From Thermoplasmata archaeon (GTDB taxonomy: Archaea; Thermoplasmatota; Thermoplasmata; Thermoplasmatales; Thermoplasmataceae), in the NCBI GenBank assembly GCA_021816745.1, contig JAKAWY010000004.1, positions 1 through 44,481 on the forward strand: DNA of 44,481 bases, given 5' to 3'. Positions 1-44,481 of this stretch are shown here, piece by piece. Positions within the stretch are counted from its first letter, which is position 1; every line of letters begins with the position of its first letter. The notes under the pieces are model-generated. The model was given only the letters and a program-made list of their open reading frames with translations. It was not told where the DNA came from and did not search any database. A program made the position numbers and the translations under genes.

Positions 1-813
1 ATGGCAAAAAGCAAGGGAGAGATCATGGATGATGCTGTGGAGAAGATCAGGCAGACAAGGCCCACTGCATTTGATCTCTTTAAAGCCATTGAATACATGA
101 AAGCAAATAACTTTGAAATGAGCGCAGCAGAAAGATACAGCCTCGAAGTCAGCGGAAGATGCAAGAAGATAGGGGAGTTTGGAGACGGGCTGATCCAGAA
201 CAATTCCAGAATCCTTACACACTGCAATGCAGGAGCACTTGCCGTTGTGGACTGGGGTACAGCGCTTGCCCCCATGAGGGTTGCAAAGGAGAAGGGAAAA
301 AATATCTTTGTTTTCGTGGATGAAACCAGGCCAAGGCTTCAGGGGGCCAGACTCACAGCATGGGAACTGGGCCAGGAAGGAATAGATCATGCAATTATTG
401 CAGACAACGCTGCAGGCCACTTCATGAAGAAAGGAGACGTGGATCTTGCCATTGTTGGAGCAGACAGAATATGTGCAAACGGCGACTTTGCCAATAAGAT
501 TGGTACATACGAGAAAGCAGTTCTTGCAAAAGAGAATAATATACCATTCTATGTGGCAGCCCCGGGAACAACCTTTGACTTCTCCCTGGAGAATGGGGAT
601 GGCATTCCGATTGAAGAGAGAGATCAGGACGAAGTGCTTGTCATAGGAAACACAAGATTAGGGCCGGTTAACAGCAAAGCCAGGAATCCAGCCTTCGATG
701 TCACACCTGCAAAATATGTGACCGCATTCATTACAGAATACGGAATTTTCAGGCCTGATAAACTCAATGAACTAAGGAAAATCATGAAGAACGATCTCTT
801 CATGAATCATTAA
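1..813 (+). CDS. mtnA: MtnA/eIF2B-like aldose-phosphate isomerase, 5' partial
   Basis: The protein matches the methylthioribose-1-phosphate isomerase family, related to eIF2B subunits and ribose-1,5-bisphosphate isomerase. Family motifs are RILTHCNAGALA (residues 70-81, with the conserved Cys) and GADRICANGD. The family interconverts an aldose 1-phosphate and a ketose 1-phosphate, in methionine salvage or in archaeal nucleoside degradation. Only 270 residues are present against roughly 320-370 in the family. The first visible residues align with the middle of the N-terminal domain, so the ATG at base 1 is probably internal and the true start lies outside the window. The choice between the methylthioribose and ribose-bisphosphate substrate is not settled by what is visible; the Cys-containing motif favours MtnA. 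Confidence 0.85.
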   Translation: MAKSKGEIMDDAVEKIRQTRPTAFDLFKAIEYMKANNFEMSAAERYSLEVSGRCKKIGEFGDGLIQNNSRILTHCNAGALAVVDWGTALAPMRVAKEKGKNIFVFVDETRPRLQGARLTAWELGQEGIDHAIIADNAAGHFMKKGDVDLAIVGADRICANGDFANKIGTYEKAVLAKENNIPFYVAAPGTTFDFSLENGDGIPIEERDQDEVLVIGNTRLGPVNSKARNPAFDVTPAKYVTAFITEYGIFRPDKLNELRKIMKNDLFMNH

Positions 814-845
814 TCTGGTATTATAAAGGGCAAAAAAATACAAAA

Positions 846-857
846 CATATTAATAAA
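846..857 (+). promoter_or_regulatory. TATA-like promoter of otsA
   Basis: An AT-rich element (catattaataaa) is centred about 25 bases before the otsA ATG at 876. That spacing implies transcription starting at or within a few bases of the start codon, that is, a leaderless mRNA. No GGTGA-type ribosome binding site precedes the ATG, which fits. Confidence 0.5.
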
Positions 858-875
858 ATAGCCCGATTTTCATTC

Positions 876-2204
876 ATGTCCATAATCATGTCCACCAGCA
901 GGGGGCCCCATTCATATGACAGGCTCAGGGATGTCCCGGTGAAGAGAGAAAATGTAGGTGGAGTTGCCACAGGGCTCAGAGGGATTATGGAAAGCATGGG
1001 GGGGAAATGGGTATGCTGGGGAGACGGCACCATGGACTCCCGTTTTCAGCATGAGGATATGGGAAAATATTCCATAGAAAGAGTTATGCTCTCACAAAGG
1101 GAGAAGAAGGGTTATTATGATGAATACAGCAATAGCGTCCTTTGGCCTCTTTTCCACTATTTCAGGGAAAAAATTGAATATGATTCCAGATCATACGAAC
1201 AATATGAATCTGTGAACAAGAAATTCGCCTCTGAGATTGCAAAGGTGTCCCAGGCAGGCGATATTATATGGATACATGACTACCAGCTTTCCCTGGTTCC
1301 CGGAATGCTCAGGGAAATGGGAATTCAGAACAAGATCATTTTTACCTGGCACATTCCGTGGGTTGCCAGCGAATTTTACTTCCTTTTACCTGAAAGGGAT
1401 CAGCTCATAAAGAGCATATCCCAGTCCGATTCCATAACATTCCACACCATGGACTATGCCCGTAATTTTATTTCATCTGTGGCAAGATCCACAGGCAGCA
1501 GTGATTCCGTCAAGAGCAGGGTTCATTCCATCCCCCTGGGAATTGACTACAGGAGGTTCAACCAGTACAGGAGAGATCATTCCCTCAGGAAAAAGCATGG
1601 GAAAAGCATCATATTTTCCATTGACAGGCTGGATTACTCCAAAGGTTTAGTTAACAGGGCACAGTCTATTGAATATTTCATCAGGAAATATCCTGAATAC
1701 AGGGAGAAATTTACATTTATCATGGTTGTCACCCCCAGCAGGTCCAATATCAGCGGATATGAGGATATCAAGGACAACCTGGAAATGAACATAGGAAGGA
1801 TAAACGGCCTGTACGGAAGCATAAACTGGATGCCCATAGTGTACATGTACAGGAGGCTTAGCCAGGGACAGCTTCTCAACTATTACTATAATGCTGATGT
1901 GGCCCTGATAACGCCACTGAAGGATGGCCTTAACCTTGTGGCAGAGGAGTTTGTGGCCACCACAGAGAGGGGTATACTGGTTATTTCTGAATTTGCAGGT
2001 GTTTCTGACTACCTTTCAGAATCAATCACGGTCAATCCCAACTCCACCATGGATATTGCGGACAAACTGAAACTTGCCCTGGACATGTCAGATGAGGAAA
2101 GAATGAAAAGGCTCAAGGTAATGAAGGAATTTATCATAAAGCATGATGACAGATGGTGGGCAAAGAAAGTTCTGGGAACACTGAAAGGCTCAAAGAGGCC
2201 ATAA
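876..2204 (+). CDS. otsA: Trehalose-6-phosphate synthase (GT20)
   Basis: This glycosyltransferase family 20 enzyme joins glucose from a nucleotide sugar to glucose 6-phosphate to make trehalose 6-phosphate. Visible signatures are RGPHSY (residues 9-14), GGVATGL (28-34), HDYQ (134-137), RLDYSKG (251-257, phosphate/nucleotide binding) and KDGLNLVAEEF near 346. The 442 residues are about normal for the catalytic domain. An alternative ATG lies at 888, but the TATA spacing favours 876. The gene overlaps otsB by about 50 bases, so the two are surely co-transcribed and make trehalose as a compatible solute or stress protectant. Confidence 0.93.
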   Translation: MSIIMSTSRGPHSYDRLRDVPVKRENVGGVATGLRGIMESMGGKWVCWGDGTMDSRFQHEDMGKYSIERVMLSQREKKGYYDEYSNSVLWPLFHYFREKIEYDSRSYEQYESVNKKFASEIAKVSQAGDIIWIHDYQLSLVPGMLREMGIQNKIIFTWHIPWVASEFYFLLPERDQLIKSISQSDSITFHTMDYARNFISSVARSTGSSDSVKSRVHSIPLGIDYRRFNQYRRDHSLRKKHGKSIIFSIDRLDYSKGLVNRAQSIEYFIRKYPEYREKFTFIMVVTPSRSNISGYEDIKDNLEMNIGRINGLYGSINWMPIVYMYRRLSQGQLLNYYYNADVALITPLKDGLNLVAEEFVATTERGILVISEFAGVSDYLSESITVNPNSTMDIADKLKLALDMSDEERMKRLKVMKEFIIKHDDRWWAKKVLGTLKGSKRP

Positions 2205-2890
2205 GTAAAAGGATTCCAGAGGGATCCCAGATATTCTTGGATTATGACGGCACCCTGGTTCCAATCGTGATAAATCCAGAGGAATGCTACGCCCCTGATT
2301 CACTTATAACATTATTGAAAAAGATCGCTTTGAAACATGATCTGTTCATTGTATCCGGTAGAAGCATGGAGGATCTCCGGATGTTCCTGGGAACCGATTT
2401 TAAAATGATAGCCATGCATGGTGCACTGGCACAGATTGACGGAAAGGTGCTTGAACTGGCCCCCGGATATGGGAAGTATATTGAAAAGTGCAGGGAGATC
2501 CAGTCCATGAAACTTGAAAAGAAGTACAGTGGACTCAGGGTATATCCCAAGGGTGGTGGAATCCTGTTTCATCTTGGACTTGTAAAACCTGAAAAAAGGG
2601 GAGAGATCATCGAAGAGGTGGATAAGATATCCATGGACAATGAGATGGAAGTATATCATGGAAAGGAGGTGGTGGAGATCAAAATTCCAGGAGTGAATAA
2701 GGGCCTGGCCATCCAACACTTCAGGAATGGTAGACCATGCCTGATTGCAGGTGATGAGGGGACAGATGAGATGGCTTTCGGATCATGCCCTGACTGCCTA
2801 AGCGTTCATGTGGGTAATTCCACCACAAAGGCAGAATTCAGCGTTGAAGATGTAAACACTTTTCTTTCAGTTCTTGAATCCCTGGTTTAA
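2153..2890 (+). CDS. otsB: Trehalose-6-phosphate phosphatase (HAD)
   Basis: This HAD-superfamily phosphatase completes trehalose synthesis by removing the phosphate from trehalose 6-phosphate. It has the nucleophile motif DYDGT (residues 30-34), the second motif SGRS (68-71) and a GDEGTDEMAF motif with the metal-binding acids near residue 201. Its length of 245 residues is typical. The ATG at 2153 and a GTG right after it both lie inside the 3' end of otsA, and no later start codon precedes the first HAD motif. The long overlap is therefore real and suggests translational coupling. The stop codon overlaps the end of the convergent nitrilase gene. Confidence 0.92.
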   Translation: MVGKESSGNTERLKEAISKRIPEGSQIFLDYDGTLVPIVINPEECYAPDSLITLLKKIALKHDLFIVSGRSMEDLRMFLGTDFKMIAMHGALAQIDGKVLELAPGYGKYIEKCREIQSMKLEKKYSGLRVYPKGGGILFHLGLVKPEKRGEIIEEVDKISMDNEMEVYHGKEVVEIKIPGVNKGLAIQHFRNGRPCLIAGDEGTDEMAFGSCPDCLSVHVGNSTTKAEFSVEDVNTFLSVLESLV

Positions 2891-3690
2891 AATCCATTTA
2901 AACCGTACAGATCTCTTCTTCTGTGGTTGATGACACCCATGGATTCCCTGTATTCCAATACTCTTTTCATGGAAAGATCAGCAGAAATGGATGCAGGATC
3001 GTCACCTGCCTCCTGAAGGATCTCCCCGTCAGGGGCAATAATCATTGAATGGCCGGTGAATTCAGGCCCGCACTGTGCAGAGGCCACCACATACGTTCCG
3101 TTCTCCATGGCCCTGGCCGCGAGAAGTGTTTTCCAGGTGTGATACTTGAGGTTGCCCGCATAAAAACCGGCCATTACATACTGCACCATGGAACCCTGCA
3201 AGGCCAGCAATCTTGAAAGCTCTGGAAATCTTATGTCATAGCAGATCTCGATTCCAGAAGGCACACCTGCCATTAATACAGGTTCAGGGAATTTTTCTCC
3301 CTGCTGGTGAAGCAGTGATTCCCTGTAAGAACCTGCATCAAAAAGGTGCAGTTTTGCATAATGTGCACCTATGAGGCCCTGGTTGTTTATGTATACGGAT
3401 GAATTGTAAGGTTTAACTGCGCTTTTTTCTATGAAATTGACCAATGTGCACCTGTTGTTCTTCTTAGAAGCATCGCGAATCTCTTTCAAAAAGCTCCCGT
3501 CCAGATCCTGGGCACTTCCAATGTACTCTTCAGCGCGGGAATAATCGGGATGAAGCATGGAATATTCCGGGAATACACACATTTCTGCATTCCCTGATTT
3601 TCCGATCTGATCTGTTATTATGGAAAGATTCTCATCTATGTCATCAGTGGACTGCATCTGGAATACTGAGACTTTCAAAGAATCCTTCAT
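2887..3690 (-). CDS. Carbon-nitrogen hydrolase (nitrilase superfamily)
   Basis: The protein has the nitrilase-superfamily triad: Glu42 in FPEYS, Lys113 in KLHLFD and Cys150 in GIEICYDIRFPE. The family hydrolyses amide or nitrile C-N bonds. The pattern is closest to the Nit1/Nit2 or omega-amidase-like branch, which repairs or clears deaminated amino-acid derivatives, but the substrate cannot be read from sequence. At 267 residues it is a full single-domain enzyme. It follows top6A by seven bases on the same strand, so it may be co-transcribed with the topoisomerase genes, with no evident functional link. Confidence 0.85.
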   Translation of the reverse strand: MKDSLKVSVFQMQSTDDIDENLSIITDQIGKSGNAEMCVFPEYSMLHPDYSRAEEYIGSAQDLDGSFLKEIRDASKKNNRCTLVNFIEKSAVKPYNSSVYINNQGLIGAHYAKLHLFDAGSYRESLLHQQGEKFPEPVLMAGVPSGIEICYDIRFPELSRLLALQGSMVQYVMAGFYAGNLKYHTWKTLLAARAMENGTYVVASAQCGPEFTGHSMIIAPDGEILQEAGDDPASISADLSMKRVLEYRESMGVINHRRRDLYGLNGF

Positions 3691-3697
3691 ATATACA

Positions 3698-4780
3698 TCA
3701 ATACCTCATGTTCAACTTGTCCGGCAGATAAGTGTCGGTGACAAAGTTTAGGCCATACTTTGCCAGGGCCTGCTGCTCAGCTTTCTTTCCAATCTTCAGC
3801 ATGGTTTCGATCTCATTCTTCCAGAATTCAGTCATGAATCTGGGATCCTGAAGTTCTGCATTCAAGGCAGATATGTCCTGATCCGTCAGGCTGTCGGTGG
3901 GAAGATCGTACTGGAGTATGTCAGTTGCCGTGATCCCCAGGAATTCTGCAGTGGGCACTGCGAGCCAGTCAGAAATGTGTGCTGTTTTTATGGCCCCATA
4001 GGCAATGGATGCAAAGATCCTGAAAGACCATGGATCACCATCTGTAAACACATACACCGGAATCCCCATTTCCTGGTTCATTCTTTTCAGGAGCCTTCTG
4101 GTACTTCTGGCCGGCTGCCCTTTAAGGTGCACAAGTATAGCCCTGGAATCCTCATCAAACCTGTTTTCCACAAGCCTGTCAAACATACCTCCCGTCTCCA
4201 TGGCCACAATCATGTCTGCATCATGGGAGATGAGGTGAAGTTTTTCCTCCTCCACGTTGTATGGAATTGTGTATCCTGAATCTCCAACGTCATCCCTGCA
4301 GTTGATCCTCTTGAATTCCCCCTTCCTGTTCTTCTCTTCCAGGGTGATGTTTCCTATGATGCTGGCCCCGTTTTCCTCAGGCCTGAGGTGAAAGTCCTCC
4401 CTCATAAGTGTGGTCATGACCTCCATGTCCTCCACTAAAAGGTTTGATTCCTCCTGTGCGTGGAACTTGTAATCTTTCCACCCCTCTGAAATGTAGTACA
4501 TTTCCCTTAAGGTGGATGATTTTGACTCCTTCAGCATTTCTGTGATAAACTGGATGGAATACAGCATCCTGGCCATGAACTGGGCCCCGTCCATTTTCTT
4601 GGCATTCCTTCTGACTTCCTGATCTCCATACTTCCATACGCCCAGCAGAGGATCAAGCACGATATTCTCCCTGATTCTGGCCTTCATCCCAAGCTCAGGG
4701 ATCTCCCCCTGGGATATCTGGTCGTATATGATTTTGGCAATTCTTTTCATTTCATCTTCAGTATCATTCCTCTGACTCAT
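3698..4780 (-). CDS. top6A: DNA topoisomerase VI subunit A (Spo11-like)
   Basis: This is the DNA-cleaving subunit of the type IIB topoisomerase. The paired tyrosines in REMYYIS (about residues 95-96) include the active-site Tyr of the winged-helix domain. The Toprim domain shows its metal-binding acids in [12 protein letters not shown] and in DGDPWSF. The length of about 360 residues is typical. I chose the ATG at 4780 over an upstream in-frame TTG at 4789 and a later ATG at 4750. It overlaps the end of top6B by 17 bases, giving the usual B-then-A order. The complex relaxes and decatenates DNA with ATP. Confidence 0.95.
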
Positions 4781-6608
4781 AGGTTTCAACCCCCTTCAAT
4801 CCCCAGTCTGATGGCAGTTCTTCCGCACCCTGCACCAGCACCGGGTTAATTCCCGTGAAATAGTATTCTGCTTCCATGCCCTGTTCCAATGGTTCATCAT
4901 GTTTGTATGTGAATGTCTCTGACATATCCAGTCCCTCGATCTTGAGATCTGTTTCTTTCTCCCCAAAAATCACTTTCAGGTTCATGGATATGGGGCTCAT
5001 GGTGTAGTTTATCACTTCAGTGACTGAATATTTCTTTCCATTCTCCTCTTTTATGGATTCCCTGACAAAGACCACGTTGGCAATCTTGCTGATTACCACC
5101 CTGCAGTCTGGTATCTCCAGGGAAAGTATTTCACTGCTCTTTTTTGCAATTTCCGGTATCACGGTACTGACAAGCTGGAATTTTTCACCCATTCTCTTGT
5201 TCCTGTCTGCCCTGCTGTTAAACTTCCTGAGCTGCTTGAGCTCCATCTTTATAGCTGACTTGACCGCCTCAGTGATCTCATCCACCGGGGCAATAGCCTC
5301 CTTGGATTCTGAGGTATAAGGAAGCCTTGGTCCGTATACATGCACCATGATTATGGCTGGTCCATATGGTACACCCTTTCCCTGTTTCTGCTCAAACCCG
5401 AACTGCCTCCAGTCCAGTTCACTAATAGCTTTTGTAATGGCGCATGATCCAGGGTGGAACAGCAGTGGAACCTTGTTTGCATACCTGAGCACCTGAATTG
5501 TCTCATCGGATGGGAGTGCACCCCCATATACCATCCCCGTCTCCACTGAGAAGGGATTTCCCTTGTATATGGCGACCCTGCCAGAAACTGGCTTGCCATA
5601 GAAGGATGGCTTATGTTCCCCGTAAACGGACAGCATTCCTGTACGTATGAAGTGTTCAGTGATAGGTGAGAGTGATTCTGCAGAAGGCGGCATGAGTTTC
5701 GTTTTCATGATGCCTGAGATGATCTTTTCCGCGATTTGCTTTTCAACCCTGGAGGGTGGAGTTGATGGATCAACTTCAGCATTTTTCAGTATTTCCAGAG
5801 CTGTGGACTTGCTCACCCTTGAAAAGGAGGATGATAAAAGTGATTCCAGTGAATCCTCTTTGCTTTCCCTGCATATGGAAAGAATGTCTCCTATCTCAAC
5901 ACCATAGGGATGTGGTTTCGTTGCTTTTGGAGGCTTGGATGGTTCATCGATGCTTTTCTCGAAGATTGTCTTTTTTCCCTCAGGATCTGTGAATGAAATT
6001 TTTGCATTGGGATTCACCACTGCCAGTTCCCTGAGGTATTCCCCGATGGACTGTTTTCCGGAGATGAATCTACCCTTTGCCCTGATGCGAATCTCTGTTC
6101 CTGATGGTTTTTCCCAGATGACAGGATCCTCGCTGTGCACATGGGCAGTATTGTTTTTAACGTCAATTCCAAGGACAAACCGATATGCCACCGCATCCTC
6201 CGGCCTCCTTGTAGTAATAACGCTGGGTTCCCCGGAGGTACTCTGTCCATAGAGGATAGCTGCGGTGATACCGATACCCTGCTGGCCCCTGGACTGTTTC
6301 AGCACGTGAAACCTTGAACCATAGAGAAGTTGCCCGAACACCCTGGGAACCACAGTTCTCTCTATCCCGGGACCATTATCCAGAACGGCCACTTCATACA
6401 TATCTTCCTTCAGTAGTGTAATTCCCACTGAAATTTCTGGAATTATTCCATGCTCTTCGCATGCATCCAGGGAGTTGTCCACGGCCTCCTTTACCATCAT
6501 AAAAAGTGATTTCTGCAGGGAATCAAAACCAAGCATATGTCTGTTCTTCTCGAAGAACTCTGACACAGAAACCTGCCTGTAACTGTCAGTTTCAGCTTTC
6601 TTGGGCAT
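4764..6608 (-). CDS. top6B: DNA topoisomerase VI subunit B (GHKL ATPase)
   Basis: This is the ATPase subunit of topoisomerase VI. GHKL motifs are clear: EAVDNSLDACEE with the Mg-binding Asn at residue 45, the DNGPGI motif and SRGQQGIG. They are followed by the helix-two-turn-helix and transducer regions. The 614 residues lack the extra C-terminal domain of some homologues. The ATG at 6608 is preferred to a GTG at 6617, because a TATA-like element lies 24-30 bases upstream of it. Topoisomerase VI is reported absent from classical Thermoplasmatales, so its presence matters for placing the organism. Confidence 0.95.
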   Translation of the reverse strand: MPKKAETDSYRQVSVSEFFEKNRHMLGFDSLQKSLFMMVKEAVDNSLDACEEHGIIPEISVGITLLKEDMYEVAVLDNGPGIERTVVPRVFGQLLYGSRFHVLKQSRGQQGIGITAAILYGQSTSGEPSVITTRRPEDAVAYRFVLGIDVKNNTAHVHSEDPVIWEKPSGTEIRIRAKGRFISGKQSIGEYLRELAVVNPNAKISFTDPEGKKTIFEKSIDEPSKPPKATKPHPYGVEIGDILSICRESKEDSLESLLSSSFSRVSKSTALEILKNAEVDPSTPPSRVEKQIAEKIISGIMKTKLMPPSAESLSPITEHFIRTGMLSVYGEHKPSFYGKPVSGRVAIYKGNPFSVETGMVYGGALPSDETIQVLRYANKVPLLFHPGSCAITKAISELDWRQFGFEQKQGKGVPYGPAIIMVHVYGPRLPYTSESKEAIAPVDEITEAVKSAIKMELKQLRKFNSRADRNKRMGEKFQLVSTVIPEIAKKSSEILSLEIPDCRVVISKIANVVFVRESIKEENGKKYSVTEVINYTMSPISMNLKVIFGEKETDLKIEGLDMSETFTYKHDEPLEQGMEAEYYFTGINPVLVQGAEELPSDWGLKGVETYESEE

Positions 6609-6627
6609 ATTAACCACATGGGTAATT

Positions 6628-6640
6628 GCTTAAATTAATT
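6628..6640 (-). promoter_or_regulatory. TATA-like promoter of top6B
   Basis: Read on the - strand the sequence is aattaatttaagc, centred about 26 bases before the ATG at 6608. This fits a leaderless topoisomerase VI transcript. The 280-base gap to eL44 therefore holds divergent promoters; I see no gene in it. Confidence 0.5.
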
Positions 6641-6816
6641 GTGCTTACTTGCCATGTTTGCCTGATTGAGTAAATTGATTGAAACAGATATAAGTGAAGA
6701 ATGAACTCCCAAAAAAATTGATAATGTTCATTATTCCCTTTATGATGCCTTTGAGTATTTCAACCGGCATTTGAAAAACCAAAAATGCACAGTGCCGGGA
6801 ATATGCACCATATCTG

Positions 6817-6832
6817 CATAAATACTTATATG
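6817..6832 (+). promoter_or_regulatory. TATA-like promoter of the eL44 operon
   Basis: The stretch cataaatacttatatg offers one or two overlapping TATA boxes. The expected start of transcription is near 6850, leaving a leader of about 40 bases that contains the ribosome binding site used at 6889. Confidence 0.45.
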
Positions 6833-6888
6833 GAAACTAAATACTGGATAATCCAAAGCATAAATGCTGCGAGAACAAGGTGAAAACA

Positions 6889-7173
6889 TTGAAGATCCCG
6901 AAGAACATCAACATGTATTGCAAATATTGCAAGGAACATACCGATCACGAGGTAGAGCGTGTGAGGAAGAAAAAGGCCAGCGAGTTAAAGGCAGGTCAGA
7001 GAAGATTCAGGAGAGTCACCTCTGGTTTTGGAGGTTTCCCCAGGCCTAAATTTGAGGGCAGAGAAAAACCAACCAAGAGAGTATCAATCAGATTCAGATG
7101 CAAAAAATGCAAGAAGGCTATTACAAGGCCAACCCAGAGGGCCAAGAAATTTGAGATAGTGGAGGCAAGATAA
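6889..7173 (+). CDS. rpl44e: Ribosomal protein eL44
   Basis: This is the zinc-binding large-subunit protein eL44, which lies near the E site. Two CxxC pairs are visible (CKYCKEH near the N-terminus and CKKCKK near the C-terminus). The reading frame is open from a GTG at 6880, but I assign the TTG at 6889. It gives the family N-terminus (MKIPKN) and is preceded at proper spacing by the ribosome binding site AAGGTGA (6876-6882), which would otherwise overlap the GTG. The stop codon overlaps the eS27 start by one base. Confidence 0.93.
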   Translation: MKIPKNINMYCKYCKEHTDHEVERVRKKKASELKAGQRRFRRVTSGFGGFPRPKFEGREKPTKRVSIRFRCKKCKKAITRPTQRAKKFEIVEAR

Positions 7174-7373
7174 TGGCAGAAGAGAAAGTCATGAAGAAAC
7201 TTAAAGGCCAGACCAACAGATTCATAAAAATTAAGTGCTCCGACTGTGGGAATGAACAGATTACCTACACCAGAGCATCCAGCGTAGTCACCTGCCATAT
7301 ATGCGGTGGCGAACTGGCAAAACCCACTGGTGGAATCATAGCCACCTCCGCAGAGATTGTGGAAGAATATTGA
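7173..7373 (+). CDS. rps27e: Ribosomal protein eS27
   Basis: This 66-residue small-subunit protein has a C4 zinc finger (CSDCGN, then CHICGG). Its stop codon TGA overlaps the ATG of the aIF2-alpha gene by one base. The order eL44, eS27, aIF2-alpha, Nop10, PAC2-family protein is a classic conserved archaeal translation operon. Confidence 0.96.
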   Translation: MAEEKVMKKLKGQTNRFIKIKCSDCGNEQITYTRASSVVTCHICGGELAKPTGGIIATSAEIVEEY

Positions 7374-8149
7374 TGAAAAACGAAAGACCTGTGCCTGAAG
7401 AGGGCGACCTTGTGGTCGTTACCATTACGCGATTGGACAAGTTCAGTGCACAGGTTAGGCTGGATGAATTCCCTGACGTTAATGGATACATACATATTTC
7501 TGAGGTTGCCAACGGATGGGTCAGGCTTATCAGGGATCATCTCAAGGAAGGCCAGAAAACCGTCTGCAAAGTGCTCCAGATAGATCCCAGGAAGAATTCA
7601 GTGGAACTTTCCCTGAAGAGAGTAAATGAGCACCAGAAACGTGACAAGATATCAGAATGGAAAAATGACCAGAAAGCAGTCAAGCTTATGGAAATTGTGG
7701 CTCAGTCCCTGAAAAAAACCGTGGATGTATGCATGGAAGAGTTCGGGCTTGAACTCATAGAGAAATATGGGAGCATCTATGGAGCTTTTGAAGAGGCTGC
7801 CAGTGAAGAAAATGAATTTATGAAGGGTACCCGCGCCAAGTGGAGAACCACTTTTATCAAGATTGCAATGCAGAACGTTTCCTCACCCTACGTGAAGATC
7901 GGTGGGGAAATAGAGATGTCATCCATGGCCCCCAATGGCATTGACATGATCAAGGAAAGCCTCAGCGTTGGAACTGGTGAAGGAGTTACACTCCAGTATT
8001 CCGGAGCCCCGAAATACCTTATTACAGTTAAAAGCAGGGATTTCAAGATTGCTGAAGATATACTAAAGACTTCCACTGGAAACATTTCAGACGCCTGCAA
8101 GAAGAATGGAGTGTCATTTAAATTCACAAGGGAAAATAGGGAAAAATGA
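7373..8149 (+). CDS. Translation initiation factor aIF2 subunit alpha
   Basis: This is the alpha subunit of the heterotrimeric factor that delivers initiator tRNA to the ribosome. The N-terminal S1/OB fold (residues about 8-85) contains GYIHISEV and the VELSLKRVN end of the S1 domain. A helical domain and an alpha-beta C-terminal domain follow. The frame is open from further upstream, but the ATG at 7373, overlapping the eS27 stop, gives the family N-terminus and the usual length (258 residues). The eukaryotic regulatory serine loop is replaced here by an ISEVANG loop, as in other archaea. Confidence 0.95.
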   Translation: MKNERPVPEEGDLVVVTITRLDKFSAQVRLDEFPDVNGYIHISEVANGWVRLIRDHLKEGQKTVCKVLQIDPRKNSVELSLKRVNEHQKRDKISEWKNDQKAVKLMEIVAQSLKKTVDVCMEEFGLELIEKYGSIYGAFEEAASEENEFMKGTRAKWRTTFIKIAMQNVSSPYVKIGGEIEMSSMAPNGIDMIKESLSVGTGEGVTLQYSGAPKYLITVKSRDFKIAEDILKTSTGNISDACKKNGVSFKFTRENREK

Positions 8150-8160
8150 AAGGAAGTATT

Positions 8161-8325
8161 ATGAAGTGCAGGACATGTGGTTCTTATACCCTCCATGCAA
8201 AATGTCCTGGCTGCGGGAATGAAACATCTATCGCCGGCCCAATGAAGTACTCAACCACAGACAGATTCCAGGGATTCAGGCTGAGGGAACTGGAGAAAGA
8301 TTTAGATGGAAAAAATTCAGATTAA
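8161..8325 (+). CDS. nop10: H/ACA RNP protein Nop10
   Basis: This 54-residue protein has the zinc ribbon CRTCGSYTLHAKCPGCG. Nop10 stabilises Cbf5 in the H/ACA guide-RNA machine that makes pseudouridine in rRNA. An in-frame ATG at 8146 overlaps the aIF2-alpha stop as ATGA. The ATG at 8161 is better, because AGGAAG (8151-8156) sits in ribosome-binding position and the product then begins MKCR like its relatives. The end overlaps the next gene by 20 bases. Its partner Cbf5 is encoded in this window at 11847-12896. Confidence 0.93.
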   Translation: MKCRTCGSYTLHAKCPGCGNETSIAGPMKYSTTDRFQGFRLRELEKDLDGKNSD

Positions 8326-9064
8326 GAAATACATGGAAATCGGGAAGGAGAATAAACCCATACTTATATGTGGCCTCCCCGGAATTGGAAATATTGGCAG
8401 GCTTGCTGCAGATTATATTATAGATAAATTCAACATGGAGAAGGTGTGCGACATCTATTCCACATATCTTCCTGCACAGGTTTTTGTGTCTTCGGAAAGT
8501 GTTGTGTCACTGCCCAAGAATTCACTTTATTTCAAGAAACTTTCAAAAACAAGATCCATACTGATATTCACAGGGGATTTTCAGGGAACAACCACAGAGG
8601 GGCAGTATGAGATATCTGAGACAGTACTGAAACTTGCCACTTCCATGGGTGTAAAGGAAGTTTTCACACTGGGAGGATACGGTGTGGGAAAGATACTGGA
8701 ATCACCCAGAATAATAGGGGCTGTTTCAGACCTTAAAATGAAAAAGAAGCTTGAAGCAAAAGGCATCATCTTTTCAGAAAACGAACCGGGAGGAGGCATC
8801 ATAGGTTCTGCCGGGCTAATTCTTGGAATGGCAGGGGAATTCTTCGGAATGGATGCAGCGTGCCTGATGGGAGAGACACCGGGTTTCTTCACCGATCCAA
8901 AAGGATCCATAGAACTGATAAAGGCACTTTCAAAGATAATCAAATTTTCAATCAAACTGGAAGATCTTGAGGAAAGGGCCAGAAGCATCGAGCAGATTAC
9001 AGACAAGATGCACATGGAAGGCCAGGGAAAAGAGCAGAAAGAAGATCTCGGATATTTCGTTTAA
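8306..9064 (+). CDS. PAC2-family protein (proteasome assembly chaperone-like)
   Basis: The protein belongs to the archaeal PAC2 family (the COG2047 type), related to eukaryotic proteasome assembly chaperone 2. Glycine-rich motifs ICGLPGIGNIG (residues 21-31), LGGYGVGKILE and PGGGIIGSAGLILG are typical. The family's biochemical role in archaea is unproven; a chaperone-like or binding role is inferred. The 252 residues include a short helical C-terminal tail rich in Glu and Lys. The start at 8306 lies inside Nop10, and the pairing with the Nop10/aIF2-alpha operon is conserved across archaea. Confidence 0.85.
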   Translation: MEKIQIKKYMEIGKENKPILICGLPGIGNIGRLAADYIIDKFNMEKVCDIYSTYLPAQVFVSSESVVSLPKNSLYFKKLSKTRSILIFTGDFQGTTTEGQYEISETVLKLATSMGVKEVFTLGGYGVGKILESPRIIGAVSDLKMKKKLEAKGIIFSENEPGGGIIGSAGLILGMAGEFFGMDAACLMGETPGFFTDPKGSIELIKALSKIIKFSIKLEDLEERARSIEQITDKMHMEGQGKEQKEDLGYFV

Positions 9065-9237
9065 TCGAAATATACAATTTTTTACCATATTTATAGGGCA
9101 TATTTTTCAATAACAGAGTATAGGGATGATATGAATCCCAATAAGTTTAATTCGAATTGCAACAGGTTTATATCTTAATGAGAATCCATAAAAAAGAATG
9201 GTTCAGAATTGTTAAACCGGACCTCAAAACATACATA

Positions 9238-9248
9238 CTTTTTAATAC
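9238..9248 (+). promoter_or_regulatory. TATA-like promoter of the Lsm-eL37-purF operon
   Basis: The element ctttttaatac is centred about 30 bases before the Lsm ATG at 9275, so the leader is at most a few bases. The 210-base gap between 9065 and 9274 also has a second TATA-like stretch (tttatatc) near 9166. I see no gene or obvious RNA there. Confidence 0.4.
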
Positions 9249-9274
9249 AGATTTTCAATCAGCCTTTAGTAAAT

Positions 9275-9529
9275 ATGCCAAAAAACCCAGTTAGTCTTCA
9301 GAAACCCCTGGATGTGATGAGGAACACCATCGATAAAAACGTGCTAGTGGATGTAAGAGGAAACAGGACCTACTCTGGTGTACTGGAGGGATATGATGTA
9401 TATCTTAACCTGGTGCTCAGAAACGCAAATGAAATCATAGGCGGAGATGTGAAAGGAGTTCACAACAGGATTCTTGTAAGGGGCGACAATGTCATATTTG
9501 TTTCCCCCTCAAAAGGTGATGAACAATGA
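9275..9529 (+). CDS. Sm-like RNA-binding protein (Lsm)
   Basis: This 84-residue archaeal Lsm protein has the Sm1 motif (NVLVDVRGNRTYSGVL, ending in a family-typical aspartate-containing loop) and the Sm2 motif NRILVRGDNVIFV. It forms ring-shaped oligomers that bind U-rich RNA. The frame is open from 9209, but the ATG at 9275 gives the normal length and fits the promoter. It overlaps eL37 by four bases (ATGA), a pairing conserved in archaea. Confidence 0.95.
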   Translation: MPKNPVSLQKPLDVMRNTIDKNVLVDVRGNRTYSGVLEGYDVYLNLVLRNANEIIGGDVKGVHNRILVRGDNVIFVSPSKGDEQ

Positions 9530-9690
9530 GCAATGGAACAGCTGTAATGGGAAAAATGTCAAGCAAGAAGGTTCACATCAGATGCAGAAGATGTGGCAGC
9601 CATTCTTACCATGTTAGGGAGAAGAGGTGCTCTCACTGTGGATTCCCTGCCCCGAGGATTAGATCCTATAACTGGGCAAAAACCAAGTGA
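9526..9690 (+). CDS. rpl37e: Ribosomal protein eL37
   Basis: This small zinc-ribbon protein of the large subunit has 54 residues with CRRCGSHSYHVREKRCSHCG as the metal site and the basic C-terminal end RIRSYNWAKTK. Further ATG codons occur in frame within the first eleven codons; the one overlapping the Lsm stop is assigned. Its 3' end overlaps the likely start of purF. Confidence 0.94.
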   Translation: MSNGTAVMGKMSSKKVHIRCRRCGSHSYHVREKRCSHCGFPAPRIRSYNWAKTK

Positions 9691-11074
9691 AAGCTGTGCC
9701 GTGGTAGGTTTCCACGGCAGGACACAGGCTTTTCCGGTAATATATTCTGCGCTGAGGACGCTTCAGCACAGGGGCCAGGAGAATTCAGGCGTGGCCACCC
9801 ATGATGGCCAGAAGATTGAACTTCTCAAGGTTGACGGTCATGTTTTTGAAGGATTCAAACCGCATATAGAGAAGGGAGATTATCCCAAAGGAAAGATTGG
9901 AATTGGGCATAACCGTTATTCCACCGAAGGATTGAAAAATATCACAGGTGCAGGCCCGTACCTTGTAAACACCTCTGCAGGCCAGATTGCAGTGGCACAT
10001 AATGGAGAAATAACCAATTTCAGGGAACTCAGGGAAGAACTCAAGGAAAAGGGTGTGCCATTCTTCACCACAACCGATACAGAAGTCATGGTTAACCTTC
10101 TTGCAAGGGAGATCAAGGAAAGAGGGTTGCTCACAGGACTGAGAAACGCCATGTCTATCCTGAAGGGCTCTTACTCTGTAACCATGATGATTGATGATAA
10201 ATTGTACGCTATCAGGGATCCCCTGGGATTCAAGCCACTTATTATTGGAAAAATTTGGGATGGAATGATGGTTGCATCTGAAAGTTCAGCCATTGATGTC
10301 CTAGGTGGAAGTGTAATCAGGGATGTGGAACCGGGTGAGGTTGTGGAAATGGACTCGGAAGGATTCAGGACAATCCTGAAGGTACCCTCTGAGAGAAAGG
10401 CCCACTGCATGTTTGAATGGGTTTATTTTGCCAGGCCTGACAGCATCATAGATAATGTTGAAGTATACAATTCCAGATATCATCTGGGCTTGGAACTGGC
10501 CAGGGAAGCACCTGCCAGTGGAGATATTGTAATACCTGTCCCTGACTCGGGAAGAACGCAGGCATCAGGATTTGCTGAGGGATCGGGAATACCCTATGCA
10601 GAAGGACTTTTCAAGAACAGATATTCAGAGAGAACCTTCATCATGCCTAACCAGAAGGAAAGGGATGAGGCAGTAAGGATCAAGCTCAACCCCATACGCA
10701 GCGTCATCAGCGGAAAAAGAATTGTGCTGGTGGACGACACCATAGTACGGGGAACCACCACCAGGAGGATTGTGGGCCTTTTAAGAAAGGCAGGGGCGAA
10801 GGAAGTCCATGTGAGGGTTGCATCCCCCAAGATCATAGCCCCATGTTATTTCGGCATTGACATGAAAACAAGGGACCAGTTTATTGCACTTAACAGGAAC
10901 GATGAAGAGATCGCTGCGGAGATTGGAGCAGATTCAGTGGCATATCTATCCATGGACGGGCTGACAAAAAGTATTGGAAAGTCAAAACATGAGCTGTGCC
11001 TTGGATGCTTGACCGGAAAATATCCTGTGAAGGTCAAGGATGAGATCGAGTACTTCCAGAAAACCCTTGAATGA
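9638..11074 (+). CDS. purF: Amidophosphoribosyltransferase
   Basis: PurF makes phosphoribosylamine from PRPP and glutamine, the first step of purine synthesis. The N-terminal glutaminase nucleophile is the Cys of CAVVGF (base 9695). Other marks are NGEITNF in the glutaminase domain and the PRPP loop VLVDDTIVRGTT in the transferase domain. Cysteines in HCMFEW, PCYFGID and CLGCL match the four ligands of the Fe-S cluster in Bacillus-type PurF. No start codon directly precedes the nucleophile. I choose GTG at 9638, which has GAGGTG eight bases upstream. It gives a 19-residue propeptide encoded inside eL37 that must be removed to expose Cys20. Confidence 0.93.
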   Translation: MDSLPRGLDPITGQKPSESCAVVGFHGRTQAFPVIYSALRTLQHRGQENSGVATHDGQKIELLKVDGHVFEGFKPHIEKGDYPKGKIGIGHNRYSTEGLKNITGAGPYLVNTSAGQIAVAHNGEITNFRELREELKEKGVPFFTTTDTEVMVNLLAREIKERGLLTGLRNAMSILKGSYSVTMMIDDKLYAIRDPLGFKPLIIGKIWDGMMVASESSAIDVLGGSVIRDVEPGEVVEMDSEGFRTILKVPSERKAHCMFEWVYFARPDSIIDNVEVYNSRYHLGLELAREAPASGDIVIPVPDSGRTQASGFAEGSGIPYAEGLFKNRYSERTFIMPNQKERDEAVRIKLNPIRSVISGKRIVLVDDTIVRGTTTRRIVGLLRKAGAKEVHVRVASPKIIAPCYFGIDMKTRDQFIALNRNDEEIAAEIGADSVAYLSMDGLTKSIGKSKHELCLGCLTGKYPVKVKDEIEYFQKTLE

Positions 11075-11875
11075 TTATTTTTCCAGTTTTTTCATTAATT
11101 TGTTTATTTCATCCTGATCCATGGTTCTTCCGGCATAATCAGCCCTGAATGTCAACGAAAGTATTCCTGAAAGTTTCCTTGCCTTTGATCCACGTTCATG
11201 AAGTTTGGCCCCGGCTATCATGGGAGACTTGAATATCTTTCCATATTTTGGCCCGCTGATCCTCTTGGTCTTGCTGATAAATAAAGATTTTTCAGCTCCA
11301 GCCATCTGTATGGATGAGGATTTGCACATGGCCAGCCTTTCCAGTGAACCAAAATGGGCCAGCAACTGGCATGAAAGATCCCAGCCCAGTACCCTGCAGG
11401 TATTGGGCATGACTTCTGCGGCCCTCTTTTGTATACTGGAGGAGAGTTCATCCCTCCTCTTGATCAGATCTACCCCTGTCTGGCCCAGTGTCTTCATGGC
11501 AGGATCGGGATAATTCATCAATGATTCGAAGAATGTTTGCATAGGTTCCTGTACATCTGTAAGAAGTCCCAGGGCCAGCGATTTTTCATAAAATGTGTTT
11601 ATTATTTCGTCCATGGAAATTCTTGAGAGTACAAGCTTCACCAGTTTCCAGTCTTCGGAGAGAGATCTTTCCATGGCGTCCTGTCCAAGCTCAATCATTA
11701 TTTCCCTTAGATTAGGGAATGAGCTTGGCTTTGTGTCTGTAAGAGGTGGTATAATTCCATTCTGAAGGCCCCTTAAGGCTTCCAGATAACCAGTGTCCTG
11801 GATGTTATAGTAAAATCGTTTACCATCCTTCAGGAGGTAATTCCACTTAACGGCGTCTCTGGCCCCTGTTGTCAT
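11075..11875 (-). CDS. Nop5/Nop56-58 family protein (NOP domain), short form
   Basis: The C-terminal half has the NOP-domain pattern: FGSLERLAM, then SIQMAGAEKSLF, PKYGKIF and a basic end. This domain binds the kink-turn of box C/D guide RNA with L7Ae and scaffolds fibrillarin for 2'-O-methylation of RNA. The frame is open from 12049, but the ATG at 11875 has GGGAGG five bases upstream and limits the overlap with cbf5 to 29 bases. The resulting 266 residues are clearly shorter than the roughly 370-420 of most archaeal Nop5. The N-terminal fibrillarin-binding domain is reduced or strongly diverged. No fibrillarin gene is adjacent. It ends one base from convergent purF. Confidence 0.8.
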   Translation of the reverse strand: MTTGARDAVKWNYLLKDGKRFYYNIQDTGYLEALRGLQNGIIPPLTDTKPSSFPNLREIMIELGQDAMERSLSEDWKLVKLVLSRISMDEIINTFYEKSLALGLLTDVQEPMQTFFESLMNYPDPAMKTLGQTGVDLIKRRDELSSSIQKRAAEVMPNTCRVLGWDLSCQLLAHFGSLERLAMCKSSSIQMAGAEKSLFISKTKRISGPKYGKIFKSPMIAGAKLHERGSKARKLSGILSLTFRADYAGRTMDQDEINKLMKKLEK

Positions 11876-12896
11876 TCTTCCTCCCGGCATAGTTCCTGTC
11901 CTGCCTTTCCTGATACCTGCGATCCCTGTTTGGATTGTTTCTTTCTCTTTCAGGCCTGAATTTTGTAACCGGCCTTGGGGCAGCCTCCTCAGTTTTTTTC
12001 TTCTTTTGTCCTGAATCCCTGGGATCCACCACCACCCTGTCAAAATCAATTACTTTTGTGTCAGAGATCTGGTTAAATGAAACCATCATTATCCCGGTCC
12101 CAAGGAAAATGCCGGATTGAGTGAATACCCCTACTCTTTCCCCTTTCAAAGGCTCCCCTATGAACATCCTTATGCCTCCGGGATAAAGATCTGAACCATG
12201 GGCAATATTCTCCCTGGTGGAGTCCTTGACGATGACCTTGGCATAGGGTGAAACGATAAACTGCTGGGAATAAACGGAGGAACGGAGCAGTTTGTCCTTC
12301 CCCTGCTTTGCGAGCTCAATATAATCACTGAGCTGCTGCAGTGTGATGCACTGGCTTTCTTTGAAGGGGCCACTGGATACCCTTCTTAGATCTATCATGC
12401 TGGCCCTGGTGCCCATAATATAGCCCATGTCCAGGCAAAGGGTCCTGACATAGGTTCCTGACTGGCATTTGACCCTGAAAAGTATGTCTCTCCCATTAAT
12501 CTCCAATATCTCCAGATCATATATCTCCCTGGATCTGAGTCTTCTTACAACTGCGCTTTTAATTGGAGGAAGCTGGAATATGACTCCTTTGAAAATATTG
12601 AAAACTTCCCTGATCTTTTCTTCACTGGCCTCAGCGTGCAGTTTCATTGCTGCCACGTATTCCTTTGGCTGTTCATGGGCAATCTCAATGGATTTTACAG
12701 CCCTGCCCAGAGCCATAACAAGAACACCCGTTGCCTGAGGATCAAGAGTGCCCACATGGCCAACTTTGTCCACCCCTGTGAGTTCCCTTACCCAGTGATC
12801 CACCTGGTGGCTGGTCGGGCCCTTGGGCTTGTCAATGCATATAAAGCATCCGTCTTCAAGAGGGAAATGCCAGCCGGTAGATTTTTCCTGCAACAT
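11847..12896 (-). CDS. cbf5: rRNA pseudouridine synthase Cbf5 (TruB family)
   Basis: This is the catalytic subunit of the H/ACA RNP. The TruB catalytic Asp lies in HVGTLDPQATGVL, and motif YVRTLCLDMG and a PUA domain follow in the C-terminal third. I chose the ATG at 12896 over a TTG at 12923; it begins MLQEKSTGW and overlaps cmk by 41 bases. After the PUA domain there is a tail of about 55 residues, first Lys-rich, then dominated by Arg, Asn, Gln and Asp. It is probably disordered and RNA-binding. The reading frame of that tail overlaps the start of the Nop5-like gene. Confidence 0.93.
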   Translation of the reverse strand: MLQEKSTGWHFPLEDGCFICIDKPKGPTSHQVDHWVRELTGVDKVGHVGTLDPQATGVLVMALGRAVKSIEIAHEQPKEYVAAMKLHAEASEEKIREVFNIFKGVIFQLPPIKSAVVRRLRSREIYDLEILEINGRDILFRVKCQSGTYVRTLCLDMGYIMGTRASMIDLRRVSSGPFKESQCITLQQLSDYIELAKQGKDKLLRSSVYSQQFIVSPYAKVIVKDSTRENIAHGSDLYPGGIRMFIGEPLKGERVGVFTQSGIFLGTGIMMVSFNQISDTKVIDFDRVVVDPRDSGQKKKKTEEAAPRPVTKFRPERERNNPNRDRRYQERQDRNYAGRKNDNRGQRRR

Positions 12897-13377
12897 AATC
12901 TGCGTTACCTTCCGTGGTATCAATTACGGCATCATATATGCTTGTATCGTCCATGCGAAATCCAAAATATTCAAGGAATCTGAGATCCTCTGATTCCTCC
13001 CTTTTTTTCATTTCCAGGGCATTCTCATGATCTGATCTTCCGTTAATCCTCATTTCCCTCACTTCCAGTGGTGCATCGAGAAAGACCTTGAATGCACTTA
13101 TACCTGATTTAGAGGCAATCCATCCTGCAAGCCTGGATTCCACGATTATATTGTTATGCTCAAGCAGGAACTTGCCGATGGAATCGTTGAGTTTCCGGTC
13201 TTCTGCGGAATCCTTTTCCATCATAATATTGTATTCTGTCAGGGATACATTTAGTTCCTTGGCTTTTGCCCTGAAAAAATAACCTCCGGAATAGATGGGA
13301 TATCCGGTAAGATTGGAAAGTACTGTAGCTACAGTGGATTTACCGCTGCCAATATGGCCACTTATGGTAATCCTCAT
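12856..13377 (-). CDS. cmk: Cytidylate kinase
   Basis: This archaeal-type CMP kinase of 173 residues has the P-loop GHIGSGKS (7-14) and the IIVESRLAGW motif of the family. It phosphorylates CMP and dCMP using ATP. It overlaps the membrane insertase gene upstream (ATGA) and cbf5 downstream. In many archaea eL34 and eL14 flank cmk in this operon; both are missing here. Confidence 0.92.
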   Translation of the reverse strand: MRITISGHIGSGKSTVATVLSNLTGYPIYSGGYFFRAKAKELNVSLTEYNIMMEKDSAEDRKLNDSIGKFLLEHNNIIVESRLAGWIASKSGISAFKVFLDAPLEVREMRINGRSDHENALEMKKREESEDLRFLEYFGFRMDDTSIYDAVIDTTEGNADYVAGKIYRLAFPS

Positions 13378-14078
13378 GAGCCCGTCTGTTCCTGGGAAAA
13401 TCTCATTGCCTTCAGGCTGAAGTCCACGTACTTAATCACCATGGTGACGAAGTATCCCACTGTCAGGTTGGAAATGAATGATACTATAATCCAGTTGGGA
13501 AAAACTGCAAATGAAGCGTTGAGATCAAGGTTGCTGGCCCATGGCAGTGAAATGAATGCGAATTTGAGATTTGACAGGAAATAATAGAGCCATACGAATA
13601 TCAATATGGTAAAGAATGACAGAAATATCAGAGGAGTCTGGCTGGACATCTGGATTCTCTGCTGGTCCATCATGTGCTCCTGCTGCATTTTCCTGAGCTT
13701 GTTAACCTTGTCCCTGTCACTTTCCTTGTAGGCCTGGTTAAGCGCTTTGCTGTAGGCCTGTGACCTTTTCTGAACCTTTCCCAGCCTGACCCAGTCAGTG
13801 AAATAGTATCTGGGTATACCTGTAACAACACCAGTGATAATTCCTGAAAGTGCTATGGTTAGCACCGGGTACTGGAAATTAAATCCGATAAGTGGCCCGA
13901 AGGCTGTCTGGAAAGCACCTCCAATTGCATCCCTCAGCGGTAAGTAATATATTACAGCCAGATCAAAGATCAGTATAACGAAATAGAGACCCTGGAACTT
14001 GTACATTCCTTTCATCATTTCTTTCTGCTTTTGCATCTGCTCCAATCGTTCCATCCTTGATTTTTCCTTGTCCGTCAT
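13374..14078 (-). CDS. EMC3/TMCO1-type (DUF106) membrane insertase
   Basis: This archaeal DUF106 protein belongs to the YidC/Oxa1/EMC3/TMCO1/Get1 superfamily of membrane-protein insertases. A charged, methionine-rich amphipathic N-terminus (residues 1-25) is followed by a membrane segment (about 30-47), a second segment (about 71-90), a long charged coiled coil (about 100-145) and further segments near 150-170 and 195-215. That layout is diagnostic of the family. It lies in the secY operon, overlapping adkA and cmk by four bases each, which fits a joint role with the Sec translocon. Confidence 0.88.
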   Translation of the reverse strand: MTDKEKSRMERLEQMQKQKEMMKGMYKFQGLYFVILIFDLAVIYYLPLRDAIGGAFQTAFGPLIGFNFQYPVLTIALSGIITGVVTGIPRYYFTDWVRLGKVQKRSQAYSKALNQAYKESDRDKVNKLRKMQQEHMMDQQRIQMSSQTPLIFLSFFTILIFVWLYYFLSNLKFAFISLPWASNLDLNASFAVFPNWIIVSFISNLTVGYFVTMVIKYVDFSLKAMRFSQEQTGS

Positions 14079-14623
14079 TTATTAAACCTCCTTAGAATCT
14101 CTTCTGAGGCCTCCTTTACTCCATTGTCACCATTCTTAATTATGCTTACCGTTGCTCCGGTATAAACTGCATAAGATACGGCAAACATTCTGTTAATTTC
14201 CTGGTGAAGGGCAATATCTTCAAGACTTTCCCCATCCCTGGTTCTTGAAGTATCTGACTGCCTTCTTCTTAAAATTTCAGCGGATTCTGCTTCCAGTATG
14301 AAATATTCTGAAACCTTGAGTTCCCTGATGACCCATTCGGGCAAACCAGGAAGGAATCCTTGCTTTCCACGGATGGACATATGGGTGTCTATGATCACAT
14401 TCTCCATCTGGCCTATGGCATTGGCAGCCTTTTTTTGAAGATTCATCTGTGTTTCCACATTGAGATTCCTGATTTCGTCCCTGGATTTTACCAGATCCAT
14501 TGATTTTGCCATTTCGAACATCAATGTTCCAAAATTAATGATTTCATAGCTTGTGGCTTTGCGCACCTCTTCGAGAACGGTGGATTTACCAACGCCCGCC
14601 ACACCTGCTATGACTACTCTCAT
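14075..14623 (-). CDS. adkA: Adenylate kinase, archaeal type
   Basis: The P-loop GVAGVGKS (residues 7-14), the archaeal motif NFGTLMFEMAK and the IIDTHMSI segment identify the archaeal AdkA family of about 180-190 residues, distinct from bacterial Adk. It equilibrates ATP and AMP with two ADP. It starts one base after secY ends. Confidence 0.93.
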   Translation of the reverse strand: MRVVIAGVAGVGKSTVLEEVRKATSYEIINFGTLMFEMAKSMDLVKSRDEIRNLNVETQMNLQKKAANAIGQMENVIIDTHMSIRGKQGFLPGLPEWVIRELKVSEYFILEAESAEILRRRQSDTSRTRDGESLEDIALHQEINRMFAVSYAVYTGATVSIIKNGDNGVKEASEEILRRFNK

Positions 14624-14624
14624 T

Positions 14625-16394
14625 CTATCCCTCCACGAAGAACTGTCGTATGAGTGGATGCATCTCCATTATCTGCTCCTTTCCCATGGCTTCGTAGAAC
14701 TGTATAACTATTCCCACAGCCAGCAGTAGACCTGTACCCGAAGTCTGGCCCACTGTTCCGATAAGATCAGCTCCTGCAGCAAGAAGTCCCACTGCAGCTC
14801 CACTGAATACCGTGATCACAGGGATGTATTTTCTAAGTACTTTCTCAAGGATTTTAGGATCTCTCCTGAATCCCGGGATCTGCATTCCAGAAGACAGGAT
14901 TTGTTTTGCCACTGAAGATGGACCCATGTTTGTAGTCTCAATCCAGAATTTGGCAAACAGTACACTGGCAATGGTCATGAATCCCACGAAGACTACCACG
15001 TGAATAATCTCCTCAAGAGGAGAATGCCCAAAGAGCACACTGGAATTGTAAACATTCGGCTGGAATATGGGGAATAGCCAGTTGGCCAGACCATTCGGTG
15101 TGAACAGGTAGTATGCAAGACCTCCCGTGGGTGTGGTGGAAGAAATGTTGACCGCTTTAGCCGCAGCTGGTGTCAGGTATGACCCGAGATATGGATTATG
15201 GCCAAGAATTGGTATTTTACTTAATGCAGGACTACTCCAGAACAGAAGAGTCCACATGGATACATTGGCCAGTAGTGCTGTAGCCAGGATGACAGGTATG
15301 TTTGAAGCATAGAATAGCTGAAGTGGATATCTTCCCCTTGCACCCCTCACCCTTTCATGTGCTATGGGCAATTCCACCTTGCTGCTTTGGAAGTATGCCA
15401 CGATGAAGAATATGAGCAGCGTTCCTATAAGTGCTATAATGGGATTTGGCGGAGCAAATAACAGCCTTGGTATACCCGAAGATGATTGAAGGTAACCTCC
15501 TGCACCGTAGAAAATGGAATAAAACAGGTCTGGAATAGTTCCAGTAGGCGGGTTTGTAATTGAAAGTGGTAGTGAAAGATTCTGAGGAAGCCAGTTGAAA
15601 CCGCCTGTAAATAACTGCTGGGATACCCCGGCAGCAATGAAAAGTGAGATTCCTGAGCCAATACCGTATTTTGTAACAAGCTCATCCATAAGGAATACCA
15701 GGTATGATCCAAAGAACAACTGAACCACTATGATAGAACTGGCAAGGAAGTTTCCATAACCGGGTGCAGTGGCATTCAGTGAATTGACCAGTGATGCATC
15801 AGGTATCAGGTAACCGAAGGCCTGTGGTATGGCTTCCACCATGATCATAATCATGACAAGAAGTTTCTGAACTCCCTGATATATGGCCTTGTCGTCAGAA
15901 TTTGTAAGATCAATATTGAAAATTTTTGCTCCTGCGAATAACTGCATAACTATACTTGCTGTAACAATCGGACCTATTCCAAGATCCATCAGAGATCCTT
16001 CTGATCCTGCAAATATAGCCCTGAAGGATGCAAAAACATCCACCGTCTGGGATGTATTAAGTCCGTAGATGTAGACATTTGTCAAGGCAAAATAAAGTAC
16101 CACTACTATAAAGGTCCATAGAAGTTTGTACTTGAACTGAACATGTCCCTTTGCCTTCTTCACTGCAGGAAGCTTGGCTGTAAGGTTTTCAAGCCCGTAA
16201 AGTTTAGATTTGTTGGGGCCTGCATAACTCATCACCAGGTATGCAATCCCGAAAAGCGGGGACATCAAAACTGCGGCAATGCCCACTGCTAACAATGGGA
16301 GTTGACTAAAATACCAGAATGCCACTACTGCAATGATGAAAAAAAGTGCCACCGGAATGCCGGCAGCCTTATTCCTCTGTATCTTTGTTGTCAT
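14625..16394 (-). CDS. secY: Preprotein translocase subunit SecY, N-terminally extended
   Basis: This is the channel subunit of the Sec translocon. Motifs include the plug-region pattern SLMDLGIGPIVTASIV and the cytoplasmic loop with ERVRGARGRYPLQLFY. It has 589 residues, well above the roughly 440-490 of most archaeal SecY. The usual N-terminus, an amphipathic stretch leading to TM1 (KLLWTFIVVVLYF), begins only near residue 60. It is preceded by two hydrophobic segments (about 12-29 and 32-56). Long extracytoplasmic loops lie between later helices. The ATG at 16394 overlaps uL15 by 26 bases and lacks a strong ribosome binding site. Confidence 0.92.
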   Translation of the reverse strand: MTTKIQRNKAAGIPVALFFIIAVVAFWYFSQLPLLAVGIAAVLMSPLFGIAYLVMSYAGPNKSKLYGLENLTAKLPAVKKAKGHVQFKYKLLWTFIVVVLYFALTNVYIYGLNTSQTVDVFASFRAIFAGSEGSLMDLGIGPIVTASIVMQLFAGAKIFNIDLTNSDDKAIYQGVQKLLVMIMIMVEAIPQAFGYLIPDASLVNSLNATAPGYGNFLASSIIVVQLFFGSYLVFLMDELVTKYGIGSGISLFIAAGVSQQLFTGGFNWLPQNLSLPLSITNPPTGTIPDLFYSIFYGAGGYLQSSSGIPRLLFAPPNPIIALIGTLLIFFIVAYFQSSKVELPIAHERVRGARGRYPLQLFYASNIPVILATALLANVSMWTLLFWSSPALSKIPILGHNPYLGSYLTPAAAKAVNISSTTPTGGLAYYLFTPNGLANWLFPIFQPNVYNSSVLFGHSPLEEIIHVVVFVGFMTIASVLFAKFWIETTNMGPSSVAKQILSSGMQIPGFRRDPKILEKVLRKYIPVITVFSGAAVGLLAAGADLIGTVGQTSGTGLLLAVGIVIQFYEAMGKEQIMEMHPLIRQFFVEG

Positions 16395-16812
16395 CAGATT
16401 CTACCAGTACACCCATATTTGAAAGCTTGCTTATGCATCTTTCGGTAGCTTTTGGAACGATTATCGTAGACTTTACCTTGAATTCGCCCGTTGAAAGAAG
16501 CTTAGTGTATCCTGCGGCCTTAAGGTCGATAACCATATTGTCTCCAGTTTCTTTCACAAAACCTCTTTCCTTAAGGGAATCCAATGACTCGTAAAGTTCC
16601 CTCAGGGTAATAGGAATCTCAAGGTTGCTCAATTTGTGGCTGGTGAATCCATGCACGCCAAAGTGATCCCTGTCGTATTTGAGAACCCATACTGATCTGT
16701 GTTTTCCAAGACCAGACATTCCGGATCCTCCCCTCTTTCCCTTTCCTCTTCCGGCCTTCATTCCTCTGCCGTAATGGCCTCCTCTCTGTTTCTTGGTTTT
16801 AGTTCTTACCAT
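16369..16812 (-). CDS. rpl15: Ribosomal protein uL15
   Basis: The glycine- and basic-rich N-terminus (KKQRGGHYGRGMKAGRGKG) is the long extension of uL15 that threads into 23S rRNA. At 147 residues the length is typical. It overlaps uL30 by 14 and secY by 26 bases, the normal archaeal end of the spc block. Confidence 0.95.
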   Translation of the reverse strand: MVRTKTKKQRGGHYGRGMKAGRGKGKRGGSGMSGLGKHRSVWVLKYDRDHFGVHGFTSHKLSNLEIPITLRELYESLDSLKERGFVKETGDNMVIDLKAAGYTKLLSTGEFKVKSTIIVPKATERCISKLSNMGVLVESDDNKDTEE

Positions 16813-17290
16813 CTAGCTTCACCCCAGCAATGAGCATTTTTCTGATTAATTTGTTTATGGTCTCTCCCCTGTATCCAAGGGATCCGCCATTTCCAACAGG
16901 ACTCCTGATATATTCAAGTCCTCCGGCGGGAGGATGCAGCCTGAATACAGGAACGATATCGGGTATGTCCCTGTACTTTAGCTTTCCTTCCATAATTGCT
17001 TTTGCAAGCCCTTCGTAATCATCAATAGACAGATTTTGCTTGATGTACTCCTCAGTAAGCGGTTTTCTCCCCTTTATGAGTGCCCTGTTTTTCAGAACTT
17101 CCACCAGCGTCTCCTGATCTATTTCTCCCCATGTTATGTAGTCCTTGGCTGTCTGAAGCATGCCCTTCAGTGTGTCGCTCTCTTCCATGACCACCATGTG
17201 GTTGATTCTGTGAAGCCTGAGCAGAGCGCATGACTTCTCTGCCTGTGGCCTGATTCCTGTTCTTCCTCTAATTCTCACTATTGCTAGCAT
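16799..17290 (-). CDS. rpl30: Ribosomal protein uL30
   Basis: This is the archaeal long form of uL30 (163 residues), starting MLAIVRIRG with the L30 fold. The ATG at 17290 is preferred to a TTG nine bases upstream because it gives the family N-terminus. It overlaps uS5 by 23 bases. Confidence 0.95.
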   Translation of the reverse strand: MLAIVRIRGRTGIRPQAEKSCALLRLHRINHMVVMEESDTLKGMLQTAKDYITWGEIDQETLVEVLKNRALIKGRKPLTEEYIKQNLSIDDYEGLAKAIMEGKLKYRDIPDIVPVFRLHPPAGGLEYIRSPVGNGGSLGYRGETINKLIRKMLIAGVKLDGKN

Positions 17291-17936
17291 TTGTAACACT
17301 TCCAGTATATATGGGCGTACTGAGCTTGATTGCAGGGTTTATCCTTATCTCCACAGTCTGCCTCAAGGCAGCGAACGTTGCCTCAGCGTAATTTACAGTA
17401 GTCTTTGTATGTCCCTTGGAAAATCCCCAGGAATCCTCTATTCCTGCCATCCTGAGTATAAGTTTTGCAACATCTCCGGTGGCCCTTCCTACTCCCTGTG
17501 GGGATGGCTTAAGTATAACAGTTACTGAACCTACATGTCCTGTAACTTCAAAGGGTAATGTGTGTGCCCTTCCGCAACCACATTCCCAGGATCCGCAGCC
17601 TCTTCTGATCTCAATGACATTGAGCTTTGCATTGTTTATGGCTTTTCTGATGGCGGGTGCTGCCTCCTTGGCTTTGCCCCTTCCCAGGCCGACGAAACCG
17701 TTTTCATTCCCAACGACGGCTGTGATAGAGTAATTCATTCTCCTTCCTGAGTCGGTCATTCTCTGTGCCCTTTCAATATAGACAACCTCATCTTTCAGAT
17801 CGGGCATTAAGAGGTCCACGATTTGATATTCCCTTAAGGGTAGCTTGGTTCTGAGTGCCTCTGACATTGTAGTGATCTTGCCAGATGACACAAGTTTTCC
17901 AAGCTCTGTTTTTGGAATCCAGTTTTCTCCTTCCAT
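17268..17936 (-). CDS. rps5: Ribosomal protein uS5
   Basis: This decoding-site protein of 222 residues has the dsRBD-like N-terminal part (RRMNYSITAVVGNENGFVG) and the C-terminal PSPQGVGRATGDVAKLIL motif typical of uS5. It starts one base after uL18. Confidence 0.95.
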   Translation of the reverse strand: MEGENWIPKTELGKLVSSGKITTMSEALRTKLPLREYQIVDLLMPDLKDEVVYIERAQRMTDSGRRMNYSITAVVGNENGFVGLGRGKAKEAAPAIRKAINNAKLNVIEIRRGCGSWECGCGRAHTLPFEVTGHVGSVTVILKPSPQGVGRATGDVAKLILRMAGIEDSWGFSKGHTKTTVNYAEATFAALRQTVEIRINPAIKLSTPIYTGSVTNASNSEN

Positions 17937-17937
17937 T

Positions 17938-18423
17938 TTACTTCACCTTTCCGTCTATGGCATTTTTAAGATTAGAGATGTCCAGTGGTGATTTAAGGTG
18001 CTTTCCCTCAATTCTCTCCTCTGAAGGATATATATCCTCAGATGCACTGATTTCCAATCCTCCATCTATGGCGCCTTTAATGGCACATGAAATTCTTCCA
18101 CCAGTTACGAGGTTGAACCTGCCTGTGTCCACCACCGCATATTCAACTCCTCTTGAAGATGCTAATTTTCCCAGGTAATATCCTGCGAGATACGCTACCT
18201 GAGAGTTGTTTCCTGTTACTCCAATTTCTTTTTTTAGTGTAGATGAATTGACAGTGGCAATTACCTTGTCTCCCTCCGGAGAATAGTCTGCTGCCTGTAC
18301 AACTATTCCTTTCCCGGTAGGCCTGATTATTATCCTGGTGGATTCAGACCTGAGAAGCTTTAGCCTCTTTCTGTAGTCTGTTACCCCTGACTTCTTTCTT
18401 TTCAATACTGTCGGTGTCTTCAT
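17938..18423 (-). CDS. rpl18: Ribosomal protein uL18
   Basis: This is a 5S-rRNA-binding protein. The start at 18423 (MKTPTVLKRK) is supported by GGTGA a few bases upstream; a longer frame from 18447 overlaps eL19 and lacks this. The 161 residues include LRSESTRIIIRPTGKGI, typical of the archaeal form. One base separates it from eL19. Confidence 0.94.
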   Translation of the reverse strand: MKTPTVLKRKKSGVTDYRKRLKLLRSESTRIIIRPTGKGIVVQAADYSPEGDKVIATVNSSTLKKEIGVTGNNSQVAYLAGYYLGKLASSRGVEYAVVDTGRFNLVTGGRISCAIKGAIDGGLEISASEDIYPSEERIEGKHLKSPLDISNLKNAIDGKVK

Positions 18424-18424
18424 T

Positions 18425-18874
18425 TTATTCACCAAGTACCCCTGCAATCTTGAGCTGCGATCTTAGCTGAGCTCTTGATTTTATGGTTCCGCCTTTGATG
18501 ATCCTGTAATATTTCCTGTAAGCTTTCTGATCGATCTTTCCCTCGTTCCTGAGAGTCGTGAGTTCATCCCTGAGAGCCCTGATGGTTTTGATCCATCTTC
18601 TCTTCCTGGGGAATCTTGTATTTCTTGTTCCCTTTACGGATCCGGGACCTCTTCTTCTTTCCTTGGAAAGCTGCTTGATCCTCTTTTTCAGCCTGGCATT
18701 TGAGTTTCCTTTCTTCTGCTTGACCTGGATCACATTCCTCTCCATGAGATTCCTTACGTCCTCCCTGGTGGCTGCGTCCCTGATCATTTCAAGACTGTTG
18801 GTGTCAATCCAGATCCTGGATATGCCTGACTTGTACTCATCTGCCGCTATTCTCTTCGCGGTTTCAATTCTCAT
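18425..18874 (-). CDS. rpl19e: Ribosomal protein eL19
   Basis: This basic 149-residue protein has RIWIDTNSLEMI near the N-terminus, the GPGSVKGTRNTRFPRKRRWI segment and a long C-terminal helix, as in archaeal and eukaryotic eL19. It is absent from bacteria. It overlaps eL32 by one base. Confidence 0.95.
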   Translation of the reverse strand: MRIETAKRIAADEYKSGISRIWIDTNSLEMIRDAATREDVRNLMERNVIQVKQKKGNSNARLKKRIKQLSKERRRGPGSVKGTRNTRFPRKRRWIKTIRALRDELTTLRNEGKIDQKAYRKYYRIIKGGTIKSRAQLRSQLKIAGVLGE

Positions 18875-19281
18875 CAGCTCACCGTCCTGTTCAGGACCCT
18901 GATTCCAAGCCTGTCAGCTTCCGCTTCCAGATCAATTCTCTTCTTCCTGCCCACAGTGGATGCTATCCTGCATGCCTGCGTCTTTGGATCCACTGCTGCA
19001 ATCTCCTTCACATTATGGACAAGTACTTCCCTGAAACCTGAAGGGTGCATTCCCCTTACCAGTACAGGTCCTCTGTATCCGGCGTCTACAACCGGAGGCC
19101 TTCTTGCGAGATGTTCCCTGAGCTTTGAGTGTTTGCCTCTTGGCTTCCTCCATTCCTCTCCGAACTTCTTGTACCTGAACCACTCCTGCCTTCTGAACTG
19201 AACTCTCTTTCTTGATAGTTTGTTCTTTATTTTCAGGAGTCTTTTCTCTTCCTTTCCCAGATATGGCTTTATGGTGTTCAT
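18874..19281 (-). CDS. rpl32e: Ribosomal protein eL32
   Basis: The protein has the eL32 core pattern: [21 protein letters not shown], then a [16 protein letters not shown] segment near the middle. At 135 residues it lacks the long N-terminal extension that halophiles carry. It overlaps uL6 by four bases. Confidence 0.94.
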
Positions 19282-19823
19282 GCTTCCTCACTTTCCACTT
19301 CAACGGGGAATATGCCATCCTGGAAGATCCTGAGATCAAATCCCTTGATTTTTGTGGATCTCTCAATATTGGCACATGTCTCCCCGATATGTCTCTTGTC
19401 TATGCCTGTCAATGTAAGTCTGTCCCCTTTTATGGCGACTTTTGTCTCTCCCACTATGACTGCCTCTCTCTGGCTCCTTTCTCCAAGGAAATTCTCCACC
19501 ACTACTTTTCCGCCTTTCACTGAAACCCTTGTGGGGAAATGCGTATAGTCCACTTTCATGGCATAGGTGAATCCTTCCTGTACGCCTTTAATGCAGTTCT
19601 TCAGTTCTGAAGTCCATGTTCCTGTGATACCCTTTGTGTAACGGTTATCTTTCGAAACGCTGATGTGTATTGCTTTTCCATCATACTGGACTGAAACGTA
19701 GTTGTCCAGAAGCGTCCTGCTGGTAACTCCAAGCTTTCCCTTGAAGGTGAAGGTTCCCTGGGAAACTTCCAGCGATACCCCTTTAGGGATCTCAATTGTT
19801 TCTTTTTCTTCCCATTTTATCAT
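19278..19823 (-). CDS. rpl6: Ribosomal protein uL6
   Basis: This two-domain uL6 of 181 residues lies near the GTPase centre. The frame opens at a TTG (19865), but the ATG at 19823 ([10 protein letters not shown]) has a GAGGTG ribosome binding site (gaggtgaaaaaa) just before it. It gives the family length. Confidence 0.94.
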
Positions 19824-19833
19824 TTTTTTCACC

Positions 19834-20223
19834 TCAATATATGTAAGCCAGCAATTTACCGCCAAGCCCTAGTTTCCTTGCCTCTACATGACTCATGATT
19901 CCTTTTGTGGTAGTCACAATAAGGATTCCGAAATCCTGCGCGGGAAGGAACCTGGATTCGAACCTGTCGAGATTGACCTTCTTTACTGCGAACCTTGGTT
20001 TTATTATTCCGCAGTTGTTGATGGTGGTATTCAGGCTTATCCTGAATTTTCCGCCCTTGCCATCCTCGATTACCTCGAAGCTTTTCAGGTAGTTGTATTC
20101 CTGCATTACCTTTAGCACCTTTCCGATCATCCTGGCAGCCGGGCCAATGACGATCTCGCTCTGACCTATGTTCGATGCATTCTTTATGGATACTATGATA
20201 TCATTCAAAGGATCGTGTCTCAT
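19834..20223 (-). CDS. rps8: Ribosomal protein uS8
   Basis: This 129-residue uS8 starts MRHDPLNDIIVSIKNA and ends with the ILIVTTTKGIMSH element of the C-terminal domain. It lies between uS14 and uL6, as in the spc block. Confidence 0.95.
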   Translation of the reverse strand: MRHDPLNDIIVSIKNASNIGQSEIVIGPAARMIGKVLKVMQEYNYLKSFEVIEDGKGGKFRISLNTTINNCGIIKPRFAVKKVNLDRFESRFLPAQDFGILIVTTTKGIMSHVEARKLGLGGKLLAYIY

Positions 20224-20231
20224 TTAACCAC

Positions 20232-20393
20232 CTAACTATATTTCTTGAAGCCTATGGCTGGTGCTGTCTCCCTAAAGCACTGCCTGCACATCCTTATACC
20301 GTATCTTCTTACCATGCCCCTCTTCCTTCCGCATCTGACGCATCCTATTGTCCTTCCGAAGTTTTTCTTGGGCCTGAGCACTATGTTTGTCAT
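20232..20393 (-). CDS. rps14: Ribosomal protein uS14 (zinc-binding form)
   Basis: Translation of the gap between uL5 and uS8 gives 53 residues with a C4 zinc site, CVRCGRKRG and CRQCFRE, ending IGFKKYS. This is the archaeal zinc-binding uS14. Its ATG overlaps the uL5 stop codon by one base. Confidence 0.95.
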
Positions 20394-20947
20394 TAGTTAA
20401 CAACCTCCACCTTGTAGTTTGCCTTCAGGAACTCCAGTGTGTCATCTTTCTTGATTATGAGTCTGCTGGGGAGGGATTCCTGCTTAATTTTACGTCTTGC
20501 GTTCCTGTATCCCCCCTTTCTCTTCAGGATAATGGCCACATCCATTCCGAATATTCCGATTTCCGGGTCATATTTCATTCCCTTGAATTCTGTGTAATCT
20601 GATACCCCGAAGTATGCATTTCCCTGTTTGTCCACTGAATATGAAGGGAACTTGTACATCTTGGCATAAAATGCCTTATCCAGGAAAGTGGATGCATCTT
20701 CATCCCTAAGGGTCACTTTTGCACCAATGGTTAGCCCCTTCCTGACGTTGAATTCCCTGTAAGTCTTCTTTGATACTGTGAGCACTGGCTTGTGTCCAGT
20801 GAGCATTTCAAGCACTTTTACTGCCTTGTTCAATCTTTCGCCTGCCTGTCCCACTCCAATGTTGATTACGACCTTGTCCAGGATGATTTCCTGCATGGGA
20901 TTCAATGGTTTGGCTGGTTCTGCTTTCTGTGCTTTCTTTCGCGGCAT
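20393..20947 (-). CDS. rpl5: Ribosomal protein uL5
   Basis: This 5S-rRNA-binding uL5 of 184 residues has [15 protein letters not shown] and [18 protein letters not shown], both typical. A short Lys/Ala-rich N-terminus precedes the fold. It overlaps the stop of eS4 by one base. Confidence 0.95.
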
Positions 20948-21654
20948 CAGTTTCTGCCTCCTTTAACTTCTGAGAAGTTTAATGACATATTTCCTATGGG
21001 AAACACGTACTCCTCCACAGTTGCGAATCCTTCCTCGGTATGAACCAGGTTTGATGCTGATGATCTGCTTACCTCAACATCCTTCACTAAGGCCAGTGAA
21101 CCAACGTGGTTACCTCCAGTAAGGAATACCTTCATGCCTTCCGTGAGCTTTGTCACGTTCTTGACTGAATTTTTCTCAAGGTCAAAAAGTGCAACGTCGC
21201 CTGTCTCCATTTGCATGTCGGATATCTTGTTGAATCCGTCATGGAAGACCAGCATGGTCTTGCCGCCCTTTATGCTTACCTTGTTCACTAATTTCCTAGG
21301 CTTGAGTTTGCTGCCTTCCTCGGTTTCTTCCACCGGGATGAGCCTGCCAAGCTTGTCGTATATGATCCTGTAGTGTTTCTTTACGGATGGGATAGATACC
21401 ACATCCATGAAACCCACTCCCCTGCGTTTTTGCTTCACTACTTTCCCATCGAGCCTGATTTGGCCCATGGTCAGTATTCTTGAAATTTCCCTCTCTTTGT
21501 CTCCCACTCCAAGGTAATCCCTGAGCAGGTGCATTAATGGAAGTGACTGATCCTTCCTGTGCCCTCCGGGAATGGCTGATACTCCCCAGAAATATTCCTT
21601 CCTGGGTACCTTTACCACTCTTGGAAGCATGTGCCTCTTACTCTTTGTTATCAT
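20947..21654 (-). CDS. rps4e: Ribosomal protein eS4
   Basis: Archaeal/eukaryotic eS4 has an S4 RNA-binding domain (LLRDYLGVGDKEREISRIL, GQIRLDGKVV) followed by a KOW-like and a C-terminal domain. It has 235 residues. The N-terminus (HMLPRVVKV) is a little shorter and less basic than usual. It overlaps uL24 by 17 bases. Confidence 0.94.
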   Translation of the reverse strand: MITKSKRHMLPRVVKVPRKEYFWGVSAIPGGHRKDQSLPLMHLLRDYLGVGDKEREISRILTMGQIRLDGKVVKQKRRGVGFMDVVSIPSVKKHYRIIYDKLGRLIPVEETEEGSKLKPRKLVNKVSIKGGKTMLVFHDGFNKISDMQMETGDVALFDLEKNSVKNVTKLTEGMKVFLTGGNHVGSLALVKDVEVSRSSASNLVHTEEGFATVEEYVFPIGNMSLNFSEVKGGRN

Positions 21655-22147
21655 TCTGTTCCTCCTCGTCTATGGTTTCTTCTGATTCTTCGTTCTCTTC
21701 ATCCATGGAAGCACCGGATTCCTCCTGGTACTCTTCGCTGGTTTCTTCCTCGGTGGACTGCTCCTCTGCCTCAACCTCTTCTACCGGCTCAGGTGTTGGT
21801 TCAACCATGGTTTCCTTTATGTCTTCCTCAGATAGCTGAATATTCTTGCTGGCTGCCATGTTCTTCAGCATTTCCTCTCTTCCTGGAATTGTAAGATCTA
21901 ATTTTGTAATAACCACCTTTTCTGGTGCTATGGGGAATGCTTTCTCCTTTCCGTCTGATTTTGCGATGTTGATACCATCTATGACCACCATGCCATGCCT
22001 GTGATCCACGGAGGCCACTTTTCCCCCTTCTTCTTTTCTGTTACCTTTCACTATCTTTACCATATCGCCTCTTGATATGGGGAAATGCCTTATTCCCAGC
22101 TTTTTCCTAAGATCCTTTGAAAGTGTTACCTTAATCTTGTTCATCAT
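21638..22147 (-). CDS. rpl24: Ribosomal protein uL24 with acidic tail
   Basis: Residues 1 to about 90 are a normal uL24 with a KOW motif (RGDMVKIVKGNRKEEGGKV), an early assembly protein near the exit tunnel. From about residue 100 to 169 the chain becomes a strongly acidic tail of Glu, Asp, Ser, Thr and Gln with almost no hydrophobic residues. This looks disordered and is not part of the common family. The tail is in frame and overlaps the eS4 start, so it is not a frameshift artefact of the end. Confidence 0.93.
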   Translation of the reverse strand: MMNKIKVTLSKDLRKKLGIRHFPISRGDMVKIVKGNRKEEGGKVASVDHRHGMVVIDGINIAKSDGKEKAFPIAPEKVVITKLDLTIPGREEMLKNMAASKNIQLSEEDIKETMVEPTPEPVEEVEAEEQSTEEETSEEYQEESGASMDEENEESEETIDEEEQNDNKE

Positions 22148-22157
22148 GGTTTATCAC

Positions 22158-22556
22158 CTAAACGATGGTGGATGCTATGGCAGCAATCCTTGGCCATCTT
22201 TCAGCGGCTTCCCTGGCCACTGGCCCCTTTATCTCTGATCCTCTGACCTCTCCTTCCGGGGTTACGAGCACTGCTGCATTCTCCTCGAAGGAAATGAGGG
22301 TACCGTCTGCCCTCCTGTATGGTCTTCTCTGCCTGATTACCACTGCATACACGACCTTGGCCCTCATTTCAGGGCCGCCCTTCTTGACACTGGCAATGAA
22401 CATATCGCCGACGCCTGCAGCAGGATTTCTCCTGGCTACGCCGTGATAGGCCTTGACATCAATAAGGCTGATCATCTTTGCTCCGCTGTTGTCTGCGCAT
22501 GGTATCAGGGCACCCAATGGGAGTCCTCTGCTCTGTCTTCCTGCTATTCCCTTCAT
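22158..22556 (-). CDS. rpl14: Ribosomal protein uL14
   Basis: This is the 132-residue uL14 (ALIPCADNSGAKMI, then RRADGTLISFEENAAVL). The frame is open to 22610 inside uS17, but the ATG at 22556 has GAAGGTG shortly before it. It overlaps the uS17 stop as ATGA. Confidence 0.95.
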   Translation of the reverse strand: MKGIAGRQSRGLPLGALIPCADNSGAKMISLIDVKAYHGVARRNPAAGVGDMFIASVKKGGPEMRAKVVYAVVIRQRRPYRRADGTLISFEENAAVLVTPEGEVRGSEIKGPVAREAAERWPRIAAIASTIV

Positions 22557-22879
22557 TTCTGCACCTTCCCAATGATGACGTGTGATACTGTCTTTGAGAG
22601 TTTTCTGCATTCTACGATGAAAACGTCTTCACCATCTTCCACTTCTATACATCCAGGAAGATGCACGTGGTACTTCGATATACTCTTGGTATATCTTTCA
22701 TACTTCTTGTTGAATCTCCTGAATTCTCTCTGCACTACTGCACTGTTAACCATTCCTGTGGACACAACCTTTACTCTCTGCATCCTTCCCCTGACTGCGA
22801 GGCCAGCGTGGAATGGGCATTTTTTGTCCTGGCATTCCTTTTCCGGTACTGGTATGTCAAATCCAATGTTAATAACCAA
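22553..22879 (-). CDS. rps17: Ribosomal protein uS17
   Basis: This 108-residue uS17 carries an OB fold and the archaeal N-terminus with PVPEKECQDKKCPFH. No ATG or GTG precedes the conserved part. A TTG at 22879 is preceded by GAGGGTGA at correct spacing, so a TTG start is well supported. It directly follows the Rpp29 stop codon. Confidence 0.94.
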   Translation of the reverse strand: MVINIGFDIPVPEKECQDKKCPFHAGLAVRGRMQRVKVVSTGMVNSAVVQREFRRFNKKYERYTKSISKYHVHLPGCIEVEDGEDVFIVECRKLSKTVSHVIIGKVQK

Positions 22880-23167
22880 TTAATTCACCCTCTTCATGTT
22901 CTTAATTATCCTTTCAGCTTCCTTGAGTCTGTTCTCAGGCTTTAAACATATATTCCTGCCGTGTACCCTGAATTCACCGGAACTGGTAGCAATAGAGAAA
23001 GTGCAGCATTTTTTAGGTACATTAAGTTCCCTGCTGCCTGTCCTGACCAGAAACATGTTCCTGGTTTCCCCTACCACTATTCCATTCATGCCCTTTAGTT
23101 CAGGCATGGTGGAATTCAACACCGTAATTTTTGTTCCCAGATATTCAGCGCCCACGAGTTCTATCAT
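22880..23167 (-). CDS. rnp1: RNase P protein component 1 (Rpp29/Pop4)
   Basis: This 95-residue archaeal Rpp29 has GMNGIVVGETRNMFLV as its Sm-like core. It works with Rpp21 in RNase P, which trims the 5' ends of tRNA precursors. The position between aIF1 and uS17 is conserved in archaea. Confidence 0.92.
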   Translation of the reverse strand: MIELVGAEYLGTKITVLNSTMPELKGMNGIVVGETRNMFLVRTGSRELNVPKKCCTFSIATSSGEFRVHGRNICLKPENRLKEAERIIKNMKRVN

Positions 23168-23469
23168 CAGCCCACAACCTCTGTCTTGAAACCCATATCT
23201 TCCAGATATTTCCTCACAGTATCCCTGTGGTCGCCCTGAAGCTCTATGGTTTTGCCGTCTTTTACTGTTCCGCCTGAGGCAACCTTCTTCTTCAGCAGCT
23301 TCGCTATGTCGTCCACATTCTCCAGCTTGGGGTCAATCCCCTCAATTATGGTTACGTTCTTTCCGTACCTTCTCTTGTCCACGGTAATTTTCACTGCCTG
23401 TGTATCTCTGGTGAATCCGTCCCATGGCTGGAGTTCCTTTGGAATACCTGTGAAATTCTTATCCTTCAT
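23167..23469 (-). CDS. Translation initiation factor aIF1 (SUI1)
   Basis: This 100-residue SUI1 family protein has VDKRRYGKNVTIIEGID and the VASGGTVKDGKTIELQGDH core. It monitors start-codon selection on the small subunit. It overlaps uL29 by four bases and Rpp29 by one. Confidence 0.94.
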   Translation of the reverse strand: MKDKNFTGIPKELQPWDGFTRDTQAVKITVDKRRYGKNVTIIEGIDPKLENVDDIAKLLKKKVASGGTVKDGKTIELQGDHRDTVRKYLEDMGFKTEVVG

Positions 23470-23672
23470 TTTTTTGTTTCCTCCAAGTGGTTAACAAACT
23501 CAATCCTTGCAATCTGTCTTCTTAAGGATTTGATAAGCCCGGGGTTGAGTGGTGCTCCTCCCATGGCTACGCTTGCTCTCTGTTTCAACAGCGATTCCTG
23601 AAGTTCCTTCATCTTCTCCTCTCTTTCTTCCTTATTCATGCTTATCAGTGACTTCGCTCTGAGCTCCGACAT
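23466..23672 (-). CDS. rpl29: Ribosomal protein uL29
   Basis: This short helical 68-residue protein with [18 protein letters not shown] lies near the polypeptide exit. Its start is inside the end of uS3, an unusually long overlap of 41 bases. Confidence 0.93.
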
Positions 23673-24288
23673 CTGAAATCACCCCCTTTTTCAGGTTTTC
23701 CTTCCTGACAATGATATCATCAGGAAGCCTGTATTCCTTGTTAAGAAGCCTTACTGTAACGCCAATGACGCCCAGCTTAAGCTTTGCAACTGAATAGCCA
23801 TACCCAATTCCGGATCTTGCTGGTTCTCCAGAATATTTTATGGAACCATAGAAAAACTTCTGGGATCTTGCCCTCTCTCCAGAGATCTTTCCGCCGATCT
23901 TGATCATTACTCCCCTGGCGTCGCTTTCAATGATTCTCCTGAGTGCAGTGTTGCCTGCTTTTCTGTAGGCCCATCCCTTTTCCAGAGACATTGCAATCTT
24001 CTTGGATATAATCTGCGGATTCAGGTCAGGGTTCTTTACCTCCATAACCTCAATTCTGGGTGCCTCTATCTGGAATCTTCTTCTCAGGGTTTCTTCAATT
24101 TCCTGGACCTTTGAACCTCTCCTTCCTATGACAAGACCGGGCTTGTTGACAACCAGCCTGATGGAGGTATCCATGAGGTTTCTCTTCATTTCCATACCGC
24201 CAAATCCGGCACTGTCGGTTTCCTTCTTGATGTATTCCGTCACCAGGAGCCTCTTGATATTCTCGTTTATGAATTTTCTCTCCTTCAC
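23632..24288 (-). CDS. rps3: Ribosomal protein uS3
   Basis: This 218-residue protein has a KH domain ([20 protein letters not shown]) and the C-terminal [16 protein letters not shown] part. The start codon is GTG at 24288, with GGAGGTTGAGGAAGA just before it. It overlaps the uL22 stop by four bases. The C-terminal tail is short compared with many archaeal uS3. Confidence 0.94.
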
Positions 24289-24737
24289 TCTTCCTCAACC
24301 TCCTTAACTACCACTGACAGGTTTACCATATCCCTGTTATTGGCCCCTGATCTTCCATAGGCCTTTGGTGTATATCTCTTGAGCATTACTCCCTTATCTG
24401 CAGTGATGTGTACGATCCTGAGGGAATCAGTGTTGAGACCTTTGAATTCTGCGTTAGATTCTACGTTCTCAAGCAGCTGCAGGAAACTCTTGCATGCCTT
24501 TACCGGGTATCTTCCCGGTCCTGCTCCTCTCCTGTGTGAAACAGAGTCAAGGTACCTGAAGTATTTTATGGGCCTTTCCTTTTTAAGCACAAGATTCAGG
24601 AAGTCCACTGCGTCAGACAGCAGCAATCCCCTTAGGTTATGCGCCACATTCACAGAGTCCTTCACCGAAATGTTACAGTTCTTCTTCAGAGCAATAGCGG
24701 ATTTTTCTGGTATTTCTTCTATTGAATATCCTTTCAT
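24285..24737 (-). CDS. rpl22: Ribosomal protein uL22
   Basis: This 150-residue protein lines the exit tunnel. [19 protein letters not shown] and the C-terminal beta-hairpin region [15 protein letters not shown] are typical of archaeal uL22. Confidence 0.95.
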
Positions 24738-24743
24738 TTTACA

Positions 24744-25199
24744 TCACTTCAGAGGCATGAACTTAGACGATCTTGTTGCTCCGACTCCAGGACCTGAATG
24801 TTTAACAGATTTCCTTGTCTGTGCAAACTCGCCGAGATAATGTCCAATCATCTCAGGCTTGATCTCGAACTTTACATATTCCTTCCCGTTGTGAACCTGT
24901 ACAATCCTTCCAACGAATTTCGGGACTATTACCATATCCCTGATATGGGTCTTGAGTTCCTTTGTAGTCCTGCTGAGTCTTCTCAGAAGAATCTTCTGAT
25001 CCGGTCCCATTTCTCTCTTCAAGCTTCTCCTTGCCCTGGATGGCAGAACCTTGAGAAGTTCCGCGTTGTCCAGCTTCTGAAGTTCTTCCAGGGTAAGTCC
25101 CCTGAACTTGAACTCTTTGGATCTGCCCAGTGCTACTTTCTGTGACTTTCTTGATCTTCTTCTTATGGATTTTGCAGATGCCTGCCTATTCGTTGTCAT
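24744..25199 (-). CDS. rps19: Ribosomal protein uS19
   Basis: This 151-residue protein has [20 protein letters not shown] and the end [14 protein letters not shown], typical of archaeal uS19. The basic N-terminal extension (residues 1-35) is normal for archaea. ATGA overlap with uL2. Confidence 0.95.
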
Positions 25200-25891
25200 T
25201 TAACCTTCCTCCTCTGTGGTGAAAGACGTCCAACCTTCCTTCCTGGTGGTGTACCCCTTCCAACTGTGCTGGCTCTTCCAACATGCTGGTGGTTTCCTCC
25301 TCCATGCGGATGGTTGATGGCATTCATGGCAACTCCCCTGACTGAGTAGGGTGCCTTTGCCTTGCTCTGGTAATAGTGAATCCTTCTTCCTGCCTTTAAT
25401 ATGGGAATGTCCTTTGCTCCTGCTCCCGCGACATATCCCACTGTGGCCCTGCACTGTGGGTGCATTGATTTTATTGTGCCGGATGGAAGCTTGACTGATA
25501 CCATCTCTCCATGACTGATGACCTGTGCTGACGAACCTGCAGTCCTGCAAAGCTTGCCACCGTCACCGGGCATAGTTTCGATGTTGTACACGAGGGAACC
25601 GTCTGGTATGAAACCAAGAAATGTGGAATCACCTGTCTTGACACTTTCGCCTCTTCCCACTGTTATCTTCTGATCTACAAATGCACCGTTGAATGCAATC
25701 TGGTAATCTTTCCTGCCATTCTCCCCTGCAAGTACCAGGACTGGTCCTGTTCTGCCGGGTGCATGAATTATGTCCCTGATTGTATATGTGCCGTCTGCTG
25801 GTATTCTCATAGGGGCCACATGCCTGTGGCTTGGACTCCTGTATACGAGCCCTCCTTTTCCCCTTCTCTGCGGAATTATACGCTTACCCAT
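25196..25891 (-). CDS. rpl2: Ribosomal protein uL2
   Basis: This 231-residue protein is required for peptidyl transfer and subunit association. It has [17 protein letters not shown] with the conserved histidines, and a basic C-terminus. A gap of ten bases separates it from uL23. Confidence 0.96.
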
Positions 25892-25901
25892 TTAATGCAC
25901 C

Positions 25902-26150
25902 TCAATAAATTCCTATTCTCTCTCCGATCTCCTCGGCGTTGTACTTCTCGTTCAGCTTGACTATGGCTTTCTTGCCATGCTTGGTGATGAGTATATTGAC
26001 TCTCTCCACTTTCACGTCAAACCTTCTTTCCACTTCTAGGGCAACCTTGTCCCTGGTTGCCTCTTTTCTCACTATGAATGTCAGTTTGTTCTCCTTCTGG
26101 CCGTTGATCATGGTTTTTTCTGTGGCCACAGGTGAAATAATATAATCCAT
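25902..26150 (-). CDS. rpl23: Ribosomal protein uL23
   Basis: This short 82-residue archaeal uL23 begins IISPVATEKTM and includes VEVERVNILITKHGKKAIVKL-like elements. It is the docking site for SRP at the exit tunnel. Its start overlaps the stop of uL4 by one base. Confidence 0.95.
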   Translation of the reverse strand: MDYIISPVATEKTMINGQKENKLTFIVRKEATRDKVALEVERRFDVKVERVNILITKHGKKAIVKLNEKYNAEEIGERIGIY

Positions 26151-26908
26151 TACTGCTCAACTCCTATTTTCTTTATGGCTGATTCTGTGAAAATTACCAA
26201 TCTTCCGCCAACTCCACCGGGAGCAAGCTTCGAGATTGAAATATTGCCAGAGTAAGCGATGTCAATACCAGGGAAACCTTTGAATGCCCTCATCTGTGCT
26301 GGATTCTCAGTCACTATGAGGATACTTTTTGGAGTTCTGTATCTCCTGTTCCTCATTTTTCCCCTTCCAGCCCTGATCTTGGTTTTTTCCTTTGATCTCT
26401 CAATATCGGACCATACTCCAAGAGACTGAAGAACCTCCATGGCATCCTTTGATTTGATTATGCTGTCCAGTCCATCTTCCACCACTATGGGGAAAGACAG
26501 ATCTTCCCTGAACTGGTGTCCCCTGATCTTAACTGCCTCAGGATCTGCTGTCATGGCCAGTGCTGTATTCCATGCCATGGCCTTCTCTTTCTTGTTTATT
26601 TTCAGTGTAAGGACCTTGGTGGATCTTGGTGAATGTGCACTTCTTCCGCCCTTGGTGCTGGCATGTTCAATTGCCCTTGATGATCCAGCTACCCTGGACA
26701 TCCTGGCAATACCCATACCTGGGCCTGAAGTGGATCCTACTCTCCTGGTACCTGCCAATGGGGATGAGCCGTATGGCCTTCTGTTGGAAAGTGATACCAC
26801 CCTGAATGCTTTCTTGAGCAGGTCATCTCTTAGTGGAGAATTGAATATTTCTGGTACTTCAATCTCCCCTCTGTTTTCTCCCTTGGTAGAATAAATTTGA
26901 GTTTTCAT
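26150..26908 (-). CDS. rpl4: Ribosomal protein uL4
   Basis: This 252-residue protein has a long internal basic loop (GPGMGIARMSRVAGSSRAIE), with the globular part conserved at the C-terminus. The loop reaches into the exit tunnel. In bacteria uL4 represses this operon; nothing here shows that in archaea. Confidence 0.95.
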   Translation of the reverse strand: MKTQIYSTKGENRGEIEVPEIFNSPLRDDLLKKAFRVVSLSNRRPYGSSPLAGTRRVGSTSGPGMGIARMSRVAGSSRAIEHASTKGGRSAHSPRSTKVLTLKINKKEKAMAWNTALAMTADPEAVKIRGHQFREDLSFPIVVEDGLDSIIKSKDAMEVLQSLGVWSDIERSKEKTKIRAGRGKMRNRRYRTPKSILIVTENPAQMRAFKGFPGIDIAYSGNISISKLAPGGVGGRLVIFTESAIKKIGVEQ

Positions 26909-26910
26909 TT

Positions 26911-27900
26911 TTAATCACCCTGCTTGGATTCCCTGGATACGTATGAAACCTGAATCTTGTCAACAGATGCAGTCTTCTGTCTTGCCGGATCCCTGAACTT
27001 TATCAGTCTCTTCACAGATCCTGGAACAGATCCGTGTATGAGGACATAATTTGTCCTTACAAGACCGTAGTTCACAAATCCACCTTTGACGTTGATATCA
27101 TCGTTTCCCTGGGATTTTGCAAATTTAATAACTCTCATATTGTGCTGCGTCCTCTGATGCGAACCCATCTGACCAGCCTGTGGAACCTGCCATCTGACCC
27201 AGTCAGGATGCCATGGTCCAAGTGTTCCAATCATTCTCCTGTGCTTCCTGTTCTTGTATGGTAAAAGTTTGACACCAAATCTCTCAACATGTCCTGTGAA
27301 TCCCTTACCTTTGGTAACTGAGATTACGTCCACAAAGTTTCCAGCCTTGGAGAAGTCTGTAAAATGTACTTCCTTTCCAAGTTTATCCTGGGCATATTTT
27401 AATCTGGCATCGATGGTTGATCCACCAACCCTTGTCTCGTAAATATCCGGAATTTTCTTCGGAACTCCGGTAACTTCCTCGGGAGAAACCATAAGTATAA
27501 CCCTGACTTCACAAATGTCATCAGGAATTTCCCTCTCTCTTCTCTCCTTGGTTTCCATAATAAGCTTGAACAGGTTCTTGTCAAGATTTTCTGCCCATTT
27601 CTCATAGGCAACCTTCAATCCTTCCTCGGATTCCCTGTATCCTCGTATGGCCACAATTTTTGCAGGTGGCACTTCAACCACGGTAACCGCGGCCATTATA
27701 TTCCTTCCTGCAGTTGTGCTGGACTTCCTGTAGTCCACCATTTCAACGTGAGTCATTCCAACCTTGTAACCTGCAAAAGACTGAATCTTGGGGTTTCCCT
27801 CAATCTCAGGCCAGCTACGTATGGTAGACTTCAGTCCGGGCTTTCTCTTTCTATGATAGTATCCTATAGATCCTCTTCTAGAGTGATGTGGCGTTGCCAT
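26911..27900 (-). CDS. rpl3: Ribosomal protein uL3
   Basis: This is the first gene of the long ribosomal operon. The archaeal/eukaryotic form has 329 residues, with MATPHHSRRGSIGYYHRKRK at the N-terminus and the VTKGKGFTGHVERFG core. AAGGTGAT lies before the ATG at 27900, so unlike many genes here it is translated from a leadered mRNA. Confidence 0.96.
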   Translation of the reverse strand: MATPHHSRRGSIGYYHRKRKPGLKSTIRSWPEIEGNPKIQSFAGYKVGMTHVEMVDYRKSSTTAGRNIMAAVTVVEVPPAKIVAIRGYRESEEGLKVAYEKWAENLDKNLFKLIMETKERREREIPDDICEVRVILMVSPEEVTGVPKKIPDIYETRVGGSTIDARLKYAQDKLGKEVHFTDFSKAGNFVDVISVTKGKGFTGHVERFGVKLLPYKNRKHRRMIGTLGPWHPDWVRWQVPQAGQMGSHQRTQHNMRVIKFAKSQGNDDINVKGGFVNYGLVRTNYVLIHGSVPGSVKRLIKFRDPARQKTASVDKIQVSYVSRESKQGD

Positions 27901-27952
27901 TATTTATCACCTTAAACCGTTACACCTGCCATTGTGACCAGAATAAACGGGG

Positions 27953-27988
27953 CACTTGGCTATGGTTGCATTTGCATTGCCATAAGTG
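27953..27988 (-). promoter_or_regulatory. Hairpin in the 5' leader of the ribosomal operon
   Basis: CACTT and AAGTG (27953-27957 and 27984-27988), then ATGG and CCAT (27962-27965 and 27980-27983), pair into a nine-base-pair stem with a four-base bulge and a 14-base loop. With transcription starting near 27994, the hairpin would be at the very 5' end of the mRNA. Function is unknown. Confidence 0.4.
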
Positions 27989-28015
27989 TATGGTCCTTTT
28001 CAGGTGAATGTAAAA

Positions 28016-28026
28016 CTATATATAAA
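28016..28026 (-). promoter_or_regulatory. TATA box of the S10/spc ribosomal operon
   Basis: On the - strand the sequence is tttatatatag, a near-perfect archaeal TATA box. It predicts a start near 27994 and a leader of about 94 bases before uL3. No comparable element is evident within the tightly packed 16.8-kb operon downstream. Confidence 0.7.
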
Positions 28027-28120
28027 GATTTAGAGAATTCGCAATACTTCGCTGCACTGTGCTATCTGTCCAGATCAAGATTCATTTCGAAGAAAGAGAT
28101 CTGTTTTCTGTCAACATGTA

Positions 28121-28184
28121 ATTATTTTGAAATAATGTATAGCAGTATATAAGGAGTCACAGTTAAGATAAATCATTTAAATAA
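28121..28184 (+). promoter_or_regulatory. Palindrome and TATA-like elements upstream of the methyltransferase
   Basis: ATTATTT-TG-AAATAAT (28121-28136) is a perfect inverted repeat. It is followed by a TATA-like gtatataag (28145-28153) and a second one, catttaaataag (28173-28184). The second fits a start near 28205, just before the methyltransferase. The palindrome could be an operator. The rest of the 325-base gap 27901-28225 contains only the leader and promoter of the ribosomal operon. Confidence 0.35.
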
Positions 28185-28225
28185 GCCCTAATTGAAATAT
28201 ATATGGTATCATGCAATGCAGATGC

Positions 28226-28984
28226 ATGAGTGAAGAAAAAGATTTCCAGCAATTTTTTGGTAAACATGCAGATTCTTATGCACATAGCAGTTCTCACGCC
28301 AGCGGTAGTGACTTGCAGGAATTTTTGAGGATGATGGCCCCTAAATCCACTGATGTATGTCTGGATATGGCCACAGGAACTGGTTTCACAGCTGCAGAAT
28401 TCGCCACAAAATGCGAAAAGGTAATTGCGTTGGACGGCACTGAACAGATGCTGGACAAAGCAAAGAAACTTGCAGAAGAAAAGAACCTTAAAAACATGGA
28501 ATTCGTAGTATCCACTGTGGAAAAAACTCCACTGAAGGATAATTCCGTTGATCTTGTTACCTGCAGGAGAGCAGCACATCACTTTCATGACAAGAGGGAG
28601 TTCCTCTCAGAGTGCCGCAGGGTGCTGAAAGCTGGGGGTAAACTCGGAATTGTTGACATGATAAGGAATGAGGACGATTTTCATGATATAAGGAATAAGA
28701 TGGAAATAGCCAGAGATTCCAGTCATTTTTACGCACCTAAGATCTCAGAATGGAGGAAGATGGTGGAGGAAAATGGATTCACCATTATCACCCTGGAAGA
28801 AATGGAGGAACCTTACACATACGCAAAGTGGCTAAGTCCTATTGTGGAGGGCGGAGACGAGGATGCTAAGGCAAAAGACATAATTCTTTCAGAAGGAAAG
28901 GACGACTTGCTAAGGGCTGGTTTTGACAGGGATAAAATGACCTTCTCCAAGAAAAGAATGATCCTGGTGGCTTCCAGGATTTAA
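28226..28984 (+). CDS. Class I SAM-dependent methyltransferase
   Basis: The protein has a Methyltransf_11/UbiE-like Rossmann fold. Motif I is CLDMATGTGFTAAEFA, the acidic end of strand 2 is ALDGTEQML, and motif IV is VDLVTCRRAAHHF. The substrate is not predictable; relatives methylate small molecules such as quinones or lipids. The ATG at 28226 (MSEEKDF) is preferred to an ATG at 28211. The gene ends five bases from the end of convergent hutH and is not in an operon. Confidence 0.8.
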   Translation: MSEEKDFQQFFGKHADSYAHSSSHASGSDLQEFLRMMAPKSTDVCLDMATGTGFTAAEFATKCEKVIALDGTEQMLDKAKKLAEEKNLKNMEFVVSTVEKTPLKDNSVDLVTCRRAAHHFHDKREFLSECRRVLKAGGKLGIVDMIRNEDDFHDIRNKMEIARDSSHFYAPKISEWRKMVEENGFTIITLEEMEEPYTYAKWLSPIVEGGDEDAKAKDIILSEGKDDLLRAGFDRDKMTFSKKRMILVASRI

Positions 28985-28989
28985 TTCCC

Positions 28990-30498
28990 TTAGTCCCAGA
29001 AATTCAGTGATCCAGAGGCTATTTCTTTTAGTTTGTCTGTATCCATCAATAATTCCATCTTTTCAAAATCCCTGTAGATAGCTCTGTCTTCCTGCAGGAA
29101 TTCAATTTTCTTTCTGATGATATCATGTAGATCTGCAGAAAGTCTGGAATAACCGTTCGGTGAAAGGTCCATTGCCTGGATTCCCATCACAAACTCAGTG
29201 GCTATGATCCTCTTGATGTTACTGTTTATCTCTTCAAGCTTCAGGGCTGAATTCGCCCCCATGCTCACATGATCCTCCTGGTTTGCGCATGTGGGGATGG
29301 TGTCTGCGGAACCCGGATACACAAGAATCTTGTTCCTGTTACATAATGCAGCTGCGGCATACTGCCCTATCATGTATCCTGAATTGAGTCCACTGTTTTT
29401 CACTAAAAATGGATCAAGCCCGCTGAGGGTTGTATCGGTGAGTCTTGCAAGCCTTCTTTCAATCATGTTTCCAAGATCTGTAAGAGCAATGGCCAGGAAG
29501 TCGGATACCAGTGCAACTGGCTCTCCATGGAAATTTCCACATGAAATGTATTCCTCACCGTTTACCAATGGGTTATCCGTGGTGGAATTCATCTCAGCCA
29601 CCATGACGGATTCCACATATTTTATTGTGTCATAAACAGCGCCATAAACCTGGGGTGTACATCTAAGGGTATACGCATCCTGAACCTTGATCCTGTTTTG
29701 TTCCTGGACCCGTTGGCTGCTCTCCATGATTGCATGCATTCTGCCACCGATCAGAGACTGGCCCGGTTGCTTCCTGGTCTCCAGAGCCCATGGTGAAAAA
29801 GCCTTTGATGTTCCATTCAGCGCCTCAAAAACTGGCATGAAGGACAGGCCGGCCATGGAAAGATTCCATTTTGCACGGATCAGTTCCACGGAGGCAATTG
29901 CAGTTATTGCAGAGGTACCATTTATAAATGATATTGCTTCTTTTTCCTTGAGCCTGTATGGTGAAATCCCCTTTGAAACAAGAATTTCTCCTGCATCTTT
30001 TCGCTTCCCGTCCACCATGATCTCGCCCTCTCCAATCAGGGAAAGGCAAAGGTGAGCCAATGGGGCAAGATCGCCACTGGCCCCTACTGATCCATACTCT
30101 GGAACAAAGGGACAGATATCGAGATTCAGGAATTCCAGAATTTTCTTTACCAGATCCAGTGAGACTCCTGAGTACCCCCTGCAAAGGCTGTTTGCCCTTA
30201 CCAGCATCATTGCCCTTACCTTGTCCCTGGAAAGTGGCCTGCCTGAACCGGCAGAATGACTCCTTATGAGGTTAATCTGCAGTTTTTCAGTATCTTCCCT
30301 GCTGATCTTCACATTGAGGAGGCTCCCGTAGCCTGTATTCACTCCATATACTGATCTTCCGCTGTCCATGATCCTCTGAATTGACTCTCTTCCACTCCTG
30401 ATTTTATCCAGGGCAGACTTGGAAATTTCCACCTTTTCCCCGAGGAAGCATACGTTGTATATTGAATCCAGATTCAGGCTTTCGCCATCAATAATCAT
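28990..30498 (-). CDS. hutH: Histidine ammonia-lyase
   Basis: The MIO-forming tripeptide Ala-Ser-Gly (residues 140-142 in GSVGASGDLAPLAH) and catalytic Tyr51 in YGVNTGYG identify the aromatic ammonia-lyase family. The Ser-His pair in RSHSAGSG and NQEDHVSMG are the forms typical of histidine, not phenylalanine or tyrosine, lyases. It converts histidine to urocanate and ammonia. At 502 residues it is complete. No urocanase, imidazolonepropionase or other hut gene is next to it. A TATA-like stretch lies about 25 bases upstream. Confidence 0.93.
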   Translation of the reverse strand: MIIDGESLNLDSIYNVCFLGEKVEISKSALDKIRSGRESIQRIMDSGRSVYGVNTGYGSLLNVKISREDTEKLQINLIRSHSAGSGRPLSRDKVRAMMLVRANSLCRGYSGVSLDLVKKILEFLNLDICPFVPEYGSVGASGDLAPLAHLCLSLIGEGEIMVDGKRKDAGEILVSKGISPYRLKEKEAISFINGTSAITAIASVELIRAKWNLSMAGLSFMPVFEALNGTSKAFSPWALETRKQPGQSLIGGRMHAIMESSQRVQEQNRIKVQDAYTLRCTPQVYGAVYDTIKYVESVMVAEMNSTTDNPLVNGEEYISCGNFHGEPVALVSDFLAIALTDLGNMIERRLARLTDTTLSGLDPFLVKNSGLNSGYMIGQYAAAALCNRNKILVYPGSADTIPTCANQEDHVSMGANSALKLEEINSNIKRIIATEFVMGIQAMDLSPNGYSRLSADLHDIIRKKIEFLQEDRAIYRDFEKMELLMDTDKLKEIASGSLNFWD

Positions 30499-30569
30499 AG
30501 AGGATAATGTGCGTTTCGTAAATTATTTTTGCTCATGCGAAAACTTTAGTTTTGAAAAAGTTCCACTGA

Positions 30570-30884
30570 TTAATTATCGGTACTTTCAGTTACCCTGAAA
30601 CTGCTAGATACCTTAGAGACAATTAAGGTTATAACCAATGTAATGGTGGCAACAAAAATACCCTGGAACATTGTATAGTTAAAGGAGAAACCTGAAAAAT
30701 TATAGAAGAAATACGAGAGGGGTCCAAATGACAGAAATGGTATTAGCCATGCCATGGCATAGTTCAATGCACGGGATCTTGGGTTTGTAATCCTAACAGT
30801 AGAAACATTGTGAGTAAAAGTCCAGGATTCCCCTCCATCCTTATTCCTACTATTGGTAATCCTGATAATGCTTCTCTTACCCAT
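30570..30884 (-). CDS. Small membrane protein, unknown
   Basis: I do not recognise this 104-residue protein. The N-terminal 40 residues are polar, with two similar short stretches (IIRITNSR and TVRITNPR). Two membrane segments follow (about 43-61 and 72-91). A TATA-like ttataaaaag 20-25 bases before the ATG supports a real, leaderless gene. It lies between hutH and the metallo-beta-lactamase-fold gene, all on the same strand. Confidence 0.6.
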   Translation of the reverse strand: MGKRSIIRITNSRNKDGGESWTFTHNVSTVRITNPRSRALNYAMAWLIPFLSFGPLSYFFYNFSGFSFNYTMFQGIFVATITLVITLIVSKVSSSFRVTESTDN

Positions 30885-30922
30885 GAAATCTAATTCTTTT
30901 TATAATTATTAATATTTTCATT

Positions 30923-31612
30923 TCAACTGTCAGGAGGAGGCCAGTTAAAAGGTTCAATTTCCAGTGCGTTCTCAAATTCCTCCCTTGTATGCCATGGGGA
31001 TTTATCACAGTGTGAAATTATTACGTGATCAAAATCCAATGAAAGCATATCCCTGAGTGCATCTAACTCCCATCTTTTATGCATGGGAGAATCCCAGACC
31101 CTGAGAACACCATGGCTTTCCATTAAAGCGTCGCCAAACACGATAATTTTCTCATTCCGGATGTACAGGGGTGTTTCTCCTCTCCCCCTGGCATCGTATA
31201 ATGGAAGAATGCCTCCGGGAAGTTCAAGTCCCGGGATGCATGGTAAAAGAGAGTGGACAGGAACCTGTTCCCTGAAATAAAACATTGGGCCGTAGACCCT
31301 GGCATCATATCGCTTTGCAAACATGTCCAGGTCCCTAACATGATCAGGCATGGTTGCTATGACCATGGTGGGTGATTCCCTGTCAAGGAAATCCCATAAA
31401 TTCAAGTTTTCCATTGAAGGGGCCAGTGGATCGATTAAAACTGATTCACCTTTGGTTTTTACCAGTACTGAAGTTACGATTGGCTGGTAATCGTCATTCT
31501 GAGTCCAGTAGGGATGCCTGGCCCTCCAGATCCATAAATTTTCGTTGATTTTGTAGATCCCTGATGCATTGAATCTTTCCGGGGTTTTGCCATTTCCAGA
31601 TTTCATGTTCAT
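30923..31612 (-). CDS. Metallo-beta-lactamase-fold protein with degraded metal site
   Basis: The 229 residues follow the metallo-beta-lactamase plan. VLIDPLAP forms the early strand and loop, TMPDHVRDLD stands where active enzymes have THxHxDH, VFGDALM matches the strand with the bridging Asp, and ISHCD matches the last His. The HxHxDH motif therefore keeps only His and Asp in part (DHxxDLD). Metal binding may be altered or lost. The function is unknown. GGGAG lies before the ATG at 31612. Confidence 0.65.
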   Translation of the reverse strand: MNMKSGNGKTPERFNASGIYKINENLWIWRARHPYWTQNDDYQPIVTSVLVKTKGESVLIDPLAPSMENLNLWDFLDRESPTMVIATMPDHVRDLDMFAKRYDARVYGPMFYFREQVPVHSLLPCIPGLELPGGILPLYDARGRGETPLYIRNEKIIVFGDALMESHGVLRVWDSPMHKRWELDALRDMLSLDFDHVIISHCDKSPWHTREEFENALEIEPFNWPPPDS

Positions 31613-31731
31613 CTCCCGTAGTATATGTATTGATTGATTTATGATGTTTATGTTTCATTGTCCATTTAAGGATAGTTACCGTTCAGATTGTTCTACACTG
31701 AGGGAAAATGTTTCCATTGTGCAGGTGAATC

Positions 31732-31740
31732 TTTTATAAT
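31732..31740 (+). promoter_or_regulatory. TATA box of the DNA methyltransferase gene
   Basis: The element ttttataat is centred 24 bases before the ATG at 31760, the standard spacing for a leaderless transcript. It supports 31760 as the original start codon even though the frame breaks shortly after. Confidence 0.55.
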
Positions 31741-31759
31741 GCCTGGACATTTGACTTTC

Positions 31760-32549
31760 ATGGAGCTGGGGAGAAATTAAACACCAGATATATTTAGGGG
31801 ATACCATCGAAATTCTTTCCAGACTGCCTGAGAATTCAGTTGATCTGATTTTCGCTGATCCTCCCTATGGGCTTTCAAAGGCGAAGGGACTTTCATGGGC
31901 GTTCAGCAAGCATGTGACACTTCAGGAATCATGGGATATGTTCACCCAGGACGACCTGTATAAATTCAATCTTCAATGGATCAGTGAAGCATTGAGAGTC
32001 CTGAGGCCGGGTGGAAGTTTCTGGGCCTGTGGTTCATTCCACAACATCTACCAGATTGGATTTATAATGCAGAGCCTTGGAATGAGGATCAATAACAGCA
32101 TTATCTGGTTCAAGCCCAATGCACAGCCCAACATTACCACGAGAATGTTTACAGAAAGCACTGAGCAGCTTGTATGGGGAGTGAAGAACCACTCCAGCAT
32201 AAAGTGGACTTTCAATTATAAGGATATGAAGGAGATGAACGGTGGCAAGCAGATGAGGAATGTGTGGACCATTCCAGTTACACCGCGCAAGGAAAAATGG
32301 GCTGGGGATCACCCAACCCAGAAACCCATAGAACTACTGAAAAGAGTTATTCTGTCGTCCAGCAAGGAAGGAGATACTGTCCTGGATCCATTCCTGGGAT
32401 CAGGAACCACCTCCCTGGTGGCAGAGATGGAGGGAAGGAATTCAGTTGGAATTGAAATCAGCCCTGAATACATGGAGATAATAAGAAAAAGAATGGATGG
32501 CATCAGGGAAGAGAGAAAAGAGGATGAATTAACAGTGGAATTCATTTGA
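31760..32549 (+). pseudogene. Beta-class DNA methyltransferase with a one-base frameshift near its start
   Basis: The body is a DNA amino-methyltransferase of the beta type (DPPY first, SAM motif last). DPPYGL is encoded at about 31857-31874, and the SAM-binding motif DPFLGSGTTSLVAE near 32386. GSFHNIYQIGF resembles the M.HinfI/CcrM-like adenine-N6 group. No ATG, GTG or TTG precedes the DPPY motif in this frame; the first is GTG at 31914, after it. The ATG at 31760, placed right after a TATA box, runs into a stop at 31778. Dropping one G of GGGG (31768-31771) joins it perfectly to the methyltransferase frame (MELGEIKHQIYLGD). It may be a sequencing error, a true mutation or a recoding site. 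No restriction enzyme gene is nearby. Confidence 0.75.
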
Positions 32550-32558
32550 TTTCATGCA

Positions 32559-33557
32559 TCAGGCATAGATATTCAAAACCGCATCATCCGCCAGGGCAAC
32601 TGCATAACCTGCCATGGCCCTGATACCCCTGATTATCAATGTCATCGGCAACCTGTCATTTGCAGGAAGATCCTTTTCCAGTTCATGAACCTGCATAAAA
32701 TGTTTCCTGACTCCATCCATGAGTTCCAGTACCTCTGCAGCTCCCTTGATGTCACTTGCATTAAGTGAATCAAATGCTTTCAAAGACATCTCTGCAGTTA
32801 TGCCTGACATTGCCTCCAGATGCCTCAGGAAATTTTGCTTCAGTGGATTCCTTATTTCTGTGACATGCTGTGCAGTTCGCATGGCATAATATGACATCCT
32901 TCCCATCTCCCTTATGGCTATCACTTCAATCATCAGTTTCTGGACATTGTGGAAACCGTAATGCTCCCTGAGCTCCACCGATCGTGATGAAAGTGTGGCA
33001 AGCCTCATCAGGAAACGGTAACTCTTGATCTGCTCTTTCCCTCTCCTCAGGGCGTCACTGGCAAGATCAGACCTCATTTCTTTCAACGCACGGATAGAAT
33101 CATTCAGGACTGCCATGGCATTGTTCAGGAATTTTTTCAGCTCCATGGGAAGATCGAACTTGAAGGGATCTATGAGATTCTGTAATTTTATGCTGCCAGA
33201 ATATTCCTCGGATATCTCTACACCTAGGAGGCCATCCAGTGAATCGGTCACCCATTTTTTCCATTCATGGGAAGAATCCATCTTTGATTTTACCTCCATG
33301 ATATCATTTCCCACAATGTACGAAGAGGTTATGCACATCTCCAGCAGCCTTTCATCGGTGAAATCCTCCACCGAGATTGATCTTGTTCCGGGACCCTGGA
33401 TTTTCCTGGATACCGGTGTTATGGATATGTCACTCCCCTGTATGGAAAGGCTTAGAGGATCGCCTTTTGTAATTCCGAGAGATTCCACCCAGGCCTTTGG
33501 AATGGTGACAATGTAAGTGCCATTTGCAGTGGTTTGAAGCTTCCTTATATCTTTCAT
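32559..33557 (-). CDS. AbrB-PhoU phosphate-uptake-type regulator
   Basis: The N-terminal 50 residues are an AbrB/SpoVT swapped-hairpin DNA-binding domain (TYIVTIPKAWVESLGI). The remainder is helical and PhoU-like in two parts (about 85-190 and 205-320), with MxxxxRxxxE-like metal-binding patterns. Such archaeal proteins are annotated as phosphate-uptake regulators. No pst transporter is adjacent; instead the gene is divergent from the glyoxylate-shunt operon. A threefold ATGTA repeat lies 9-31 bases upstream of its ATG at 33557, suggesting autoregulation. Confidence 0.82.
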   Translation of the reverse strand: MKDIRKLQTTANGTYIVTIPKAWVESLGITKGDPLSLSIQGSDISITPVSRKIQGPGTRSISVEDFTDERLLEMCITSSYIVGNDIMEVKSKMDSSHEWKKWVTDSLDGLLGVEISEEYSGSIKLQNLIDPFKFDLPMELKKFLNNAMAVLNDSIRALKEMRSDLASDALRRGKEQIKSYRFLMRLATLSSRSVELREHYGFHNVQKLMIEVIAIREMGRMSYYAMRTAQHVTEIRNPLKQNFLRHLEAMSGITAEMSLKAFDSLNASDIKGAAEVLELMDGVRKHFMQVHELEKDLPANDRLPMTLIIRGIRAMAGYAVALADDAVLNIYA

Positions 33558-33565
33558 GAAAATGC

Positions 33566-33588
33566 ATGTAATATATGTAAAATATGTA
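33566..33588. repeat. Three ATGTA direct repeats at exact 9-base spacing
   Basis: ATGTA occurs at 33566, 33575 and 33584, followed by inverted copies TACAT at 33601, 33605 and 33643. The array covers the region where the regulator gene's TATA box should be. Tandem sites on nearly one helical face fit a protein that binds cooperatively. Confidence 0.45.
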
Positions 33589-33629
33589 TTTATTAATATC
33601 TACATACATATTTATTTTTATCCACATAG

Positions 33630-33652
33630 TTAGTATTAAATATACATACTAA
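33630..33652. promoter_or_regulatory. Palindromic operator around the aceB TATA box
   Basis: TTAGTAT (33630-33636) and ATACTAA (33646-33652) form a perfect seven-base inverted repeat with a nine-base spacer. The spacer and left arm contain the TATA-like attaaatata, centred 25 bases before the aceB ATG. A protein bound here would block TBP, so repression is the likely outcome. Confidence 0.5.
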
Positions 33653-33663
33653 ATGATTAACTG

Positions 33664-35250
33664 ATGACAGAAAATGAGAAGGTGCAAGGGGTCCATGTTG
33701 CCCCGTGCAAGGTCGAAATGGCCAATACATTGCTCAGTATGGATTGCTTATCATTCCTTGCTGAATTATCAAGGAACTTTACAGAGGAAAGAAATTTACT
33801 CCTGAAAGACAGGAAGTTGCAACAGGAAAAACTGGACCAGGGAGAACTTTTTGATTTTCCCCATGAAACTGAAAATATAAGGAAAGGTGACTGGAAGGCA
33901 GCACCATTTCCTGAATATCTTGCAGAGAGAAGAGTGGAAATAACCGGTCCTTCCTCAGACCCCAAGATGGTGATCAATGCCTTCAACTCAGGGGCCAACG
34001 TTTACATGTCTGACTTTGAGGATGCACAGTCACCATTCTGGGAACTTATGATGCTGGGCCAGGAGAATCTTTACAGGGCTGTGAGGCACACCCTCAATTT
34101 TACCTCAGAAGAAGGAAAGGAGTACCGAATGAATGACAAAACCGCCATTCTTTTTGTGAGACCAAGGGGGCTCCATCTGGATGAAGCGCACGTTCATGTG
34201 GATGGAAAACCTATTCCCGGATCATTCTTCGATTTTGGAGTCTACTTTTTCAACAACGCAAAAGAGCTGATCAAGAGATCACTGGTTCCAACATTCTACA
34301 TCCCTAAAACTGAGAGTTACCTTGAAGCAAGGCTGTGGGACAAAATTTTCACATTTTCCGAAAAATACCTTGGACTGGAGAATGGAACAATAAAGGCAAC
34401 TTTCCTTGTGGAAACTCTTCCTGCGGCATTCCAGATGGATGAGATCATCTACGAGACGAAGAATCACTCCCTTGGCCTGAACTGCGGAAGATGGGACTAC
34501 ATCTTCAGCTATATCAAGAAACTCAGGTCAAATCCTGATTTTGTTCTTCCTGACAGATCGGAAGTCACCATGGACAAAGGATTTCTCCTTGCTTATTCCC
34601 GATTGCTGATCAGGACATGCCACAGAAGGGGTGTCCACGCAATGGGTGGAATGTCTGCATTTATACCGGTGAAAGGGGATGAAGAGAAGAACAGGGTAGC
34701 TTTCCAGAAAGTCAGGGAAGACAAGGAAAGGGAGGCAGGAAACGGGCACGACGGAACATGGGTGGCTCACCCCGGTATAGTGCCGGTTGCGAAAGAAGCC
34801 TTTGACAAAAAGATGCCATCTAAAAACCAGATATCATTAATTCCTGAAGTCAGCATTGGAAGGAAAGAGCTTATCACCCCTGTTACCGGTAAGATAACTG
34901 AAGAAGGACTCAGATCAAACATCAGGATTGGAATCAGGTACCTGGAGGCTTGGATTGGTGGCAAGGGTGCAGTTCCATTGTACAACTTAATGGAGGATGC
35001 CGCTACCTCTGAAATCTGCAGAACTCAGATATGGCAGTGGATAAAGCATAAGAAATCCACAGAAAATGGACTCAGGATAGACAGGGAGAATGTATCCAGA
35101 ATCATAGGAGAGGAGGTTTCCAGGCTGAATAAAACACCAGAACTGGAAATTGCTTCTGAATTGTTCAAAAATGTCGTAATGGACAGCGGGTTTGTTGAAT
35201 TCTTCACCATACCTGCTTATGAGAAAATACTGAAAATGGAGGGATACTAA
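33664..35250 (+). CDS. aceB: Malate synthase A
   Basis: This enzyme condenses glyoxylate and acetyl-CoA to malate. At 528 residues it is of the A type. Signatures are [14 protein letters not shown], the [13 protein letters not shown] region with the catalytic Arg, and [16 protein letters not shown] with the catalytic Asp near the C-terminus. Its stop overlaps the aceA start by one base (taATG), so the two shunt enzymes are co-translated. Together they allow growth on acetate, fatty acids or other C2-yielding compounds. Confidence 0.96.
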
Positions 35251-36500
35251 TGACTGGAAAATTTGAAGATGTGCCTAACGGAAGATGGGATGGGATTGTA
35301 AGGCCCTATGGAGAAGATGAGGTTAAAAGGATTTCAGGCACAGTCAGGGTGGATCATACCATCAGCAGAATGATGTCCATAAGGTTGTGGAATCTTCTGA
35401 ACCGGAAGAATCATGTTGCTGCACTGGGTGCACTCTCAGGAACACAGGCAGTACAGATGGTGAGAGCGGGTCTGGAGGCTGTTTATCTAAGTGGATGGCA
35501 GGTGGCAGCAGATGCAAATCTTGCAGGTCACACTTATCCAGATCAGAGTCTGTACCCGGCAAACAGTGTTCCAACTTTGGTGAAGAGAATCAACAACGCA
35601 TTCCAGCGGGAGGATGTGATCTCCACCATGAATGGAGTGCGCAGGGAATCCTATGTACCCATACTGGCTGATGCAGAGGCGGGTTTCGGAGGCCCTTTGA
35701 ATGTGTTTGAACTTACAAAATCGATGATTGAGGCAGGTGCTGCAGGAATTCATCTTGAAGACCAGCTTTCATCGGAAAAGAAATGTGGCCATCTTGGAGG
35801 AAAGGTTCTGATACCCACTTCCAGTTTTATCAGGAATCTGGTGTCGGCCAGGCTTGCATCTGATGTACTGGGAGTTCCGCTTATCATTGTGGCAAGAACA
35901 GATGCGCTTTCAGCCAGGCTAATCACTAATGACATAGATCCGCTTGATCAGGAATTCATTGGGAGAGGCAGGACATCAGAAGGATTCTATGATTTTGAAG
36001 GTTCACTGGATGCATGCATAAGCAGGGGCCTCGCCTATGCCCCATATTCGGATATGCTATGGTTTGAGACGGCCAGCCCGGACGTGGAACAGGCCAGGAC
36101 ATTTGCAAAGAAAATACATGAAAAATTCCCTGGAAAACATCTTGCCTACAACTGCTCCCCATCATTCAACTGGAAGACACATCTCTCACCAGAGGAGATA
36201 GAAGGTTTCCAGGATGAACTCGGGAAACTTGGATACAAGTTTCAGTTCATCACCCTGGCGGGATTCCATGCTTTGAATCTTTCCATGTTTGAACTGGCTA
36301 CTGGATACAGGGAACACGGGATGGCTGCATATTCCATGCTGCAACAGAGGGAATTCCAGATGGAACCCATGGGATATGGGGCTGTAAAGCACCAGAGCTT
36401 TGTGGGTACCGGGTATTTTGATGAGGTAATGCAGGTCATAAGCGGATCTGAGAGTTCAACAACTGCACTGGGTGAATCCACGGAGGCCAGGCAGTTCTGA
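35250..36500 (+). CDS. aceA: Isocitrate lyase
   Basis: This enzyme splits isocitrate into glyoxylate and succinate. The active-site signature KKCGHLGGK and substrate-binding DAEAGFGG are present. The 416 residues match the family. It lies directly after aceB under the same promoter. An eight-T run follows the gene. Confidence 0.96.
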
Positions 36501-36513
36501 TCCCCATTTTATA

Positions 36514-36521
36514 TTTTTTTT
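36514..36521 (+). terminator. T-tract terminator of aceBA
   Basis: Eight consecutive T (36514-36521) lie about 14 bases after the aceA stop codon, which fits an intrinsic archaeal terminator. It also marks where the AT-richer island begins. Confidence 0.5.
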
Positions 36522-36642
36522 CTTGTGGAAGAAATGAGGAGTATCTTGTTTTGGATAAAAATTAAATGCTTGAACAAAGGAAGTATAAATCCCTTAATTC
36601 AACATGGAAATTATTAAATATTTTTATATTTATTATTAGAGC

Positions 36643-36948
36643 ATGAAAAAAGTATTTATTCGCGAAAATGCCTATGTGAATAAGGAACTTTTTATTAAAA
36701 ACGGACATGGAATTGATTCTGGACATGGATATCTGAAAGTCGAAGATCAGAACTTCAACAAAATGATTGACTTTGCAACGGGACCTGATATAAATGGGAT
36801 CATGATCATTTCTACTAACCCAAATGATTTGATCCATACCTGTGAAATAGTTCCTCAACCAGCAGTACCACATGGCTCAGAACCGAAAGACAAGTGTCGG
36901 GTATATCTGGATCAATATTTGGTTTGTTCAGGCTTGATGAATAAGTGA
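36643..36948 (+). CDS. Hypothetical protein
   Basis: I do not recognise this 101-residue product. It is soluble, with no signal peptide, and has Gly/Asp/His-rich stretches (NGHGIDSGHGYLKV). A TATA-like run (aaatatttttata) lies about 20-30 bases before the ATG, which favours this strand over a 103-residue open frame antisense to it. It could be a short island gene or a fragment. Confidence 0.45.
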   Translation: MKKVFIRENAYVNKELFIKNGHGIDSGHGYLKVEDQNFNKMIDFATGPDINGIMIISTNPNDLIHTCEIVPQPAVPHGSEPKDKCRVYLDQYLVCSGLMNK

Positions 36949-37005
36949 TCCAATGATGACGTACAAATTTCTTAGGTGGTTCATGAATAAAGGGAGTTGT
37001 GTACT

Positions 37006-37419
37006 GTGAATCTTTCTTTTTTTCTTGAGTTATTTGCAGCTGGGGTCGCTGGATTTGGTTTAATTTTAAATGGCATATCTCTTTGGAAGAATGCAAACGC
37101 CCGGTATTTGTCCAATTTACAGGGATTCACTAGAGAGATTAGAGACCTTTGGGAATCTGATAATTTTGATAAGAGTTATACCAACTGGGGAATTAATATC
37201 CTGAATGCACTCAACAAAATCGCATTTCTGGCGGATAAGAAGAAAATAAATTCATCCCTTGTTGGTTATTTTGATAATGATTTTAAATATGCATGCGGTC
37301 TTCTTAACTTAAAGGAATTCAAGAAATATCAAAAAGACGTTCCTAATTTGAATCATTGGTGCGAAAAATACCCAGATAAAGTAAAGAATCTTTCTAATAC
37401 AAGTTATGATAAGAAATAA
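37006..37419 (+). CDS. Membrane-anchored hypothetical protein, possibly interrupted
   Basis: This is a 137-residue protein starting at GTG 37006, with AAAGGGAG a few bases upstream; a TTG at 36997 is the other option. One N-terminal membrane segment (about residues 3-23) is followed by a soluble helical domain with FTREIRDLWESDNFD. The layout recalls DUF4760-type proteins, but I cannot confirm this. The frame continues open for 48 codons after the TAA stop (37420-37566), so the gene may be a longer one cut by a nonsense change. It belongs to the AT-rich island. Confidence 0.5.
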   Translation: MNLSFFLELFAAGVAGFGLILNGISLWKNANARYLSNLQGFTREIRDLWESDNFDKSYTNWGINILNALNKIAFLADKKKINSSLVGYFDNDFKYACGLLNLKEFKKYQKDVPNLNHWCEKYPDKVKNLSNTSYDKK

Positions 37420-37579
37420 TCTGTTAATGAAGATCCATGTAAGCAACTTGACATTGTTTCATTTTTGACATATGTAAAGTCAAAGTATGGATCTGTCTTT
37501 AAGGAAGAAATAAATCTAAAACAACATCTTTATGGTGTCACACTGATGGAGGAAGTGGGAAATTGAAGTCTTTAAAAGG

Positions 37580-38071
37580 TCAAAATTTGATCTCTCCGAT
37601 CTTATCTTTTAGGTTCAATATAAGTACTCCACACATTTTATCAATGACATCCAACCCAAGAAGCCGAGGTATTTCCATAATTTTAGTATTGGTTTGTTTA
37701 TAAACACCTCTTGATTTTTCACGTACATTGCTAATTTGGTCAGGACTGATCGAAATTTTTTCCATATTAACCCCAAATGGTTCACCATTGATGAGCAAAA
37801 AGAATAGTGTAATTTCATGGGCTATTGGAGTGTTTGTTAATCCGCCTATTCCACCTATTGGCATTTTTTCAAGAGATGAAACATCTAACCCCAGTTCATA
37901 TGCGTCTTTGTCAGTTATAGATGATATTCCGGAACCTGTGTCGACATGCATAATTATGTCACAATGTGTATATTCCGATGTTTCACCCATCTTACTGATC
38001 TTTCTGCTTAAACGGACAGGAACTGAAAATAATTTTTTGGATATATCCCATTTTAGAGATACGGAAGGCAT
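37580..38071 (-). CDS. Retropepsin-like aspartic protease
   Basis: A DTG active-site motif (HVDTGSGISSIT, Asp about residue 44), a Gly-rich stretch like a flap (GGIGGLTNTP) and the late LLGLDVID motif identify a single-domain, retropepsin-like (clan AA) aspartic protease that would act as a dimer. I chose the ATG at 38071 over a TTG at 38086. There is no signal peptide, so it should act in the cytoplasm. It directly follows a DUF5678-like gene, which may be its partner or target. Confidence 0.7.
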   Translation of the reverse strand: MPSVSLKWDISKKLFSVPVRLSRKISKMGETSEYTHCDIIMHVDTGSGISSITDKDAYELGLDVSSLEKMPIGGIGGLTNTPIAHEITLFFLLINGEPFGVNMEKISISPDQISNVREKSRGVYKQTNTKIMEIPRLLGLDVIDKMCGVLILNLKDKIGEIKF

Positions 38072-38073
38072 AA

Positions 38074-38316
38074 TTATAGAATCCAAAGAAGATTGTTTTC
38101 AGTGATCTGTTCAATAAATATGCCAGGAACGGTTTTAAATTTCCCAAGTAGCTCCTCTTTAGTGTGAGCATATCCCAGCACTTTGCCGTCAGAAATGGCT
38201 ACGTACTTCCCAACATGTGATTGCAATTCATTGTGCATCCTATTGAAACTCTCAAAATTATCACTAAATTTCCTGAAAGATCTGATTTGTTCAGGTGTTA
38301 GTGTTATGTTTTCCAT
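38074..38316 (-). CDS. DUF5678-like small protein
   Basis: The 80 residues contain a helix followed by HVGKYVAISDGKVLGYAHTK, the pattern of DUF5678 domains (HxGKYVAxxDGxVxGxAxT). The function is unknown. A TATA-like tttatatt about 25 bases upstream supports a leaderless transcript that also covers the protease gene. Confidence 0.65.
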   Translation of the reverse strand: MENITLTPEQIRSFRKFSDNFESFNRMHNELQSHVGKYVAISDGKVLGYAHTKEELLGKFKTVPGIFIEQITENNLLWIL

Positions 38317-38688
38317 AAATTAGAGAATAGAATTAGAATATAAATTCTTTTCATATTCTTATCTTAATCTTTCTTTCGAGAAAATTTAATTGAAATAACG
38401 TAAATTAATGCTATAAACGTGATAGCAAACGTTCAACCTAAGGTATTTAACGATAATCAGAATGGATAATTATATCAGGATGTTGTATTAATATGGCTTT
38501 TTACTCAATAAAAAGGTCATAAAATAAAATTCACTATGATATGTGTGTATAAATGAACCAAGAAAAGTGGAAATCAGGAAAGAGATCTTGTGTGAACAGA
38601 AAAGGAATACAATGTTTGATATCGTAGTTATCTAAATAAGCCAATTTATGTTTTTTAAAGAAGTCCAAACACCCTTACCATTCCGATC
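38317..38688. other. AT-rich stretch without a recognisable gene
   Basis: Apart from the promoter of the DUF5678-like gene near 38341, I see only short open frames with no convincing product. A 24-codon frame begins at an ATG near 38553 after a TATA-like element; it is too short to support. Confidence 0.4.
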
Positions 38689-38919
38689 ATGGCGAACAAG
38701 ATAAGGGCTTACCCCAGCAATAAGGTATAATCCACTTTTTTCCTTATGGATCGTATGTCTTTCTTATTACCCCCTACATTTATCATTTTCCGCGAACCAT
38801 TATAAAATTATTATAGACTCACCGCTTTCATCAAATGTAGAAAACACTTTGAAGGCTGCAAGGAGGGGCTGAAGGAAGTCCCTTCCCATATATACTTCAA
38901 GCCATTGTGGAAACCTTAG
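38689..38919 (+). pseudogene. Possible decayed reading frame
   Basis: From the ATG at 38689 one frame runs 76 codons with two internal stops (38728-38730 and 38803-38805). Its last 37 codons read like real protein (RLTAFIKCRKHFEGCKEG). The first part (MANKIRAYPSNKV) faintly recalls DDE transposases, without proof. It lies in the island, next to an integrase remnant. Confidence 0.25.
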
Positions 38920-39148
38920 AATATCTATTTCCTGTAATGTTTCGTCCTAGAAAATTATGAAACTCTTCCAAGTTAATTTCTTCGTTTGCCCAACTGATCC
39001 TCTTGAATGCTATCATGGAATAATCTATAATATTTCTTAGATGAATCTTTTTGTTTAGTGCATCATACAGCAAAGGTTCGCCTTTCCGAGAGAACCTTTT
39101 CATATTCTTTGAATTAATAATCCAACCCATGAAATTAACTATGAACAT
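38897..39148 (-). CDS. Hypothetical protein or fragment
   Basis: This 83-residue frame starting at ATG 39148 has a Lys/Asn/Glu-rich composition like other island genes and no recognisable domain. Other ATG codons lie within the first 16 residues. It may be a fragment of a mobile-element gene. Confidence 0.3.
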   Translation of the reverse strand: MFIVNFMGWIINSKNMKRFSRKGEPLLYDALNKKIHLRNIIDYSMIAFKRISWANEEINLEEFHNFLGRNITGNRYSKVSTMA

Positions 39149-39231
39149 TATTCTTGAAATTGAACCTGAAATGTGATCTTACAAGAATGGTGAATTAGAA
39201 GGCAGAAAAATCCCTAGACTTAGACTTTTGA

Positions 39232-39423
39232 CAAATCCTGATGTGACATGTGTCTTTATCGAGCACCCAGATATATACACACGTCAACCGTGATGAGCTT
39301 GCAGAGAGCGTGAACAAAAGGCTCAGCAAATTTTTTCGAGATGACGGAAAAGAGGTAAAAAAGGTGAACCCACATATAATTATACGGGTCTGGAGGGGTT
39401 CGAACCCCCGGCCTATGGATTAA
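39232..39423 (+). pseudogene. Tyrosine recombinase (integrase) C-terminal remnant
   Basis: The frame reads QILM, a stop codon (TGA at 39244-39246), then HVSLSSTQIYTHVNRDEL and a basic helix. This is the end of a tyrosine recombinase: the stop takes the place of the Gly in the usual LMGH box, TQIYTH carries the catalytic Tyr (codon 39274-39276), and a C-terminal helix follows. A stop also lies before QILM, and no Arg-containing upstream boxes remain. The frame runs on through the 3' half of tRNA-Lys and ends at 39421-39423. This geometry fits the remnant of an element that integrated at the tRNA gene. Confidence 0.75.
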
Positions 39424-39458
39424 GAGTCCATCGCTCTACCTGGCTAAGCTACAGACCC
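39385..39458 (-). tRNA. tRNA-Lys (CTT)
   Basis: This is a full cloverleaf of 74 bases: acceptor GGGTCTG/CAGACCC with discriminator G, anticodon loop CTCTTAA with anticodon CTT, and T arm GGGGG-TTCGAAC-CCCTC. There is no intron and no encoded CCA. A box-A-like aaatatttaaacc lies about 25-35 bases before its 5' end. Its 3' end faces the AT-rich island. Confidence 0.96.
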
Positions 39459-39576
39459 AGCAAAAGGGAAATGCCATCAACGGTTTAAATATTTTTATTT
39501 TGATCTCCCAGCTTTATTCTATCTCATTGGAAAATTAGAAATGGAAACCTTAACATTCATAAGAACATGACAAAAT

Positions 39577-40218
39577 GTGTTCACTGTCATCGTCAACATG
39601 AAATCCTACAAAGAGACCATAGGAAAGAACTCAGTTGAATTTATCAAAAATATTTCTAAAATCCACAAATCCGGATATGAACTAAAGATTGCAGCACCTT
39701 ATACATCACTTCATCTTTCTACCAATTATAAGGAGATTATTTCGCAGCACGTGGACTACGAAAAACCAGGGGCCCATACTGGATCGATCATAATGGAGGA
39801 TTTGATGGAAAATGGAGTTAAAGAATCCTTATTAAACCATTCAGAAAGAAGGGTTGGCCTGGAGGTGGCCAATCAAACCATACAACGTTCCTCAGAACTT
39901 GGTTTCACTCTTTATGTGTGCTGTGAAACTGTGGATGAAATAGAAAAATTATGCACCATGGGGGCAAAATATGTGGCCTACGAACCAAAGGAACTCATAG
40001 GTGGAGATATTTCTGTCTCAACATCAAAACCTGAAATTATAAAAGAAGGAGCAGAGATTTGCAAAAAGCATGGAAGCACCCTCCTGGTGGGAGCAGGCGT
40101 AAAGAATGGTGAAGACGTGAAAATTGCGAAAATGCTTGGAGCCGGAGGAATACTGGTCGCTTCCGGAGTTGTCAAGGCAAAGGATCCCTTCAACGCGTTA
40201 AATTCATTAATGATATGA
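39577..40218 (+). CDS. tpiA: Triosephosphate isomerase
   Basis: This short archaeal-type TIM barrel of 213 residues interconverts glyceraldehyde 3-phosphate and dihydroxyacetone phosphate. The catalytic residues are visible: Lys in VNMKSY, His in LNHSERR and Glu in AYEPKELIG. Phosphate-loop motifs are GAGVKNGEDV and LVASGVVKAKDP. The start is GTG at 39577; an ATG at 39575 is in another frame. It overlaps the next gene as ATGA. Confidence 0.95.
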   Translation: MFTVIVNMKSYKETIGKNSVEFIKNISKIHKSGYELKIAAPYTSLHLSTNYKEIISQHVDYEKPGAHTGSIIMEDLMENGVKESLLNHSERRVGLEVANQTIQRSSELGFTLYVCCETVDEIEKLCTMGAKYVAYEPKELIGGDISVSTSKPEIIKEGAEICKKHGSTLLVGAGVKNGEDVKIAKMLGAGGILVASGVVKAKDPFNALNSLMI

Positions 40219-40889
40219 ATATTACCAGAAAAGTGGCAAAGAACAAAACTGATGAGCCAGTGTTTGTAGAACCAGAATTCAGTGAAAGGGAATACATCCT
40301 TGAAGAAAAAGAAAGAGCAAAGACCACTGTATTTGTTTTCCTCCTGGGTATACTTGCAGGACTCTTTGAAGGATACCTTGAACTTGTAGGGCTCTACTAT
40401 CTTTCTATACTGATCTTTGTTTTAATGCTGCTTGGTCTGTTCAAAATATTACCAGCCCTTAAGCTAAGAATCCCCGAGAGAAACAGCCATAAATTCTACC
40501 TTTTCATGCTTGTCCTTCTTACATCCATTCTTTTCTGGTCCGTAGCATTGAACCCACCAGTTTCAGTCAATACACAACCTTCCCTTTCCCTGCAGCAATT
40601 TTCTAATTCATGGGTTTCAGTTAATCAGTCAGGTGGAACATATGTCCTTCCTGTTGGTGCTTCCCACAGTTCATTCTCTCTCAGGGATGGCGTTTATTTT
40701 GCCAAGGCTATAACCAATGTAAGCTTCAGTTCTCCAACTGCAAGTGCAATCCTGAACCATCATTATAACGATGGATTCGAATATATGAATGTCACAGGAC
40801 TTTCAAACGGTTCCTCCCTCATATTGAACTTTGATATCACTTCAGGTGGAATTCAGTACAATGAACAGCAGACAATATACTTCTCCTGA
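40215..40889 (+). CDS. Membrane protein with an extracytoplasmic domain, unknown
   Basis: I do not recognise this 224-residue protein. A charged cytoplasmic N-terminus (1-36) is followed by three membrane segments (about 38-55, 57-80, 93-111). A Ser/Asn-rich domain of about 110 residues outside the membrane has several N-x-S/T sites and a beta-rich look. It overlaps tpiA by four bases and so is translated with it, though a link to glycolysis is not evident. Confidence 0.7.
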   Translation: MNITRKVAKNKTDEPVFVEPEFSEREYILEEKERAKTTVFVFLLGILAGLFEGYLELVGLYYLSILIFVLMLLGLFKILPALKLRIPERNSHKFYLFMLVLLTSILFWSVALNPPVSVNTQPSLSLQQFSNSWVSVNQSGGTYVLPVGASHSSFSLRDGVYFAKAITNVSFSSPTASAILNHHYNDGFEYMNVTGLSNGSSLILNFDITSGGIQYNEQQTIYFS

Positions 40890-40938
40890 TGGATATCCAT
40901 AAATAACGCTAAATAATTGAAAAAAATGACCTAATCGG

Positions 40939-41013
40939 GCAGGTGTAGTGTAGTCTGGTCTAGCACGAGAGCCTTCCAAGCTTTCAACCCGGGTCCAAAT
41001 CCCGGCACCTGCA
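40939..41013 (+). tRNA. tRNA-Gly (TCC)
   Basis: This 75-base cloverleaf has acceptor GCAGGTG/CACCTGC with discriminator A, anticodon stem AGAGC/GCTTT and loop CTTCCAA with anticodon TCC. The T arm is CCGGG-TCCAAAT-CCCGG. The T loop has C where almost all tRNAs have U55. There is no intron. A TATA-like ctaaataatt is centred about 25 bases upstream. Confidence 0.93.
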
Positions 41014-41483
41014 CTCTCTTTTAAACATCGATTTAAGATTTTCTCATTGACGTTTCTTACTAAACTTATGCCTTAGAATATAAGTTAGTGTCCATTTATC
41101 AATTGATTGAAACGGATTGCCTTAGGTTTACCTGAAACTGAAATAAGTACTCACAATTAGATTCCTTTATGTTCATTTCTATCTTTTTCCCACTACTTCG
41201 CAAATTTTTCATATAATCTACCTTTTTCAATTAATGTAACGATGAGACTAATAAGCTCACAAAATGATCATAAGGTCCTTAAGTAGATCTGATGTGTTTA
41301 TCTCAACATTCGTGTGTTCATTATTTGTTTCCATAAGATAATTCAAGGCATTCTTCCTGAAACTTATTTTTAAGTTAACAAAATAGAAAAATTATATTTA
41401 CTAAATATTAGTTATAAATACCACTATTTACGAGCTATATAAAGGATGAAAACGATAAAATACTCCTACGATAATATATCTTG
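41014..41483. other. AT-rich intergenic region after tRNA-Gly
   Basis: No gene is visible. A stem-loop with arms ACTAAACTTAT and ATAAGTTAGT (41059-41069 and 41080-41089, one bulged A) lies about 45 bases after the tRNA. A TATA-like ctatataaa at 41435-41443 could serve the lipase-like gene, giving a leader of about 20 bases. Confidence 0.4.
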
Positions 41484-42395
41484 ATGAATAAAAAAATGAA
41501 CATTTTCATTGCTGGAATAACTTTAGTTCTATTGATAGGATTTGGTTTTTCCGCGTTCGTAAGTACCCCAGTCAGCCAAAGCACAGCTCAGAACCATGCT
41601 TCCCCAATGGTTTCATCGGGCCAGACATATGTTATCCTGGTGCACGGGTATAACCCTGCAAACTTCAATGGTGCAAATGGAAACTGTTTCACCACTGGCA
41701 CAGATACATACCAGACTCTGGTATCACATGGATACATAACCGGTATGGTTTCCTATTATGGAGAATTCACTCTGAACTTCAGCAATGGACTTTCCTACAC
41801 TGATTCTTCTTACTACGGCACTTCCAACACTCCCATCCAGGACATCGGATCGGAACTGGGAACTGCCATGAACACCTTATTTGCAGGAAAGAACGTAAAT
41901 GTGGACATCTTTGCATACAGCATGGGTGGACTGGTAACACTTTACTCACTGGAGAACTACAAGATTCCTGGCATGAATCTCCAGAATGTGATATTCCTTG
42001 CAACACCATTTGACGGTTCACCACTGGCCTCTGTGGCCCAGTACCTTGGCATTTCACTGGTTACAGGATACCAGACTGACCAGATGTCACAAGGATCCTC
42101 CTTCCTTTCATCTCTTGACAGCAATACCTATCTTGCAGTTTCTAACTACGCTACCACCACATGGATAGTCTATGACGGAAATTACAACCCCTGGTGGGGA
42201 TACCTGTTCTTCTCAGGTTCCAATGACGGAGTAGTTTCAGATCACTCAGCCACATATCTTGGATACAATTACCTTTACACTTTCTCTGATCTGCACACAG
42301 CTTCACTGGACTCTTTCACATGGTCAGGCCAGTCATACTTCCAGGATCAATCCGTACTTAACACAGCACTGAGTAATTTTGGTGGATCTTACTGA
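41484..42395 (+). CDS. Secreted lipase-like alpha/beta hydrolase
   Basis: An N-terminal signal or anchor segment (about residues 6-27) precedes an alpha/beta hydrolase. VILVHGYNP holds the oxyanion-hole region. The nucleophile elbow AYSMGG is of the Ala-x-Ser-x-Gly type known from Bacillus lipases. GSNDGVVS and DLHTAS are the likely Asp and His of the triad. The mature part is rich in Ser, Thr, Asn, Tyr and Gly and poor in Lys and Arg, as expected for a protein exposed to acid. Start at ATG 41484; a TTG precedes it. An esterase or lipase acting outside the cell is likely. Confidence 0.8.
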   Translation: MNKKMNIFIAGITLVLLIGFGFSAFVSTPVSQSTAQNHASPMVSSGQTYVILVHGYNPANFNGANGNCFTTGTDTYQTLVSHGYITGMVSYYGEFTLNFSNGLSYTDSSYYGTSNTPIQDIGSELGTAMNTLFAGKNVNVDIFAYSMGGLVTLYSLENYKIPGMNLQNVIFLATPFDGSPLASVAQYLGISLVTGYQTDQMSQGSSFLSSLDSNTYLAVSNYATTTWIVYDGNYNPWWGYLFFSGSNDGVVSDHSATYLGYNYLYTFSDLHTASLDSFTWSGQSYFQDQSVLNTALSNFGGSY

Positions 42396-42396
42396 T

Positions 42397-42404
42397 CCAT
42401 TTTT
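42397..42404 (+). terminator. T-tract after the lipase-like gene
   Basis: A run of seven T follows the stop codon within about ten bases, in the short gap before the convergent P-ATPase gene. It fits an archaeal intrinsic terminator. Confidence 0.4.
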
Positions 42405-42411
42405 TTAATAT

Positions 42412-44481
42412 TTAATAAGCCCCGGTAAAACTGCCTGGGCTGTTTTTCATTTTTTCATTTATGGAATTCCATGCTTTTCCTATTTTGTTCCTGAGAAACA
42501 GTGAGTTTAATACAACTGATGTGGAACTCATCCCCATTGCCAGTGCTGAAAACATTGGAAGAATAGTGTATATTCCAAGTCCAGAAATTGGAACAAGTAT
42601 TCCTGCAGCCACTGGTATGAGAAGTGTATTGTAACCCACAGCCCATCCTATATTCTGCTTTATTTTAGCGATGGTTTTCTCTCCTATGATCCTGGCCATA
42701 ACAATTTGCCTGAGATCATTGTTCAGTAGGATTATATCGCCACTCTCCCTGGCAATATCTGTGCCTGATCCCATGGATATGCCTGCATCTGCCGTCTCCA
42801 GAGCCACAGAATCGTTGATTCCATCCCCTGTGAATAGAACATAATCACCATTTTCCTGGTATTTCCTTATGATCTGGGCCTTTTCCTGCGGAAGAACTTC
42901 TGCATGTATCTCATTGATTCCCAGTATGGATGCAACTCTTTCGGCCTCCTTTCTGGAATCCCCTGTGACCATTGCAGTTCTGATTCCCATTTTTGCCAGT
43001 GACTTTAGCATCCATGAAGCCTCTTTCCTTATTCTGTATTCTAGGCTTATACTTCCTGCGTTTATTCCATCCAGTGAAATTGAGATTGTGGAACCAACTG
43101 TGCCTGAGGCTCTTGATATAACAACTTCTTTTCCGCCAACAATTCCACTTATCCCTTTTCCCGGAATTTCCCTAACATCCCTGCATTCTTCCAGTGAAAG
43201 TGAGAGTTTTTCAGCTTCCTTTACCACCGCTCGTGCAATGGGATGATTCGAATGTGTTTCCACAGATGCAGCAATGGATAGAATTTTTTCCATAGTGAAA
43301 TCCCCTGCAGGTTCAATTTTTGAAATTGTGGGATCGGGCTCTGTCAGTGTGCCTGTCTTGTCGAAAACAGCAACATTTACTTTCGAGAGCCTGTCAAGAG
43401 AGCCTGTGTTCTTGATTATGATTCCACTCTCCGACGCCCTGCTGGAGGAGATCAGGAGCGCAATGGGGCCTGCCAGGCCGATGGCACATGGGCAGGCAAT
43501 GACCACCACGGATACAAATACAAGGATAGATATCTCTACAGCACCGGTATATCCGGAGATTGAAAGGTAGAAATACCATGAAAGTGAGGATATCAGGGCT
43601 GAAACGATCACCACAGGAACGAACACGGCAGAAAAAGTGTCTGCCACCCTCAGAACCTTGGCTCTTCCAGATATTGCACCCTGTATAAGTTCATAGATCT
43701 GGCTGACTGTACTATCCTTCCCGGTTCTCGTGATTTTGACCTTCAGGAGGCCATTAAGATTCAATGTGCCGGAAGTTACCATATTTCCAGTCATTCTAAG
43801 GACGGGGGCCTGTTCCCCCGTAAGCATGGACTCATCTATCTCACTCTTACCGTCTAAAATGGATCCGTCTGCAGGAATGGCCTCTCCAGGCCGGATCAGT
43901 ATTACATCCCCCACTCTCAGTGTGTCAGTTTTAACATCATTTACATTTCCTTCGGTATCCACCAGGTGTGAGGTCCCAGGAATTAGATCCTGCAATTTGC
44001 CAGCAGCACGGTTGGCCCTGGACTTTGTCATGTTCTCCAGATAATTTCCGGTCAGGATAAGTGTGATAATAAAGGCTGAAGCATCGAAAAATACGCTTCC
44101 CCCATTAATAGTTCCACCTGATATCACAACAATTGAAGAATACACAAATGCAGTGAGTGTTCCCATGGAGATCAGGAGATCCATGTTTCCAGACATACTT
44201 TTTATGGCGTGATATGCACCGTTATAAAACCCCAGGCCTGAATAGAACTGCACTGGAAGTGTGAGTAACAGCATCAGGATATTCCTGTTCTCACTACCAT
44301 GCAAATAAGATGAAGGAACAAGATAATTTATGGCAAGTATGGGTATGGATAATAGCCATGCAAGGGCCAGCCTTCTCTTGAGTTTCCTTCCTTCCTCCTC
44401 AGGAGAACTGTATTTCAACTGGCAGGTTTTTGAACAGAAATAATAAGTGCGGCCGTCAATCACTGAAAAAAGATCGCTACC
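42412..44481 (-). CDS. copA: Copper-type P1B ATPase, 5' partial
   Basis: This heavy-metal P-type ATPase has the membrane metal site CPC (VIACPCAIGLAGP), actuator motif TGEQAP (usually TGES), phosphorylation motif DKTGTLTEPD, the SNHPIA nucleotide-binding motif and GDGINDS. CPC together with MGMSSTSVVLNS near the end is the Cu(I)-export type. A GTG at 44463 is in frame, but the frame stays open to the window edge. The first residues (VIDGRTYYFCSKTCQLKY) are the end of a TRASH/YHS-like metal-binding domain, so the start lies outside. An Asn-to-Ser-like change occurs in the last motif relative to NALRL. Confidence 0.9.
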   Translation of the reverse strand, partial: GSDLFSVIDGRTYYFCSKTCQLKYSSPEEEGRKLKRRLALAWLLSIPILAINYLVPSSYLHGSENRNILMLLLTLPVQFYSGLGFYNGAYHAIKSMSGNMDLLISMGTLTAFVYSSIVVISGGTINGGSVFFDASAFIITLILTGNYLENMTKSRANRAAGKLQDLIPGTSHLVDTEGNVNDVKTDTLRVGDVILIRPGEAIPADGSILDGKSEIDESMLTGEQAPVLRMTGNMVTSGTLNLNGLLKVKITRTGKDSTVSQIYELIQGAISGRAKVLRVADTFSAVFVPVVIVSALISSLSWYFYLSISGYTGAVEISILVFVSVVVIACPCAIGLAGPIALLISSSRASESGIIIKNTGSLDRLSKVNVAVFDKTGTLTEPDPTISKIEPAGDFTMEKILSIAASVETHSNHPIARAVVKEAEKLSLSLEECRDVREIPGKGISGIVGGKEVVISRASGTVGSTISISLDGINAGSISLEYRIRKEASWMLKSLAKMGIRTAMVTGDSRKEAERVASILGINEIHAEVLPQEKAQIIRKYQENGDYVLFTGDGINDSVALETADAGISMGSGTDIARESGDIILLNNDLRQIVMARIIGEKTIAKIKQNIGWAVGYNTLLIPVAAGILVPISGLGIYTILPMFSALAMGMSSTSVVLNSLFLRNKIGKAWNSINEKMKNSPGSFTGAY

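Follow-up and report, generated by a model that had tools for sequence, protein, structure and literature searches.

The window, a stretch of 44,481 nucleotides of DNA from an acidophilic Thermoplasmata archaeon, contained the C-terminal stump of a tyrosine integrase gene, which was fused to the 3′ half of an oppositely oriented tRNA-Lys(CTT) gene. The stump is a real scar left by a mobile element that has decayed, though in itself an ordinary one. An element with a classical tyrosine integrase was most probably inserted into the 3′ half of tRNA-Lys(CTT) and then eroded to the stump, with a probability of about 0.93; this value and the likelihoods of the rival explanations were assessed one by one, so their sum may differ from one. 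The window was contig C7 of a 1.295-Mb genome of 95 contigs (79% complete), and the features of the locus were as follows.

35250–36500, + strand: isocitrate lyase, the left chromosomal neighbour, with a tail 97.7% identical in contig G071:C136
36501–39213, no strand: island separating the stump from isocitrate lyase, low in GC (about 33%, where most of the window has about 45%); the whole stretch up to tRNA-Lys measures 2.9 kb
37580–38086, − strand: island gene of 168 aa with a weak match to retropepsin-like aspartyl proteases (PF13650, E 0.001, below the cut-off)
38074–38316, − strand: island gene of an 80-aa DUF5678 protein (PF18929, E 3.8e-8), overlapping the 168-aa gene
39214–39423, + strand: integrase stump, residues 255–323 of a 323-aa tyrosine integrase plus the stop codon (tblastn E 4e-25; alignment with intact and truncated relatives)
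39384 to about 39429, − strand: putative attachment-site core, the tRNA-Lys 3′ half, as indicated by separate 3′ halves in relatives
39384–39459, − strand: intact tRNA-Lys(CTT), found by ARAGORN
39577–40218, + strand: gene on the 5′ side of tRNA-Lys, the right chromosomal neighbour, conserved there in G048, G049, G051 and G052; we take its product, from reading the sequence, to be triose-phosphate isomerase-like

The 323-aa integrase of a related contig (G070:C180) was matched by tblastn to a single place in the whole window, 39214–39420, with 68% identity and an E value of 4e-25, and the next-best match had an E value of 0.9. A sequence-only reading of this DNA had described a tyrosine-recombinase tail with the catalytic tyrosine, and both were confirmed: the tail corresponded to residues 255–323, and the Tyr codon was located at 39274–39276. 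The remnant had been placed from 39232 onward; the remnant stood, but detectable homology began at 39214. The + strand frame was translated as KSLDLDF-stop-QILM-stop-HVSLSSTQIYTHVNRDELAESVNKRLSKFFRDDGKEVKKVNPHIIIRVWRGSNPRPMD-stop, and it contained two in-frame TGA codons, at 39229–39231 and 39244–39246, of which only the second had been noticed. The proposed origin of that stop from a glycine codon (GGA to TGA) was not sustained. The residue at this position was Arg (LRH; CGG or CGC) in the three nearest tRNA-Lys-specific relatives, and Gly occurred in more distant tRNA-Pro relatives. Integrase codons 1 to about 254 were absent from the locus, in agreement with the earlier view that the rest of the integrase was gone, and about 80% of the gene was lost. 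Among the active-site residues, only the Tyr box was left in the stump; the Arg and the HxxR motif, which the relatives keep together with the Tyr, had disappeared.

The stump frame entered tRNA-Lys by 40 nt, counted from the tRNA 3′ end, as the sequence-only reading had claimed in stating that the frame runs into the 3′ part of the tRNA gene. The last 13 codons and the stop were antisense to the tRNA-Lys 3′ half. The terminator, TAA at 39421–39423, fell within the anticodon loop of tRNA-Lys(CTT) on the opposite strand and had two bases in common with the complement of its anticodon.

The similarity to intact PF00589 members did not end at the short Tyr motif, and extended over 69 codons with 68% identity (E 4e-25). 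The 58-residue tail of the stump was found within longer open integrase frames in G071:C136 (88%, E 1.5e-31) and in G070:C180 (76%, E 1.9e-25). Outside the tRNA, 136 of the 152 bases of the stump were identical to G071:C136 and 117 of the 152 to G070:C180; therefore, the homology was not a product of the tRNA overlap. The stump alone scored 21 bits against PF00589 (cut-off 27.1; E 3e-4), being too short a piece, and among solved structures the bare tail was closest to Thermoplasma XerA, with an E value of 0.04. Because the Pfam score was below the threshold and the structure match was this weak, the integrase identity of the stump rested on its close relatives, which scored 85.3 (intact) and 83.5 (N-truncated) against the same profile. 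Between the stump and G071:C136, four synonymous and seven non-synonymous differences were counted in 46 codons. Together with the two stops, these small counts would fit loss of constraint, and the stump is, as judged from sequence, a pseudogene of the tyrosine recombinase/integrase family (PF00589).

Intact integrases overlapped tRNA-Lys in the identical way on three contigs, G070:C180, G071:C176 and G078:C33, and whole integrases of 323–327 aa adjoined a complete tRNA-Lys in the first two. The nearest genomes carrying the integrase were the Thermoplasmata metagenome bins TL1-4.bin52 and LSA5.bin89. Contig G070:C180 (JAJZXT010000050; 36,169 b) encoded the intact 323-aa integrase and terminated in the same tRNA-Lys with 52 bp of identical upstream flank. 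Since this tRNA flank equals that of the window, the contig was probably misbinned in TL1-4.bin52. Contig G071:C136 (JAJZJZ010000165; 3,087 b), from LSA5.bin89, opened with the 41 final codons of isocitrate lyase, which matched the window at 97.7% over 128 bp, and its far end was the same tRNA-Lys with the upstream flank. Its integrase of 214 aa comprised the catalytic domain and was N-truncated, being equal to the intact form from residue 109 (109–323). The bin has its own isocitrate lyase elsewhere, only 65% identical, so the contig was very probably misbinned and came from the species of the window or a sister species. The scar reading, in which an element was integrated at an attachment site inside tRNA-Lys, was thus supported both by the full-length integrases overlapping the same tRNA gene and by the almost identical locus of a second assembly, whose copy has decayed less. 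Taken together, the intact, N-truncated and stump forms look like a decay series at apparently the same site in close relatives, whether from one insertion or several.

Between L060 (2366–3010) and L061 (19238–19882; G070:C180), synonymous divergence fell from 0.68 in the integrase body to 0.25 over the final 46 codons that precede the tRNA (Fisher p 6e-5). This mosaic suggests recombination near the attachment site.

The stump also led to a contig, at least 36 kb long, on which an intact integrase is accompanied by several defence genes. In addition to the integrase, G070:C180 encoded a second recombinase of 210 aa (72% identical in the G071:C176 element), a DnaA-like initiator, a type III methylase with a restriction enzyme, a DpdA-like protein (E 4e-116), a UvrD-family helicase, a PD-(D/E)XK nuclease and an AbiV HEPN protein.

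The attachment site was taken to be the tRNA-Lys 3′ half because intact and truncated relatives overlap the same tRNA gene. Free-standing tRNA-Lys 3′ halves, covering tRNA positions of about 30–75, were present in at least five genomes (G072, G073, G078, G080 and G083). Archaeal integrase attachment sites are 40–50 bp long (PMC8371274); the separate 3′ halves agree with this size and would place the stop codon of the integrase within the core. Across the family, 37 tRNA-Lys loci were surveyed with a query lacking the 13 tRNA-encoded residues. The integrase was present at eight loci (E 2e-16 or better) and absent from the other 29 (best E 0.026). Very short stumps in G069 and G079 were discarded, as their apparent signal was gone once the tRNA-encoded residues were dropped. 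Among the other loci of the order bearing the tail, the integrase end overlapped a tRNA gene (Lys, Pro, Asn or Met) in 18 of 24.

Arrays of tRNA-Lys 3′ halves were observed on three contigs: at 4388–4433, 6115–6149 and 8884–8931 of L210 (G078:C59), at 4804–4848 and 6191–6235 of L211 (G080:C20), and at 2773–2847 and 5184–5219 of L209 (G080:C26). Their spacing was 1.4–2.8 kb and no integrase was detected in these stretches; the arrays look like tandem small islands at reused attachment sites.

The second copy of the tRNA-Lys 3′ half that the sequence-only reading had anticipated was not found: no match exceeded shuffles in 30,000–39,383, in the incomplete (79%) genome or in the element contigs. 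Because of this, the left end of the element was not fixed, and as there was no direct repeat of the tRNA 3′ half, the locus was described as a decayed scar and not as a bounded element. The search for the missing integrase half, which had also been proposed, gave no match in the window or the incomplete genome. The genome had three other PF00589 matches: a complete-looking gene on C34, which by eye resembles XerA, and a pair of short ones on C18. The latter were two head-to-head tyrosine-recombinase frames of 176 and 184 aa at 4857–5942 (L078, G000:C18), apparently without the N-terminal part. In viral contigs, neither an exact match to the attP-like core nor the 58-residue tail was found, and alignment of the integrase gave only distant relatives (38% or less).

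The interval between isocitrate lyase and the stump or integrase was about 2.8 kb in both the window and G071:C136, and the island contents were unrelated. G071:C136 carried a ClpP-like SDH-type protease in place of the island genes of the window. Homologs of the 168-aa island protein were present in 8 of 116 other genomes of the order. Apart from the stump, no genes of the intact elements were found in the island of the window. The island at 36.5–39.2 kb is probably the remains of the element or later cargo.

On the left, the glyoxylate shunt genes for malate synthase and isocitrate lyase (33664–36500) adjoined the tRNA island. Among 12 genomes of the genus that were compared, several of them incomplete, only G000 and G051 had a true isocitrate lyase. 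The window also encoded a DNA methylase lacking about 50 N-terminal residues (31914–32549), a 70% identical relative of which was located directly downstream of tRNA-Lys in G048 (L065 10808–11596).

From these observations, the origin of the locus may be outlined as follows. A mobile element whose tyrosine integrase was classical (lambda-like, of archaeal type II) would have inserted by recombination into the 3′ half of tRNA-Lys(CTT). The attachment core would form the 3′ terminus of the integrase gene, where the last 13 codons and the stop codon run antisense to the tRNA 3′ half, and integration would have restored an intact tRNA with the integrase remaining whole alongside. Codons 1 to about 254 would then have been removed by deletion or replacement, and the remaining tail would have acquired two stop codons, with loss of the other attachment-site copy; the order of these losses is tentative. 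The end state would be a stump fused to a working tRNA. These results indicate that tRNA-Lys has served repeatedly for insertion in this archaeal family, and close relatives show intact, N-truncated and stump forms at what appears to be a single site. Integrated elements at tRNA genes and leftover tRNA fragments are well known in archaea (PMC8371274, PMC6563490, PMC12302457, PMC9897764). The interest of the locus is therefore modest, and lies in the clean decay series and in tRNA-encoded integrase ends that are common across the order.

A quite improbable alternative is that the stump was the attachment-site arm of a non-autonomous, satellite-like element that had at no time encoded a complete integrase and relied for its insertion on a helper integrase acting in trans. 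Stumps of integrase C-termini do recur at tRNA genes, and one of them, together with tRNA-Pro, was 96% identical over 248 bp in two genera with unrelated flanks (L023 1475–1722; L026 reverse strand 1475–1722). The islands of the window and G071:C136, which differ yet have about the same length, also suit this explanation. However, G071:C136 retained residues 109–323, which are needless for an attachment-site arm. Paired attachment-site copies were searched at 20 loci, up to 20 kb each (5 had no tRNA in the stretch), upstream of the other integrases and stumps. Only one marginal 16-bp match was obtained around the stump islands, and the full-length controls likewise had no repeat, so this absence carries little weight. 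Hits at three tRNA-Met/tRNA-Asn loci were rejected as attachment-site copies, being merely the neighbouring tRNA. The left ends of the stumps varied; that they cluster close to the limit of detection is in keeping with simple decay, and a defined boundary near the xH box was set aside as a likely detection bias. The broader proposal, that the recurring stumps at Thermoplasmatales tRNA genes are attachment-site arms of satellites that have lost the integrase and are inserted in trans by full integrases of the same population, likewise has little probability.

An SSV-type (suicidal, type I) integrase, split at the attachment site so that the window would hold Int(C) and the other end of the element Int(N), is very unlikely. 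A split integrase would leave a C-terminal fragment beside the tRNA, and Int(C) fragments of this kind have been described (PMC8371274). However, the tRNA-derived core closed the gene at its 3′ end instead of lying within it, and the integrases of 323–327 aa in G070:C180 and G071:C176 were intact beside a complete tRNA-Lys. Furthermore, PF00589 was the sole domain found in the intact relatives, without PF16795, their signature was R...HxxR...Y, and no Int(N) piece was present in the window. None of the SSV-type characters, namely a core within the gene, division into Int(N) and Int(C), and PF16795, was therefore observed.

A chimeric contig or sequencing errors joining an integrase end to a tRNA would suit the fragmented assembly and the relatives' contigs that end near tRNA-Lys, but the chance of such an artefact is minimal, as the separate assembly (JAJZJZ010000165, LSA5.bin89) has the same order of isocitrate lyase, island, integrase and tRNA, and the missing codons 1–254 are not explicable by base-calling error.

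Insertion of an element with a classical integrase, followed by decay, was compared with known systems. The integrated elements of Thaumarchaeota (PMC6563490) and the genomic islands of acid-mine archaea (PMC12302457) also target tRNA 3′ regions and form low-GC islands beside tRNA genes, Thermoplasmatales included. Those are bounded elements or predicted islands, whereas the present locus is a stump without a detectable second attachment-site copy. XerA of Pyrococcus (4a8e) and Thermoplasma (5hxy) gave the best sequence matches among solved structures, but the intact relative scored 132.7 bits against NF040815 (NCBIfam XerA), below the cut-off of 220, and, unlike XerA, it overlaps tRNA genes and has tRNA-encoded ends. 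The suicidal type I integrases of SSV1, pTN3 and pT26-2 (PMC8371274, PMC6972569) share an integrase frame that partly coincides with the tRNA 3′ half and a C-terminal piece beside the tRNA. However, theirs are split by integration, while the relatives here are whole with the core at the 3′ end. The type II (classical, pNOB8/XerA-like) integrases of plasmids and viruses (PMC8371274) differ in that the relatives here have HxxR where pNOB8 is given as YxxR, that the attachment core here lies within the integrase frame, and that the window keeps only the last 69 codons; the direct repeat at the far end (attL/attR) was not seen in the window or in the incomplete genome. They have in common with the present locus a tRNA 3′ half of 40–50 bp as the attachment site, a tRNA left intact, and an unsplit integrase with the PF00589 catalytic domain beside or overlapping the tRNA 3′ half, which is whole in the relatives on tRNA-Lys and has the same overlap in the window.
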